Assembly (NCBI RefSeq): GCF_014695715.1
Contig: NZ_JACJOT010000018.1
Coordinates: 1 to 64,000, forward strand
DNA from: Microcoleus sp. FACHB-68
Lineage (GTDB): Bacteria; Cyanobacteriota; Cyanobacteriia; Cyanobacteriales; Oscillatoriaceae
Reading direction: 5' to 3'
DNA: 64,000 nt
Shown piece by piece: positions 1 through 64,000 of this stretch. The notes below the pieces were generated by a model, which was not told the origin of the DNA, searched no databases, and saw only the letters and a list, made by a program, of their open reading frames with translations. Position 1 is the stretch's first letter. Each line of letters opens with the position of its first letter. A program made the position numbers and the translations under genes.

Positions 1-94
1 ATCTCCTTGCTTCCACTGGGTCTTGACTTGTTATATACTTTTGTTTCAGTTCATCTTCTTTGAGATGATTGGCTAGATGCGCTTTTCTGGGCAT
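1..94 (-). CDS. IS630-type transposase, N-terminal fragment cut by window edge
   Basis: On the minus strand an ATG at 94 opens a frame that stays open to the edge (31 residues). It begins MPRKAHLANHL, followed by a lysine-rich helix and then QDPVEARR. This is how the N-terminal helix-turn-helix of many cyanobacterial IS630/Tc1-type transposases starts, so a mobile element or its remnant probably continues to the left. The catalytic DDE part lies outside the window, so whether it is intact cannot be judged. A purine-rich AAAAAAGTAAAAAG stretch precedes the ATG. Family assignment is from memory of the N-terminus only. Confidence 0.5.
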   Translation of the reverse strand, partial: MPRKAHLANHLKEDELKQKYITSQDPVEARR

Positions 95-407
95 TGCTTT
101 TTACTTTTTTGCCTGACCGGATTATAAATAGCCTATTATAACCGAATTTAGTATCACAAGTACTAAAAACGCTACATTTTGTTTTTGTCCAACTACTAAC
201 ACAAGAGTTTGTTGAAAGTTTTAACAATAAATTATGCCCGATTTAAAAAAGAGCTTTTGTATTAACAAACTTGAACAGCGTAAAAACAAAAAGTTTTTAA
301 CTTAGTATTTTTTTAGTTGTTTTATATAGTAAGTTCGGTAAAATTAAAACAACTTTTCCATAACATTATTTTTTATTAAAAATAAAACTACTGTAGGGAT
401 ATTCAAT

Positions 408-507
408 CTGATTATCTAATCAGATACCTAAATACCTTGTTGATGACAAATTTTCTTTAAAAAGGTATTTAGAAGTGGTTTATATACGTTTTAATTAAAA
501 ACCACTT
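408..507. repeat. three successive inverted repeats in an AT-rich leader
   Basis: Three perfect inverted repeats follow one another: CTGATTA/TAATCAG (408-414, 417-423), AAATACCTT/AAGGTATTT (430-438, 462-470) and AAGTGGTTT/AAACCACTT (473-481, 499-507). They sit in the otherwise AT-rich, gene-free stretch 95-631 upstream of the first giant RTX gene. They could be operator-like dyads, transcript hairpins or element remnants. Nothing else coding was seen in 95-631. Confidence 0.5.
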
Positions 508-562
508 AACTATAACATAAATTTTAAATAAACTTAACTTTAACATAACTATATCTTTAGCT
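505..562 (+). promoter_or_regulatory. putative Pho box upstream of the phosphatase/phytase RTX gene
   Basis: Octamers CTTAACTT (533), CATAACTA (544) and CTTTAGCT (555) lie at an exact 11-base period, i.e. 8-base units with 3-base spacers. This is the layout of cyanobacterial SphR/PhoB boxes (PyTTAAPyPy(T/A) repeats). A second CTTAACTA/CATAAATT pair starts at 505 with the same spacing. The first unit matches best and the others are degenerate. The position 70-130 bases before an extracellular phosphatase gene fits phosphate-starvation control. The match is by eye. Confidence 0.5.
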
Positions 563-631
563 GGTAATGAGAGCGTATCAACTGAGCAAACTCAAGAAAT
601 AACGTTTTCATTTTTGTCAGGAAACTAAAAA

Positions 632-3600
632 ATGGCAATCACATTGCAAATTCTGCACGCTTCTGATCTTGAAGGTGGTGTTGCAGCGCTAGAAGATGCG
701 CCCCGATTTTCAGCCGTTGTTAACGCACTGAAGGCTGAATTTGCTGAACAAACACTGATTTTATCTTCAGGAGACAATTACATACCGGGGCCGTTTTTGG
801 CGGCGAGTAGTGACAGCAGTTTGCGCGACGAATTAGGGGGAGAAGGCGCGGGAAGAGGCGACATTGCCATTGCTAATGAGATTGGGTTTCAAGCTGCTGC
901 CTTTGGCAACCATGAATTCGATCTCGGTACTTCAACGGTGGCTTCTTTGATTGGGAAAAGTGGAAATTACACCGGCACTGCTTTTCCTTACCTCAGTTCC
1001 AACTTGAATTTTAGCAGCGACAGCAACTTAGCAAGATTTGTCGTTCCCGATGGACAAGCGCCTCTGCCTAACAGCATCGCCAAAAGTACAGTGATCACTG
1101 TTCAAGGACAACCTATCGGTATTATCGGTGCGACAACACCTCTTTTACCCGACATTTCTTCCCCTGGTGGCGTTGGAGTTTTACCGGAAAATGAAGAAGA
1201 TTATGATGCACTTGCCGCTGCGATTCAACCGGCTATCGATGCCTTAGTCGCGCAGGGCATTAACAAAATTATCCTGCTGGCGCATATGCAGCAGTTAAAT
1301 ATCGAAGTTGAGCTGGCTTCTCGCTTGCGAAATGTCGATGTAATTATTGCCGGCGGTTCTCATACACTCTTGGCAGATGAAACAGATCGCCTCAGAGTTG
1401 GAGATGCTGCGGAAGGCGTTTATCCTATCCTAGAAACTTCTGCTAGTGGTGAACCCGTTGCCGTTATTAATTCTGCTGCCAACTACAGATATGTTGGCAG
1501 ATTAGTTGCAGAATTTGACGATAACGGGGTATTAATTCCCGAAAGTATTGATCCAGAAATTAGCGGTGCTTATGCAACAGACGAACAAGGCGTTACGGAT
1601 TTAGGCAATCCAGAACCTGATTCAGAAGTTGTAGCGATTACGGATGCCCTGGAAGAAGTTATCGTTACGAAAGATAGTAATATCTTTGGCGAAACAGACG
1701 TATTTCTCAACGGTGCGAGAAATGATGTTAGAACGCAAGAAACTAACTTAGGAAACTTGACAGCCGATGCCAACTTATTCGCGGCTCGTCAAGTTGACCC
1801 TGCTGCGGTTATTTCTATAAAAAATGGGGGCGGTATTCGTGACTCTATTGGCGCGATTAGTGCGGCACCTGGAACCGATCCAAGTGCAGGGGAAAAAATT
1901 CCTCCACTTGCGAATCCACTGGCAGGGAAAGAAGCAGGAGAAGTATCTCAGCTTGATATTGAAAACTCTCTGAGATTTAACAACCAACTCACTCTGCTAA
2001 CGCTGACAGCCGAACAGTTATTGCAAACAATTGAACATGGGGTTGCTGCAACTGCAGAAGGCGCAACTCCCGGTCAATTTCCGCAAGTTGGCGGTATGGC
2101 ATTTAGCTTCGATCCGAGTTTACCGGCTGGTGATCGGGTGCAAACTTTGGTCGTGAAAGATGATGCCGGCAATCCAATCGATACGGTTGTCCAAAATGGG
2201 GAAGTGATTGGCGATCCAGATCGGACATTTCGCATTGTGACGCTGAATTTCTTAGCCGGCGGTGGTGACAGTTACCCTTTCCCAGAATTTGCGGCAACCT
2301 CAAACCGGCTGGATTTAGTGCCGGCAGAAACGACAGCCGATTTTAATACTTTTGGCACTGAGCAAAAAGCTTTATCCGATTACCTCAAAAGTATTGGAAA
2401 TTTCAACTTTGCAGATGCACCGGCAAGTGAAGATCAGCGCATTCAAAATCTTGCTGCACGCGAAGATGAAGTGCCGGTGGGAGGCATTTTAACCTTTACG
2501 CCGCTAGGCACTTACGACAGTGGAGTTGTCGGTGAAAGTGCGGCTGAAATTGTTGCCTATGACGCAACCACACAGCGCTTATTTGTAGTAAACGCGCAAG
2601 CTGCCGTCATTGATGTTTTGAGTGCTTCTGATCCGACAAATTTGGTTAAGGATTTTGAAATTGATGTCACGCCTTATGGTGCAGTTGCCAATAGCGTCGC
2701 TGTCAACAATGGCGTTGTTGCGGTAGCAGTAGAGAATGCGGATAAGCAAGCAGCCGGCAGTGTTGTTTTTTTTGATACAAACGGCACCTTTTTAAACTCG
2801 GTAACCGTTGGTTCGCTGCCTGATATGGTAACCTTTACCCCAGATGGTACAAAGGTGCTGGTGGCAAATGAAGGCGAACCAAGCGATGATTACACGAACG
2901 ATCCAGAAGGTTCTGTCAGTATTATTGACCTTTTTGATGGCGTGGACAATGCCTCCGTAAATACAGCTTCATTTACAGGGATTAACACACCGATTGATCA
3001 ATTAAAAGCAGAGGGATTCCGCCTTTTTGGGCCAAATGCCACCCTCGCTCAAGATGTTGAACCAGAATACATTACGGTTTCTGAAGATTCAACAACTGCC
3101 TGGGTAACTCTGCAAGAAAACAATGCAATTGCAAAGCTTGATCTCACAACCAATGAGATTACTGATATCTTACCTTTAGGGTTCAAGAATCATGCCGGCA
3201 AGCTAGAAAAATTTACCTTCACTAACTTGCCGACATTGGGAACAACAGAAGCCGGTGATAATATTTTGCTGGGTGGTTTTTCTGGTTTATTCTATGAAGG
3301 GAAGAACCCAGAAACCGGCAACTTACAGTTTATCACTCACACGGATCGTGGCCCGAATGCAGAGCCGGTTGATACAAATGGGGATGGAATTAACGAACGT
3401 CCTTTCGCGCTGCCAAATTTCCAGCCAGAGTGGATTCGTTTTGAATTAGATCGCTCAACCGGCACCCTCGAAATCAGTGATCGTGTTGGCTTAACAAAAC
3501 CCGATGGAACTGCACTCACCGGCTTGCCAAATCTTGCCGGCACTGATGGCTTGGCTTATTCTGATGAAGTTCCCATTGATTTATTTGGAAATCAGTTATC

Positions 3601-6337
3601 ACTCGATCCTTTGGGTGCGGATCTCGAAGGTATTGTCAAAGCAGATGATAACACTTACTGGATGGCGGATGAATACCGGCCTTCCCTTTATCATTTTGAT
3701 GCAAATGGTAAGCTAATTGATCGCTTTGTTCCGCAAGGATCTGGGGAAACAACCGGCACAGAAGCGTTGCCGGCAGTTTATGCACAGCGACGAGCAAATC
3801 GGGGATTTGAAGCGATTGCCTATGAAAATGGCAAAATTTATGCCTTCATTCAAAGTGCGATTGATAACCCAGATGTTGCCAACGATGGCAACGCTAAAAA
3901 ATCCCTGAATCTGCGAATTTTAGAATTTGACACGGAAACCAACACCACCACCGGCGAATATCTCTATCGCTTAGAAGGCGGCGCAGCAGATCGCTTGGGA
4001 GATGCGGTAGCCGTTGGAAATGGGGAATTTTTAGTCATTGAGCGAGATGATGCGATTGGCGCGAATACCGATAAAAAGGTATTCAAAATTAATTTAGCCG
4101 GCGCGACTAATCTCACAACCTTAGATGCTAGCATTGCCGGTTCTTTAGAAAGCTTGACAACTGAGCAACTTTCCGCATCAAATATTGTGCCAGTGAGCAA
4201 AGAATTGTATGTCGATTTGGTTAAAGCCGGCTACGACTTTGCAGACAAAGCAGAAGGATTGGCATTTGTTGACAAAAATACCATTGCAGTTGTCAATGAC
4301 AATGATTTCCAATTAGAAGGCGGCTTTGATTCACTAACCGGCGCATTAAATCCTAATTCTGAACCTCAAAATCCAACCCTGGCATTAATTACCCTCAATA
4401 ACGGTTTAGATGCCAGCGATAAAGATGGTGGGATTAATATTCGCAACTGGCCGATTTTTGGGATGTATCAACCGGATGCCATCAGCTCATTTGAAGTGAA
4501 TGGTCAAACGTATTTAATCACTGCAAATGAAGGGGATAGCCGCGATTATGATGGCTTCAGCGAAGAAGCACGAATTGCAGATTTAACGCTCGATCCTATC
4601 GCTTTCCCGAATGCCGCAGAATTGCAAGCAGAGGACACTTTAGGCCGGCTAAATGTCACAACCGCAAATGGCGATACTGACGGCGATGGGGACTATGACC
4701 AACTTTATGCCTTTGGCGGTCGTTCCTTCTCAATTTGGGATACCGAAGGAACTCTGGTTTATGACAGTGGCAACGATTTTGAACGCTTAACCGCTGCCTT
4801 CGTACCCGAAGCGTTTAATTCTGATGGCGACACCGGCAGTTTTGACTCCCGCAGCGACAACAAAGGGCCAGAACCTGAAAGCGTTGTCACAGGGGTAATT
4901 GAGGGACGCACTTATGCCTTTATTGCCTTAGAACGCATCAGTGGGGTGATGGTTTATGATATCAGCGATCCAACCGCGCCAAAGTTCGCTCAATACCTCA
5001 ACAATAACGATTTTACCGGCGAACTCGGAAACGATATTTCTCCGGAAGGGTTGAAGTTTATTTCAGCCGAAGATAGTCCCACAGGTGAACCGTTGCTGGC
5101 AGTTGCCAATGAAATCAGCGGCACAACGACAGTTTATCAGGTGGCAACTGCCCCAACGCCAACTCCCACACCAAATCCCACTCCCACTCCAAATCCAACC
5201 CCAAATCCAACCCCAAATCCAACCCCAACCCCAACCCCAAATCCAACTCCAACGCCAACGCCAACTCCCGGTACTCCGGATCTAGGGAACCTTGGCACCG
5301 GCATCACCGTTATTCCCAACGTCAATTTAGTTCAAACAACGCTGAATGGTGGGGAGTCAGATGACACACTAACCGGCACAGAAACTGCAGAAGGCATTTA
5401 CGGGTTTGCCGGCAGTGACTTGCTTTTCGGTAATCGTGGTAATGACAATGTCATTGGCGGTAACGGAATAGACATTCTATTTGGAAATGCCGGCAATGAT
5501 TATCTCGATGGCGGCAACGATACCGATGTGATCTTTGCCGGTAAAGAAAATGATGCGGTTCTGGGACAGGATGGGGATGACTTCCTATTTGGTGAACAAG
5601 GTGATGACACGGTTTTAGGAAATGCCGGCAACGACTACCTCAACGGTAACAGCGGCAGTGACACCCTTGATGGCAATGAAGGAGACGACACCATTCAGGG
5701 CGGCCAAGATAACGACCTAATCAAAGGTAATATCGGAGCAGATGTGCTGCTGGGTGATCGCGGCGATGACTCCGTGTTTGGCGGTGAGGGAAATGACTAT
5801 CTCAGCGGCAACAGTGGCAAAGACATTCTCGATGGCGGTGTTGGTGACGATAGCCTTCACGGCGGCAAAGACGATGATATTCTCATCGGCAATACCGGCG
5901 CGGATCTGCTGTGTGGCGGACAGGGAGATGATACCCTGAGCGGGGATAGCGGCAACGATGCACTCTATGGCAACGCCGGTGAGGATCTTTTGGATGGCGG
6001 CGATGGCAATGATAGCCTCTATGCCGGCAAGGACGATGACACCCTGATAGGCGGTGCCGGTGATGATATTCTCAACGGAGATTCAGGCGACGATTCTTTA
6101 ACCGGCGGTGCCGGCAGTGATCGCTTTGTCTTGAGCAAAGATGCCGGTAGCGATACCATCACCGATTTTACAGCCGGTGAAGATTTCTTTGTCTTAACTG
6201 CCGGTTTAACCTTCGAGAACCTCACCATCACGGCTTCCGACAGTAACACGTTGATTCGTGTTGGCGACGAACTTCTCGCCACAGTCAACGGGTTGCCGGC
6301 TAACTCAATTACTGCCGATGATTTCGTTCTCATTTAA
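632..6337 (+). CDS. secreted RTX protein with 5'-nucleotidase and phytase-like domains
   Basis: Predicted extracellular phosphoesterase of 1901 residues. Residues 1-330 are a calcineurin-like/UshA metallophosphatase, with metal motifs HASDLEGG (9-16), GDN (47-49) and GNHEFD (92-97). Residues about 345-600 are the 5'-nucleotidase C-terminal substrate domain (NGGGIRD). Residues about 615-1505 are a choice-of-anchor-I propeller region interrupted by a phytase-like esterase domain (DLEGIVK, WMADEY). A Pro-Thr linker (about 1509-1548) leads to RTX GGxGxDxxx nonapeptides (about 1570-1830) and a shared C-terminal tail ([15 protein letters not shown]). There is no Sec signal peptide, and the RTX tail implies type I secretion, though no transporter is encoded nearby. 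A likely role is phosphate release from nucleotides and phytate-like esters, in keeping with the Pho-like array upstream. Which esters are cleaved is inference. Confidence 0.88.
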   Translation: MAITLQILHASDLEGGVAALEDAPRFSAVVNALKAEFAEQTLILSSGDNYIPGPFLAASSDSSLRDELGGEGAGRGDIAIANEIGFQAAAFGNHEFDLGTSTVASLIGKSGNYTGTAFPYLSSNLNFSSDSNLARFVVPDGQAPLPNSIAKSTVITVQGQPIGIIGATTPLLPDISSPGGVGVLPENEEDYDALAAAIQPAIDALVAQGINKIILLAHMQQLNIEVELASRLRNVDVIIAGGSHTLLADETDRLRVGDAAEGVYPILETSASGEPVAVINSAANYRYVGRLVAEFDDNGVLIPESIDPEISGAYATDEQGVTDLGNPEPDSEVVAITDALEEVIVTKDSNIFGETDVFLNGARNDVRTQETNLGNLTADANLFAARQVDPAAVISIKNGGGIRDSIGAISAAPGTDPSAGEKIPPLANPLAGKEAGEVSQLDIENSLRFNNQLTLLTLTAEQLLQTIEHGVAATAEGATPGQFPQVGGMAFSFDPSLPAGDRVQTLVVKDDAGNPIDTVVQNGEVIGDPDRTFRIVTLNFLAGGGDSYPFPEFAATSNRLDLVPAETTADFNTFGTEQKALSDYLKSIGNFNFADAPASEDQRIQNLAAREDEVPVGGILTFTPLGTYDSGVVGESAAEIVAYDATTQRLFVVNAQAAVIDVLSASDPTNLVKDFEIDVTPYGAVANSVAVNNGVVAVAVENADKQAAGSVVFFDTNGTFLNSVTVGSLPDMVTFTPDGTKVLVANEGEPSDDYTNDPEGSVSIIDLFDGVDNASVNTASFTGINTPIDQLKAEGFRLFGPNATLAQDVEPEYITVSEDSTTAWVTLQENNAIAKLDLTTNEITDILPLGFKNHAGKLEKFTFTNLPTLGTTEAGDNILLGGFSGLFYEGKNPETGNLQFITHTDRGPNAEPVDTNGDGINERPFALPNFQPEWIRFELDRSTGTLEISDRVGLTKPDGTALTGLPNLAGTDGLAYSDEVPIDLFGNQLSLDPLGADLEGIVKADDNTYWMADEYRPSLYHFDANGKLIDRFVPQGSGETTGTEALPAVYAQRRANRGFEAIAYENGKIYAFIQSAIDNPDVANDGNAKKSLNLRILEFDTETNTTTGEYLYRLEGGAADRLGDAVAVGNGEFLVIERDDAIGANTDKKVFKINLAGATNLTTLDASIAGSLESLTTEQLSASNIVPVSKELYVDLVKAGYDFADKAEGLAFVDKNTIAVVNDNDFQLEGGFDSLTGALNPNSEPQNPTLALITLNNGLDASDKDGGINIRNWPIFGMYQPDAISSFEVNGQTYLITANEGDSRDYDGFSEEARIADLTLDPIAFPNAAELQAEDTLGRLNVTTANGDTDGDGDYDQLYAFGGRSFSIWDTEGTLVYDSGNDFERLTAAFVPEAFNSDGDTGSFDSRSDNKGPEPESVVTGVIEGRTYAFIALERISGVMVYDISDPTAPKFAQYLNNNDFTGELGNDISPEGLKFISAEDSPTGEPLLAVANEISGTTTVYQVATAPTPTPTPNPTPTPNPTPNPTPNPTPTPTPNPTPTPTPTPGTPDLGNLGTGITVIPNVNLVQTTLNGGESDDTLTGTETAEGIYGFAGSDLLFGNRGNDNVIGGNGIDILFGNAGNDYLDGGNDTDVIFAGKENDAVLGQDGDDFLFGEQGDDTVLGNAGNDYLNGNSGSDTLDGNEGDDTIQGGQDNDLIKGNIGADVLLGDRGDDSVFGGEGNDYLSGNSGKDILDGGVGDDSLHGGKDDDILIGNTGADLLCGGQGDDTLSGDSGNDALYGNAGEDLLDGGDGNDSLYAGKDDDTLIGGAGDDILNGDSGDDSLTGGAGSDRFVLSKDAGSDTITDFTAGEDFFVLTAGLTFENLTITASDSNTLIRVGDELLATVNGLPANSITADDFVLI

Positions 6338-6353
6338 TCGAAATTAACCTCAA

Positions 6354-6405
6354 AAATCGGGTGGATAAAGTTTAGCAAAGACATTATCCACCCGATTTAT
6401 TTTTA
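6354..6405 (+). terminator. rho-independent terminator
   Basis: A perfect 15-base inverted repeat (6354-6368 and 6384-6398, core ATCGGGTGGATAA) is followed by a T-rich run. It sits 16 bases after the stop of the first RTX gene and could also serve the convergent lactonase gene. Confidence 0.85.
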
Positions 6406-6437
6406 TAAAAATTACTGGCTTACAGAAGAATATCGGC

Positions 6438-7313
6438 TTAGTTAAATCGATAAGTTGGCATTCCGGGGGAAACGGGTGAGAGGCAAAATAAATCACCCGC
6501 ATAAAACCCTTGTTGAATTTGTTTTTGACTCAGTCCCACCGATGCAGAAGTGATGTAAAGCTCAGTTAAATCTTTGCCTCCAAAGGTGGGACAGGTGGGG
6601 CATTGCACCGGCAGCTTAATGCGTTGAATTTCTTTGCCGGTTGGGCTAAATTGCACCACACACCAGCCATCCCAGAGGGCTGACCAAAGATTACCTTGCT
6701 GGTCGATTGTCAGTCCGTCGGGTTCTACGGCTTCATCACCGAGGTCAATTAATACGCGACGATTGCCAATTGAGCCGGTTTCACCCTCAAAGTCATAGGC
6801 AAAGATTTTGCGTTGGGGTGAGTCAGTTAGGTAAAACGTTGCCCCATCAGGACTCCAGCCCAATCCGTTAGAAATGGTTAACCCGGTTTCCATCTCATGC
6901 AAAGAACCATCTGGATCATAGCGGTAAAGGGCTGCCTGCCCCGGCGCTTCGCTGATGGAACCGATCCAAAAGCGCCCTTGAGGATCGCACTTGCCATCAT
7001 TGAGGCGGGTATCCGGATGGGGAAATTCAAACCGGCACAGATTTTCGATGCTGCCGGTTTGGATATCTAGGAAGGCGAGGCGATCATTCAGCGCCATCAG
7101 TAATCGATTCCTGCTAGCCAATGCGATCGCACTTACCAAATCTCCCACATCCCAGTAGCGATTCTGCCGGCTTGCCGGATCAAATTGGTGGACACGATGG
7201 TTATGGATATCAACCCAATAAAGCCGGTGGTTATTCTCATCCCACAGTGGGCCTTCCCCCAGCCGCGCACGGGCATTGAGGACGTTTTGAACCAATGTCT
7301 GAGTCGTTGTCAT
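6438..7313 (-). CDS. SMP-30/gluconolactonase/LRE family protein
   Basis: Six-bladed propeller lactonase of about 291 residues from the ATG at 7313, preceded by GGGTGA at a good distance. An in-frame ATG at 7328 would add five residues but has its AAGG almost touching the start. Family signatures are LGEGPLWD (metal-binding Glu), RLNDGKCDPQGRFWIGS, SNGLGWSPDG and EPDGLTID. Family members hydrolyse sugar lactones such as gluconolactone with a divalent metal. The gene lies 25 bases after the SDR dehydrogenase on the same strand, so dehydrogenase and lactonase probably form a two-step sugar oxidation operon (aldose to aldonolactone to aldonate). The substrate cannot be read from the sequence. Confidence 0.88.
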   Translation of the reverse strand: MTTTQTLVQNVLNARARLGEGPLWDENNHRLYWVDIHNHRVHQFDPASRQNRYWDVGDLVSAIALASRNRLLMALNDRLAFLDIQTGSIENLCRFEFPHPDTRLNDGKCDPQGRFWIGSISEAPGQAALYRYDPDGSLHEMETGLTISNGLGWSPDGATFYLTDSPQRKIFAYDFEGETGSIGNRRVLIDLGDEAVEPDGLTIDQQGNLWSALWDGWCVVQFSPTGKEIQRIKLPVQCPTCPTFGGKDLTELYITSASVGLSQKQIQQGFYAGDLFCLSPVSPGMPTYRFN

Positions 7314-7338
7314 AAAGTTGTCACCCATACCTTTTTGT

Positions 7339-8148
7339 TTAAGCAGACCAGGCTTCTCGAAAGTCAGCGTAGAGGGTCAATCCGCCATCAATAAACAGGG
7401 TTTGTCCAGTGATATAAGCCGCTTCATCGGATGCCAAAAATGCTACGGCTGCTGCCATTTCCTCCGAAGTGCCGGCGCGCCCCATCGGAATATGACTTTC
7501 CACCACAGCCCGCTTTTCTGCATCCTCTGTCCAGGCATCATTAATTGGGGTAACGGTGGCACCGGGTGCGATCGCATTGACGCGAATTCCTTGGGCTGCG
7601 TACTCTAGTGCCAAGGTCTTCGTCAGGTTTCCCATGCCCCCCTTACTGATCGAATAGCTGACATACATGGGGCGAGGAATGATTTCATGCACACTAGAAA
7701 TATTGATGATCACACCTGATCGCTTTTGTTCTACCCAATGCTTTAGGGTTTCTCTGGCACAAAGATAAGCACCCCGTAAATTCACACTCAGCACTCGATC
7801 AAACTCTTGTGTTTCAACTGCGTGAGATGCTTTCTCTGTCTGAATACCGGCATTGTTAACCAGAATATCTAAACTGCCAAATTTTTCAATAACTGTTTCA
7901 ACCATGCGGATAATATCCGCTTCTTGAGAAACATCCGCCTGCACCAAGAGTGACTGCACACCACAATTCTCTACCTGGTTGCAAGCGGTTTGCATGGCTT
8001 GCTCTTCCGTCTCTTGTGCTGCCTCTGGATTGCTGCGATAATTAATGGCAACATTACAGCCTTCTTGTGCTAGCCGGATTACGATTGCCTGTCCAATCCC
8101 TGAGGAAGCCCCTGTAATCAGTGCTGTCTTGCCCTGCAATCCTCTCAT
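7339..8148 (-). CDS. SDR family oxidoreductase, glucose 1-dehydrogenase-like
   Basis: Classical short-chain dehydrogenase of 269 residues. It has TGASSGIG (12-19) for NAD(P) binding, NNAG (98-101), a catalytic Ser near 151-152, and YSISK with Tyr165 and Lys169. The C-terminal FIDGG is typical of the glucose 1-dehydrogenase/3-oxoacyl reductase group. The pairing with an SMP-30 lactonase immediately downstream favours a sugar dehydrogenase over a fatty-acid enzyme. The first gene of the pair starts here, and 8149-8434 between it and the divergent next gene must hold both promoters. Cofactor and sugar are not determinable by eye. Confidence 0.88.
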   Translation of the reverse strand: MRGLQGKTALITGASSGIGQAIVIRLAQEGCNVAINYRSNPEAAQETEEQAMQTACNQVENCGVQSLLVQADVSQEADIIRMVETVIEKFGSLDILVNNAGIQTEKASHAVETQEFDRVLSVNLRGAYLCARETLKHWVEQKRSGVIINISSVHEIIPRPMYVSYSISKGGMGNLTKTLALEYAAQGIRVNAIAPGATVTPINDAWTEDAEKRAVVESHIPMGRAGTSEEMAAAVAFLASDEAAYITGQTLFIDGGLTLYADFREAWSA

Positions 8149-8434
8149 AACGCCTCACAGTAAATATCTACGAGCTTAGAGATTAACTGGCTTAAGCCCT
8201 GTAGATTATATCTAGCGACAACTTTTGATGGATCTATCAAAGGTTATAACTGCTATTACTATAGGGGTAAAGAAGCTCATTGCCTGTGTTGTTCTTAGTG
8301 ACAGTTGCGCCCCTAATTGGGCTGAATTTATATCTCACTAGCTTAATGGTGCTTGTCTTTACTGAACCTAAAATTTTCCCTTGCCGGCTGATACCCCCCA
8401 ACAATCGTAAAATTTCATCTTTGCTAATCCCCGA

Positions 8435-9550
8435 ATGCTGGCTTTTAAAATAAAAACTTATCGGAGAATTCTTAGGGTGAATCAAAACATTTCCTCATCA
8501 ACAACCGCTCAATCCTTAGAAACCACTTACTCCCGCCAGTTTCTCGACTGGTTGCAAGAAGAACAGATCAGCCTTGCCTTCACAACCTACCAAACCTCAC
8601 GCCTGATGTTTATTGGCGTCAATTCAGAAGGAGAATTTTCTGGATTTGAGCGTTTGTTTAATCGAGCAATGGGACTTTACGCAACGCCTGAACGCCTTTA
8701 CTTGAGTACAAAGTATCAACTTTGGCAGTTAGACAACGTACTGCTACCCGCACAACTTTACGAAGGGCACGACAAACTTTATATCCCGCGAATTGCTTAT
8801 ACAACCGGCGATTTAGATATTCATGATATTGCCGTAGATAATGCCGGCAGAATCATTTTTGTCTCTACTTTACTAAATTGCTTAGCCACTGTAAGCGAGC
8901 GGAACAGTTGCACGCCTCTGTGGAAACCTCCGTTTATTTCCAAAGTCATCAACGAAGATCGCTGCCATCTCAACGGCTTGGCAATGGTAGAGGGAAAACC
9001 CCGTTTTGTTACGGCAGTCAGTCAATCTGACGTTATTGACGGATGGCGAGACAGAAGACAAGCAAGTGGCTGCGTTATTGACATAGAATCTAACGAAATT
9101 ATTTTAGCCGGCTTATCCATGCCACACTCACCTCGCTGGTATCGGGACAAATTATGGTTATTAAATTCAGGCACCGGCTTTTTCGGTTCTGTAGATATAA
9201 AAACCGGAAAATTTGAACCCATTACTTTCTGTCCCGGCTATCTTCGCGGATTAGCCTTTTGGAAAGATTATGCCATCGTCGGGCTGTCAAAACCAAGAAG
9301 CGAAGAGAAAACCTTTTCTGGACTAGCACTCAATGAAGAATTAATTGCCAAAGATGCAGAGCCTCGCTGCGGATTTATGGTGATAAATCTGAACACCGGC
9401 GCAATTGTTCACTGGTTGCGATTTGAAGGACTAATTGCCGAACTGTATGACATCCAAATCTTACCCAACGTGCGGCGACCGATGGCCTTAGGCTTTCAGA
9501 CAGACGAAATCAGCCGGCTGATCACCCTTGATCCCATGCAATCTGTTTAA
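8435..9550 (+). CDS. TIGR03032 family protein
   Basis: Protein of 371 residues (357 if translation begins at the GTG at 8477, which has GGAG about 10 bases upstream; the ATG at 8435 has no clear ribosome site). The opening SLAFTTYQTSRLMFIG and later DIHDIA, CHLNGLAM, MPHSPRWY and LWLLNSGTG motifs match the TIGR03032 family, a propeller-like group of unknown function common in cyanobacteria. No signal peptide is visible. Its position between a sugar oxidation pair and RTX genes gives no firm hint of its role. Confidence 0.8.
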   Translation: MLAFKIKTYRRILRVNQNISSSTTAQSLETTYSRQFLDWLQEEQISLAFTTYQTSRLMFIGVNSEGEFSGFERLFNRAMGLYATPERLYLSTKYQLWQLDNVLLPAQLYEGHDKLYIPRIAYTTGDLDIHDIAVDNAGRIIFVSTLLNCLATVSERNSCTPLWKPPFISKVINEDRCHLNGLAMVEGKPRFVTAVSQSDVIDGWRDRRQASGCVIDIESNEIILAGLSMPHSPRWYRDKLWLLNSGTGFFGSVDIKTGKFEPITFCPGYLRGLAFWKDYAIVGLSKPRSEEKTFSGLALNEELIAKDAEPRCGFMVINLNTGAIVHWLRFEGLIAELYDIQILPNVRRPMALGFQTDEISRLITLDPMQSV

Positions 9551-9875
9551 TTTTTTACTCCTAGAGAATTTCCCCTTACACAGCCCACTCTCTAATTCCC
9601 TGATCCCCTAAGATCAACCCTTTTGCCAATCTCTTTTTGGATGGACAGAATTTTATTTTGGTCAGAACTAATTATTCGATGAGCAGCCAGCATATTTTTG
9701 TGTAAAAACCTGCCAATTTGGCAACACAATTGGCTCGAATTGAGTTTTTATAGCTGTACAGGGATAGGCGTCTTTATATCTGTATAAGAAATGAGTTAGC
9801 GAAGGTTAGTCGTAAATAAACACTTTACGACTAACTGCTAACAAACCAACGCTAACAATTGATAACAGAGCAATA
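9551..9875. other. intergenic leader of the second RTX gene with a strong stem-loop
   Basis: No gene seen. GTTAGTCGTAAA (9805-9816) and TTTACGACTAAC (9824-9835) form a perfect 12-base inverted repeat with a 7-base loop. Flanking GTTAGC copies extend the symmetry. It lies 40 bases before the start codon, so it could be an operator or an mRNA leader hairpin. Confidence 0.6.
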
Positions 9876-12800
9876 ATGACAATGCAAATTGCCACCGTTA
9901 ACCGCTACAGTAACATCACCCCCAATTGCAGCCAAAATCAAGCCTATCGAGGCACAGAAATCCAAATAGCTCAGAAAAACTCCGATAGCAACTTCACAAT
10001 CTCAGCAAAGGGGATGCTGGTAGCGATTGATACCAGAGTAGAAGCTTGGGAACTGTTAGCAGCCGGCATTCAGAAAGGGGCCGAGGTTCTCATTCTTGAC
10101 CCCTTCCGTGATGGCATCGAGCAAATCACCGAAGCGCTCACCGGCTCACTGACTTCCAATGTGCATATCGTCTCTCACGGTTCTACCGGCAGCCTCTATT
10201 TAGGCAATAGCCAATTAAGCCTGGAAACGCTCAACGATTACACCGGCTTGTTGCAGCAGTGGAAAACCGCCTTAACCGAGAACGCCGAAATCCTGATTTA
10301 CGGTTGCAACGTGGCAGCCGGCGAGAAATCTCTTCTGCGCCGGCTGCACCAGCTAACAGGTGCAAAAATCGCCGCCTCCACCAACCCAACCGGCAGCGCA
10401 GCAAAAGGCGGTGACTGGAAACTAGACTTTACAATTGGCGAAATTACTTCATCCTTAGCATTTACACCACCAGTCCTGCAAACATACCCAGGGGTGTTGA
10501 ATTTTGGCCCTGCCACTAACTTTGCAGTGGGGACAACGCCCTACTACCTCGCCAAAGGAGACTTCAACGGCGACAGCAACCTAGACATTGCCGTGGCAAA
10601 TGATGGCTCAAACAACGTCTCCGTGCTTTTGGGGGATGGCATCGGCAGCTTTACGACGTTCGCCACTGTCGCCCTGCCTGTGGGGGCGAATCCTACTGCT
10701 ATTACCGTTGCCGACTTCAACAACGACGGCAACTCCGATATCGCCACAGCGAACCGCACCTCCAACAACCTGTCTATCCTTTTGGGGAATGGCACCGGCA
10801 ACTTCACCCTTACCCCCACCCCCCCAACTGTTGGGGCAAGTCCTCGCAACCTCGCAGTTGGGGATTTAAACCGCGATGGCAACCTCGATATCGTCAGCAG
10901 CAATAATGTCGGTGACAACCTCTCCGTGCTTTTAGGAAATGGCACCGGCAACTTCACCACTTCCGCCACCATTCCCCTTCCAGGAATGGTTGCTCCCCGT
11001 CCCCGTCCCGTTGCCGTGGCGGACTTCAATGGCGACGGTAACCCCGACATTAGCGTTGCCAACGCAATCACCAACAATGTCATTGTGCTGTTAGGCAATG
11101 GCACCGGCGGCAACTTTACCACTTCCGCCAATATTGGCGTCGGATCTCGTCCCTATTCTGTTGCCGTGGCGGACTTTAACGGCGACGGCACCCTGGACAT
11201 GGCAACGGCAAACCGCAACCTTAATGGTCTTGTTAACAGCAGCACTGTCTCGATCCTCTTAGGGAATGGCACCGGCAGCTTTACCCATACCCTTCTCCAA
11301 GGAGAGTGGACTAATCTCCGTTCCGTCACTACGGAAGACTTCAACAATGATGGCAATCTAGACTTGGCAGTGTCAGCCTATGGCTCAAATAACGTCTCTT
11401 TGTTATTGGGAGATGGCGCGGGTAACTTTACACCTGGAACGAGTTTTGCGGTGGGGGGTAGTCCTCAAACCGTTATCTCAGGCGATTTTAACGGAGATGG
11501 CCGGCCCGACTTGGCAACGGCAAACCGCATCGGCAACAGCGTCTCTGTGCTGCTGAACACGTTTAATCAACTTTTCCCTTCTGTCACCTCAATCAACCGT
11601 GCCGATCTTGACCCCCCCGCCTCTGCCAGTGTCAATTACACGGTTACTTTTAGTGAAAACGTCATCGGCGTAGACGCATCAGACTTTAGCTTAGTCACCA
11701 CCGGCACCCTTGCAAATGCCTCGATTATCAATGTTGCCGGTAATAGCAATCTCTACACAGTCACCGTAAACACCGGCACCGGCAATGGCACGATTGGATT
11801 AAACCTAGTCGATAATGATTCCATCACCAACGCTACAGCACAACCCCTCGCCGGCACCGGCACCGCTGGCACCTTATTTGACGGCAGTTTCACGGGACAG
11901 ACTTATAACTTATTAGACACAACCGCTCCGAGTGTCACCCTTGCTCCCATCACTACTAACCCCCGCAATAGCAGTGTCAGCAACCTTAGCATTACCTTTA
12001 GCGAAGCTGTCCAAGGTTTCGATTTAGCAGACTTCAGCCTAACGCTGAACGGCGGTGCAAATCTGCTCACAGGGGCGGAAACGCTTACGACAAACGACAA
12101 TATTATTTGGATGCTGAGTAATTTGGCGGGCATTACCGCTAGTGATGGCAATTACCAACTCACCTTAGCGGTTAGCAATATCACTGATAATTCGGGTAAC
12201 GCCTTAGCTGCCGGTGGAAACATCACTTGGACTGCTGATTTAACCAGCCCTTCCTACACCATAAATCAAGCAATCAATCAAGGTGATCCGGCAATAGGGG
12301 AGACGATCAATTATCAGGTGGTCTTTTCCGAAAATGTCACCGGCTTTGATAGCAGCGATATCACTCTCAGTGGGAGTGCCGGCGCAACCACCGCAATTGT
12401 TACGCCGGTTGACGCTGCCGGCACGACTTATAACGTCGCCGTCACCGGCATGACTAGCAGCGGAACAGTAACTGCCGGCATCGCCGCCAATGCTGCGGTT
12501 GATGCTGTCGGCAATTTCAGTATTGCCGGCATCGGTGGCGATAATACCGTCACTTATAATATCCCAGCACCAGAAATACAAGTTTTAGAAGGTGCCATCG
12601 ATATTGCGGATGGTTCAACAACTCCAATAGATTTCGGCAGCACCGTTGTTGGTACTAACCTGACAAAAACCTTCACTCTCAGCAATATTGGCTCCGCCGC
12701 ACTTAACTTGAGCGAGTTGCAACTTCCTGCCGGTTTCACCCTTGCCGGCAATTTTCCAACTACGCTAGCGGCAAACACTCAAGCCTCTTTGCAAATTCAA

Positions 12801-15128
12801 CTGAATGCAGCAACGGTTGGCAATGCCGGTGGCACACTTTCATTTACTACAAATGATACTGATGAAAATCTGTTTGACTTTGCTATTGCCGGCACGGTTA
12901 CAGCCCTTCCCGAACCAGAAATTCAGGTTTTAGAAGGTGCCATCGATATTGCGGATGGTTCAACAACTCCAATAGATTTCGGCAGCACCGTTGTTGGTAC
13001 TAACCTAACCAAAACCTTCACTCTCAGCAATATTGGCTCCGCCGCACTTAACTTGAGCGAGTTGCAACTTCCTGCCGGTTTCACCCTTGCCGGCAATTTC
13101 CCAACGACTCTAGCAGCAAACACTCAAGCCTCTTTGCAAGTTCAACTGAATGCAGCAACGGTTGGCAATGCCGGTGGCGCTTTTTCATTCACCACGAATG
13201 ATACTGATGAAAATCTGTTTGACTTTGCAATTGCCGGAACAGTTACAGCCCTTCCCGAACCAGAAATTCAGGTTTTAGATGGAACGAGCGATATTGCGGA
13301 TGGTTCAACAGATGCGCTGAACTTTGGTAGCACCATTGTTGGCGCTGCTATTAACAAAACCTTCACCATTAAAAATATTGGGACTGCAGCACTTAATTTC
13401 AGTGAGTTGCAGTTACCGACCGGCTTCAGTGTGATCAGCGATTTGCCGGCTACAATAGCGGCGAATACTCAAGCCTCTTTGCAAATTCAATTGGATGCAG
13501 CTACGATTGGCACTTCCACTGGCACTCTTTCATTTACCAGCAACGACACCAACGAAAATCCTTTTGATTTTGCGATCTCTGGGATAGTTAATTCTCCCAC
13601 ACCGGAACCGACACCGGCACCGACACCGGAACCAATTCCAACACCAAATCCAACGCCTACACCAGAACCAATTCCAACACCAAATCCAACGCCGACACCA
13701 GAACCAATTTCAACACCAAATCCAACGCCGACACCAGAACCGACTCCGACACCGGAACCAACTCCGACACCGGAACCGACTCCGACACCAGGACCAAATC
13801 CAACGCCTACACCGGCACCGACACCGGCACCAAATCCGACACCAGAACCGACTCCGACACCGGAACCAACTCCGACACCAGGACCAAATCCAACGCCTAC
13901 ACCGGCACCGACACCAGGACCAAATCCAACGCCTACACCAGCACCGGCACCGGCACCAAATCCAACGCCTACACCGGCACCGGCATCGGCACCAAATCTA
14001 ACGCCTACACCGGCACCGGCATCGGCACCAAATCTAACGCCTACACCAACCGGCACAAGTTGCCTTTGCGATATTTTCCCCACGCCGGATTTAGTTGTCG
14101 GCACGATTATTCCCAATGTTGATCAAAGCGACTTTGGTGGAGAAGCCGGCAATGACTCAATTATGGGAACCGCCGCCGCAGAAGCGTTTGATGGGGAAAG
14201 TGGTAATGATATTGTCATGGCAATGGCCGGCAGTGATAATGTCTATGGCGGTGATGACGATGACTTGCTGTTTGGCAATATTGGCGCTGATTTCATCGAT
14301 GCCGGTGAGGGTAATGATACCAACTTTGGCGGACAAGATGCGGATACCATCTTAGGCGGAGAAGGCAGTGATATTCTCCTCGGCAACATGGGAAATGACA
14401 CCCTGCATGGAGGTGCCGGCAATGATTTATTATTCGGCAACAAAGGGGATGACTTCATCGATGGCGCTGAAGGCAACGATACAGTATGTGCCGGCAAAGA
14501 TGCGGATGCCGTTTTAGGCGGAGAAGGCGATGATATCCTTCTCGGTGATATGGGCAACGACACGATTAATGGTGGTGCCGGCAACGATCTGCTATTCGGT
14601 AACACCGGCGCTGACTTTATTGATGGTGGAGACGGCAATGACACCATATTTGGCGGCAAAGACAACGACATCCTTAAAGGCGGTGCCGGTGATGATATGC
14701 TCCTCGGTGATATTGGCAATGACACCGTTTGTGGCGGCGAGGGGAACGATATTCTCTTCGGCAATGCCGGCAATGACATTATGGATGGCTGTGAAGGTGA
14801 TGACAGCCTCTATGCCGGCAAAGGTAATGACACCCTGATCGGTGGCTTAGGTGATGATATCCTCAACGGAGATTTAGGCGATGATATCCTCACGGGAGGT
14901 GCCGGCAGCGATTACTTTGTCTTGAGCAAGGGTTCTGGAAGTGACACGATCACTGACTTTACCGATGGGGAAGATTTCCTGGCTTTAGCTGCCGGTTTAA
15001 CCTTCGAGAACCTCACGATTACTGCGGGTAATAATGCAACTTTAATTCTTGCCGGTGATGAACTTCTCGCCACCCTTACCGGCTTGCAATCTAACTTAAT
15101 TACTGCAAGTGATTTCATAGCAATCTAA
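9876..15128 (+). CDS. DUF4347 / FG-GAP / choice-of-anchor D giant RTX protein
   Basis: Secreted repeat protein of 1750 residues. Order: DUF4347 (about 48-205) with HIVSHGS (His101) and IYGCNVAAG (Cys144); FG-GAP/VCBS propeller repeats (about 210-565, DFNGDG and LLGNGTG units); bacterial Ig-like FSENV domains (about 565-895); three choice-of-anchor D domains (about 899-1240), two nearly identical; a very long Pro-Thr-Glu linker (about 1240-1395); RTX GGxGxDxxx repeats (about 1420-1680); and the shared tail TFENLTI, GDELLAT. No Sec signal, so type I export is inferred. A role in adhesion or matrix is plausible from the domains but unproven. The His-Cys pair in DUF4347 resembles caspase-fold proteases (see findings). 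The first ATG is used, with a second M two codons later. Confidence 0.88.
12570..13604 (+). repeat. three tandem 345-base repeats coding choice-of-anchor D domains
   Basis: Units begin at 12570, 12915 and 13260 with CCAGAAAT(A/T)CA(A/G)GTTTTAGA and keep an exact 345-base (115-codon) period. Units 1 and 2 are almost identical at the base level. Unit 3 is clearly diverged. This points to a recent internal duplication of one unit. Confidence 0.85.
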
Positions 15129-15142
15129 TTGACATCAAAATC

Positions 15143-15178
15143 AAAAAGGGGGTGAAAATTATTCACCCCCTTTTTTTA
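15143..15178 (+). terminator. rho-independent terminator
   Basis: AAAAAGGGGGTGAA (15143-15156) pairs with TTCACCCCCTTTTT (15162-15175) around a 5-base loop and runs into a T tract. It lies 14 bases after the stop of the second RTX gene. Confidence 0.9.
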
Positions 15179-15318
15179 TTTATCCAGCCGGCACCGATAC
15201 AGAAATCTGCCGGCAATCTTCGTATGGCTGTAGTGCTTTATGAAATATGCCGGTATTCCCCGCCGGCATTGGTGCGGCTGCGGAGATGAAATATATATCA
15301 CATTTAATTAGTTGTTGT

Positions 15319-15354
15319 CAAGATCAATTTGGAATTGATCCTAAATTGATCTTG
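15319..15354. promoter_or_regulatory. 12-base inverted repeat upstream of the third RTX gene
   Basis: CAAGATCAATTT (15319-15330) and AAATTGATCTTG (15343-15354) are perfect complements around a 12-base loop, 140 bases before the next start codon. The rest of 15179-15493 shows no convincing gene. A short open frame here overlaps the dyad and lacks support. Confidence 0.55.
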
Positions 15355-15493
15355 CGGCAGCTGGGTGAATTTCAGCAATATGTAATAGAAATTGTCCAGC
15401 TTAAAAAGCAATTTAAGCTTTATAAATTTTTCACAGAAGCTTTTAATCAAAACTTACCTACTAACCATCTAATTCACAAAAACTCTCACCAAA

Positions 15494-18400
15494 ATGTCAA
15501 AGCTCACAGCAAATAAAAACCTGTACACCGTAGAGAAAACATTCGCCATGAATACTCCCTCCAATCTCCTTTTTATCGATTCAACGGTTGACGACAAAGA
15601 AAGCTTAATTGCTGGTGCTGTAGCCGGCACACCAGTCATCATCATCGATCCGCTGCGGGATGGAATCAGTCAAATTACGGAAGTTTTAGCTCAACACACG
15701 GGCATTTCTACCCTTCACATTGTCTCCCACGGCAGTCCAGGTTCTTTGCAACTAGGCAATACTAACTTAAGTTTAAATAACCTAGATCGCTACACAAAGA
15801 AACTACAATCTTGGACAAAGAACTTCTCTTGTGCTTCGATTATTCTTTACGGTTGCGAAGTTGCAGCCGGCGCAGTTGGTCAAGCTTTTGTGCAAAAGCT
15901 AAGTCAGTTAACAGGTACTGAGGTTGCAGCCTCTACGAATAAAACCGGCAGTGCAGCGCTTGGCGGTGACTGGGAAATGGAATACAGCACCGGCAAGGTC
16001 AACATTTTCTTAGCATTTGATGCCTCTGTGCTGGCATCTTACAGCTTTGTTCTGGCAAGCTTCGGTTCAGCCACTAGCTTTGGCGCACAAACTCCGCCTA
16101 ACGGAGGAGGTAAGCCTCAGTACGTCTCCGTGGACGACTTAAACGGCGATGGCTTCCTCGATCTGGTCATCCCGAACCGCGTCGGCAATGTTTCCATTTT
16201 CTTGGGAGATGGCACCGGCAAGTTTGGCACAGCCACCAACTTTAACACCGGCCAATATGCGTTTGCTAGCGACATCGGAGATTTCAACAGAGATAATATT
16301 CCTGACATCGCTGTAGCCAACTGGGGCAGCAGCAATGTCTCTATCCTCTTAGGAACTGGAGGCGGCAACTTTAATCCCGCCACCAATTTTGCTGTCGGTC
16401 TAAGTCCCTGGTCTGTTACTACAGGTGATTTTAACCAAGATTCCTATCTTGACTTCGCCACGGCTAACACTGACGCTAATACGGTTTCCATTGTCTTAGG
16501 AAACGGCACCGGCAGCTTTGGTGCTGCTACAGATTTTGCTGTGGGTTCAAGACCTCAATCTGTTGCGGCGGGAGACTTTAACGCAGATGGCTTCCTTGAT
16601 TTCGCTACCGCAAATTATAACTCTAACGACGTTTCCATCGTCTTTGGAACCGGCGGCGGAAATTTCGGCACTCCGACTAACATCGGCGTTGGAACCAATC
16701 CCTATTCTGTTGCCGTTGCCGACTTAAATGGAGATAGTATTCTCGATTTAGCGACAGCCAATGAAGGTTCTAGCACTGTTTCTGTCCTATTAGGGACAGG
16801 AGGGGGCAATTTTAACCCAGCAACTAACTTTAACGTCGGGCCAAATCCCCGTTCTGTGGCTGTTAGCGACTTCAACGTAGATGGCAAACTTGACTTAGTC
16901 ACCGCCAATGGGGTGATCAGCAATAGTCCCACCGACAACATCTCCATCCTCTCAGGAGATGGCACCGGCAACTTTGAGCCGGCAAGCAACTTGAGCATTG
17001 GGACAGGGCCGTGGACTGCTGCTGTGGGCGACTTTAATGCAGATGGTTTACCGGATCTGGCGACCTCAAACTACTGGATTAATACCACCTCAGTTCTGCT
17101 TAATACTACAACTCCTGTGGCAAGCTTCGGTTCACCCACCAACTTTGGCGCAGGAAATCAGCCGCAGTACGTCTCTGTCGATGACTTAAACGGGGATGGC
17201 ATCCTTGATCTGGTCATCCCGAACCGCGCTACAAATAATGTTTCCCTTTTGTTGGGAGATGGCACCGGCAAGTTTGGGACGGCTACTAACTTTAACACCG
17301 GCCTTTATGCGTTTGCTAGCGACATCGGGGACTTCAACTCAGATAATATCCCTGACATCGCCGTCGCCAACTGGGGCAGCAGCAATGTCTCCATCCTCTT
17401 AGGAACAGGAGGCGGCAACTTTAATCCTGCGACAAATTATAGTGTCGGTTCAAGCCCCTGGTCTGTTACCACAGGTGATTTTAACCAAGATTCCTATCTT
17501 GACTTCGCCACGGCAAACACTAGCGCCAACACGGTCTCCATTGTGTTAGGAAATGGCACCGGCAGCTTTGGTAGTGCTACCAACTTTGCTGTGGGTTCAA
17601 CACCTCAATCTGTTGCGGCAGGAGACTTTAACGCAGATGGCATTCTTGACTTTGTTACCGCAAATTATAGTTCTAACAACGTTTCTATCGTCTTAGGAAC
17701 CGGCGGCGGTAATTTTGGCACTGCGACTAACATCGGCGTTGGAACAAATCCCTATAGCGTTACCGTTGCCGACTTGAATGGAGATAATATTCTCGATTTA
17801 GCCACAGCCAATGAAGGTTCTAGCACCGTTTCCGTCCTGGTAGGCACAGGAGGGGGTAATTTTAACGCGGCGACTAACTTTAGTGTCGGGCCAGGGCCTC
17901 GTTCCGTAACCACCGGCGACTTCAATGTAGATGGCTTCCTTGACTTAGTCACTGCCAATGGCGTGGGTAGCAACAGTCCTACTGATAACATCTCCATCCT
18001 CTCAGGAGATGGCACCGGCAACTTTGGGCCGGCTCGCAACTTAAGCATTGGTACAGGGCCGTGGACTGCTGCTGTGGGCGATTTTAATACAGATGGTTTA
18101 CCGGATCTGGCGACCTCTAACTACTGGAGTGGTAACAGCTCTGTTTTGCTTAATACAACAACGATTCATGCCAACAATGTCATCAACTACGCCATTACTG
18201 CCAACAACGCCACCGTTACCGAAGGCAACACCGGCACGACTCCCATCACCTATACCATCACCCGCAGCGGACGCACCAATGTTGCTAGCAGCGTCGATCT
18301 GAGCTTTGACGGAACCGCTACAAACAACACAGATTACACCCTCGCAGCCGTTGCCGGCACCGGCATCACCAATACTGCCAATACGGTTAACTTTGCTGCC

Positions 18401-21400
18401 GGTGCAACCTCTGCTACCATCACCCTGAATGTTGCCGGTGATGTGGTTAGTGAAACCAACGAAACGATTCAAGTTTCTCTAACTCCTAGCACCACTCCTG
18501 CCGGTGTTCAAGCAACCGTTCCCATCACGACTCCCGTCTCGACGACGATTACCAATGACGACACAGCAGGTTTTACGATTACTCCTGCCGGTGTCACGCT
18601 CAACACCACTGAAGCCGGGGGAACCGCAAGTTTTACGATTCGGTTAAATACTCAACCCACATCTGATGTCACCCTGGCTTTAAGCAGCAGCAAAACCGCA
18701 GAAGGCGCAGTCACTCCATCCGTAATATTCAATTCCACCAACTGGAATACCCCTCAAACTATTACCCTCACTGCCGTTAATGATAATGTTGCTGATGGCA
18801 ATGTCGCCTATCAAATTAACGGCACCGTTTCCAGCAGTGATACCAACTACAGCGCCTTAACCTTCCCCTCTGTTAATGCCAGCAACACTGACAATGACAT
18901 TGCCGGCGTTACCATTGTTCAATCAAATGGCAGCACTTCAGTTGCTGAAGGGGGTGCAACCGATAGTTACACCATTGCTTTAAATACTATCCCTTCCGGT
19001 ATCGTTGATATTACTGCCGTTGCTAACAGCCAAACCCAAATCAGCACAGATGGGATTACGTTTGTCAACAGTGCCACCTTCACGCGCACCAATACCAGTC
19101 CTCAAACAATTACCGTACGAGCCATTAATGATAACGTCGTAGAAGGTAACCATACCGACACCATCACACACAGCATCCGTTATAGTACCGCTAGTGAATA
19201 TCCCACCACACTCGCAATTAATCCCGTCACCGTCAATATCACCGACGCCAACCAACCCCCCACCTTAACCAATATCAACAAACCCGGCAGCGAAGACACC
19301 GCCATTACCTTTACGGCTGCTGATTTTACCAACGCCTTTAGTGATGCTAACGGCGACAGGCTGACGAAAATTAAAATTACGGCTTTACCAACTAACGGAA
19401 CCCTCACATTAAACGGTGTTTCTGTCGCTGCCAATCAAGAAATCGCTGGCTCAGCGTTAGGCGGTTTAGCCTTCACTCCCAGCGCCAATTTTAACGGCAA
19501 TGTTAGCTTCGGCTGGAATGGCTTTGATGGCACCACCTACGCAACGAGCAGCGCCCAAGTCAACCTCAATATTGCACCTGTTAATGACGCACCCACCGTC
19601 AGCAATATTAGCAAAGCTGCCAATGAAGACACCCTTATTTCCTTGAATGCTTCTGACTTCATCAGTGCATTTTCAGATGCTGACGCCAACAGCCTAACAA
19701 AAATTAAAATTACCACATTGCCAACCAATGGCACCCTCACCTTAAATGGCGTTGCTGTCACAGCCAATCAAGAAATTAACTTGGCTTCTTTAGCCAATCT
19801 TTCTTTCACCCCATCTGCTAATTTCAACGGCAGCACAAGCTTTAACTGGAACGGGTTTGATGGCACAACTTATGCAGTTGCCGGTGCGAGTGTTAGCCTC
19901 ACTATCAATGCTGTTAACGATGTGCCGATTGTCAGTAATATCAGCAAATCTGGTAATGAAGACACCGCCATTACCTTTACGGCTGCTGATTTTACGAATG
20001 CCTTTTCAGATGCTGATGGCGATAGCCTGACAAAAATAAAAATTACTGCTTTGCCGACTAACGGAAACCTAAGGTTAAATGGTGTTTCTGTTGCTCCAAA
20101 TCAAGAAATCGCTGTAGCAGCTTTAGGTGGTTTAAGTTTCACTCCCAATGCCAATTTTAACGGCAATGTTAGCTTTGGCTGGAATGGTTTTGATGGCACG
20201 AGTTACTCTGCGAGCAATGCAGAAATCAACTTAATTGTCAATCCCATTAATGACTTGCCGGTTGTCAGTACAATTAGCAAAATCGGAAGTGCCGGCACGG
20301 CAATTACTTTTACGGCAACCGACTTTCAAAGTGCTTTTGGCGATTTAGATAATGATGCTCTCAGCAAAATTAAAATTCCCTCACTTCCTGACAATGGAAG
20401 TCTGACGTTAAACGGGGTGGCTGTTACGGCCAATCAAGAAATTGAGCCGGCTGCTTTAGCAAACCTTGCCTTTACACCGGATGCCGATTTCTCTGGGGTT
20501 ATCACTTTTGGTTGGAATGGCTTTGATGGCACGGCTTATGCGGCTGCCGGCGCAAATGTTAGCCTAGCGGTTGATGTGATTAACACTGCGCCAACTTTAG
20601 GAAATATCAGTAAAGCCGGTAATGAAAATGCTGACATTGCCTTTACCGCCGCTGACTTTACGGGTCAGTTTAGCGATGCGGATGGCAACCCGTTATCCAA
20701 AGTCAAAATTACTTCACTTCCCACTAACGGAACCCTCAAGCTTAGCGGCGTCTCTGTCACAGCCAATCAAGAAATTGAGGCGGCAGCTTTAGGAAATCTT
20801 GTCTTTTCCCCCAATGCCAACTTCGACGGCACAACCGGCTTTACTTGGAATGCATTTGATGGCATCGCCTACGCAACGGCTGCCGCGAGTGTTAACATCA
20901 CTGTCAATAATGTTAATAACCTGCCGATTGTCAATACGGTGGTGAAACAAGGTAATGAAGACACGAACATTGGATTTTCTGCAACTGATTTTACGGGTGC
21001 CTTTGGGGATTTAGATGGCGATAGCTTAGCGAAAATTAAGCTAACTTCTCTGCCTCAAAATGGCACCCTGAATTTAGCCGGCAATCGCGTAACCGTTAAT
21101 CAAGAAATTGCAGTGGCCGCGATCAATAACCTGACCTTTACGCCGACTACCAATTCTAATGGAACAGTTAGCTTTAACTGGAATGGTTCAGATGGCACGG
21201 CTTATGCGGCAACAGGCAACACGGTCAATTTGAATATCAAACCTGTTAATGATGCGCCACAGCAAATTATTGACCTTAACCGCAGTTACCGCTCCAGCGG
21301 AATCCCAATCAAAAACGTATTCACTGATCCAGATGGTGACCTTCTCACCTACAATCTAACTTTAGCTAACGGGGGTAGTATAAAAAGCAGTCCAAACAGC

Positions 21401-23395
21401 AGTTGGCTGAATTTTGATTTCAACAGTCAGGAAAATTCAATTACTTTGACGGGGACTCCTCCCACTCAATGGAACAGCTTCTTTGTAAATTTAACAGCAA
21501 CTGACCCTTGGGGAGCCAGTGCTAATCATAGATTTGAGATTAGGAAGTCGCAATCGTACACAAGTGGCTGGGTGATTGATAATTACATTTCGGGAGCAAC
21601 AGTCGTCTTAGATGCAAACACCAATGGCATCGTTGATGCCAATGAGCCATCGGCAACAACTAATACCAATGGCGAATTTAATCTCGATATTCCCTTCGAG
21701 ACTTTCGACACGAACAATAATGGTGAAATTGACCCAGAGGAAGGCCGGCTCGGAGCATTCGGCGGCACAGATACAGCCACCGGCTTGCCATTAGAAACGC
21801 CTCTAACTGCACCGGCTTCTGCTACAGTCATCACGCTCTTAACCACTCTCATTCAAGATTTAATAGAGCAAGGAATTGAGCCGGATGAGGCGAATACTCA
21901 AGTTCTTACAGCGCTTTCTGTCCCCTCTGATATTGACTTAACCTCCTTTGATCCAATTCTTGCCACCAACAATAATCAAGCCGGTGGGGTGGAAGTTTTG
22001 GTAGCAATGACGCAGGTGCAAAACGTCATTACCCAAACAAATGCCTTAATTGATGGCGCTTCGAGTGCAGAGAATTCTGCAATCATGAAAGCGGTTGTGG
22101 CGGCTTTCACCACTCAAATAAAAGCCGGCACCACCTTAGATTTAAGTTCAGCCGAGCAGTTGGCGACACTGATTCAGCAAGCTGTAACAAACGTCAAACA
22201 AACAGATGCCAATCTTAACCCGATTGTAGATACACAATTCATCGCCTCAGTTGCTGAAGTGATGGCACAGAGTAATCAAGCGATTGACAAGGCAGTTGCG
22301 AATAGCACAGGTGAGTCAGTTGATGAAGAAATTGCTCGTGTGCAAAAGGTAACGCTGGATGAAGTGGTGAAGGATATTAGAGAAGCCGGTGCCGGCACGA
22401 AAGAAATTTCACAAGTGGTTGCAGAAGATACCGGCGCTGCATTAGATGCTCAAATTCAAGGCATCCCCATTGATGATAACGACGGTGGTAATAATAACGG
22501 CAATAACGGCGGTAATAACAACGGCGGTAATAACGGTGTTCCAGTTATCATCGGCACTACCGATCTCGTCAACACCTCTTTTGATCAAACCTTTGGCAGT
22601 GATGGCGATGATACGCTAACTGGCACCAGTGGTGATGATGCGATTAGTGCCAAACAAGGCAATGACAGCATCGTTGGTAATGATGGCAATGACTTGCTAT
22701 TCGGCAATCAAGGAGATGACTTCATCGATGGCAATGCCGGCGATGATACGCTTTACGGTGGCAAAAATAATGACACGCTTTTAGGAAGTGGTGGCAAGGA
22801 TCAGCTATTAGGCAACCTTGGCAATGACAGCCTCAATGGGGGTGATGCAGATGATTACCTCAATGGCAACCAAGGAGATGACACCCTTGATGGGGGTGAA
22901 GGTAATGACAGCCTTCACGGCGGCAAAGACTCGGATATCCTTTCAGGCAACACCGGCGATGATATTGTTTGCGGCGATATGGGGAGTGATAACCTTGCCG
23001 GCAATGAAGGGAATGATTTGCTGTTTGGTAATGCCGGCAGCGATAACCTCAATGGGGGTGAGGGGAATGACAGTCTGCATGGAGGTAAAGATGATGACAC
23101 GCTGACTGGCGGCAATGGCAATGATATTCTCAACGGAGATATGGGCAATGACACCTTAATCGGCGGTGCCGGCAGTGATCTTTTTGTTCTGAAATCTGGT
23201 GCCGGCAGCGATACGATTACCGATTTTATAGATGGTGAAGATTTGCTGGGTTTAAGTGCCGGTTTAACTTTCGAGAATCTCACGATTATTGCTGGTAATA
23301 ATGCCACTTTAATTAGTGCCGGTGATGAATTGTTAGCCACGCTAAATGGATTGCAACCCGGCTTGATCACTGTCAATGATTTTGTTCAACTGTAG
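15494..23395 (+). CDS. DUF4347 / FG-GAP / Calx-beta / cadherin-like giant RTX protein
   Basis: Largest protein of the window, 2633 residues. Order: DUF4347 (about 24-185; HIVSHGS with His79, LYGCEVAAG with Cys121); two near-identical blocks of FG-GAP propeller repeats (about 190-885); Calx-beta-like domains (about 890-1250); six tandem cadherin/Ig-like repeats (about 1255-1920, NEDTAITFTAADF type); a dystroglycan-like cadherin domain; two EF-hand-like loops (DANTNGIVDANE, DTNNNGEIDPEE; about 2037-2085); a helical Ala/Gln-rich segment (about 2100-2325); an Asn-Gly linker; RTX repeats (about 2360-2560); and the shared tail. Many calcium-binding modules suggest a rigid extracellular adhesin-like fibre. 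The ATG at 15548 aligns better with the start of the fourth RTX protein (MNTxxN) and may be the true start. Neither has a strong ribosome site. Confidence 0.87.
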   Translation: MSKLTANKNLYTVEKTFAMNTPSNLLFIDSTVDDKESLIAGAVAGTPVIIIDPLRDGISQITEVLAQHTGISTLHIVSHGSPGSLQLGNTNLSLNNLDRYTKKLQSWTKNFSCASIILYGCEVAAGAVGQAFVQKLSQLTGTEVAASTNKTGSAALGGDWEMEYSTGKVNIFLAFDASVLASYSFVLASFGSATSFGAQTPPNGGGKPQYVSVDDLNGDGFLDLVIPNRVGNVSIFLGDGTGKFGTATNFNTGQYAFASDIGDFNRDNIPDIAVANWGSSNVSILLGTGGGNFNPATNFAVGLSPWSVTTGDFNQDSYLDFATANTDANTVSIVLGNGTGSFGAATDFAVGSRPQSVAAGDFNADGFLDFATANYNSNDVSIVFGTGGGNFGTPTNIGVGTNPYSVAVADLNGDSILDLATANEGSSTVSVLLGTGGGNFNPATNFNVGPNPRSVAVSDFNVDGKLDLVTANGVISNSPTDNISILSGDGTGNFEPASNLSIGTGPWTAAVGDFNADGLPDLATSNYWINTTSVLLNTTTPVASFGSPTNFGAGNQPQYVSVDDLNGDGILDLVIPNRATNNVSLLLGDGTGKFGTATNFNTGLYAFASDIGDFNSDNIPDIAVANWGSSNVSILLGTGGGNFNPATNYSVGSSPWSVTTGDFNQDSYLDFATANTSANTVSIVLGNGTGSFGSATNFAVGSTPQSVAAGDFNADGILDFVTANYSSNNVSIVLGTGGGNFGTATNIGVGTNPYSVTVADLNGDNILDLATANEGSSTVSVLVGTGGGNFNAATNFSVGPGPRSVTTGDFNVDGFLDLVTANGVGSNSPTDNISILSGDGTGNFGPARNLSIGTGPWTAAVGDFNTDGLPDLATSNYWSGNSSVLLNTTTIHANNVINYAITANNATVTEGNTGTTPITYTITRSGRTNVASSVDLSFDGTATNNTDYTLAAVAGTGITNTANTVNFAAGATSATITLNVAGDVVSETNETIQVSLTPSTTPAGVQATVPITTPVSTTITNDDTAGFTITPAGVTLNTTEAGGTASFTIRLNTQPTSDVTLALSSSKTAEGAVTPSVIFNSTNWNTPQTITLTAVNDNVADGNVAYQINGTVSSSDTNYSALTFPSVNASNTDNDIAGVTIVQSNGSTSVAEGGATDSYTIALNTIPSGIVDITAVANSQTQISTDGITFVNSATFTRTNTSPQTITVRAINDNVVEGNHTDTITHSIRYSTASEYPTTLAINPVTVNITDANQPPTLTNINKPGSEDTAITFTAADFTNAFSDANGDRLTKIKITALPTNGTLTLNGVSVAANQEIAGSALGGLAFTPSANFNGNVSFGWNGFDGTTYATSSAQVNLNIAPVNDAPTVSNISKAANEDTLISLNASDFISAFSDADANSLTKIKITTLPTNGTLTLNGVAVTANQEINLASLANLSFTPSANFNGSTSFNWNGFDGTTYAVAGASVSLTINAVNDVPIVSNISKSGNEDTAITFTAADFTNAFSDADGDSLTKIKITALPTNGNLRLNGVSVAPNQEIAVAALGGLSFTPNANFNGNVSFGWNGFDGTSYSASNAEINLIVNPINDLPVVSTISKIGSAGTAITFTATDFQSAFGDLDNDALSKIKIPSLPDNGSLTLNGVAVTANQEIEPAALANLAFTPDADFSGVITFGWNGFDGTAYAAAGANVSLAVDVINTAPTLGNISKAGNENADIAFTAADFTGQFSDADGNPLSKVKITSLPTNGTLKLSGVSVTANQEIEAAALGNLVFSPNANFDGTTGFTWNAFDGIAYATAAASVNITVNNVNNLPIVNTVVKQGNEDTNIGFSATDFTGAFGDLDGDSLAKIKLTSLPQNGTLNLAGNRVTVNQEIAVAAINNLTFTPTTNSNGTVSFNWNGSDGTAYAATGNTVNLNIKPVNDAPQQIIDLNRSYRSSGIPIKNVFTDPDGDLLTYNLTLANGGSIKSSPNSSWLNFDFNSQENSITLTGTPPTQWNSFFVNLTATDPWGASANHRFEIRKSQSYTSGWVIDNYISGATVVLDANTNGIVDANEPSATTNTNGEFNLDIPFETFDTNNNGEIDPEEGRLGAFGGTDTATGLPLETPLTAPASATVITLLTTLIQDLIEQGIEPDEANTQVLTALSVPSDIDLTSFDPILATNNNQAGGVEVLVAMTQVQNVITQTNALIDGASSAENSAIMKAVVAAFTTQIKAGTTLDLSSAEQLATLIQQAVTNVKQTDANLNPIVDTQFIASVAEVMAQSNQAIDKAVANSTGESVDEEIARVQKVTLDEVVKDIREAGAGTKEISQVVAEDTGAALDAQIQGIPIDDNDGGNNNGNNGGNNNGGNNGVPVIIGTTDLVNTSFDQTFGSDGDDTLTGTSGDDAISAKQGNDSIVGNDGNDLLFGNQGDDFIDGNAGDDTLYGGKNNDTLLGSGGKDQLLGNLGNDSLNGGDADDYLNGNQGDDTLDGGEGNDSLHGGKDSDILSGNTGDDIVCGDMGSDNLAGNEGNDLLFGNAGSDNLNGGEGNDSLHGGKDDDTLTGGNGNDILNGDMGNDTLIGGAGSDLFVLKSGAGSDTITDFIDGEDLLGLSAGLTFENLTIIAGNNATLISAGDELLATLNGLQPGLITVNDFVQL
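16054..18155 (+). repeat. tandem duplication of a 1065-base FG-GAP block
   Basis: GGCAAGCTTCGGTTCA recurs at 16054 and 17119, exactly 1065 bases (355 codons) apart, and the whole block following each copy is nearly the same down to the closing TSNYW motif. Each block holds a set of FG-GAP repeats, perhaps one seven-bladed propeller. The size and identity suggest a recent in-frame duplication. Confidence 0.85.
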
Positions 23396-24027
23396 TTGCA
23401 CATTTCCTCTGCCTTGCTCAGATGTAAGGCAAAAGGCATAAGACGGTTGTGCCTGAGAAGTTTGCTCCTACAAGTGGAGTAGGGTGTGTGAGCCACGCAC
23501 CCTATAATATTGAGTGCCGGCTTTACAACAGAACAAAAAGCACAAACTTTAACTTATATTTATTTTATTTAATAATAATAATTACCTTTACACAAACAGA
23601 TTTTTATTAGTTAGAGTAGAAATTGCAGGCGTGTCAAAATCGTGCCACGTCTTCTGGAAATTCTTTCAATGCTACAGAACCGAACTCAGCTTCATAATCC
23701 TCTCTAGCCTTGAAAATTACTTGTTTCCGTCATTTTCAAGGCGGGTTGCGCTCCCAGAAAATTAGCCTTGCCTCACTACTTATCAATCCACCGGGCTATT
23801 TTTACTTGATGAAATCAAACGGATAGTTATCTGAATTTGAGCGGATATTCACCTGGCTATTAAGGCTTTTTGCCATAGCAGAACGCCTTGAGCTGATCAC
23901 CTAAATCGCATGGTGGGCAATCGTTGCTCATTCTTAACACTTAATTTTGCTGGTGAATAAAGTTTTGTAAACTTTATTCTGGCGATTGATAAGGCCGTGT
24001 TAAAGTTGCTCTTTTTTGTTTTATACT
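23396..24027. other. gene-free stretch with two inverted repeats
   Basis: No convincing gene. TAGGGTGTGTG/CACGCACCCTA (23480-23504, one mismatch) resembles the short GTAGGGTGCG-type palindromes scattered in cyanobacterial genomes. GCCTTGAAAAT (23707-23717) and ATTTTCAAGGC (23732-23742) form a perfect 11-base dyad. No T-tracted terminator was seen directly after the third RTX gene. Confidence 0.5.
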
Positions 24028-24876
24028 ATGCTTAATAAAATTCACTTTATTTCTGGACTACCGCGTTCGGGTTCCACATTACTCTCTGCAATTTTGCGAC
24101 AAAATCCCCGGTTTTACGCCGGTATGACTTCTCCCGTCGGGGCATTAGTTGAGCGAATGCTGGAAGCCATGAGTGAAAACAATGAATATTCGGTTTTTAT
24201 CTCGCCCGAACAAAAACAAGCCTTAATATTAAGCATTTTTTCAGCTTACTACCAACCCCAAGCTGATAAAAATGTTATTTTTGATACCAACCGACTTTGG
24301 TGCGCGAAATTAAGCTTAATTGCGGAATTATTTCCCGATGCGAAAATTATTTGCTGCGTCAGAAATATTGCTTGGGTAATGGACAGCATTGAGCGATTAA
24401 TTCGCCAAAATGCCTTTGATGTTTCTGGGTTATTTTGCAACGCAACAGAACGGGCAACCGTTTATAGCAGAACTGAAGCCTTAACTCAAGGTGGCAGATT
24501 GGTAGGTTTTGCTTATACTGCCCTAAAAGAAGCATTTTATAGCGAACATTCGCACCGGCTGCTGTTGATTGATTACGAGCTATTTACTCAAAGACCCGAT
24601 AAAACAATTGCCTTGATTTATCAATTTATTAGGGAAGAAAATTTTGGACATGATTATGAAAACGTCGAGTATGAGGCAGCAGAATTTGATGACAAACTTA
24701 AAACACGAGGGCTGCACAGTATCCGTAAAAAAGTTGAATTTCAGCCGAGACAGACCATTTTACCGCCTGACTTATTTGAGCGATTTAACAACCTGTCATT
24801 TTGGGCAGAACCGAGCTATAGCAAAGCCAATCTTATTGTAGCCAAACCCAAAGCAAATGCACCCCAAAATCCCTAA
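24028..24876 (+). CDS. sulfotransferase family protein
   Basis: Protein of 282 residues from the ATG at 24028 (a TTG four codons upstream is less likely). The N-terminal HFISGLPRSGSTLLSAIL is the 5'-phosphosulfate loop of PAPS-dependent sulfotransferases, with KIICCVRNIAWVMDS as the likely 3'-phosphate-binding segment. It transfers sulfate from PAPS to an acceptor in the cytoplasm. The acceptor is unknown. It stands alone between two giant RTX genes on the same strand, with a 190-base gap downstream, so sulfation of a glycan or cell-surface component is a contextual guess only. Confidence 0.82.
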   Translation: MLNKIHFISGLPRSGSTLLSAILRQNPRFYAGMTSPVGALVERMLEAMSENNEYSVFISPEQKQALILSIFSAYYQPQADKNVIFDTNRLWCAKLSLIAELFPDAKIICCVRNIAWVMDSIERLIRQNAFDVSGLFCNATERATVYSRTEALTQGGRLVGFAYTALKEAFYSEHSHRLLLIDYELFTQRPDKTIALIYQFIREENFGHDYENVEYEAAEFDDKLKTRGLHSIRKKVEFQPRQTILPPDLFERFNNLSFWAEPSYSKANLIVAKPKANAPQNP

Positions 24877-24924
24877 ACCTCAATCCACAGACGGATTAAG
24901 TTTGTAAAAGCTTTGTAGAGTAGA

Positions 24925-24942
24925 TAAAAATTCGGATTTTTA
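24925..24942. promoter_or_regulatory. short perfect hairpin in the leader of the fourth RTX gene
   Basis: TAAAAAT, loop TCGG, ATTTTTA (24925-24942). It could end the sulfotransferase transcript or act in the leader of the RTX gene starting at 25066. Confidence 0.4.
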
Positions 24943-25065
24943 CCTCCAGAGGAACCGTTTTTGAGCTAGGAAACAAGTTAATTTAACGCCTATGAAGTTA
25001 AACCATTTTTAATACAGCAAAGCATCGCAGGAAGTCAATTAACTCTAAGGAAAAGAGCCAATACT

Positions 25066-28000
25066 ATGAATACCGAAACCAACCTGGAACAGCCGCAAAT
25101 CATTATTGTCGATCCAACCGTTAAAAATTATCAACAACTGCTCACCGGCATTGCCGCAAGTACACAAGTAGTCATCCTTGATGAAACGCAAGATGGCATC
25201 GAGCAAGTTAACGAAATTATCACCGGCACTGACAATCTAAGCGCGGTTCATATTATTTCACACGGGAGTCCGGGCAGTTTAAAACTCGGAGCAACCCAAC
25301 TCAACCTTAACAACTTAGAAAGCTATTCAAATTTATTGCAGCAGTGGCGAATGAATTTGGGTGAAACTGCCGACATTTTATTGTATGGGTGCGATGTAGC
25401 GGCAGACCCGTCTTTTATTGCACGTCTGAGCGAAATCACCGGCGCAGATATTGCCGCCTCTAATAACAAAACCGGCAGCAGCGCACTTGGGGGAGATTGG
25501 GATTTAGAAATCACGTCCGGCAGCATTGAAACGGCAACTCCCTTCTCTGCCGAAGCGATTGAAGATTACGAGTATGTCCTGGCAAACTTTGATGTCACGG
25601 TTGCGACTGACGACGGAACCGGCAACACCGCCGGCACGTTGAGCTGGGCAATTTTGCAAGCGAATAACACGGCAGGGGATGACACAATTACCCTGCAAAC
25701 CAACGTCCGATTTACCGCAGTTCCCCTGACACTAATTAACAGCAATATCGACATTATTGGCAATAATTTCACCGTTAGTGGGGATGTGAACGGCAACAAC
25801 ACCAATGATGCCGGTGATGTGCGCCCCTTCTTCATCAAGTCGGGGGAAGTCAACTTTTCTAACTTGAGCATCTCCGGCGGACGGGCACAAGGGGGAAGTG
25901 GCAGTGGCGGTGGTGCCGGCATAGGGGGCGGTTTGTTCATCTATGCCGGCAGTGTCAGCCTTAATAACGTTGCCTTCACTGGCAACGCGGCTATAGGCGG
26001 CTCTGGGAGCAACACGGGCGGTGGTGGCGGGATGTTTGGACATGGCGGCGTCTTCACCGGCGGTAGTCTTTTTAGCTCCCCTAGCAATGACTTCTTCAAC
26101 CCAGAGGGCGGCTACGGCGGTAATGGCAACTATGGCGGGTTCGGCAGCGGGTTCGGCAGGGGCGGCAATGGCGGCGGGTTCGGCGGCGGCGGGTTCGGCG
26201 GCGGCGGCGGTCGCGACGGCGGCAATGGCGGCTATGGCGGCGGCGGCGGTGATCGCGGCGAAGGAGGCAACTTCGGCGGCAATGGCGGTTACTACAGGTA
26301 CCTGCCCGGCGGCACTCGCGGGGGCGGAGCCGGCTTGGGGGGAGCGATCTTTATTCGCACCGGCACATTAAACCTCAAAGGCACAACCTTCAACAACAAC
26401 AGTGCCATCGGGGGTGAAGGCGACACCAGCAACAGTGCCATCGCCGGCAGATGGGCAACCCCTGGCCAAGGTAAAGGTGGGGCCATTTTTGCCATGCAGT
26501 CCACCACCAACACCAACGGCAACAACCAGGGGATGCCGTCTAGCCTCCCTATCGTCACGGCAGTAGATGGACTGCCCAACTTTAGCGGTAATGATGCCGC
26601 CAACCACGCCGACACTGCCAATGTTAAACCCACGATCCCTGGCGTCGCGCTAGATAACAAGGACGTTTACGGGGTGATGAACGCGACAAATGAGTTGCCG
26701 ATTGTTAGTACAATCAGAAAAACAGGAAGTGCAGGCACCGTCATTACTTTTTCGGCAACCGACTTTGAAAGCGCCTTTGCGGATTCAGATAACCAACCTC
26801 TGGGCAAAATTAAAATCACCTCACTTCCAGCCAATGGCAGTCTGACATTAAATGGGGTAGCTGTCACGGCAAATCAAGAAATTGAGACGTCTGCTTTAGG
26901 GAATCTTGCCTTCACACCCAATGCCGATTTCTCAGGCATTATCAGCTTTGGGTGGAATGGGTTTGATGGCATGGATTATGCCATTGCCGGTGCAACAGTT
27001 AATCTAGCCGTTGATGTGATTAACTTAGCAACAGACTTTGATGTCACAGTTGAGACCGACGACGGAACTGGCAACACGGTTGGCACCTTAAGCTGGGCGA
27101 TTTTGCAAGCAAATAACACGGCAGGGGATGACACAATTACCCTGTACAACAATGTCAGACTCACGGCCAATTCGCAAATCGCAATTGACAGCAATATCAA
27201 CATTATTGGCAATCGTTGCACCGTTAGCGGCGATGCCATTAATAACGGGATTAATGATGCCGGTGACGTTCGCCCCTTCTTTGTGAGGTCGGGGGTTGTC
27301 AGTTTCTCAAACATGAGTGTTATAGGGGGCCGAGCGCAAGCCGGAAATGGCGGCGGGGGTGCTGCTGGTATGGGGGGCGGACTCTTCATTTATGACGGAA
27401 CGGTAACGCTCACTAATGTCAGCTTCGCCAACAACTCTGCACTCGGCGGCAATGGCGGTGAGAACAAGAACGATATTGACTATGGCGGCGGCGGCTTTGG
27501 CGGCGATGGCAGCAATGAGGGCGGCGGCAGTGGCGGGTTCTTCGGCGGCACCGGCGGCAGCAACGGCAGCGCCGGCAGCAATGGCAGCCATGGCGGCGAT
27601 GGCGTCAATGGCTTTGGCGGCGATGGCAGCAATGGTGGCCCTGGTGGCAGTGGCGGCTTGTTTGCTGGCGGAGGGATTGGCGGCGATGGCGGCGGCGGCG
27701 GCGGCAGTGGCCGTAGCCTTGGCGGTAACGGCGGCGATGGCGGCAATGGCGGCAATGGCGGCGGCTTTGGCGGCGGCGGCGGCGATGGCGGCGGCGGAGG
27801 CTTTGGCGGCAGCAGCGGCGTTATCCCAGGCTCTGCAGGCTCTCCAGGCAGTGGCGGCAGTGGCGGCAGTGGCGGCTTTGGCGGTGGCGGCGGTGGCGGC
27901 GGCCTTACCCTCGGCTCTCCAGGCAGTGGCGGCTTCGGCGGCGGCGACGGCGGTATTGGCGGCATTCCATCCAGATCTCACCGCACAATCATCTATCCTG

Positions 28001-30477
28001 GAACCGAAGGCGGCGGTGGAGGGGGTGGTGCCGGCTTCGGGGGAGCGATCTTTATTCGCACCGGCACCTTAAACCTCAACGACACAACCTTCACCAACAA
28101 CACCGCCACCGGCGGCACCGGCGCGAACCCCGGCCAAGGGAAAGGTGGAGCTATTTTTGCTCTGCACTCCACAACTAACCCCAACGGCAACAACCAGGGG
28201 ATGCCTTCTAGCCTTCCCACCGTCAATGTCGTAGGTGAACTCCCCAACTTCAGCGGCAATGATGCAGCCAACAACGCCAACACCGACCCCACAACCTCTG
28301 GCATCTCAGCAGATAACGAGGACGTTTTCGGTCTCATCACTGTTAATACAGTGGTTAAACAAGGCGATGAAGACACGAATCTTGAATTTTCTGCCACTGA
28401 CTTCAGCAGCACCTTTGATGAAATAGAGGGGGAGAATTTAGCCAAAATTCAGCTCACCTCGCTGCCTCAAAATGGCACTCTAACGTTAGCCGGCAATGCT
28501 GTAACCGTTAATCAAGAAATTGCAGTTGCCGAACTCAATAACCTGATCTTTACGCCGAATGCCAATTTCAATGGAATTGCTGCCTTTAACTGGAATGGTT
28601 CAGATGAATCGGCTTATACAACGACAGGTTACACGGTTAGCTTGAATATCACAGCCGTTAACGATCTGCTAACGTTATCAACAGTCATTAACGACCAAAG
28701 TGCGGTGCAAAATGCCGACTTTAATTTTACCGTTCCTCAGAATACTTTCATCGAGGTTGATGGCGACACTACTTACAGTGCAAGTTTGGAAAATGGCGGT
28801 GCTTTGCCAAGGTGGTTAACCTTTAACTCAACAACGCGCACATTTTCAGGAAAGCCGGTACCCAATGATTTAGGCGCAATTAATATTAAAGTAACCGCAT
28901 CAGACGCAGCGGCAACGGCCAGCGATGTGTTTACTTTAACCGTTAACGCAACGCCGAATACTGCCCCAACAGTATCAACCCCAATTTCAGATACTCAGGC
29001 AACGGCGGGAACACTTTTTAGCTATACCTTCGCGGAAAATACGTTTGTTGATGCTGATGGTAATGCGCTGACTTATACGTTGACGCTAGCAGATGGCAGT
29101 CCCTTACCAGCATGGTTAAGTTTCGATCCCCAAACACGCACGATATCCGGCACACCAGAAGAAGGGACGGCAGCGACGTTTGATATTTTGCTGACGGCAT
29201 CTGATACTGCCGGTGCCAGTAATAGTGAGCGCTTTAACTTGGCGGTGAGTGATCCCACACCCACTCCTACACCTAATCCAACACCAACGCCGGCACCAAC
29301 TCCCAACCCAACGCCGGCACCCACACCTAACCCCGCGCCGGCACCAACTCCCAACCCAACGCCGGCACCGGCACCTAACCCAACAACCACTCCTACACCT
29401 AACCCAACACCAACACCGGCACCCACCGCAACACCCGGCATTGCGGATCTAGGAAATCTTGCACTTGGCATCCCCATCATTCCCAATGTCAATGAAGTTG
29501 AATCAACGCTTAATGGCGGCGAATCAGACGATACAATCACCGGCACAAATACAGCCGAAGCAATTGATGGCTTTGCCGGCAGTGATTGGCTGTTCGGCAG
29601 TGGCGCTAATGACAATCTCATCGGCGGTGACGGAATTGATATTCTATTTGGAAATGCCGGCGCTGACTATCTTGATGGTGGCAATGATATTGACATAATC
29701 TTTGCCGGTAAAGATAGTGATATTGTCTTAGGACAAGATGGAGATGACTTCCTACTTGGTGAACAGGAGAAAGACACGGTTAATGGCGGCTTAGGCAATG
29801 ACTATATCAATGGCAATGCTAATAATGACACCCTCGATGGGGGTAATGGTGATGACACCATCAATGGCGGCAAAGATAACGATCTCATTATTGGAAACCT
29901 AGGCGCGGATCTGCTGCTTGGGGATCTCGGCAACGATACGATAGTTGGCGGTGATGGCAACGACTACCTCAACGGCAACGCTGGCGATGATCTCCTTGAT
30001 GGCGGTAATGGGAATGATACCCAGAGCGGCGGCAAAGACGATGATACCCTCATTGGCAATACCGGCGATGATACCCTGAGCGGGGATGCCGGCAATGATG
30101 CACTCTACGGCAACGCGGGTGCGGATCTTTTGGATGGCGGCGATGGCAATGATACCCTCCACGGCGGCAAAGATGATGACACACTGACGGGCGGTAGTGG
30201 GGATGATATTCTCAACGGAGATATGGGCAACGATATTCTGACTGGCGGTGCCGGCAGTGATCTTTTTGTTCTGAAATCGGGTGCCGGCAGTGATACGATT
30301 ACTGATTTCTTCGATGGGGAAGATTTACTGGGTTTAAGTGCCGGTTTAACCTTCGAGAATCTCATTATTACGGAGGGTAATAACGCCACTTTAATTCGTG
30401 CCGGTGATGAACTTCTCGCTACCCTAGCCGGTGTGCAATCTAACTTAATTACTGCAAGTGATTTCGCTCTAATCTAG
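25066..30477 (+). CDS. DUF4347 / glycine-rich / cadherin-like giant RTX protein
   Basis: Secreted protein of 1803 residues, with AAGGAAAAGAG upstream of the ATG. Order: DUF4347 (about 11-165; HIISHGS with His66, LYGCDVAAD with Cys109); a beta-helix-like unit (about 174-275, [12 protein letters not shown]) ending in a glycine-rich block (about 275-425); a cadherin-like domain (about 542-650); a second copy of the beta-helix unit (about 655-760) with a longer glycine-rich block (about 759-992); another cadherin-like domain; two dystroglycan-type cadherin domains (about 1202-1395, [19 protein letters not shown]); a Pro-Thr-Ala linker (about 1396-1455); RTX repeats (about 1482-1732); and the shared tail. 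Beta-helix units with Gly insertions resemble autotransporter-like passengers. Type I export is inferred from the RTX tail. Confidence 0.86.
25890..28040 (+). repeat. two GGC-rich, glycine-coding low-complexity blocks (25890-26340, 27340-28040)
   Basis: Both blocks are built of GGCGGC, GGCAATGGC and GGCGATGGC units coding Gly-Gly-X runs, far richer in G and C than the rest of the window. The sequence between them (26341-27339) is ordinary. They follow homologous beta-helix units, so unit plus block was probably duplicated and the blocks then grew or shrank by slippage. Long antisense frames here are composition artefacts. Confidence 0.8.
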
Positions 30478-30491
30478 CCCCAAATCAACTA

Positions 30492-30570
30492 GGGGCATGG
30501 GATGAGTGGGTGAAATCCCCCATTCCCCATGCCCCATGCCCTATGCCCCATGCCCCATGCCCCATGCCCA
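30492..30570. repeat. CCCCATG heptamer array with a hairpin
   Basis: Seven tandem heptamers (30518-30566, consensus CCCCATG, units 1 and 3 each with one change) follow a GGGGCATGGG (30492-30501) that pairs perfectly with CCCATGCCCC inside the array (30526-30535). Such short tandemly repeated repetitive sequences are known between genes of filamentous cyanobacteria. The hairpin may end transcription of the RTX gene. Confidence 0.75.
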
Positions 30571-30680
30571 CTTTTAGGATTCTTAACCGACTCATAGGTT
30601 TTTTAATAAATCTTCATAATTAGAACGTGTAACAATATGTGAAATGAAGTAAAAATGGGTCGCGCAAAAGGAGGCCACTG

Positions 30681-32408
30681 ATGGTAGTGCTCACCGACCG
30701 AGTCCAACGCAGACTGACGATAGAAACCGGCGAAATTTCCCAGGACACAACAACGATACGCTCACTAGACTGGGATCGCGATCGTTTTGACATAGAATTT
30801 GGACTGCAAAACGGTACAACCTATAACTCCTACTTAATTCGGGGTGAGAAAACAGCCTTAGTAGACACATCCCACGAGAAATTCCGCCAGCTGTATCTAG
30901 ACACCCTGCACGGCATCATAGAACCCGCTGAAATTGATTATTTGATTATCAGCCACACCGAGCCAGACCATAGTGGTTTAGTTAAAGATGTCTTGCAACT
31001 GGCACCGCAAGCCACCGTGGTTGGCGCAAAAGTTGCGATACAGTTTTTAGAAGATTTAGTTCACCGGCCATTTCAACGCCAAATTGTAAAAAATGGCGAC
31101 AAACTCGATTTAGGCAACGGGCACGTTTTGGAATTCGTATCAGCCCCTAACCTGCATTGGCCAGATACAATTTTCACCTACGATCATAAAACCCAGGTTC
31201 TCTTCACCTGCGATGCCTTTGGGATGCACTATTGCTCCGATAAAACCTTTGACGAAGATTTAGCAGCCATTGAAGAAGATTATCACTTTTACTACGAGTG
31301 TTTAATGGCTCCTAATGCCCGTTCTGTCTTAGGTGCGATGAAGCGCATGGCAGACTTGGGAGAAATTACCACAATTGCCACCGGCCACGGCCCTCTGCTG
31401 CGTCATAATTTAGTAGAACTCACCGGACGTTACCGGCAGTGGAGTCAAGCGCAAGCCAAAGCAGAAACCACGGTTGCCGTCTTTTACTTCTCAGATTACG
31501 GCTATAGTGATCGCCTCAGCCAAGCGATCGCCTACGGGATTACCAAAACCGGCGTTGCGGTGGAAATGATGGATCTCAAATTTGCCGAACCTCAAGAAGC
31601 CAGGGAACTCGTCAGTCAGGCAGCCGGTATCGTGATCGGCGCACCCCCAACCAGTGGCTTTGGTGCTACCACTGCCGAAGCTGCGATTAGCACTATTTTG
31701 GCAGCCGTTACTAATAAGCAAAGCATCGGTTTGTTTGAATCTGGCGGTGGGGATGATGTATCGATTTATCCCCTGCGGAGTAAGTTCTTGGAGTTGGGTT
31801 TAAAAGAAGCATTTCCCAACATTCTAATTAAAGAAATGCCAACTGAAGGGACTTACAAACTGTGCGATGAAGCCGGCACTGACTTGGGACAGTGGCTCAC
31901 TCGCGATAAAGCTATCAAGCAGATGAAGTCCCTCGATAATGAACTTGATAAAGCCCTGGGACGCATCAGCGGCGGGCTTTACATTATCACTGCTAAAAAA
32001 GGGGATGCCAGCAGTGCTATGTTAGCATCCTGGGTTGCTCAAGCAAGTTTCAAGCCTTTCGGTTTAACGATTGCTGTTGCTAAGGATCGGGCAATTGAAG
32101 CGTTAATGCACGTCGGTGATCGCTTCGTTCTTAACGTACTGGAAGAAGGCAATTACCAAGCGCTGATGAAACATTTTCTCAAGCGATTTCCGCCTGGTGC
32201 TGATCGGTTTGCCGGCGTGAATACTCAGCCGGCTAGCAATGGTTGCCCAATTTTAACTGACGCTGTCGCCTATCTGGAATGCCAAGTTGCTAGCCGCATG
32301 GAGTGTTCAGATCACTGGATTGTTTACGCAACAATTGACGCGGGTCGTGTTTCCAATCCTGATGCGTTGCCGGCAGTTCACCACCGGAAAGTTGGCAATC
32401 ACTACTAA
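30681..32408 (+). CDS. flv3: flavodiiron protein Flv3
   Basis: Cyanobacterial diflavin flavodiiron protein of 575 residues: a metallo-beta-lactamase diiron domain (about 30-265), a flavodoxin domain (about 275-420, FYFSDYGYSDRL) and a flavin reductase domain (about 440-575, ending VHHRKVGNHY). The diiron ligands are canonical: HTEPDH at 92-97, CDAFGMH and a later HGPLL. Canonical ligands plus the residue pattern (SLDWDRDRFDIEFGLQ) mark it as Flv3 rather than Flv1. With Flv1 it reduces oxygen to water using photosystem I electrons, protecting cells in fluctuating light. GGAGG sits 8 bases before the ATG. flv1 follows 181 bases downstream, so the partners are probably coexpressed. Confidence 0.93.
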   Translation: MVVLTDRVQRRLTIETGEISQDTTTIRSLDWDRDRFDIEFGLQNGTTYNSYLIRGEKTALVDTSHEKFRQLYLDTLHGIIEPAEIDYLIISHTEPDHSGLVKDVLQLAPQATVVGAKVAIQFLEDLVHRPFQRQIVKNGDKLDLGNGHVLEFVSAPNLHWPDTIFTYDHKTQVLFTCDAFGMHYCSDKTFDEDLAAIEEDYHFYYECLMAPNARSVLGAMKRMADLGEITTIATGHGPLLRHNLVELTGRYRQWSQAQAKAETTVAVFYFSDYGYSDRLSQAIAYGITKTGVAVEMMDLKFAEPQEARELVSQAAGIVIGAPPTSGFGATTAEAAISTILAAVTNKQSIGLFESGGGDDVSIYPLRSKFLELGLKEAFPNILIKEMPTEGTYKLCDEAGTDLGQWLTRDKAIKQMKSLDNELDKALGRISGGLYIITAKKGDASSAMLASWVAQASFKPFGLTIAVAKDRAIEALMHVGDRFVLNVLEEGNYQALMKHFLKRFPPGADRFAGVNTQPASNGCPILTDAVAYLECQVASRMECSDHWIVYATIDAGRVSNPDALPAVHHRKVGNHY

Positions 32409-32472
32409 CTTTCTGCAACCCAAAGGAACACAAAGGTTGCCGCCAATTAGTCAGTGATATTCAGCCAATGGA

Positions 32473-32512
32473 GATCCCCCCAACCCCCTTTAATAAGGGG
32501 GCTAGGGGAATC
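32473..32512. repeat. palindromic interspersed repeat between flv3 and flv1
   Basis: CCCCCTT, TAAT, AAGGGGG (32484-32501) nested inside outer GATCCCCC/GGGGAATC arms. This CCCCCAACCCCC/GGGGG type of short palindrome recurs near 49270-49400 in the window and is widespread in cyanobacteria. It could attenuate readthrough between the two flv genes. Confidence 0.6.
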
Positions 32513-32589
32513 GATCTTTATCCGAGAAATATTAGCCTTTGCGAACCTTTGCGGTTTTAGCCTTTAAATACACTTACCCAACTTCATCT

Positions 32590-34311
32590 ATGACACCCGC
32601 AAAACCTCGTGATGTTCAAGTTCTCGCAACCGGCGAAGATACCAGAGTGCTGCGTTCGCGTACCTGGGAAAGACTTAAATTTGAAGTTGAATATTCACTT
32701 CAACGAGGAACAACGGCGAATTCTTTCTTAATTGAAGCGGAAAAAACTGCTTTGATTGACCCGCCTGGTGAATCGTTTACTGAAATTTATTTAGCGGCAT
32801 TGCAGCAGCGTTTTGATCTGAAAAAGCTAGATTATGTAATTTTAGGACACGTCAATCCGAACCGGGGTGCGACGCTGACAGCTTTGTTAAAATTAGCCCC
32901 TCAAATTACATTTGTTTGCTCAAATCCCGCTGCGATCGCTTTGCGTGCTGCTTTGCCGGATCAAACTTTGAATATCACGGTTGTGCGGGGGGAAGAAACT
33001 TTAGATTTAGGAAAAGGGCATGAGTTAAAATTTATTCCTACTCCGAGTCCGCGTTGGCCTGATGGACTGTGTACTTACGACCCAAAAACGCAAATTCTCT
33101 ACACAGATAAGTTTTTTGGGGCGCACGTTTGCGGCGATCAGGTGTTTGATGAAGGGTGGAAAATATACAGTGAAGACCGGCGCTTTTATTTCGACTGTCT
33201 CCACGCCGCACAGGCGCGTCAGGTAGAAAGTGCTTTAGATAAAATTGCAGATTTGCCGGTGCAATTTTACGCGCCTTCTCATGGCCCTTTGGTGCGCTAT
33301 GGATTAACTGAACTCACCCATCTTTACCGGCAGTGGAGTCAAGATCAAAAATCTACAGACTTGACAGTTGCTCTGCTTTATGCTTCCGCTTATGGCAATA
33401 CCGCAACTTTAGCGCAAGCAATTGCAAAGGGCATCACCAAAGCAGGCGTGGGCGTAGAATTAATTAATTGCGAAGCAGTTGAGCCGGCGGAAATCCAAGA
33501 AGCAATAGAAAAATGTGCTGGATTTATTATCGGTTCTCCCACACTTGGGGGTCATGCCCCAACTCAAATTCAAACCGCTTTGGGAGTTGTGCTTTCTAAC
33601 GCAACGAAGACGAAATTAGCCGGCGTTTTTGGTTCCTACGGTTGGAGTGGCGAAGCGATTGATTTGTTAGAAAGCAAATTACAAGATGCCGGTTATAAGC
33701 TCGGTTTTGAACCAATTCGGGTGAAATTTAAACCCACCGATGTTACTTTACAACAATGCGAAGAAGCGGGAACAGATTTCGCTCAAGCATTGATAAAATC
33801 CCAAAAACTTCGCGCACCAAAACAATCGGTAAACGCCGCCCAATCGGATCGTACCGCACAAGCAGTCGGTCGTCTTGTGGGATCGCTTTGTGTGGTGGCA
33901 GCCAAGCGGGGAGAAGTAACAAGTGGGATGCTGGCTTCTTGGGTGTCTCAAGCAACATTTAATCCCCCTGGTTTAACGGTTGCGGTTGCTAAAGATCGCG
34001 CGATTGAATCTTTGATGCACAAGGGAGATAAGTTTGTTTTAAATATCTTGGCTGAAGGTAAGCAATTGCGAAAGCATTTTATGAAGTCTTTCGCACCAGG
34101 AGAAGATCGATTTGCCGGCTTGGAAACAAAAGAAGCTAACAACGGTTGTCCTGTTTTAGACGGCGCTCTTGCTTATTTAGAATGCACCGTAGACAATCGC
34201 ATGGAATGTGGAGATCACTGGCTGGTTTATGCAGTGGTTGAAAATGGTCATGTGCAGCAAGCTACCGGCATGACAGCGGTGCAGCAGCGCAAAACGGGAA
34301 GTCATTATTAG
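32590..34311 (+). CDS. flv1: flavodiiron protein Flv1
   Basis: Flavodiiron protein of 573 residues from the ATG at 32590; an upstream in-frame TTG at 32539 adds a non-conserved stretch. It has the same three domains as Flv3: diiron-domain fold, flavodoxin (LLYASAYGNTATL) and flavin reductase ending QQRKTGSHY. The diiron site is degenerate: the position of HxExDH reads HVNPNR (87-92), as expected for Flv1/Flv4 types that pair with a canonical partner. Similarity to Flv1 (RTWERLKFEVEYSLQRGTTANS) and adjacency to flv3 favour Flv1 over Flv4. Its role is oxygen photoreduction as a heteromer with Flv3. Confidence 0.92.
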   Translation: MTPAKPRDVQVLATGEDTRVLRSRTWERLKFEVEYSLQRGTTANSFLIEAEKTALIDPPGESFTEIYLAALQQRFDLKKLDYVILGHVNPNRGATLTALLKLAPQITFVCSNPAAIALRAALPDQTLNITVVRGEETLDLGKGHELKFIPTPSPRWPDGLCTYDPKTQILYTDKFFGAHVCGDQVFDEGWKIYSEDRRFYFDCLHAAQARQVESALDKIADLPVQFYAPSHGPLVRYGLTELTHLYRQWSQDQKSTDLTVALLYASAYGNTATLAQAIAKGITKAGVGVELINCEAVEPAEIQEAIEKCAGFIIGSPTLGGHAPTQIQTALGVVLSNATKTKLAGVFGSYGWSGEAIDLLESKLQDAGYKLGFEPIRVKFKPTDVTLQQCEEAGTDFAQALIKSQKLRAPKQSVNAAQSDRTAQAVGRLVGSLCVVAAKRGEVTSGMLASWVSQATFNPPGLTVAVAKDRAIESLMHKGDKFVLNILAEGKQLRKHFMKSFAPGEDRFAGLETKEANNGCPVLDGALAYLECTVDNRMECGDHWLVYAVVENGHVQQATGMTAVQQRKTGSHY

Positions 34312-34348
34312 GGGCAAGGCTGCGCCAACCTAAAGGTAGGGGCATGGG

Positions 34349-34387
34349 GCATAGGGCATGGGGAGTCCTAGTGCCCTATGCTTTGTC
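34349..34387. terminator. hairpin between convergent flv1 and the helical-protein gene
   Basis: GCATAGGGCA (34349-34358) pairs perfectly with TGCCCTATGC (34372-34381), followed by TTTGTCT. It is made from CATGGGG/CCCTATG heptamer-like sequence similar to the array at 30518, in a short convergent gap, so it probably terminates from both sides. Confidence 0.7.
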
Positions 34388-34396
34388 TCTAGTAGT

Positions 34397-35794
34397 TTAC
34401 AGCCGGCGAAATTCATTTTGTAATGCTCGATAGCGGGGATAACGTTGGCAAATAGCGTTAATATAATTTCGCCCGTTTTCTGGCGCTTTCAAAATGTCTT
34501 GATAAATCGATTTGATCGCGCCGGCATGACGGGCAGCCGTGCGATAGTGTTCGCGGCTTTGCAAGCCAATATAATGCTGCACTAGCTGCTCGTAAATCTT
34601 TAGGGATGCTTGGGGATAATGTTCTTTAACTCCTTCGGCAACTAAAACCTGCAATCGTTCAGCATGAAGATGCCGGTGTGCCAGTTGAATCGCGGCTTCC
34701 CAATCACTTTCAAATAAATAAATTTGCGCCAAAATTTCAGGATTTCGCTTTGCAAATTCTAGCAGTTGCGGCTGTAATTCTTGCCACTGATTTGCGGAAG
34801 CAGCGGTTTTAACTTGTTCGTACAAGTCCAGATTAACCCCGCTATATTCTGCGGTTGCTATCAAAATGCGGCAGAGGTTTTCGTAGTCGTATTTAAGTGT
34901 GTAGTAATCGGCTAAAGTCCGTAACAGTTCGCTGGGCTTTACTGACGAGCCTAAGAATAAGAAATCAAAACTATATCTTGGTTCCCGACGTTGTTGAAGT
35001 AAAAAGGATGCACCAAGCTCTAAGGTAGCAATGTATTTTTGCTTGTTTTGTTTTTGCAGCCAGTAGTTAGCCAGTTCCAGATAGTGAGCTTCTGTTTTTA
35101 AATTGGCTTGGCGAATCCGCAGATAATTTTCTTGATCGCCTAATTTCAAGTAATAACCGGCACTTAACTCATTTGCTCTAGAATAATCACTGGTTTCTAA
35201 TCGAGTGAGCAAATACTGATAATCTTGGGTGCCGGCACAGAGGGTTGAAATTGCCTTTTCAAGGGCATCACTCACCTCTCCATAACCGGACATCCGCCAG
35301 GTGAGAGCATTTACTAATGCATCAAAATAAGGCTGCTTTTCCTGATGAGATAAAGCGCTTTGTCTGACTGCTTCTGCATAAAAGTTAATCGCCGCTTCAA
35401 TTTGCTGCGTCCCCACCGGCAGATTTTCATGTTCAAACATCTGCTTGCCACAAAGGACAAGATGCCACAAAACTTCTAGCCGCTCATTTGAAGGCAACAT
35501 TTTTGCGGCTTCAATCATTGGATCGAGTTCGGGATAGCTTTCATCCTCATCATATTCCGGATCTAAATAAGCATATCGAGTTGGAAACGCCGCAAAAAAA
35601 TTAGAGATTTGCTGCTTTAGTTGCCGCACTTGTTCAGTTTTTCCTGGCTTCGGCGCGTAGCGAATATTCGCCAGCAGGGCGCGACTAAAATCTGGGCTGT
35701 CGCTGGACAATTTCAAGACCAAATCTAGCAGCTCCTGATGCGACATTGCTGATAAAGTCTGTTGAAGGGCACCCGGTTTATACATATCAATCAT
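34397..35794 (-). CDS. hypothetical protein, all-helical repeat type
   Basis: 465 residues with no signal peptide or membrane segment. The N-terminus SHQELLDLVLKLSSDSPDF and the whole body read as amphipathic helices rich in Leu, Gln, Ala, Tyr and Glu. Helix pairs such as YYLKLGDQENYLRIRQ, YWLQKQNKQKYIATLELG, LADYYTLKYDYENLCRIL and IAIQLAHRHL-like stretches suggest a TPR-like or HEAT-like superhelix. The family was not recognised with confidence. Related C-terminal regions occur in SWIM zinc-finger-associated proteins, but the zinc motif is absent here. ATGs at 35794 and 35785 are both possible starts. It is monocistronic and convergent with flv1. Confidence 0.75.
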   Translation of the reverse strand: MIDMYKPGALQQTLSAMSHQELLDLVLKLSSDSPDFSRALLANIRYAPKPGKTEQVRQLKQQISNFFAAFPTRYAYLDPEYDEDESYPELDPMIEAAKMLPSNERLEVLWHLVLCGKQMFEHENLPVGTQQIEAAINFYAEAVRQSALSHQEKQPYFDALVNALTWRMSGYGEVSDALEKAISTLCAGTQDYQYLLTRLETSDYSRANELSAGYYLKLGDQENYLRIRQANLKTEAHYLELANYWLQKQNKQKYIATLELGASFLLQQRREPRYSFDFLFLGSSVKPSELLRTLADYYTLKYDYENLCRILIATAEYSGVNLDLYEQVKTAASANQWQELQPQLLEFAKRNPEILAQIYLFESDWEAAIQLAHRHLHAERLQVLVAEGVKEHYPQASLKIYEQLVQHYIGLQSREHYRTAARHAGAIKSIYQDILKAPENGRNYINAICQRYPRYRALQNEFRRL

Positions 35795-36378
35795 GAGTCA
35801 ACTCCGTTTGTTCACGTTTCCTGACAAATCAGACATTTAAGCGACGTTGCTGCCAAGAATGTCGATCTGATTTCTTGTGACGACTGAAAGCGGCGAGTCT
35901 CACTCGCACATCAATGAACCTCGCCCACCACAAGCGTTTTGCCTGTCACGCGAGTTTCCATTTTAAAGTCCCTTTTTCGCGGACTTTATTGACACAACCT
36001 CGATTTTTAATCGCCTGAGCGTTGTGCGGGTAGGTTGATCGTAAAGTAGCTGTCTATTTGTTGCAATCTGTTATGCAAATAATGAATAATATTAATGCAT
36101 AATATTTACTTAGCCGGCATTGCCAATTATATTAAGTCGTAAATGCCGAATACTAAACTGCTGAGTAAACAATCGCTTAATTCAAGAGGATTTCCCTCTC
36201 ATCTATCTTTTGGTAGATAACAAAATTTGTAATTAACCGAGGTCATCTAGAAAAAGCACAGAAAACCTTTGTAATATCAATTTTTCCTGACAGTTTAAAT
36301 AGTCTTAAATCCTCTAATCCCCAAATTCTGCTCGATTCCCACTCATTTTTATAGGTAAAAATATATTTAATTGACTCT
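35795..36378. other. gene-free stretch with two small inverted repeats
   Basis: No gene seen. GCGAGT, CTC, ACTCGC (35893-35907) and AAAGTCC/GGACTTT (35965-35971, 35981-35987) are perfect short hairpins. The right half is AT-rich (TAATATTAATGCATAATATT near 36080). It must contain the promoter of the minus-strand gene to its left and the end of the iron cluster transcript to its right. Confidence 0.45.
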
Positions 36379-37338
36379 TTATTTGGGTTCAGAACTCACA
36401 GAATTTTCAACAGATGGGAGATGTTTCGAGGAGAAAATTGATCGCCCTGCAATACTTTGGAAATAAAGGGTGCCGGCGGTAACTAGAAACAAAATATAAC
36501 CAGCAGCTTGGGCGAGATAAAGCTTTGCGCGATAGCCGAATAGAGCTTTAAGAACAACACCAGGAAACTGGTTATCGGGCAATAGATTCGTCGCATCCCA
36601 AACAACCGGCCCTAAAATACAAGAAGGAGAACCGGCAATGCAAAAATTTGCAAATTGCGGTTGTAGCTGAGATAAAATGCTGCCGGCAGCGTCAAACTTT
36701 TTCAGGGCGGAAATCACTAAGCCAGAAACAATGAGGAGGAGAAAAACGCCCATAACTTGAAAAAACCGGCGAATATTAATTTTCACGCCCCATTTAAATA
36801 ACAGCACGCCAATACCGGCAGCCCCAGCTAAGCCGGCAAGGGAACCGAGTGCCGGCATCAAGCCTTGCTGAAATTTAGCCACAATAAACAAAACGGTTTC
36901 AAAGCCTTCTCTTAAAACGGCGATGAAAATTAAGCCAAAAACCCCCCAGCCGGCGGCGGCAGTCTCTTGTTGCAAGGCAGCACTCACAGCCCCTTCAACT
37001 TCAGCTTTTAAAGATTTTGCCTGCTGAGTCATCCAGATCAGCATCCAACTGAGCATAGCAATCGCTACGACACAGAAACCACCCTCCAACAAAGGCTCAA
37101 CCACCGGCGCATAAGTCCAGTTAGAAGTGCGGAGAGTTTGCATTGCCCAACTGAACAAAACCCCTATCAACGCACTCGCAACAATTCCTGCAAGAATGCC
37201 GGCAAATACCCAAGAATTCAGCCGGCTGGCATTCGCTTTCTTCAAACAAGCCAGCACAATTCCCACCACTAAGGCAGCTTCAACACCTTCCCGCAGGGTG
37301 ATGACAAAAGTAGGCAGGGCAGCACTAAAATCCATCAC
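36379..37338 (-). CDS. FTR1 family iron permease (copy A, distal)
   Basis: Integral membrane permease of 319 residues with about seven hydrophobic segments. Both family REGxE motifs are present: LREGVEAAL (Arg16, Glu17, Glu20) and LREGFETVL (Arg143, Glu144, Glu147), which carry iron in Ftr1/EfeU proteins. It is the last gene of the minus-strand iron cluster and a close paralogue of copy B, sharing almost the entire N-terminus. FTR1 proteins import Fe3+ handed over by a ferroxidase, and the multicopper oxidase heading this cluster fits that role. The start is MMDF; the second Met is equally possible. Confidence 0.9.
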   Translation of the reverse strand: MMDFSAALPTFVITLREGVEAALVVGIVLACLKKANASRLNSWVFAGILAGIVASALIGVLFSWAMQTLRTSNWTYAPVVEPLLEGGFCVVAIAMLSWMLIWMTQQAKSLKAEVEGAVSAALQQETAAAGWGVFGLIFIAVLREGFETVLFIVAKFQQGLMPALGSLAGLAGAAGIGVLLFKWGVKINIRRFFQVMGVFLLLIVSGLVISALKKFDAAGSILSQLQPQFANFCIAGSPSCILGPVVWDATNLLPDNQFPGVVLKALFGYRAKLYLAQAAGYILFLVTAGTLYFQSIAGRSIFSSKHLPSVENSVSSEPK

Positions 37339-37360
37339 TGTTTTGAGTTAAATGGCTATT

Positions 37361-37393
37361 GGCTAATCGCAAGAAATTAGCTCACGATTAGCC
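37361..37393 (-). promoter_or_regulatory. hairpin between the ferritin-like gene and FTR1 copy A
   Basis: GGCTAATCG (37361-37369) and CGATTAGCC (37385-37393) form a perfect 9-base stem with a 15-base loop in the 70-base gap between genes. No T tract follows, so an mRNA processing or attenuation role is likelier than full termination. Confidence 0.5.
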
Positions 37394-37408
37394 GCGAATT
37401 GTTGACAC

Positions 37409-37843
37409 TTAACTGAAGTCGCGCAACATCTTTTTAATTTCGATATTGTGCATTTCCTCTGTACCAATTTGCGTCCGAGCAAATTCTTCCAGATAAACGC
37501 TAGCATCCTCAACCGTATGGAGCAAGTCTTTATACATCTCCAAGGCTTTTCTCTCATGGTTGAGGCTTTCTTCCAAAATATCGCGCACGGCGTGTTTGTA
37601 GCTTTCCTCCATCGGTGCGATTCGCAGACTGGGATGCCCTTCTAAGCCGGTGAGAATTTCTCCCACTTGTTGAGCATGAATTAAAGACTCAGAGGCTTGA
37701 GCCTTAAAAAAGTCTACAATCGGTATGCGATTTGGCCCAGTCACCATGAGAGAATAGTGGGTGTAGCGCACAACCCCTGCTAATTCAAATTCCATGATGG
37801 TATTTAGCAGGCTGATGGTTTTCTTTACGTCCAGCTCTTTCAT
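37409..37843 (-). CDS. bacterioferritin/ferritin-like diiron protein
   Basis: 144-residue four-helix ferritin-like protein from the ATG at 37843. An upstream TTG would add a non-conserved tail. Iron-ligand pattern: Glu in NTIMEFELAGVVRYTHY, ExxxH in ASESLIHAQQ, Glu in LNHERKALEMY and EExxH in TEEMHNIEI. No haem-binding Met is obvious. Members store or oxidise iron or protect against peroxide. It is unusual that it sits between two FTR1 permeases, with hairpins on both sides, which suggests imported iron is handed to storage and that the gene has its own expression level. Confidence 0.83.
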   Translation of the reverse strand: MKELDVKKTISLLNTIMEFELAGVVRYTHYSLMVTGPNRIPIVDFFKAQASESLIHAQQVGEILTGLEGHPSLRIAPMEESYKHAVRDILEESLNHERKALEMYKDLLHTVEDASVYLEEFARTQIGTEEMHNIEIKKMLRDFS

Positions 37844-37906
37844 TCGTTGTTTATTGTCAGTGTTAAACACAGGATAACGGATACTGGATAAAGAATGAAC
37901 CCACAA

Positions 37907-37937
37907 ATAGGAGATTTTTCTCGCTTAAATCTCCTAT
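37907..37937 (-). promoter_or_regulatory. strong hairpin between FTR1 copy B and the ferritin-like gene
   Basis: ATAGGAGATTT (37907-37917) and AAATCTCCTAT (37927-37937) form a perfect 11-base stem with a 9-base loop, directly after the stop of FTR1 copy B (minus strand). It may attenuate or stabilise the polycistronic message. One arm contains GGAG, so it may also hide a ribosome site. Confidence 0.55.
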
Positions 37938-37942
37938 ATGGT

Positions 37943-38914
37943 TTAATCGCGCTGAGAGCTTACCGATTCTTTAGCAGATCGCCGACTTTTTAAGAAGGGT
38001 AAGAAAACCCGACCGGCTAAGCTTTGGAAATAAATCCCGCCTATGGTAATTATAAATATTCCGTAACCCAATGCTTGCACTAAAAACAGTTTGTCGGTAT
38101 AGCCGAACAGAGCATTGAATAAAAGACCCGGAAAGCGATCTTCTGGTAAGATTTTGGTTGTATTCCAAACGATAGGGCCGAGAACGCAAGAGTGAACTTT
38201 GGCAAACCGTTCGTAATAAAAACACAGGGATTGAGATTTACGATCCATCTGTGCTAGGGCGTTAATGGCTGTGTCAAAATGTCCGAGTGAGGAAACAACC
38301 AGGCCGGCTACAATTAGCAGCAATAAAATGCCCATGTAGCGGAAAAATTGGCCAATATTGATTTTAACGCCCCATTTGAATAGTAAAACGCCAATTCCTG
38401 CCGCAACACCTAACCCAACAAGGGCACCTAAAGCCGGAATAAAACCTTGTTGAAATTTGGCAACAACAAACAAAACCGTTTCAAAGCCTTCTCTTAAAAC
38501 GGCGATGAAAATTAAGCTAAAAACCCCCCAACCGGCACGGCTATTGTTTTGAAGCGCCGCACTCACTGCGCCTTCCACTTGCGCTTTCATAAACCGTGCT
38601 TGCTTAGTCATCCACACCAGCATCCAGCTGAGCATGATAATTGCTAAAACGCTAAATACGCCCTCTAGCAACGGCTCAATAATCGGTGCATATTGCTGGT
38701 TGGCAGTGCCTAAAGCTTGAATCATCACGCCAAAGAGCAAACCCACCAGCGCACTTGCAACAATTCCTGCGATGACGCCGGCATAAACCCAAGGATTTAA
38801 CTGGCTTGCTTTTGCTTTTTTTAAACAAGCCAGGACAATTCCCACAACGAGAGCAGCTTCAACACCTTCTCGGAGGGTGATGACAAATGTAGGTAAAGCA
38901 GAACTAAAATCCAT
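37943..38914 (-). CDS. FTR1 family iron permease (copy B, proximal)
   Basis: 323-residue membrane permease with both REGxE motifs: Arg15, Glu16, Glu19 in LREGVEAAL and Arg141, Glu142, Glu145 in LREGFETVL. It starts 11 bases after the lipoprotein gene and is certainly cotranscribed with it. It is nearly the same as copy A over the first 55 residues and the middle helices, and differs most in the extracytoplasmic loop before the last helices (copy B carries CFYYERFAKVHSCVLGP, copy A CIAGSPSCILGP). Two Cys in that loop are conserved between the copies. Function: iron import with the cluster's oxidase. Confidence 0.9.
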   Translation of the reverse strand: MDFSSALPTFVITLREGVEAALVVGIVLACLKKAKASQLNPWVYAGVIAGIVASALVGLLFGVMIQALGTANQQYAPIIEPLLEGVFSVLAIIMLSWMLVWMTKQARFMKAQVEGAVSAALQNNSRAGWGVFSLIFIAVLREGFETVLFVVAKFQQGFIPALGALVGLGVAAGIGVLLFKWGVKINIGQFFRYMGILLLLIVAGLVVSSLGHFDTAINALAQMDRKSQSLCFYYERFAKVHSCVLGPIVWNTTKILPEDRFPGLLFNALFGYTDKLFLVQALGYGIFIITIGGIYFQSLAGRVFLPFLKSRRSAKESVSSQRD

Positions 38915-38925
38915 GATTTAGAAGG

Positions 38926-39936
38926 TTATTTCACCACTTTTTGGCTGTTCTGCCCAATGGTTGCAATCAATTGGGAAACTTGTTCTGGGGTTTTCACCGG
39001 CGCAGCAGGCGCAGTTACAGAAGGCCAAGCTTTTGTGAGTTCAGCCATGCTGGTTTGAATCTGTTTATGAGCGTCTGGGTTTTCCTTCGCCATTTGCTGA
39101 GAAATATTTTTATAGAGCGTATTGGCATAGTTAACAAACCCGCGAGAATCTTGATACTCAATATCGGCGGTAATTTTATTATTAGCAACCGCTGCTCCAT
39201 ATTCAGCATCAGCAGCTTCTAACAATCCATTGATGACTTGCAACACAAATTTAGGAGATGTACGTTGCGCTTCTGGAAGTCCCTGAATCGCTCCATCTAC
39301 CGCCTGCATAGAAGTCTCAAAATTAGCCCCAATTTTTTCATTTTTAGGATTTGATTTGAGTTGGTCTTGCAAACCAATTAAAGTTGTTTTAAATTCTTTA
39401 ACCTTGCGCTCTTCTAACTGTTCTTCCACATCCACATAAATTTCTTCAACGGGGTGGCCGATGTGAGGTTCTGCTTGGTCGGGTTTTTGCTGATCTAAAA
39501 GTTCTTTGGCAACGATCAGGTGTCCTTTCATCAGACCCAATTTGGTCATGTAATCGACATCTTTCGCTTCACCAGTGAGAACAATATCTTCTATTGTCAC
39601 CTGGTCTTTAATTTGGTCAAATTGTTGCTGCGTAATGACTTTTTTAGAAACTAAGTCCTCTGGAGAACCATAAGGACGACTCGCTTGAATTTTATTAGAT
39701 AGCGCCGGCACACCCAGTTGCGCTTCAAATTTATCTAACTCGGACAAAATAGCGGTGTTAATGTTAACTTTCTTCTTGCCGCCGGCATGACCACTGTGAT
39801 CCGTTGTTTCCGTGTTCGTTGCTGCCGGCGTTGTCTCAGTCGCGGTGTTATTGGTGGTATTAGCATCATTACAACCGGCAAGCCCTATTAAGCCGGCAGT
39901 TGCAACCGTTAGAAATAAAGAACGAAAGCCAAGCAT
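38926..39936 (-). CDS. lipoprotein with helix-hairpin-helix and EfeO-like helical domain
   Basis: 336 residues. The signal sequence ends in a lipobox LIGLAGC (lipidated Cys22), followed by a Thr/Asn-rich spacer and a His/Lys patch (HSGHAGGKKK). Residues about 55-110 (NINTAILSELDKFEAQLG, ASRPYGSPEDLV) form a ComEA-like helix-hairpin-helix pair. The rest is a long four-helix-like region (DYMTKLGLMKGHLIVAKELL) recalling EfeO or imelysin-like iron proteins, with Glu/His-rich segment EPHIGHPVEEIY as a possible metal site. It sits 11 bases upstream of FTR1 copy B, so it is probably the extracytoplasmic iron-handling partner. The combination of HHH and this domain is unusual, and assignment to a named family is uncertain. 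Confidence 0.75.
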   Translation of the reverse strand: MLGFRSLFLTVATAGLIGLAGCNDANTTNNTATETTPAATNTETTDHSGHAGGKKKVNINTAILSELDKFEAQLGVPALSNKIQASRPYGSPEDLVSKKVITQQQFDQIKDQVTIEDIVLTGEAKDVDYMTKLGLMKGHLIVAKELLDQQKPDQAEPHIGHPVEEIYVDVEEQLEERKVKEFKTTLIGLQDQLKSNPKNEKIGANFETSMQAVDGAIQGLPEAQRTSPKFVLQVINGLLEAADAEYGAAVANNKITADIEYQDSRGFVNYANTLYKNISQQMAKENPDAHKQIQTSMAELTKAWPSVTAPAAPVKTPEQVSQLIATIGQNSQKVVK

Positions 39937-40076
39937 AGGATTAATTTCACAAAATTTACACGAACTTGCAAAAAAGGCTTCTAACAGCGGAATGATATAA
40001 AACCTTTGCGGAATTCATTTTCTAGCTAGTGAGAAATTTTGTCAACTGATACCCGCAAATTCCCAAAAACCCGCAA

Positions 40077-41075
40077 CTAAGCCGGTTTAATCACCTCAAA
40101 CTGCCCCATGCAGCCGTGTTCCGCCATCGCATCTTGGTGTGGGTGAAACATAAATTTCCCCGGATACTTAAACGAAAACTCCAGAATGTGCCGTTCAGCC
40201 GTGCCCATTGTAATCACATCCGTTTCTTCAGCCGGCGTAAGCGTGCGACCTGTGCGGTAAACCTGGAACATATTGGCGTGTAAGTGAAACGTTGCCGCCA
40301 CATCAAACTCAATCATGTTCAGGACATACAGCCGAATTAGCTGATTTTGATAAATTGGGATGGGATGGTGGTGGTAATAATCCGGCACGCCATTAAAGGC
40401 GTAAAGCTCATTTTTGCCGTCGTCATTCACGTCATAGCCGGCCATGATCAGCATCATTTCATCAGCGGGAGGACGATCTTCCGGCGGATCGACAATAAAC
40501 ATCCCATACAAACCTTTATTAATGTGGCGCGTCACCGGCTCAATATGGCAGTGATAAAGATGGACGCCATAGGGTTCGGCATCAAACTCGTAAATCGTTG
40601 CCGCGCCGTGACGAATCGGTTTCACTCCATCCATTTCTGACGGGTGAACCCCATGAAAGTGCAGCGAGTGGGAATGTCCCCCCTGATTTAAAAACAGGAC
40701 ACGCACGCGATCACCTTGCCGCGCCCGCAGAGTTGGGCCAGGTACGCGATTGTTAACATTCCATGTATTAAACGTTACAGCGCTGTTTAAGGCAATCGTA
40801 GAGGTGCCGGCAATGAGCTGAAATTCCCGAACCGTTCGCCCGTTCACTTTCTTAACCGTTCCCCAGTCAAAATCCCGCAGCATCGTCATTGGATGCATCG
40901 TGTCGTTAATTGCCGGCGCATCGCCAGGGAGGGGCGGCACTTTCGCCTGGGCCAGCTTTTGGCGCTGCCCTAACAGTTGAGGCAATGCAATCGCCGCGCC
41001 ACTCATCCCGATGCCGGCGATTCCGAATTGCAGCAATCTGCGACGATTTAAAAGGAGTGATTTCCGGTCAAGCAT
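40077..41075 (-). CDS. two-domain multicopper oxidase, Tat-exported, likely ferroxidase
   Basis: 332 residues. The N-terminus NRRRLLQFGIAG is a twin-arginine signal. Copper sites: HSHSLHFHG (His134-His141), LYHCHIEPVTRH (His175, Cys176, His177, His184), FHLHANMF (His264, His266) and MFHPHQDAMAEHGCMG (His311, His313, His320). The type 1 copper Cys is present in domain 1 (HCH) but replaced by Pro in domain 2 (HPH), the pattern of a type-B two-domain oxidase that works as a trimer. As first gene of a cluster with two FTR1 permeases it is probably a periplasmic Fe2+ oxidase like Fet3, though laccase-like or copper-detoxifying activity is possible. Confidence 0.85.
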   Translation of the reverse strand: MLDRKSLLLNRRRLLQFGIAGIGMSGAAIALPQLLGQRQKLAQAKVPPLPGDAPAINDTMHPMTMLRDFDWGTVKKVNGRTVREFQLIAGTSTIALNSAVTFNTWNVNNRVPGPTLRARQGDRVRVLFLNQGGHSHSLHFHGVHPSEMDGVKPIRHGAATIYEFDAEPYGVHLYHCHIEPVTRHINKGLYGMFIVDPPEDRPPADEMMLIMAGYDVNDDGKNELYAFNGVPDYYHHHPIPIYQNQLIRLYVLNMIEFDVAATFHLHANMFQVYRTGRTLTPAEETDVITMGTAERHILEFSFKYPGKFMFHPHQDAMAEHGCMGQFEVIKPA

Positions 41076-41653
41076 TGGTTGAGTAGGGGAAGGATGGGGT
41101 AAAGCCGAGGGATTGGCACTGATTTCGTAAGTTAGGATAAATCAGCGCTAATTAAACCCGATACTTAAAAAATACTAGCAATAAGCAACGGGTATTTTTG
41201 CCATCAAGCCTTTGTGTTTGACGGTTATACAAGCCGAGAGACTTTCTGCTTAAGGCGCTTGATCAATATGCCAGAACGTAATAAATAAAGCAATTTTAAG
41301 CAAAACAGCGGCTTCTAGCTTAAGCAGCCGGTGAAAGCTTGGTTTCCAGAAAAATCTGTAATTAGCGGCTCAGTTTTCGACGAAATTGATTTTACAATTA
41401 ATGAAACTATTTAGCAACTATGGTAACAAGCCTGACAAAGCTAAAGTGAATTGTTTATAAGTATTCTCAATAATTTCTTTAGAATTAAGGCGATGTGGCG
41501 TAGAAACAACGACAGGCCGTAATTAATAAGCGAGCTGAAGCAAGAATCGGCTGCCGGCAAATACCCCTAGAGGGGATTGTCAAGTTCTCTAAAACCCTGT
41601 TACTTGATTTCTGTAGACTAAATAACCGGAATTCTCAGGATCAGGGAACACTA
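41076..41653. other. divergent intergenic region between the iron cluster and cbiM
   Basis: No gene seen. It holds promoters for both directions. CCCCT, AG, AGGGG (41564-41575) is a small palindrome about 80 bases before cbiM. I looked for the conserved core of a cobalamin riboswitch and did not find it. No clear Fur-type GATAAT repeat was recognised either. Confidence 0.45.
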
Positions 41654-42577
41654 ATGCACATTCCTGATGGTTTTGTTTCTTTGCCCGTTGCAGCCGCAAC
41701 CGGCATCGCCAGCGCAGCAGCCGTGGCAGTATCTCTGGCACGTTCTCGCGAAGCGTATGGGATTCGACAAGCACCCATTTTGGGCTTAACCACTGCCTTC
41801 ATCTTTGCCGCCCAGATGATTAATTTTCCCGTTGCGGGGGGCACCAGCGGCCACCTGCTGGGAGGAACCCTAGCCGCCGTGATGCTGGGGAGTCCTTGGG
41901 CAGGGACGCTGTGCATCGCCACCGTTTTAATCATTCAAGCCATCTTATTTGCCGACGGCGGTATCACCGCCTTGGGAGCCAACGTGTTCAACATGGGGGT
42001 CATCGGCGTCTGGGTTGGCTGGACACTCACGCAAGTCTTGCAACGATTGCTGGGAGGATCGAGAAGCCGGCTGCCCTTGGCGGCTGGGATTGCTGCCGGC
42101 GTTAGCGTAGTGCCAGCAGCCGTATTTTGTGCCATTCAATTGGTGCTTTCCGGGACAGCCGCGCCCAACTTAGTGTTACCGGCAATGAGTGGTGTTCACA
42201 TCCTAATCGGAGTAGGCGAAGGTATCATCACCGGCGGCGTGCTTTCTTACCTAGCAACCGCACGTCCCGATTTGCTACCAGGGGAACAGCCGCAATTAGA
42301 TAAATGGGTGGTGCCGGTTGTCAGTGTTTTGCTCATCGCCGGCGTTCTTTCCCTAGCCGCTTCTGGATGGCCAGATGGCTTAGAAAAAGTGGCCGAAGAC
42401 TTAGGTTTTATTGAGTTAGCTGACAATGTGCGAGTGCCGGTTCCCACTCCCTTTGCGGATTACGGCATCGAAGGATTAGGGCCGGTGGGTACTAGCATTG
42501 CCGGCATTTTGGGCAGTGGTGCGTCCTTTGGGGTGGCTTTTGGACTCGCCCAGCTAGTTAAACCCAAAGATGCGTAA
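41654..42577 (+). CDS. cbiM: ECF transporter S component CbiM/NikM with fused PDGLE domain
   Basis: 307-residue membrane protein. It begins MHIPDGF, the invariant N-terminus whose amine and His bind Ni2+ or Co2+ in CbiM/NikM proteins. About six helices follow (VAGGTSGHLLGG, ALGANVFNMG). From about residue 215 a PDGLE domain (SGWPDGLEKVAEDLGF) is fused, replacing the separate CbiN/NikN. It is the substrate-binding unit of an energy-coupling-factor importer and is first in an operon with cbiQ and cbiO. Whether the metal is nickel (urease, hydrogenase) or cobalt (B12) cannot be told. No B12 synthesis genes or riboswitch are adjacent. Confidence 0.9.
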   Translation: MHIPDGFVSLPVAAATGIASAAAVAVSLARSREAYGIRQAPILGLTTAFIFAAQMINFPVAGGTSGHLLGGTLAAVMLGSPWAGTLCIATVLIIQAILFADGGITALGANVFNMGVIGVWVGWTLTQVLQRLLGGSRSRLPLAAGIAAGVSVVPAAVFCAIQLVLSGTAAPNLVLPAMSGVHILIGVGEGIITGGVLSYLATARPDLLPGEQPQLDKWVVPVVSVLLIAGVLSLAASGWPDGLEKVAEDLGFIELADNVRVPVPTPFADYGIEGLGPVGTSIAGILGSGASFGVAFGLAQLVKPKDA

Positions 42578-42587
42578 AGGCGAGGTA

Positions 42588-43247
42588 ATGGGTCATTCCT
42601 TCCCGATTATATTTCGACTGCGGCTGTCGCTGATTGCTGTCATCGGGGCAGCTTTATTAAAACTCGGCACTTGGCCCTTACTCGGCGTCTATGGCGCTTT
42701 TGCGCTTTTGTGGGCATTCGTGTTGCGGACACCATTGAAAGCCCTCACCCAATTGCTGGGGGCAGAATTAATCTTTCTCAGCTTAATGGCATTGCCCTTG
42801 GGTTGGGAACGCGCCAGTTATTTGCTCGTTCGTTCCCTGATTTGTCTGCTGATTGTGAATAGCTTTTTATTAAGTTTGCCGCCTCACAGTTTTGGAATTG
42901 CGCTTAAAGGCTTACCCCTACCGGCAGGTTTGCAGCAAAGTGTGCTTTTAGCGGGACAATATTTAGAAATTTTGCTCTCAGAAGTCACCCGGATGCAACG
43001 CGCCGCCCAGTGTCGCGGATTATCTGGCCCTGCCGGCTGGTTGCGCTACGCCAGCGCTGCTATGATCGGGGCGCTTTATATCCGCACACTCGACCGTGCA
43101 GAACGCGTTTATGGTGCAATGGTTTCTCGTGGCTATCAGGGCGAACTGCCGGTTGATGCCAAAACGACACCGAAAGAACTGGCCGGTTTATTAGGGGCTG
43201 CCTCCGTTGCCGGTGGATTAACTTTAGCTTCTTACTTAAAATTTTGA
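42588..43247 (+). CDS. cbiQ: ECF transporter T component CbiQ/NikQ
   Basis: 219 residues from the ATG at 42588, chosen because AAAGGCGAGG precedes it. An ATG at 42570 overlapping the cbiM stop would add six residues. Five to six hydrophobic helices and the cytoplasmic EcfT signature region (MQRAAQCRGL, then MVSRGYQG; the two A-R-G motifs that couple to the ATPase) are present. It is the energy-coupling membrane subunit joining CbiM to CbiO. It is tightly packed between them: the stop overlaps the TTG start of cbiO by four bases. Confidence 0.88.
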   Translation: MGHSFPIIFRLRLSLIAVIGAALLKLGTWPLLGVYGAFALLWAFVLRTPLKALTQLLGAELIFLSLMALPLGWERASYLLVRSLICLLIVNSFLLSLPPHSFGIALKGLPLPAGLQQSVLLAGQYLEILLSEVTRMQRAAQCRGLSGPAGWLRYASAAMIGALYIRTLDRAERVYGAMVSRGYQGELPVDAKTTPKELAGLLGAASVAGGLTLASYLKF

Positions 43248-44008
43248 GTTTCTCAACTTCTTATCCCCAAACCCCAAATGCTCATTCTCGTGATGCCGGC
43301 CTTGTTGTTAAGGATTTAGTCTTTGCTTATCCTAAACAAGAGCCGGTTTTGCGTAGCGTTTCTTTTACCCTCAATCAAGGTGAGCGAGTCGCCCTTCTCG
43401 GCCCGACAGGTTGTGGCAAAAGCACTTTATTAGACCATTTAATTGGCTTAAAACAAGCTAAATCTGGTGATATTTGGATTCAGGGAACGCGCCTAGAACC
43501 GGCAACCTTGCCCCAAGTGCGCCGGCAAGTTGGTTTTTGTTTTCAAGACGCGAATGATCAACTGTTTATGCCAACGATTTTAGAAGACATTACTTTCGGG
43601 CCACGCAACTACGGAGTCCCGCCGGCGGTTGCAGTTGATAAAGCCCGTCAGTTGTTGGCAGAATTCGGTTTAGAAGCCTGTGCAAATCGTTCTGCACACG
43701 AACTTTCTGGCGGTCAAAAACGCTTAGCTGCGCTTGCGGCAATTCTGGCATTGGAACCGTCTGTTTTAATTTTAGATGAACCCACAACCGGCCTTGATCC
43801 GGCATGGCGGCGTCACTTAGCAAAGGTGCTATGTCAGCTGCCGGTGCAGGTACTTTTAATTGCTTCCCATGATTTAAATTGGATTCGTAAAACAACTGAC
43901 AGGGCGATGGTGATGGGTCAAGGTGAGATTAAGCTAGACCGGCCCACTCAAGAATTATTGCAAGATGGGGCGACGCTTGAGAATTATGGGCTGCCGGTGG
44001 ATTATTAG
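43244..44008 (+). CDS. cbiO: ECF transporter ATPase CbiO/NikO
   Basis: 254-residue ABC ATPase. Walker A GPTGCGKST (53-61), Q-loop near FCFQDANDQLF, signature LSGGQKR, Walker B VLILDEPTTGLD and switch His in IASHDL are all present. The start is a TTG whose TGA overlap with the cbiQ stop suggests translational coupling. No better ATG lies before the conserved VVKDLVFAYP. It powers uptake of nickel or cobalt by the CbiMQO complex. Confidence 0.9.
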   Translation: MSFSTSYPQTPNAHSRDAGLVVKDLVFAYPKQEPVLRSVSFTLNQGERVALLGPTGCGKSTLLDHLIGLKQAKSGDIWIQGTRLEPATLPQVRRQVGFCFQDANDQLFMPTILEDITFGPRNYGVPPAVAVDKARQLLAEFGLEACANRSAHELSGGQKRLAALAAILALEPSVLILDEPTTGLDPAWRRHLAKVLCQLPVQVLLIASHDLNWIRKTTDRAMVMGQGEIKLDRPTQELLQDGATLENYGLPVDY

Positions 44009-44103
44009 ATAGGGGATTAGGGGTTTTAGCGAAACATTTTTATCGCCATCTGTCAGGCAGTCCATTGACATGAGATCCTAGAGAAAGTCAACACGGTCAA
44101 TAG

Positions 44104-45078
<975 letters not shown>

Positions 45079-45111
45079 GCAGACTTTAATTAAGTGCTGT
45101 AAACGCAATTG

Positions 45112-45154
45112 AACAAGCCGGTTTCACTTGTTAGCACGGGTGAGCCGGCTTGTT
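45112..45154 (+). terminator. GC-rich hairpin after por
   Basis: AACAAGCCGG (45112-45121) pairs with CCGGCTTGTT (45145-45154), with partial pairing inside the 23-base interval. It lies 34 bases past the por stop. No T tract follows, so termination may be weak. Confidence 0.6.
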
Positions 45155-45161
45155 AACTACT

Positions 45162-45391
45162 AAAGAGAAGAGGAATTTAAACTACAGATGCACACAGATA
45201 CACACAGATGATATTAAATTTCTCAATCTTTATCTGCGTTTATCTGCGTTTATCTGCGGTTAATAATCTAATCCACTCCCCACAAAGAGAAGAGGAATTT
45301 AAACCACAGATGCACACAGATACACACAGATGATATTAAATTTATCTGCGTTTATCTGCGTTTATCTGCGGTTAATCAACTAATCCACTCC
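45162..45391. repeat. tandem duplication of about 110-120 bases reaching into the end of putA
   Basis: Copy 1 (45162-45283) and copy 2 (from 45284) both begin AAAGAGAAGAGGAATTTAAA and contain ACAGATGCACACAGATACAC, a TTTATCTGCG run and CTAATCCACTCC. In copy 2 the last 12 bases are the final codons and stop of putA (minus strand), so copy 1 carries a duplicate of that gene tail. Copy 2 lacks a short CTCAATCTTT-containing piece. The ATCTGCG/CGCAGAT motif is a common cyanobacterial intergenic repeat. Confidence 0.85.
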
Positions 45392-48352
45392 TTCAATCGG
45401 CGCAAACCCTTGACGCTGGATATTCTCCGTCACTGTTCGAGGTTCGAGGAATTGTAGCAGGTAATCTGGGCCACCGGCTTTGGAACCAACGCCGGAAAGC
45501 TTGAACCCACCGAAAGGCTGACGCGAGACAATTGCGCCGGTTATCCCCCGGTTGATATAAAGATTACCGACTTCAAACTCAACTTCTGCCTGTTGAATGT
45601 GGGAAGGCGTGCGAGAATAAATGCCGCCAGTGAGGGCGAAATTCGTGCCATTTGCGAAATTGATTGCTTCTTGGAAATTCTTCGCCGGCATCACAGAAAG
45701 CACCGGCCCGAAAATTTCTTCTTGGGCAATCTTAGCAGTGGGTGACACATTCGTAAAAATCACCGGCCCGATAAAATATCCCGTACCTGGTGCCGGCATT
45801 TCTAAGGCAACCTCAGCTTCTGTGCGTCCCTTCTCAATGTAATCCCGGATGCGATCATAAGCGTTGGCATCGATCACCGGCCCGACTTGGGTACTCGGTG
45901 CTTCTGCTGGGCCAACATTCAGCGAACGTGTTGCCTCAACTAAGCGCTGCACGAACGTATCATAAATCGGTTCCAGCACAATTACCCGCGAACAGGCTGA
46001 GCATTTTTGCCCACTGTAGCCAAATGCGGAATGCACGACCCCGGCAACCGCTTGATCCAAGTCGGCACTCTCATCGACAATAATCGCATTCTTGCCGCCC
46101 ATCTCCGCAATCACCCGTTTCAGGTGTTTTTGTCCCGGTTGCAAAATTGCGGCATCGGCGTAGATTTGGCAACCCACTTCTTGAGAACCTGTGAAGGTAA
46201 TCATGTGAACGTCGGGGTGTTTCACCATGTAAGAACCGACGCTAGAACCTTTGCCGGGAACATATTGGAAGACACCTTTCGGGATGCCGGCTTCTACCAG
46301 AATTTCCGCTAATTTTGCCGCAATTACGGTTGAAACTTCCGCCGGCTTTAATAAAGTGCAGTTGCCGGCAACCAGAGAGGCAACCGTCATGCCGGTGGGA
46401 ATCGCAAGCGGGAAATTCCAGGGAGAAACAATCAGCGAAATACCGCGCGGCTGGTAATTATAGCGGTTGGTTTCGCCGGCAATATCATAGTGATGTCCTT
46501 GTTCCAGCCGTTCCATTTCATCGGCATAATACCGGCAGAAGTCAATCGCCTCCGAGACTTCCCCATCACACTCCCGCAGCGGTTTTCCGACTTCAAACAG
46601 CATCCAAGCAGACAATTCATGCCGGCGCTTTTCCATCAACTCCGCCGCCTTCCGCAGTACCCCAGCGCGTTCCCTCACCGGCGTTTTTCGCCAACCCGCA
46701 AACGCATCCTTCGCTGCTTGAATCGCTTGCTGTGCCTGTTCCACAGACATCAGCCCGATTTTGCCAATCACTTCATTCGGATCGGATGGATTGATAGAAT
46801 CCACCATTTGTGCAGTATTTTGATATTCCCCATTAATCAGCGGCAAATAGGTTTTACCCAACTGCTGACGCACAGATTCCAGCGCTTGCTGGGCTTCTTG
46901 CCGCAATTTGGCATTGGCATAGTCGGTATCGGCGACATTGGGGAAGACGGGCGAACCGCGATGGATTGAGTCTTTGCCATTCGGGGAAGGCGGCGCTAAT
47001 AATTCCTCAATCGGGCGATCTTCCATGTTTTGCCGCAAGAAAGAACTATTTGCCGTATTTTCCAGCAGCCGGCGAATCAGGTACGCCATGCCGGGGAGAA
47101 GATCGCCGTAAGGACAGTAAACGCGGACGCGATAACCCCGATCTGCTAAGCCTTTCGCCAGTTTATCGCCCATGCCGTAGAGGACTTGCATCTCAAACCG
47201 GCGCTTGGGAATATTCAGGGTTTCTGCAATTGCCATCGCCCGCGCTTGGGTTCGCACGTTATGGCTACCAATCGCGGCATACAGATACTCGTGATTTTCC
47301 AGCAAAATTTGGGTGATTTTCTCAAAATTGGCATCCGTTGCCGCTTTATCGTTATAAACCGGCTGGGGCCAATCTTTTTGCAGGGCTTTAATCGTTTCCT
47401 GATCCCAATACGCCCCTTTTACCAAGCGGACGGTAACAGGATTACCCCGCTGTTTCGCCCATTCAATCAAATCCCGCAAGTCTTTTTCACTGTCGCGCAG
47501 ATAGCCTTGGATGGTGATGCCGATATCTGTGCGGTTGCGGAATTCCGCTTCCATGAGGATTTGCTTCAGAATTGCCAGGGTTAAATCTTTATAGCAATAC
47601 TGTTCCATGTCAAAGTGAACCGCCGCACCGGCTTCCTCGGCGTGGCGCAGCAGCGTGCGGATGCGATCACTCACGCGGGCTTCACTTCCTTTGGGATCGA
47701 GGGCGTCAAATTGCGAGTAAAAGGCGGTTAACTTGACAGATACCTGAACTCGTGGGATATCTTCGCCATCTGCTTGATCAATGGCCGGCACGGTTGACCA
47801 CTTTTTCGCCACCTCACTGAGTTGGGTGATCAGTTCCAGATAGCGATCCAGGTAAGATTGTGCCTCAATTTCCGTAATCACGGCTTCGCCTAACAAGTCA
47901 ATCGTGAACGCCATTTTATCCTTACGCAGGCGTTCAATTGTCTTGATCACTTCCTTAATATTTGCGCCGGCAATGTACTTATGGGCTAAAGTTTCGACGG
48001 CTGTGGATACCGTGGTTGCCGCCACCTGTCCCGCCATCGAATCGCCCCCGCTAAAACTAATCAAGCCTTTGAGGGCTGCCGGCAGTTCCACTTCTTCAGC
48101 GGTTAGGTATTCTTGCAGGTGATGGGCAATTTCCGGTTTGCTGCGGAGTGCCGGCAAGCAGTCAATAAAGCGAAACAGTTGCACCCGCAAACCAGGGTTA
48201 CTCATCGCCCAAGCCAGCAATTTATCATCCGGGCGCATTTGGTCGCGGATCTGGGCAAAAAAGGAACGATTTTCTTTCGTTGCGGCTAATAGTTGTTTCG
48301 CAATTTCTTGGGTTTTAGCTTCGTAGGTGCTATTGGATATTTGTACAACCAC
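45380..48352 (-). CDS. putA: bifunctional proline dehydrogenase / glutamate-semialdehyde dehydrogenase
   Basis: 990-residue two-step proline catabolism enzyme. The FAD-dependent proline dehydrogenase barrel covers about 120-440 (KLTAFYSQFDALDP, RLVKGAYWDQE, YCPYGDLLPGMAYLIRRLLEN). The NAD-dependent aldehyde dehydrogenase covers about 500-960 (SPWNFPLAIP, FTGSQEVG, EMGGKNAIIV with the general-base Glu, SGQKCSACSRV with catalytic Cys). There is no N-terminal DNA-binding domain, as in other cyanobacterial PutA, so it is an enzyme only. It converts proline to glutamate; electrons go to quinone and NAD+. The gene stands alone, with its last codons duplicated downstream. Confidence 0.93.
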   Translation of the reverse strand: MVVQISNSTYEAKTQEIAKQLLAATKENRSFFAQIRDQMRPDDKLLAWAMSNPGLRVQLFRFIDCLPALRSKPEIAHHLQEYLTAEEVELPAALKGLISFSGGDSMAGQVAATTVSTAVETLAHKYIAGANIKEVIKTIERLRKDKMAFTIDLLGEAVITEIEAQSYLDRYLELITQLSEVAKKWSTVPAIDQADGEDIPRVQVSVKLTAFYSQFDALDPKGSEARVSDRIRTLLRHAEEAGAAVHFDMEQYCYKDLTLAILKQILMEAEFRNRTDIGITIQGYLRDSEKDLRDLIEWAKQRGNPVTVRLVKGAYWDQETIKALQKDWPQPVYNDKAATDANFEKITQILLENHEYLYAAIGSHNVRTQARAMAIAETLNIPKRRFEMQVLYGMGDKLAKGLADRGYRVRVYCPYGDLLPGMAYLIRRLLENTANSSFLRQNMEDRPIEELLAPPSPNGKDSIHRGSPVFPNVADTDYANAKLRQEAQQALESVRQQLGKTYLPLINGEYQNTAQMVDSINPSDPNEVIGKIGLMSVEQAQQAIQAAKDAFAGWRKTPVRERAGVLRKAAELMEKRRHELSAWMLFEVGKPLRECDGEVSEAIDFCRYYADEMERLEQGHHYDIAGETNRYNYQPRGISLIVSPWNFPLAIPTGMTVASLVAGNCTLLKPAEVSTVIAAKLAEILVEAGIPKGVFQYVPGKGSSVGSYMVKHPDVHMITFTGSQEVGCQIYADAAILQPGQKHLKRVIAEMGGKNAIIVDESADLDQAVAGVVHSAFGYSGQKCSACSRVIVLEPIYDTFVQRLVEATRSLNVGPAEAPSTQVGPVIDANAYDRIRDYIEKGRTEAEVALEMPAPGTGYFIGPVIFTNVSPTAKIAQEEIFGPVLSVMPAKNFQEAINFANGTNFALTGGIYSRTPSHIQQAEVEFEVGNLYINRGITGAIVSRQPFGGFKLSGVGSKAGGPDYLLQFLEPRTVTENIQRQGFAPIEGVD

Positions 48353-48593
48353 AGCGGGAAAACTCCTAGTTCTGGGTGAGGCGTTTGTTTAAGACTTTCT
48401 CTTCTCTTCTATTGTGGCGTTGCAAAGGCCGGTTCAGCCACCCGACATTTATTAATTTATATAAAAATCAAAGATAAAATGGGACGTAATAAATTAGCGA
48501 TGAAAAATTTGCTGTAGCTTTAACTACACTTCAATTCTGACTCCAGAAAAAAGCAACTTTTCAAATATCTTCTTAAAGATTCGATAGCTCATC

Positions 48594-49142
48594 TCAACCC
48601 AGTAACTGTTGCACCGGCACCTTAATATCCGGAAAAGCTACCGGCACAATCTCTCCGGCTGTTAGCGTTACCGCTTGAACATAGTCACCATTAACAGGTT
48701 GACGAAACACATTAAGCTGCCGGTGTTTCAAATCCACAACCCAGTATTCTGGAATTTCTGCGGCGGCGTATGTTTTTCGCTTAACATCTAAATCTTTAAC
48801 AAGGCTAGTATTAGAAAACTCAATCAGCCAAAAAATATCTTCGGGATAAGGATGGTGTTGGCGATAGATTTGACCAAGTGGTTTAACAATTGCGAGATCG
48901 GGTTCGGGTTCTGAGTTGTTAGGCAAAGTGATGGGACGAGCTTCTCGAACTCTGGCGCTCTTACCGAGAAGATTACTGAGATATTTGCCAACTTCGTCTC
49001 CCAGATAAGCGTGTTCTAAACCCTCTGGAGGCATTTCAATAATTTCTCCATTTAATAGTTCAACGTGCCGGTTTTCTAAAAGACCGACTTCTATCATGCG
49101 GTGATAGTCATCCACTGTCCATTTAGCGATGGTTACACTCAT
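48594..49142 (-). CDS. Uma2 family endonuclease-like protein (DUF820)
   Basis: 182 residues with the standard Uma2 layout: WTVDDYHRMIEVGLLENRHVELLNGEIIEMPPEGLEH split across the N-terminal region, EPDLAIVK, and LIEFSNTSL then KRKTYAAAEIPEYWVVD. The Asp/Glu/Lys set (ELLNGE, EPDLA, IEF, KRKTYA) fits a PD-(D/E)XK nuclease fold. The family is hugely expanded in cyanobacteria and its physiological role is unknown. It is a single gene with no operon partner. Confidence 0.9.
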   Translation of the reverse strand: MSVTIAKWTVDDYHRMIEVGLLENRHVELLNGEIIEMPPEGLEHAYLGDEVGKYLSNLLGKSARVREARPITLPNNSEPEPDLAIVKPLGQIYRQHHPYPEDIFWLIEFSNTSLVKDLDVKRKTYAAAEIPEYWVVDLKHRQLNVFRQPVNGDYVQAVTLTAGEIVPVAFPDIKVPVQQLLG

Positions 49143-49557
49143 TTCAAACCTGCCAATTAGAGGATGATTGCAACCGGCACATTGATCACAAGCAGAGTTG
49201 CCGGTTGGTTTTATAACTATTTTATCCTTTGCTTTTGCTGCCGGTTAAGTCCGGCAGAGATTTAAGTCAGCCCCCAAACCCCCAATGCTGGGGGCTTTGA
49301 GATAGAACGACTACATTTTATTCCCCTCTACCTCCCAAATGAGGAGGGAAACGAGCTTTTCAAAGTACCCCAGAATTGGGGGATTTAGGGGGAAAACCGG
49401 CTGTGCTTTTCACGACAGATTTAGGATGACTCTCTATCAATTAAAAAATAAACCGGCAGCAATCGGCTCAAACAATTAGCCAGAGATGAAAACCCCTGGC
49501 TAACTCAGCCGGCATCTCCAAAGATTACCGGCTCAAAAAGACGTTTCTAACAACCCC
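49143..49557. repeat. gene-free stretch with CCCCC/GGGGG palindromic repeats
   Basis: AGCCCCC (49269) pairs with GGGGGCT (49290-49296), and an inner CCCCC, AATGCT, GGGGG is also possible. A second unit, CCCCAGAATTGGGGGATTTAGGGGG, lies near 49369. These are typical interspersed palindromes of filamentous cyanobacteria, of the same class as the one between flv3 and flv1. No gene was seen. Confidence 0.6.
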
Positions 49558-50151
49558 TTACCGGCAGTAAATCAGTATGTTAGCCGGAATAAAACCCGTC
49601 ACCGGCGCGGAAATTGGCACCCAGCCGCTTGCACCGCGATTCACAATCGTCACACGCTGAAGATTGGCTAAATTACCGAGAATTGGGCTATTTGTCGAAG
49701 GAGACTGCCGCACACTCACCGCCTCAGCCGATGTGATTTGTCGGCAATTGTCACCAGTTGTGGAGGTTTGGTTGGGCGGTACAGGTTGATCGCAAGTGCC
49801 GAGATATTGGCCAAACACATAACCTTTTTGGGGAGATGAAATCAACACCCAGCCATCATTGCCAACACTATCGACAGTCAGCAGCGTTCCTTTCGCAACT
49901 GAGCCGGTGATCGGGCCATTTGGGCTGGAACGAACATTGAGATCACTGGCATTTGTATTCACCCGCCGGCAGTTGGCTTGGGCGATCAGTTGATTTGTAC
50001 CCTGATTCTGAAGAGATGCTTGTCCAGATGCAGCAGACTGGCTGCCTTGTGGCTGCGTGATGCCGGCAGATGCGGGAATGGAAAAAGTGCTGACAGACAG
50101 GGACAGGGAGGCAGTTACCGCCAAGGACGTTTGCCAAAGATTCATTTTCAT
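49558..50151 (-). CDS. secreted protein with two SH3b domains
   Basis: 197 residues from the ATG at 50151, preceded by GGAG; a TTG five codons upstream is less likely. A Sec signal (MKMNLWQTSLAVTASLSLSVSTFSIPASA) is followed by a low-complexity Gln/Ser spacer. The two bacterial SH3 domains (about 65-115 and 140-197) share NVRSSPNGPITGSVAKG / SVRQSPSTNSPILGNLANL and GWVLISSP / GWVPISAP, each closed by Cys. SH3b domains bind peptidoglycan or cell-wall peptides, so a periplasmic cell-envelope role is likely. No partner gene is adjacent. Confidence 0.85.
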   Translation of the reverse strand: MKMNLWQTSLAVTASLSLSVSTFSIPASAGITQPQGSQSAASGQASLQNQGTNQLIAQANCRRVNTNASDLNVRSSPNGPITGSVAKGTLLTVDSVGNDGWVLISSPQKGYVFGQYLGTCDQPVPPNQTSTTGDNCRQITSAEAVSVRQSPSTNSPILGNLANLQRVTIVNRGASGWVPISAPVTGFIPANILIYCR

Positions 50152-50341
50152 AAGAGAAAACTCCAAATCACACCAAAAGGATCTTGCCTTGTATTTTATA
50201 GCTCCTGAGGGGTGACAGGCAGAGGTGTACGGGATTAGAGCAATTCCTGGGGCCGGTAATAATAGATGCAGGGGAGAGGGAGACGGAGAGAAGTACCCTC
50301 TATGCCCAATGCCCCATGCCTCATCCCCAATCCAACTTGCT

Positions 50342-50494
50342 ATGAATGAACAGCGTTTGCAAGCCTACAACGCTCTGATCTACACCTTGCTAAATTCTGA
50401 GAGTGGCGAGAAAGAGGCTATATTGAACGCCCAGCTAGAGTTGCTGGATGCGGAGTTGGGGAAGTTGATGCAAGTTTCGGCGATAAGGAGATAA
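50342..50494 (+). pseudogene. detached N-terminal segment of the CHAT protein (frameshifted)
   Basis: 50-residue frame beginning MNEQRLQAYNALIYTLLN and ending LGKLMQVSAIRR. Many cyanobacterial TPR-CHAT proteins start with just such a segment (xNEQRxQAYxxLIxxLL ... LLDAxLxxxM) continuous with a GDxxxxxWLRxxATQL stretch. Here the second half is in another frame: translating the frame of the next gene upstream of its ATG gives SFGDKEIRMELFNWLRDVATQL. So one gene appears split near 50475-50485, either by a real indel, a sequencing error, or as two cistrons. No ribosome site is evident at 50342. Confidence 0.6.
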
Positions 50495-50496
50495 GA

Positions 50497-53400
50497 ATGG
50501 AATTATTTAATTGGTTGAGAGATGTGGCCACGCAATTGGGTGATTTTGTGGCGTCGCAACTAGAGGCGCAAATTTATCTTAATTTTTTAATCGAGGTGTT
50601 GGAAGCCATTAGCGATAGTAATGACAATCCCCAAACTGTCTATCCAATTTTACAGCAAAATATAGATAAACTTAACGAGAATTTCGCTCAATTTTTGCGG
50701 AATTGGGCCTCTGAAGTATTATCGCTAAATTCAGATACCACACAATCTATTGCCTCAAATATTGGTAATTTCAGTAATTTGGTACAGCAGTTTCCGCAGG
50801 GTAGTATTGCAGCTAACTACGAAATTGCTATTGCCGGTTATGAGAGTATCCAAGCAGTTTTCACCCGCCGTAAATCCCCCAAAGATTGGGCACTGGCTCA
50901 AAATAATTTAGCAACTGCTTACCGTGACAGAATTCGGGGAGATCGGGGGGAGAATTTAGAACAAGCGATTGCCGCTTATCAGGCAGCTTTAACGGTTCGC
51001 ACACAGTCGGCATTTCCCCAAGAGTGGGCAGACACTCAAAATAGTTTGGCAATTGCTTACGGTGACAGAATTCGGGGGGATCGAGAGGAGAATTTAGAAT
51101 TCGCGATTGCCGCTTATCAGGCAGCTTTAACGGTTCGCACACAGTCGGCATTTCCCCAAGATTGGGCAATGATTCAAAATAATTTGGCACTTGCTTACCG
51201 TAACAGAATTCGGGGGGATCGAGAGGAGAATTTAGAATTCGCGATTGCCGCTTATCAGGCAGCTTTAACGGTTCGCACACAGTCGGCATTTCCCGAAAAG
51301 TGGGCAATGATTCAAAATAATTTGGCCAGTGCTTACCGTAACAGAATTCGGGGGGATCGAGAGGAGAATTTAGAATTCGCGATTGCCGCTTCTCAGGCGG
51401 CTTTAACGGTTCGCACACAGTCGGCATTTCCCCAAGAGTGGGCAGCCACTCAAAATAGTTTGGCAAATGCTTACACGGAGAGAATTCGGGGAGATCGGGG
51501 GGAGAATTTAGAATTCGCGATTGCCGCTTATCAGGCGGCTTTAACGGTTCGCACACAGTCGGCATTTCCCCAAGATTGGGCAATGACTCAAAATAATTTG
51601 GCACTTGCTTACCGTCACAGAATTCGAGGGGATCGGGGGGAGAATTTAGAACAAGCGATTGCCGCTTGTGAGGCGGCTTTTACGGTTTATACTCCCAGCG
51701 CCTATCCGATTGATTGCCTAAGAACAGGGCGAAATTTGGGCATCCTTGGCTTAAGAGAAAATTTATGGGACAAAGCAATATTTGGTTATGATGCTGCCAT
51801 CCAGGCCGTGGAACAAAGCCTGGAATGGGTGACATCAGAGAAGCGCAAGCGAGAACTTCGAGAAAGCGCCCTTGATGTGTATGAGGATATGGTGAGAGTC
51901 TGCATCAATGACAAACAGATGGATCGCGCTGTGGAAACCGTTGAACGCAGTAAATCTCGCCAATTGGTGGAACTTCTAGCCAATGCCGATCTCTACCCCA
52001 AAAACGCACCGGCAAAACAGAAACAGCAGCTAAGGGAACTGCGTAATCGGCTTGCCTCCATTAGCTGGCTGCTGGAAGAAACCGCAACAGAAACCCCCAC
52101 CCCAAAAAAGGATACCAGTGGGGATTTGGCAGACACTCAGCGCACCGGCAGCGCGTCTAACCTCAGTCGCGACTATCTTGAAATGCAGAAACAACAGTTG
52201 CAAGCAGCGCGGCAGCAGCTAAACCAACTCCTTGACGAAATAAAACAACAAGATCCAGAATTTACCCTCACCCAGCGCGTCGAACCCATCAGCTTTGCCG
52301 GCATCCGTACCTTAATTAACTCGGAAACAGCGATCCTCGACTGGTACATCGGCACCTCTGGCTTTTACGCCTTCATCATCACCCAAAACACCCTAGACGT
52401 AGTGGAATTCAGTAAGCCAGAATTGCAGCAGCTAGAAGCTTGGGCAAACACCTATTTAAACGACTACCGGCAGACAAATCGGCAAGACAACCTCAGTAGC
52501 AGACTTGCCTCCCTCTCCCAAATATTGCGCCTTGATGAAATTGTTGCCAAAATTCCCCCAAGCTGCAAGGAATTGATTTTAATTCCCCACCGTACCCTGC
52601 ATTTATTGCCGCTTCATGCGTGCGAAGTCTCAAGCAGCCGGTGTGTGGATTTAGAAATTTCTCCTTGCCGGTTAATTGACTGCTTCCCTGCCGGCATCCG
52701 TTACGCGCCTAGCTGCCAATTGCTGCAACTCGTGCAACGCAGAATTCAAGAATCTGCCGGCATCCCTCAGCCAACAGAAAATCTCTTACTCAACCGCTTC
52801 CTATTTGCGATTCAAAATCCCACCCAAGACCTGCATTATACTGATGTTGAAGTAGAAACCATTCAACGGGATTTTGCACCCCCTCCAGACACACAAATTT
52901 TGCTTAAAGAAGCAGCGACAAAATCCGCCCTCACGCAAAACTTACCCGCGCTTCGCAAAGCCGAATACGCCCATTTCTCTTGTCACGGTGCGTTTAACTT
53001 CGAGTTTCCTTTGCTTTCGTCGTTAATTCTGGCAGATTCTTTACATCTTGCGGATACGCCGCAACCGCCAACCCCTGAAAAAGATAAGCGACAACTAACC
53101 TTAAGAAATGGAAGAAAAGCCAATCCAGAAAAAAGCCTAACCCTGCAAGAAATTTTTGCTTCAGTCGATCTGCCGGTGTGCCGGTTGGTGACACTTTCCG
53201 CCTGCGAAACCGGCTTGACAGATGCCACAAAACTCGTTGATGAGTATATCGGTTTACCCAGCGGCTTCCTCTATGCCGGTAGCCTGAGTGTCGTCAGCAG
53301 TCTTTGGTCTGTTAATGACTTTGCCACTACCATTTTAATGATTAAATTTTATGAGGAGTTACGAACCGAGTCAAATATCTCACTTGCCCTGAAAAACGCC

Positions 53401-53580
53401 CAATATTGGATGAGAACAATCTCTAGCAAAAAAATTATCGAATGGATGAAAAATGACTTAAAATTAGATAAAAAATCTTCTGAAAAGATACAGCTTGGGC
53501 TATTAGTAGAGCTAGGCGATAAACCTTTGCCTTTTAGCGATCCTCAATACTGGGCGGCTTTCTGTGCTATTGGCAAATAA
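50497..53580 (+). CDS. TPR repeat CHAT-domain (caspase-like) protein
   Basis: 1027 residues. The N-terminal helical part (about 1-125) is followed by six 46-residue TPR-like repeats (about 129-404, WAxxQNNLAxAYxxRIRGDR, AIAAYQAALTVRTQSAFP), further TPR-like helices (about 405-500), a coiled-coil segment near 560-590 (QKQQLQAARQQLNQLLDEI), and a C-terminal CHAT protease domain (about 640-1027). The catalytic dyad is present: His830 in HFSCHG and Cys903 in LSACETGL. CHAT proteins are caspase/separase-fold cysteine proteases used in bacterial conflict and cell-death systems. Two genes follow on the same strand (gaps of 40 and 14 bases), indicating an operon. The target and trigger are unknown. 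Its own N-terminal segment seems detached by a frameshift. Confidence 0.87.
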   Translation: MELFNWLRDVATQLGDFVASQLEAQIYLNFLIEVLEAISDSNDNPQTVYPILQQNIDKLNENFAQFLRNWASEVLSLNSDTTQSIASNIGNFSNLVQQFPQGSIAANYEIAIAGYESIQAVFTRRKSPKDWALAQNNLATAYRDRIRGDRGENLEQAIAAYQAALTVRTQSAFPQEWADTQNSLAIAYGDRIRGDREENLEFAIAAYQAALTVRTQSAFPQDWAMIQNNLALAYRNRIRGDREENLEFAIAAYQAALTVRTQSAFPEKWAMIQNNLASAYRNRIRGDREENLEFAIAASQAALTVRTQSAFPQEWAATQNSLANAYTERIRGDRGENLEFAIAAYQAALTVRTQSAFPQDWAMTQNNLALAYRHRIRGDRGENLEQAIAACEAAFTVYTPSAYPIDCLRTGRNLGILGLRENLWDKAIFGYDAAIQAVEQSLEWVTSEKRKRELRESALDVYEDMVRVCINDKQMDRAVETVERSKSRQLVELLANADLYPKNAPAKQKQQLRELRNRLASISWLLEETATETPTPKKDTSGDLADTQRTGSASNLSRDYLEMQKQQLQAARQQLNQLLDEIKQQDPEFTLTQRVEPISFAGIRTLINSETAILDWYIGTSGFYAFIITQNTLDVVEFSKPELQQLEAWANTYLNDYRQTNRQDNLSSRLASLSQILRLDEIVAKIPPSCKELILIPHRTLHLLPLHACEVSSSRCVDLEISPCRLIDCFPAGIRYAPSCQLLQLVQRRIQESAGIPQPTENLLLNRFLFAIQNPTQDLHYTDVEVETIQRDFAPPPDTQILLKEAATKSALTQNLPALRKAEYAHFSCHGAFNFEFPLLSSLILADSLHLADTPQPPTPEKDKRQLTLRNGRKANPEKSLTLQEIFASVDLPVCRLVTLSACETGLTDATKLVDEYIGLPSGFLYAGSLSVVSSLWSVNDFATTILMIKFYEELRTESNISLALKNAQYWMRTISSKKIIEWMKNDLKLDKKSSEKIQLGLLVELGDKPLPFSDPQYWAAFCAIGK
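50881..51708 (+). repeat. six tandem 138-base repeats coding TPR-like units
   Basis: Units begin at 50881, 51019, 51157, 51295, 51433 and 51571 with an exact 138-base (46-codon) period. Long runs such as GCGATTGCCGCTTATCAGGC and GGTTCGCACACAGTCGGCAT are the same in nearly all units, so homogenisation or recent expansion is likely and copy number may vary between strains. Confidence 0.9.
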
Positions 53581-53620
53581 GTAAATTTTAATCGAATCCT
53601 CAAACCTGGAGAGTAACTTA

Positions 53621-53962
53621 ATGGAACCCACCAAAGTCATTGCTGAATTTCAAGACTGGCTGCAAAACTATCCTGAATACTTTCTACCCACAGCTTGGCA
53701 AGACTTGCCTCAACTTGATGAAAGCCTTGCCGAATCAGACGACGAAGAGTTGTTTCCCATCGCCATGACAATCAGTAAATGGTGTGCCCAACACGGGCTT
53801 GGAGAAAAGCTCAGAGAGAAGCTAAGTAAAAACAGAAAAGATATTGATGATCCGCCGGCAATGGATAACACGTTCACAGAAATTGAAAATATCACTCAAA
53901 CCCTACGTCAAAGTGTCCAAATTCGATATGAACAATTGAAGAAGAAAGCTCAAGACCAATAA
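53621..53962 (+). CDS. small protein of a CHAT-linked operon, unknown function
   Basis: 113 residues, acidic N-terminal half (WLQNYPEYFLPTAWQDLPQLDESLAESDDEELFPIAM, shown here only as composition: Asp/Glu rich) and a helical C-terminal half ending QIRYEQLKKKAQDQ. No signal peptide, membrane segment or catalytic motif is visible. GGAGAG precedes the ATG. Its size and position between a TPR-CHAT protease and a two-helix membrane protein match the small accessory member of what I recall being called CATRA (caspase/TPR-repeat-associated) conflict systems. That match is from memory and context, not from a motif I can prove. It may be an adaptor joining the other two. Confidence 0.7.
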   Translation: MEPTKVIAEFQDWLQNYPEYFLPTAWQDLPQLDESLAESDDEELFPIAMTISKWCAQHGLGEKLREKLSKNRKDIDDPPAMDNTFTEIENITQTLRQSVQIRYEQLKKKAQDQ

Positions 53963-53976
53963 AAGCAGCAATAAAA

Positions 53977-55614
53977 ATGTTTGATAAAGTTTATGCGCCT
54001 AACGTCCACTTGTTTGCTTTTCACGCTCATAAAGTTCTAGCCGGTGATGCAAACTCAAATGAAGGAAATATAAATTATTTATGGGACAAATGTAACAGAA
54101 TATTAACCGCTTTAGGAGTCAATAAGAAATTTAATCGAGAAAATTTAACCAGTTATCAGAAAAGCGAACCACCCGGAACGCGAATAGATTTAATTGTCCC
54201 AGAAAAAGTAGGCAATCGGCGCTCTCTCCCTTTCGAGAAAACCATTCAACAAGGAAATGTCAAAATACCCATTAAAGGATTTGCTTTACCTAAACGCATT
54301 AGCGATAGTTACGCCCTTGGCTTGAATATTCGCGTTCCTGAAAAAGAGGCTGGACAAAAAACTGAGCCGGTTGACATTTCGATTTTTAAACAATTTAACC
54401 CAAGTAATTGTTTATTTAACCCAAATCATTATTCCTTGCCTCTCGATCCGAACCTAAATTTCTTAGGACAAACCATTCTGATTACTATCACCCTTACTGA
54501 CGAGCAAAACGAAGCCGCAGCAAAAACAGACAGCAACTTTCTTAAAAACTTAGCCGATAAGTGCCTAGAAAGTCTAATCCAATGCCCTCTTAAAACTCCC
54601 ACTTTTTCAGGTGAAGGAAAATTATTTGGCAGTCCGATTTTTGAATACGGCAGTCTCAGCCAAATTGAAGATTCTTGGCATATCCTCATCTGGTTATTCA
54701 CTAATCCTACAACCAGTGAAAGATTATTTGACTGCTATAATGATTTGCTAGAGCTGCTATTGTACCGTAACAAGATACTTCATACCTATCACGAACGCGA
54801 TAAAATTTATTATGTAACTCGTGATGAATATGAACAAATTGAACAAATAATTAACGAGACTTTTGAAAACCTAAATAAAGAAAAGTCTTATCCTCAGAGA
54901 TTAAGCCAAAACGTTCTGCAAAAACTCAACACCCAGCTCATGCAGATGCCAACTAAAGCTGTGGAATACGCTAGATTGCTGAGAGACATAGAAATCCGGC
55001 AGCACACCTTAAACATTAACACTCAAAATTATAAGGATAAAGTTAGCAAAATTAGAACCTACCTCAAGTCAAAATCAGACCCATTAGATTTAAAATTTTT
55101 AGAAACTTTCAGTAAAGAAACCTGTGTAACTTTTCAAAAGCAAATTACCGCCGACTTAGGCTATTTTCAGCATGGCTCTGGCTTACTCGACACAGCCATT
55201 AATTCGATCAGAGGCATGGTAGACATCGAAGAAGCCCAACGAGATCGAGACTTACAAGTTACTGTTCAAGCATTAGGTTTTGGCTTGGCTACAGCAGGAG
55301 TGGTGGCAACAAGCATCCCCTACTTAATCAAAGCCGAACCAGAAAACTATCCGATAAGATTGCCATTTACCACAAGGGCAATTAATTTTCCTACAAGCGA
55401 AATTCATCCTTTCTCGCTAGTTCTTTTAATGAGCTTAGGTGCCGGCTTATTAGGTGCCCGCTTAGGGGTGTGGGCAGTCGTTTCAGGAGTCATGAATCTA
55501 AAGAGAATCGTTGCTAGCGTGCGGAAATTAGTCGGTTTTCAGCCTAAGCTTCCCCCCAAACAAGACAAACCCAATTCACCAGATAAAGACAAAGATCCCG
55601 AACTGCCGGCATAA
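53977..55614 (+). CDS. membrane-anchored partner of the CHAT operon, unknown function
   Basis: 545 residues. The N-terminal ~250 residues (VYAPNVHLFAFHAHKVL, PPGTRIDLIVPEKV, SLPLDPNLNFLGQTILITITL) look like a mixed alpha/beta globular domain. About 250-425 is helical (FDCYNDLLELLLYRNKIL, then a long Gln/Lys/Glu-rich segment). Two hydrophobic helices follow at about 430-450 and 480-506, and a charged tail (KLPPKQDKPNSPDKDKD) ends the protein. It is cytoplasmic with a membrane hairpin near the C-terminus, as in sensor or pore-type partners of CHAT/caspase systems. No known catalytic motif was recognised. It starts 14 bases after the 113-residue gene and is last in the operon, followed by a strong terminator. 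Confidence 0.75.
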   Translation: MFDKVYAPNVHLFAFHAHKVLAGDANSNEGNINYLWDKCNRILTALGVNKKFNRENLTSYQKSEPPGTRIDLIVPEKVGNRRSLPFEKTIQQGNVKIPIKGFALPKRISDSYALGLNIRVPEKEAGQKTEPVDISIFKQFNPSNCLFNPNHYSLPLDPNLNFLGQTILITITLTDEQNEAAAKTDSNFLKNLADKCLESLIQCPLKTPTFSGEGKLFGSPIFEYGSLSQIEDSWHILIWLFTNPTTSERLFDCYNDLLELLLYRNKILHTYHERDKIYYVTRDEYEQIEQIINETFENLNKEKSYPQRLSQNVLQKLNTQLMQMPTKAVEYARLLRDIEIRQHTLNINTQNYKDKVSKIRTYLKSKSDPLDLKFLETFSKETCVTFQKQITADLGYFQHGSGLLDTAINSIRGMVDIEEAQRDRDLQVTVQALGFGLATAGVVATSIPYLIKAEPENYPIRLPFTTRAINFPTSEIHPFSLVLLMSLGAGLLGARLGVWAVVSGVMNLKRIVASVRKLVGFQPKLPPKQDKPNSPDKDKDPELPA

Positions 55615-55615
55615 A

Positions 55616-55665
55616 AAATAGCTTGCCTCTCACAGAAAACCTAAGAAGCAAGCTATTTCTTTTTC
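55616..55665. terminator. bidirectional rho-independent terminator
   Basis: AAATAGCTTGC (55616-55626) and GCAAGCTATTT (55648-55658) form a perfect 11-base stem, with CTTTTTC after it on the plus strand and an A-run before it that serves the minus strand. It separates the CHAT operon from convergent pntB. Confidence 0.85.
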
Positions 55666-55688
55666 GTACAAATTACCGGCTTGTTGCC

Positions 55689-57098
55689 TTACAGGTGCTT
55701 CACTTCAGAGACCAACTTAGCAACCGCATCTTTCGCGCTGCCAAATAGCATCATCGTCTTTTCCTTGTAAAACAGCTCATTCTCAATGCCGGCAAAGCCA
55801 GCACTCATGCCGCGCTTAATCACAATCGTATGCTTTGCCTTATCCACTTCCAAGATAGGCATCCCATAGATCGGACTGCCGGCATCGTGACGCGCCGCCG
55901 GGTTCACCACATCATTCGCCCCAATTACCAGCGCCACATCTGTCTCATCAAACTGGGGATTGATGTCATCCATATCATAAAGCTGCGGATAAGGCACATT
56001 CGCCTCAGCCAGCAACACGTTCATGTGTCCCGGCATCCGACCGGCAACGGGGTGAATCGCATACTTCACTTCCACACCCAGCCGTTCCAACTGATCGGCC
56101 AATTCCCGAACCGTGTGCTGTGCCTGGGCAACTGCCATCCCATATCCGGGTACAATCACCACAGATCGGGCATAGCCCAACATCATCGCCGCTTCTTCCG
56201 GATCGACGCTGCGAACCGTCTTGTCACCAACAGCGCCGGCTGCGTCACCGCCAGCAGCAGCCGAACCGCCTCCACCAAATGCACCAAATAGCACACTTGT
56301 CAAGGAACGGTTCATTGCCTTACACATAATCTGGGTGAGGATTAATCCCGACGCGCCAACCAGCGCACCGGCAATGATCAACATATTGTTCATCACGATA
56401 AAGCCGGCCACACTTGCCGCAACCCCTGAATAAGAGTTGAGCAGCGAAATCACCACCGGCATATCGCCCCCACCAATCGGCAGGACAAACATCACACCCA
56501 GCACTAGCGAAACCGCAGTCAGTCCCAGCAACACCGTAGTATTAGCCGGTGTCACACACAGATAAACACTGCCGGCAAGTAACGCCACCAACAGCAAGGC
56601 ATTCACAGGTTGCTGCAACGGAAACGTAATCGGCGCACCCTTAAGGATGCCTTGCAATTTTGCAAACGCAATCAAACTGCCGGTGAAGGTAATTCCGCCG
56701 ATCAACACGCCCAAAATAATCGTGATGTTGGCATCAAGCGGCACCACATCAGAATGACTGCTGACGCGCCAGTATTCCCCAACCGCCACCAAAGCCGAAG
56801 CCGCGCCGCCCAAACCGTTCAACACGCCCACCATCTGGGGCATATCCGTCATCGCCACGCTCTTGGCCATGATCACGCCTAAAATCGAACCGATGATGAT
56901 TCCAACCAGAATCATCTCGTAGTTCAACACTGAGCGTTCTAGCAGGGTTCCGACGATCGCGATCAACATCCCAACGGCTGCCAGCACATTGCCCTGACGC
57001 GCCGTTGCCGGTGAACCCAACTGCTTCAAACCAACAATAAATAAAGATGCTGCAACTAAATAGCTCAGCTGAATGCCTGAGGGTAGAAAATCGCTCAT
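55689..57098 (-). CDS. pntB: NAD(P) transhydrogenase subunit beta
   Basis: 469 residues. The first ~280 are a bundle of about nine hydrophobic helices (domain II part). The C-terminal ~170 residues are the NADP(H)-binding domain III (VIVPGYGMAVAQAQHTV, HPVAGRMPGHMNVLLAEA, GANDVVNPAA, DKAKHTIVIKRGM). It forms, with the two alpha genes, the proton-translocating Re/Si-specific transhydrogenase that balances NADPH and NADH. Its ATG overlaps the stop of the upstream gene by four bases (ATGA), indicating translational coupling. Confidence 0.94.
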   Translation of the reverse strand: MSDFLPSGIQLSYLVAASLFIVGLKQLGSPATARQGNVLAAVGMLIAIVGTLLERSVLNYEMILVGIIIGSILGVIMAKSVAMTDMPQMVGVLNGLGGAASALVAVGEYWRVSSHSDVVPLDANITIILGVLIGGITFTGSLIAFAKLQGILKGAPITFPLQQPVNALLLVALLAGSVYLCVTPANTTVLLGLTAVSLVLGVMFVLPIGGGDMPVVISLLNSYSGVAASVAGFIVMNNMLIIAGALVGASGLILTQIMCKAMNRSLTSVLFGAFGGGGSAAAGGDAAGAVGDKTVRSVDPEEAAMMLGYARSVVIVPGYGMAVAQAQHTVRELADQLERLGVEVKYAIHPVAGRMPGHMNVLLAEANVPYPQLYDMDDINPQFDETDVALVIGANDVVNPAARHDAGSPIYGMPILEVDKAKHTIVIKRGMSAGFAGIENELFYKEKTMMLFGSAKDAVAKLVSEVKHL

Positions 57099-57388
57099 GC
57101 TTTCACCTCTTTTTTCTTAAACATTTGCAACATCCGATCAGTCACTAAAAAGCCACCCACAACGTTGATAGTGGCCAAAATAATCGCAATCAAGCCCAAA
57201 ATCACCGTAACATTCCACTCGCGATCACCGGCAATCAGCAGCGCCCCGATCACCGCAATCCCTGAAATCGCATTCGATCCAGACATCAAAGGCGTGTGCA
57301 GCGTCGGAGGCACTTTATTAATCACCTCAAATCCCACAAACGACGCCAAAACAAATACAACTAAACCGGCAATCAATCCTTCTGCCAT
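57095..57388 (-). CDS. pntAB: NAD(P) transhydrogenase alpha subunit 2, membrane part
   Basis: 97 residues with three hydrophobic helices (GLIAGLVVFVLASFVGFEVI, SGIAVIGALLIAG, VILGLIAIILATINVVGGFLV) and the motif HTPLMSGSNAISG, conserved in the membrane segment of PntA. It corresponds to the C-terminal quarter of E. coli PntA, encoded separately in the three-subunit enzyme. The stop overlaps the pntB start. The NAD-binding alpha subunit gene is 115 bases upstream. Confidence 0.92.
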   Translation of the reverse strand: MAEGLIAGLVVFVLASFVGFEVINKVPPTLHTPLMSGSNAISGIAVIGALLIAGDREWNVTVILGLIAIILATINVVGGFLVTDRMLQMFKKKEVKA

Positions 57389-57503
57389 AGTTCTCCAAAT
57401 TCTTTTCCATCAAATCGCTGTGTCTGTAGGGGCGGGTTTAGAAACAAATGTTCAGACAACAGCTTCACGAACAAAACCCGCCTTGACTTGTCAAACTTCG
57501 CGT

Positions 57504-58658
57504 TTAGCTTACCGACGAATGCTGAGGGCTAGACGCCAAAGCATCGCGCACCCGCTGATTGCGAATCTCGCCGGCGTGCGTCACACACGTGCCGCCGGTG
57601 ATGTCATCCTCAAAATTCAGTTGCATTTGGCCATCCTTAATCAGGTATTGCAGCAACGTCAAAATATTTTTGGAATACATCTGAGACGCGTTCACCGGCA
57701 TCGACGCTGGCAAATTGATCGGACAAATAATTGTCACCCCGTTGTGATTGACATCTTTACCGGCTTCTGTATAAGCGCAGTTACCGCCCTGTTCCGCAGC
57801 CAAATCGACAATCACAGAACCGGGGTGCATTTGGTCGATCATTTCTTCCGTCACCAACCGGGGCGCTTTCCGCCCAGGAACCTGTGCCGTGGTAATTACC
57901 ACATCGGCGTTGCGAACGTGTTCGCCAATGGTTTCCTGGGTACGCTGCTTGGACGCTTCAGAAATTTCTTTGGCATAACCGCCGGCAGCTACGGTTTCTT
58001 CGTTTAGCTGCACTTCGACGAATTTCGCCCCCAAGCTTTGCACTTCTTCCTTCACTGCCGGTCGGATGTCAAACGCTTCCACCATCGCGCCCAAGCGGCG
58101 GGCGGTTGCAATCGCTTGCAAGCCTGCGACACCGGCACCGATGATAAACACTTTGGCCGGTTTAATCGTGCCGGCAGCCGTTGTCAGCATCGGGAAAAAC
58201 TTGGGCGAAGCTGCTGCCGCCAGCAATACCGCCTTATAGCCGGCGACCCCAGCTTGGGAAGACAAAGCATCCATGCTTTGCGCCCGACTGGTGCGGGGGA
58301 TCATCTCCATACTGAACGCCGTCACTCCCCGATTTGCTAGCTGCTGCACCATAAACGGATCTCCCAAGGGATTGAGAAACCCGATTGATACAGCGCCTTC
58401 TCGCAGGCTGTTAACTTCGCGCTCTTTTGGCGGCCCTACTTTAACCAGCACGTCTGCCTCGCCCCACAGCGTCGCGGTATCGGAGATAATCTTCGCCCCT
58501 GCCTCTTCGTAAGCAGAATCGGGGAAAAACGACCCTTCACCCGCGCCGGCTTCCACCCAAACCTCTAAACCCTGTTTCACCAACCGGGCTACAGCGTCTG
58601 GAACCAAGGCGACACGGTTTTCGCCCACTTCAATTTCTTTTGCAACGGCTATTTTCAT
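57504..58658 (-). CDS. pntAA: NAD(P) transhydrogenase alpha subunit 1, NAD-binding part
   Basis: 384 residues from the ATG at 58658, which has GGAGAG upstream and starts the conserved MKIAVAKEIEVGENRVAL. An ATG-type frame extension to 58754 is not conserved. Domain I of transhydrogenase, related to alanine dehydrogenase: RVALVPDAV, AQSMDALSSQA, and the NAD loop GAGVAGLQAIATARRLGA. The C-terminus after HAGEIRNQRVRDAL is short, as expected for the split form. First gene of the pntAA-pntAB-pntB operon. Confidence 0.93.
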   Translation of the reverse strand: MKIAVAKEIEVGENRVALVPDAVARLVKQGLEVWVEAGAGEGSFFPDSAYEEAGAKIISDTATLWGEADVLVKVGPPKEREVNSLREGAVSIGFLNPLGDPFMVQQLANRGVTAFSMEMIPRTSRAQSMDALSSQAGVAGYKAVLLAAAASPKFFPMLTTAAGTIKPAKVFIIGAGVAGLQAIATARRLGAMVEAFDIRPAVKEEVQSLGAKFVEVQLNEETVAAGGYAKEISEASKQRTQETIGEHVRNADVVITTAQVPGRKAPRLVTEEMIDQMHPGSVIVDLAAEQGGNCAYTEAGKDVNHNGVTIICPINLPASMPVNASQMYSKNILTLLQYLIKDGQMQLNFEDDITGGTCVTHAGEIRNQRVRDALASSPQHSSVS

Positions 58659-59902
58659 AAGCTCTCCAAATCTGTTTTTGCTTGGGCAGTTATTGCCATC
58701 AAAACTTTGACTCGATAGGATGATGCGTCTCGCTTTTTTTAGCCGAGTCAACAAACTTTCCCTGTTCTGTCAATTTCTGTATCGCCGCAGGCGTTGCGTG
58801 TCTTCTCGCAAAAGCTCGCTTGATTTTCCGCACGGCATTCAGACACACCATAAAATCATTTTTGTTTGACCTTACCAGGCACCTGCGCCCGTCCCCCAAC
58901 AATTTGAGGTGGCTCTCAAGTTAATCACAAAACGAGCGAGCGTTACAGTTGGGCACCTTTGCCTGATTATTTCTCTAAACAATTCTCCTTCCCTTCCAAA
59001 TTCTGCAAGTCACTCTAGACGCTGTAATAAGCCTTTGTCTGGGAATATGCGCGTGATTCATTCATTGCCCTGATTTTCAGATTGTTAACTGAGTTTCTCA
59101 ACTGTAAAGCTACGGGCACCGGCTTGCAGCGATACTTGACCGCTGCCGGTTGAATTACAGCTATATTACTGATATTTTACAAAGCGCGTCTCAAACAAGA
59201 GTGACTTTTTGCATACTATTTTGATCCCCAAATAATCCGCAGAATTTTTAACTTATCTTAATAGACTCACTTCTGTACAACCTTGGGTTCTTTTTCTGCT
59301 ATTACCACATGACCTTGATCGCTATCAAGCTGCTTTCCCGCTGATTGAATTTTTTCAAATGCTTAGCCTATCAGGGATGACAGCCACTTTTCTTGTTTTT
59401 ACCCTCGTGCGATTGAGCTGCCGGTCTACCCATGATTGTCTCAATTTTTCTAATAATAAAAAATTCATTAAATTTTTGAAATTGCATTAAGAAGCCTTAA
59501 GCCATTTCACACACTGCTTAGCCGAACCACTTTTCAGGGTTTGACAGGTTTGATTGCACAAGCTATCTTCAATTAGTTTTTGTGGAAATTTGGGGAGAAA
59601 TGCCGGACTTTCTAACCCTTAAATCCGATTATCCTAGCCGGCATGAGGGAAGTTATGGAACTTGTGCCAGTGGGAACTCGTCAGGGGTGAAGAATCTCAC
59701 CCTTTTTCAAGGGATTTACGCACAATTGAGAAAAATCAGGGCGTTAAGGCAGATTTCGGATTGAAAGGATCTTGATCCCCTAAACCTGTCGCTCCTTCAG
59801 AATCGGTGGCGTAAGTCCTGTCTCATCGATTCAGAAACAGTAAAGTTTAGTAAACTATTTACCAACTCTTTCACCAGTCCCTGCAAGTCAGGGATCAAGC
59901 CT
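58659..59902. other. 1.2 kb stretch without a convincing gene
   Basis: It contains the promoters of the divergent pntAA and DUF2808 genes. Short frames exist on both strands (about 60-67 codons) but lack ribosome sites, family features or normal composition. Small palindromes such as GGATC, TT, GATCC near 59769 are the only structures noted. A regulatory RNA or a decayed gene could be hidden here; I see no positive evidence for either. Confidence 0.4.
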
Positions 59903-60436
59903 ATGGTCTTTAAAGTAGCCTCTACGCGACGTTTCTTGTCGGCAATCGCCATCACCGGCTGTCTATTCACCGGATTGCCTCACCTCAGCAGCTTAGCGCA
60001 AGGTTTACCCGGACTGACTTTGTTCGGCGGCCCTCAGCGGGAAAACCAGTTGAACTTCCGGTTAGACTATGGCGCAGCCGGCGCGTGGGATCGCTATCGG
60101 CTGAGGATTGGGGCAAAGAAACTCGACTTGGCTGTGTCGCAGTTCGCCATTAATTATCCCGATCACTACGAAGGTTCATTTGACAAAAAAGCCGTTAAGG
60201 TGATTGTCGATAAAAAGGAAATACCGCTGCAAGATGTGGTCTGGGACAAAGAGAATTACTTGATTGAAATTTTTCCCCAAGATCCGATTCCCGCCGGCAA
60301 CAATGTTGAAATCGTTCTCTCAAACGTCCAAAACCCAACCAGGCGTGGGATGTACTATTTTAACTGCCGGATCATCTCCCCAGGGGATGTCCCCCTCCTG
60401 CGCTACCTAGGCACCTGGGTTTTGACCATTAGCTAA
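59903..60436 (+). CDS. DUF2808 domain protein, secreted
   Basis: 177 residues. A Sec signal (RRFLSAIAITGCLFTGLPHLSSLAQ, cleavage near residue 33) is followed by the DUF2808 domain: LNFRLDYGAAGAWDRYRLRI, NYPDHYEGSFD, IFPQDPIPAGNNVEIVLSNVQNP and GMYYFNC. The family is a cyanobacteria-specific beta-rich periplasmic or surface protein of unknown function. It is monocistronic with its own terminator, just upstream of rpmH, a frequent location for this gene in cyanobacteria as far as I recall. Confidence 0.88.
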   Translation: MVFKVASTRRFLSAIAITGCLFTGLPHLSSLAQGLPGLTLFGGPQRENQLNFRLDYGAAGAWDRYRLRIGAKKLDLAVSQFAINYPDHYEGSFDKKAVKVIVDKKEIPLQDVVWDKENYLIEIFPQDPIPAGNNVEIVLSNVQNPTRRGMYYFNCRIISPGDVPLLRYLGTWVLTIS

Positions 60437-60455
60437 CAACTAACCAAGACAGTTT

Positions 60456-60490
60456 AAAATAAACCCCACGCTATTTGGGGTTTATTTTGA
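60456..60490 (+). terminator. rho-independent terminator
   Basis: AAAATAAACCCC (60456-60467) and GGGGTTTATTTT (60477-60488) pair perfectly around a 9-base loop, 20 bases after the DUF2808 stop. Confidence 0.9.
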
Positions 60491-60559
60491 CATTTAGGTG
60501 TAACATTAGAGATTGTGACTTTTTTATGCGTAGATAGGCAAGCTCGGAGTAAAATTCTA

Positions 60560-60696
60560 TGACTCAGCGTACCTTGGGCGGGACAAGCCGCAAAAGAAAG
60601 AGAGTATCAGGGTTTCGAGTGCGGATGCGGACTAAAAACGGGCAGGGGGTGATTAAAGCTCGCCGTGCCAAAGGACGCTATCGTTTGGCAGTGTAG
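60560..60696 (+). CDS. rpmH: ribosomal protein L34
   Basis: Short basic protein beginning [15 protein letters not shown] and ending [15 protein letters not shown], 45 residues, an unmistakable bacterial L34 (large ribosomal subunit, near the peptide exit region). It heads the conserved rpmH-rnpA-yidC block. GGAG lies 10 bases before the ATG. By my count the distance from the A of ATG to the stop is one base short of a whole number of codons, within the A/G run near 60591-60602. I cannot exclude a counting error of mine; if real, it is an assembly indel or frameshift in an essential gene. Confidence 0.85.
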
Positions 60697-60740
60697 CGGG
60701 TTGTTAGCTGCTTAGATGGGGGAGCGAAACAACAAGCACG

Positions 60741-61169
60741 GTGTTACCCAAAGAGAACAGACTCAAACACCGGCAAGATTTTAACGCCGTATACCGAGGT
60801 GGGCTTCGCCGCACCGGCGGAAACCTCACGCTGAGAGCGTTACGGCGTCAGCATCCTTGCCAAAAAAATGCTAAAAATTCTCGTCAAGCAGTCCTGCCGG
60901 CGGCACCAACCGCAGGCAAACCCACTCGCATTGGCATTACTATCAGCCAAAAAGTGAGCAAAAAAGCCGTAATCCGCAACCGGATTAAGCGGCAAATTCG
61001 GGCAGCCTTACGCCAACTTTTACCCCGCCTGTCACCAGGGTGGGATTTTGTAATCGTTGTTGGGCCGGCAGCAATAGAGTGCAATTACGGTCAATTTCTG
61101 CAAGAATTAGAGCAGTTGTTGGCACAAGCAGAGGTACTAAATGGGCATTCGAGAGGAAGTCTACTTTGA
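60741..61169 (+). CDS. rnpA: ribonuclease P protein component
   Basis: 142 residues starting at a GTG 44 bases after rpmH. N-terminal LPKENRLKHRQDFNAVYR and the RNR motif region ISQKVSKKAVIRNRIKRQIR are diagnostic of the protein that assists the RNase P RNA in cutting tRNA leaders. The C-terminal GWDFVIVVGP strand is also typical. A Lys/Gln/Pro-rich insert (about 38-70) lies between the conserved parts. The gene overlaps the following PH-domain gene by 29 bases in another frame. Confidence 0.93.
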   Translation: MLPKENRLKHRQDFNAVYRGGLRRTGGNLTLRALRRQHPCQKNAKNSRQAVLPAAPTAGKPTRIGITISQKVSKKAVIRNRIKRQIRAALRQLLPRLSPGWDFVIVVGPAAIECNYGQFLQELEQLLAQAEVLNGHSRGSLL

Positions 61170-61533
61170 GGGCGGTCCTCATATTGGAGATTTGATCGTG
61201 AATATCCTGCTGGGGTTAACAATTATCTGCTTGCCCCTAACCATTGGAGCAACTGTGAGGGCGCTTTGGCTGCGCTATCGCATCACCAACCGCCGAATTT
61301 CTGTAACCGGCGGTTGGATGGGACGAGATCGCACCGACATTATCTATTCAGACATCGCCAAAGTGGTAACAGTGCCCCGTGGCATCGGTATTTGGGGAGA
61401 TATGGTAATCACCCTAAAAGATGGCAGTCGCTTAGAACTCAGAGCAGTTCCCAAGTTCCGAGACATTTATGCCTACATCAACGAACGGTTATCTCCCAAG
61501 GCACAGCAAGTAAGCGGGGCAATCGGTCGTTAA
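61141..61533 (+). CDS. PH (bPH2-type) domain protein
   Basis: 130 residues: a short N-terminus, one hydrophobic segment (LIVNILLGLTIICLPLTIGATVRAL, about 18-42) and a bacterial pleckstrin-like domain (YRITNRRISVTGGWMGRDRTDIIYSDI, GDMVITLKDGSRLELRAVP). It is a membrane-anchored protein of unknown role, recurrent between rnpA and yidC in cyanobacteria, so perhaps linked to membrane protein insertion. The start at 61141 overlaps rnpA, and AGAGGTACTAA upstream can serve as ribosome site. Confidence 0.85.
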   Translation: MGIREEVYFEGGPHIGDLIVNILLGLTIICLPLTIGATVRALWLRYRITNRRISVTGGWMGRDRTDIIYSDIAKVVTVPRGIGIWGDMVITLKDGSRLELRAVPKFRDIYAYINERLSPKAQQVSGAIGR

Positions 61534-61749
61534 AATAGTTGAGGAAGTTTCGCGGTTATCCGCAAACACCCAGTAAAGGTCAGCACAAAGTTGTTACCCT
61601 TTACTAAACCAACTAAAAACCATAGCAGCACACAACGAATACTAAAAAACGCAGTCGTTGTAATTGTGCTGATTGGCTTTTAGGCTGGCTAATATTGAAG
61701 CTAAGTTAAATTCTGAAAACTTCAGAGCGCACAGGTTGACATAGAACGA

Positions 61750-62898
61750 ATGGACTTTGGTGTCGGGTTTCTTTCCAATAACGTTATGCTGCCGATCCTG
61801 GATTTTTTCTACGGGATCGTGCCCAGCTATGGTTTAGCCATCGTGGCTCTGACGTTAGTAATTCGCTTGGCCCTCTTTCCCCTGAATGCCGGCTCTATTC
61901 GCAATATGCGACGGATGAAGGTAGCTCAGCCAGTGATGCAAAAGCGGGTCAAAGAATTACAAGAGCGTTACAAAGACAATCCTGCGAAACAGCAGGAAGA
62001 AATGCAAAAGGTCTATCAAGAATTTGGCAACCCGCTAGCCGGCTGCCTGCCTTTGCTGATACAAATGCCGGTGTTATTTGCGCTGTTTGCGACCTTAAGA
62101 GGGTCGCCATTTTCTAACGTAAATTACACGGTCAATTTGGAAATCTTTCCTCAAGAACAGATTGAAAGGATTGTCCCCCAAGCCTTTACAACGCCTCCCC
62201 AAAATATTTATCTATCTGATGGGGTACACGCGCCGGTGACTGCGCTGCTTCCAGGGGGAAATAAACTCACAGTTGGTGAAAAAACAAAGCTAGAGTTTCA
62301 GACAGTCGAAGGCAAACCCTTAAAGGCGCTGCTGACAGACTATCCTGAAACCAAACTCGCTCCCACCTGGCAAGTCACCAAAGGCGAAGAGCGGGTGGAA
62401 ATCGGTGAAGATGGAACTCTCAAAGCCTTAGAACCTGGGGAAGTGACACTACAAGGCACTCTTCCAGGTCTTGCCGCTGACAAAGGCTTTCTATTTATCG
62501 AAGCCTTGGGCCGCGTGGGTGCTTGGGACGAAGATGGAACCATCCACTGGGATATTCTGGTGATGGTGCTGGGATTTGGGGTTAGCTTGTATATCAACCA
62601 GCTACTCTCAGGACAAGGCCAATCTTCCGGGGGCAACCCTCAGCAAGAAACAGTAAACAAACTCACCCCGATACTTTTTTCAGGGATGTTTCTGTTCTTT
62701 CCCCTACCGGCTGGGGTGCTGATGTATATGCTCATTGCCAACATCTTTCAGACTGTCCAGACGTTTATTCTGTCGCGAGAGCCACTGCCAGAGAACCTGC
62801 AGAAGCTTGTAGAGGCTCAAGCAACGGCTGCTGAGAGTGGTGGCAAGGAACGGGAATCACTTCCCTTTGAACCAGGCCGTCCTAAGAAGAAAGCTTGA
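61750..62898 (+). CDS. yidC: membrane protein insertase YidC
   Basis: 382-residue Oxa1/Alb3/YidC insertase for inner and thylakoid membrane proteins. The first core helix has the conserved groove Arg39 ([10 protein letters not shown]), followed by the cytoplasmic coiled hairpin ([32 protein letters not shown]) and [15 protein letters not shown]. An inserted ~130-residue extracytoplasmic segment (about 135-260) includes [31 protein letters not shown], resembling a bacterial Ig-like (Big-2) fold. Two more helix pairs and a Gly/Lys-rich tail (PGRPKKKA) follow. The stop overlaps the start of the next gene. Confidence 0.93.
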
Positions 62899-63401
62899 TG
62901 GAAGCTATGAGCGATCAGACAAAGATGATACGGGGTCAGGAGTGGTTGGAAAAACTGCTCAAACTAGCTGCTATTCCATCAACGGTAACAGCCGAGCCAA
63001 GTCCAGAAGGTTTGGCAGAACCGGGTAGCTACTGGTTAACGGTTGAAGAAAAGCACCTGACGCCCCAACAAATCGAACTTTTGATTGGGCCTGACGGTGC
63101 GGTGATCGACGCCATTCAGTACCTAGCCAACAGCATCCTGAACATCGGTCAAGAGGAGGATCAGCAAGCCTCCTACACCATAGAGTTGCAGGGCTATCGG
63201 GTTCGCCGGCAAGCTGAACTCCGTGAAATGGCAGATCGGGCAGCCGAACAGGTGCGCCAAACCGGCCAAGAATTTGAGATGAGCGCCCTTTCTGCCGCCG
63301 AAAGGCGGCAGGTTCATACCTTTTTGAAGGAGTGTGAGGATTTAGAAACCTACAGTCGAGGGCAAGAACCCGATCGGCGTCTCGTTGTGCGCCTGCGCTG
63401 A
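62898..63401 (+). CDS. KhpB/Jag-type RNA-binding protein (KH and R3H domains)
   Basis: 167 residues from the ATG at 62898 (a second ATG at 62907 is also possible). A short N-terminus is followed by a KH-like domain (LIGPDGAVIDAIQYLANSIL) and an R3H domain (LSAAERRQVHTFLKECEDLETYSRGQEPDRRLVV) with the Arg-x3-His motif. It binds single-stranded RNA. It overlaps the yidC stop by one base, a pairing conserved in many bacteria, so it is cotranscribed with yidC. Confidence 0.9.
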   Translation: MEAMSDQTKMIRGQEWLEKLLKLAAIPSTVTAEPSPEGLAEPGSYWLTVEEKHLTPQQIELLIGPDGAVIDAIQYLANSILNIGQEEDQQASYTIELQGYRVRRQAELREMADRAAEQVRQTGQEFEMSALSAAERRQVHTFLKECEDLETYSRGQEPDRRLVVRLR

Positions 63402-63565
63402 ATTCAGCAAACAGGCTACAGCGTTTAAGAGTCTGCCGGTGGAGACAAACTTATTGCCCGCTCTAGAGTGTAGGAACCAGCGAGTCAAAAAGCTGGCTCG
63501 TGTGGATGGGTTGAAAAGGGCACCCCTACACCGTTGACTGCTTGTTCGGAGGATTGCACTCAATC

Positions 63566-64000
63566 ATGGAAGCGATTTACATTCCGCAGCTCATTAGAAC
63601 CCGCGAACAGACAGAAGTCGTTCAGTTTGAAGAATTTCTGCCCGATTTAGAAACGTTGACACCCCTACGAGGGCAGATGAAAGTGACGCATCGCGGAAAC
63701 TATCTTGAAGTTTCCGCCCAAGCAGAAACGATCGTCACCCTCACTTGTCATCGCTGCTTACAACAGTACAATCACCGGCTCAAGATAAAACCGTCTGAAT
63801 TAATTTGGCTGGAAGAATCCGCTAATGGGCCAGATACTGGCCCTCAAGAGCGGGAAACGGCTCTCGAAGATTTAGTCGAAACCCTTCCCCCACAAGGCTA
63901 TTTTGAACCGAGTGAGTGGTTGTACCAACAGGTTTGTCTGGCAATTCCGCACCGGCAGCTCTGCGATTCTCAGTGTAAGGGAATTCAACTGGCTGAAGAT
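63566..64000 (+). CDS. YceD/DUF177 family protein, truncated by window edge
   Basis: Open from the ATG at 63566 (GGAGG about 14 bases upstream) to the end of the window, 145 codons. N-terminal MEAIYIPQLIRTREQTEVVQF, then RGQMKVTHRGNYLEVSA, CHRC (TLTCHRCLQQY) and a second pair in LCDSQCKGI. The two Cys pairs and layout are those of DUF177/YceD, a family usually linked to rpmF and 23S rRNA or ribosome assembly. Only a few C-terminal residues should be missing. It follows khpB by 164 bases. Confidence 0.88.
   Translation, partial: MEAIYIPQLIRTREQTEVVQFEEFLPDLETLTPLRGQMKVTHRGNYLEVSAQAETIVTLTCHRCLQQYNHRLKIKPSELIWLEESANGPDTGPQERETALEDLVETLPPQGYFEPSEWLYQQVCLAIPHRQLCDSQCKGIQLAED

Follow-up and report, generated by a model that had tools for sequence, protein, structure and literature searches.

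We begin with the question raised by a three-gene locus of the cyanobacterium Microcoleus sp. FACHB-68: what does a caspase-fold protease act on, when it is encoded directly upstream of a small acidic protein and a larger protein with a membrane hairpin? To our knowledge, the targets of bacterial CHAT proteins are largely open. The locus lies in the window, that is, the whole 64,000-nucleotide stretch of contig NZ_JACJOT010000018.1 that we analysed, and its operon consists of three + strand ORFs at 50497-53580 (1027 aa), 53621-53962 (113 aa) and 53977-55614 (545 aa, called BIG here). The claim of a first-pass annotation, that three genes share one strand over about 5.3 kb, is thus confirmed for 50497-55614 (+).

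The 1027-aa product (50497..53580, +) matches the Pfam CHAT model (PF12770) with an E-value of 4.8e-44 and a score of 151.4 bits, against a curated cut-off of 24. Its CHAT (caspase-fold) domain covers residues 684-1026 (52546..53574, +), while a TPR-type tandem array of 5.9 copies of a 138-bp unit, 89% matching, occupies 50878..51687 (+) and the protein gives a Pfam TPR_10 match (E 2.9e-6). The predicted catalytic dyad, His830 (codon 52984..52986, +) and Cys903 (codon 53203..53205, +), is found where it had been reported, together with the TPR repeats. Across 108 aligned CHAT ORFs, an alignment that contains some loci twice, the His is present in 106 (gap in 2) and the Cys in 103 (gap in 5). 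Judged by domain and dyad, the window protein is a CHAT peptidase in sequence terms; compared with solved structures, it gives no match at E up to 0.001.

Both partner ORFs described earlier are present, as are the two hydrophobic stretches of the BIG hairpin. BIG (53977..55614, +), the putative membrane effector, carries the first of these at about residues 425-453 (55249..55335, +) and the second at about residues 474-508 (55396..55500, +), and at least two C-terminal hydrophobic segments are found in 60 of 63 BIGs. The annotation had seen no known catalytic motif in either partner, and in agreement with this neither window partner matches any family with weight. For BIG, no Pfam match of weight appears for the window protein or for 37 members of its family, and solved structures return weak coiled-coil matches alone (best E 0.044). 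Scattered weak matches among the 37 members, which we do not rely on for kinship, are to Sec2p (1 member, E 2.7e-4), T3SSipB (1 member, 0.0055), BdpA (1 member, 1.5e-4) and NheC (3/37 members, best 0.0071), the last two among the best 25 of 31 families. The small protein (53621..53962, +; 113 aa, computed pI 4.5) is the proposed adaptor and finds only weak matches to helical solved structures (best E 0.033). An EAD/Death-like origin was considered for it and is not supported: among the best 25 of 52 families, EAD8 is matched by 1 of 58 small-family members (E 0.018), and an hhalign comparison with an EAD8 profile built from 12 of 28 EAD8 matches (the others mostly not open at the assumed offset, one not tried) gives a probability of 0.62%, which exceeds all 11 controls (10 shuffled, 1 reversed; 0.06-0.30%) yet is negligible.

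The next question is whether the three genes belong together. The lack of co-occurrence in other genomes, set beforehand as the refuting outcome, is not seen; the same order recurs, and the CHAT-small-BIG set is a conserved module in cyanobacteria. At 46 of 57 evaluable named loci, small and CHAT genes lie directly upstream of BIG. In a census of 63 full-length BIG copies, a caspase-fold protease adjoins 54, as a same-strand upstream CHAT (within 2.6 kb) in 50 cases and as a Peptidase_C14 caspase in 4. The neighbourhood is free of such a protease at 10/57 named loci and 9/63 census copies; two of these nine copies stand at a contig end and two are weak family matches.

The exchange of the protease is informative. 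At L119 and at the plasmid locus L222 the C14 partner is, by Pfam, a C14-nSTAND1-WD40 protein, and all five aligned C14 proteins retain the His and Cys motifs. In the BIG tree, rooted at midpoint, the five BIGs with a C14 partner group in a single clade (98/91), and the closest relatives of this clade are CHAT-linked. A switch of protease family thus left BIG and a small companion in place, although this companion does not directly match the window's small family (hhalign 2%). Because CHAT was swapped for a motif-intact Peptidase_C14 in this clade, a caspase-fold protease seems to be functionally required. Moreover, CHAT and BIG co-diversify: across 48 loci their distances correlate with r 0.69, a value that none of 2000 within-genome shuffles reaches (mean 0.32), with the closest foreign relative being the same locus for both proteins in only 25 of the 48.

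Fusions bear on the role of the small protein. Its domain is joined to the C-terminus of CHAT at L266 and, weakly, L249, and to the C-terminus of BIG at L161, which suggests that the small protein is an adaptor rather than a substrate.

From these features we propose that a widespread cyanobacterial system of three components has one of its copies at the window locus. In it, the TPR repeats would sense a signal and switch on the caspase-fold protease; the small protein would make physical contact with the protease as well as with BIG and so connect them; and the output controlled by cleavage would be BIG itself, anchored in the membrane by its C-terminal hairpin and most likely a membrane-acting effector whose damage to the membrane arrests or kills the cell during conflicts with phages or other mobile elements. 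The presence of as many as 10 matching stretches in one genome and of copies on plasmids, one of them typed conjugative, speaks for this reading, and a TPR-CHAT protein that cleaves its operon partner, Csx29 with Csx30, sets a precedent (PMC10028731). We give this reading, a conflict/cell-death system of sensor protease, small adaptor and proteolytically controlled membrane effector, a probability of about 0.55.

Other explanations have to be weighed against it. In a genome of 6.5 Mb with 35 CHAT matches, a CHAT neighbour might arise by chance. At random, however, only about 0.4% of genes would have a CHAT on the same strand within 1.6 kb, and 3 of the 6 BIG copies in the own genome have one (P ~1.6e-6); with 50 of the 63 census copies also preceded by a same-strand CHAT within 2.6 kb, and with the gene order at the named loci and the co-diversification of CHAT and BIG speaking against it as well, coincidence is extremely improbable. 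The same abundance of CHAT proteins could point to a developmental or division role, as could the hosts, since many of those named belong to genera that we take to be filamentous. HetF, a CHAT protein from a filamentous cyanobacterium, is reported to act in such a role (PMC8406250). A core process would nevertheless hardly be expected to show so patchy a presence, with 24 of 175 genomes sampled across the phylum positive, nor several paralogs, carriage on plasmids and loss from congeners, and we regard this role as quite improbable.

Two further explanations keep the three genes together and distribute the parts differently. BIG may be a membrane anchor or receptor platform which, with the small adaptor, holds the protease at the membrane, while the true substrate is encoded elsewhere. 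In BIG, the conserved alignment columns fall within the soluble body and the stretch immediately before the hairpin, and the pairing of BIG with a small companion outlasts the change of protease, both of which speak for a platform; such tight co-diversification with the CHAT domain is, however, not obviously needed by an anchor alone, and we hold this arrangement doubtful. In a logic like that of toxin-antitoxin pairs, the small protein would instead inhibit a toxic BIG or an active protease. This would suit two congeneric genomes in which CHAT and BIG are gone from the site and an intact small ORF is kept, apparently under constraint (dN/dS 0.17, 0.32 and 0.26 in three pairs, from only ~65 synonymous sites, which are few), and also the stand-alone small genes at L107, L108, L120 and L121. 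The decay in the congeners may be recent, however, and a small domain fused to CHAT or BIG at some loci is not simply a releasable inhibitor, so that this logic is unlikely.

Returning to the three-component conflict system, we count several observations against it: BIG shows no known effector fold, the locus stands outside any obvious defence island (its surroundings read as PutA-, Uma2- and transhydrogenase-like genes), and the four window proteins match 0 families of PADLOC-DB 2.0.0 at E up to 1. We count in the same way the BIG loci without a nearby protease, the share of loci at which CHAT and BIG differ in nearest relative, the C14 companion's distance from the small family, and the constrained small gene left after CHAT and BIG loss, which is unexpected for a pure adaptor. 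Viral carriage gives no direction: phage records contain no match, 42 pattern matches in viral contigs include no relative, and this absence argues neither for nor against a defence role.

We turn our attention to known systems. Bacterial gasdermin operons pair caspase-like proteases with a membrane-acting partner, and the locus resembles them in placing a caspase-fold protease beside a putative membrane-acting protein; compared by sequence alone, it differs in that BIG has a hydrophobic hairpin and lacks a Pfam match of weight. The Craspase (type III-E) pair is similar in that a TPR-CHAT protease, Csx29, is encoded beside a larger operon partner, Csx30, which it cleaves once (PMC10028731). 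It differs in that the window CHAT protein reaches 38 bits with the NCBIfam Csx29 model, whose cut-off is 300, and in that the hydrophobic hairpin is a feature of BIG. With the size of the Cas7-11 gene as yardstick, no gene of that size lies within 44-61 kb, since no ORF there is longer than the CHAT ORF (1027 aa). By analogy, the working mode is most likely like that of caspase-gasdermin or Craspase pairs, with an undescribed effector family.

Burroughs and Aravind 2020 is reportedly the source of the CATRA ternary conflict systems. Among the matches listed (titles and abstract openings), no published account of the CHAT-small-BIG triad appears; that paper might contain one. CATRA systems are described as likewise ternary and caspase-dependent (PMC8195603). 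The membership in CATRA that had been suggested finds no support from the Pfam models, the comparison being with models only: no CATRA model matches the window proteins (E up to 5), none is among the best 25 of 38 families of a further scan, and none is among the complete set of 15 families that the 37 BIG members match with E no higher than 0.02. The CATRA-C model (PF20270) is not found in the own genome (0/1), nor above cut-off in the phylum sample (0/292, with 3/292 below) or in Streptomyces plasmids (0/4), a negative of limited weight because the control genomes also lack a match. The expansion of CATRA as "caspase/TPR-repeat-associated" is the annotation's own. With the EACC1/EACC2-caspase and VMAP systems the locus shares a caspase-fold peptidase, exchangeable domains and hosts of multicellular habit, and with EACC1 also a membrane component (PMC7159879, PMC8195603). 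EACC1 is described there with a single conserved TM helix, unlike the two-helix hairpin of BIG, and a relationship between the small protein and EAD8 is unsupported.

A partner that stays constant through a change of protease family is a specific candidate substrate or output for these caspase relatives, whose function becomes testable with one protein set, and BIG may extend the membrane effectors of bacterial programmed cell death by one family. We also consider, tentatively and at somewhat less than even odds, that the loci form a new class of immunity modules. Here a sensor caspase-fold protease (TPR-CHAT or C14-nSTAND1-WD40) would act by way of a dedicated small adaptor on a constant, undescribed membrane-hairpin effector. 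If true, this widespread class would be a death switch resembling gasdermin yet built from a non-gasdermin protein.

The ends of the operon deserve a comment. As annotated, it is closed by a terminator-like element: directly after BIG stands a hairpin (55616..55658, +) with an 11-bp outer stem, followed by the T-rich tail CUUUUUC, and the segment 55610-55690 folds at -20.4 kcal/mol (z -4.05; 0/200 shuffles equally stable). This hairpin is absent from the output of a consensus terminator scan, perhaps because the scan allows loops of 3-8 only. The start had been placed at 50342, a position that in fact belongs to a separate 50-aa ORF (50342..50494, +); the CHAT ORF begins at 50497 in another frame. 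The 50-aa product is similar to the N-terminal part of one-piece TPR-CHAT proteins, where the element is often present. Stand-alone versions of it are also found at L117 (own genome), L082, L087, L160 and L187.

The three plus-strand open reading frames (ORFs) described in the first-pass annotation are all present in the window: a TPR-CHAT protease of 1027 residues (50497-53580; CHAT is a caspase-fold protease domain), a small protein of 113 residues (53621-53962) and a protein of 545 residues that, together with its relatives, we call BIG (53977-55614). The protease retains both residues of the dyad, His830 and Cys903, and contains a 46-codon repeat array (138 bp x 5.9, 89% matching); the small protein is acidic (computed pI 4.5), BIG does carry two hydrophobic segments close to its C-terminus, and the set ends, as had been noted, with a stable hairpin and a T-rich tail. 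Upstream of CHAT, and in a different frame, lies a separate 50-residue ORF (50342-50494), whose product corresponds to the CHAT protein's own N-terminus in many relatives. Of 30 such elements in the named loci (those on contigs with titles), 23 are inside a CHAT ORF and two are stand-alone ORFs of less than 80 residues; the split from CHAT in the window may reflect either a frameshift or two genuinely separate genes. Stand-alone elements are also seen at the loci L117, L160, L187, L082 and L087, and an AAGGAG stretch precedes the window CHAT start.

The three-gene set is real and conserved. A scan of named contigs for BIG relatives, of which the best 80 of 180 were retained (all cyanobacterial by title), leaves 57 loci with at least 4.5 kb upstream, and the window's arrangement recurs in 46 of them, with small and CHAT genes directly upstream of BIG; small alone is upstream in one and neither gene in 10. 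Because this set is biased toward close relatives, we made a wider census, in which a profile search scoring up to nine candidates per genome finds BIG in 24 of 175 genomes of the phylum. The census holds 68 loci, every listed place except one 78-codon fragment, and BIG has at least 380 residues in 63. In 50 of these 63, a same-strand CHAT gene lies no more than 2.6 kb upstream; a Peptidase_C14 (C14) caspase is nearby in four, and nine have neither (L229 and L247 stop at a contig end, L282 and L283 match the family weakly). Between CHAT and BIG stands a small-family gene in 34 of the 50 and another ORF of 115-157 residues in 13; in two of the other three, L250 being the third, a small domain is fused to CHAT. 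Within the order, BIG relatives occur in at least 216 of 388 sampled genomes, a lower bound with at most three first-look candidates scored per genome, and relatives of the faster-evolving small protein in 49.

CHAT and BIG are, judged by sequence distances, specifically paired. CHAT-domain distances correlate with BIG distances at r 0.69 (48 loci, 21 genomes), and since reassigning CHAT at random between the loci within each genome lowers r to 0.32 on average and never reaches 0.69 (0/2000), the pairing exceeds host co-inheritance; against this, CHAT and BIG share the nearest foreign locus in only 25 of 48. The small domain is fused to BIG at L161 and to CHAT at L266 and L249, the match at L249 having an i-Evalue of 3.4e-6 when only three proteins were searched; these fusions point to the small protein as a putative bridge. 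At L161, from Scytonema, a separate small gene, the BIG-small fusion and a second BIG stand in a row. At least two C-terminal hydrophobic segments are present in 60 of 63 BIGs (one in two, none in one), which makes the hairpin a family trait.

The protease family partnered with BIG has changed. A Peptidase_C14-nSTAND1-WD40 protein on the other strand faces BIG and its companion, of about 160 residues, at L119 (in the same Microcoleus genome) and at L222 (on a Microchaete diplosiphon plasmid). At L271 and L276 a Peptidase_C14 protein occupies the equivalent divergent position, and at L259 one lies on the same strand, 2.2 kb upstream. All five proteins retain the His and Cys motifs. In a tree built from 58 census and five plasmid BIGs, 63 in all (five census rows omitted), the C14-linked BIGs form a single clade (98/91) adjoining CHAT-linked ones, midpoint rooting giving no order of CHAT versus C14. 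By profile, their companions are kin to those of divergent CHAT-linked BIGs (hhalign 97%), which are more weakly kin to the window small family (84-85%); the C14-linked companions have no direct match to that family (2%). The L222 record labels a 233-residue WD40 ORF as caspase subunit and its neighbour as pentapeptide protein; by Pfam this neighbour is the caspase-nSTAND1 protein.

BIG relatives occur on 13 plasmid records, all cyanobacterial. Of the five viewed, in which small and BIG are both annotated "hypothetical protein", four have CHAT next to BIG and the fifth is L222. The four are a conjugative Nostoc plasmid with CHAT and BIG between transposase genes, the Planktothrix and Tolypothrix plasmids, and a Pseudanabaena plasmid (L223) with the altered order small, BIG, two CHAT genes. 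The set is without a name in the libraries searched: no PADLOC, Pfam or NCBIfam model matches the window small protein or BIG with weight, family members give scattered weak matches only, and solved structures include no confident relative of either. The suggested membership in the predicted caspase/TPR-repeat-associated (CATRA) group was not borne out when tested by model.

The best reading is that the CHAT protein would act as sensor-protease, the small protein as adaptor and BIG as membrane effector. The TPR-CHAT protein Csx29 cleaves its partner Csx30 (PMC10028731), a precedent for the protease step; PMC7159879 and PMC8195603 describe caspase-fold proteases with membrane parts in conflict systems of multicellular-habit bacteria, a precedent for the combination with a membrane component. 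A conflict role and cleavage of a partner by CHAT are inferences; BIG as an anchor, the small protein as an inhibitor, and a developmental role of the set, remain as alternatives. At the site of the window set, between the same neighbours, in two congeneric genomes (L087, L088), the small ORF is intact, CHAT survives only as fragments and no BIG match is left; comparing their small genes with that of the window gives dN/dS of 0.17 and 0.32, and comparing them with each other gives 0.26. Such decay fits loss of a costly function, and with the small gene retained its product may also have an inhibitor-like or independent role.

Solitary members are also seen. A 478-residue BIG stands with no CHAT or small match in the 13-14 kb covered in three genomes of the genus (L084, L085 and L086; the Microcoleus genome, at C16, and two congeners), and solitary small genes (L107, L108, L120, L121) have no CHAT or BIG match in the 12-16 kb covered. 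The solitary BIG of the Microcoleus genome stands after a RecR-like Toprim ORF, and the same genome has 35 CHAT matches in 6.5 Mb.
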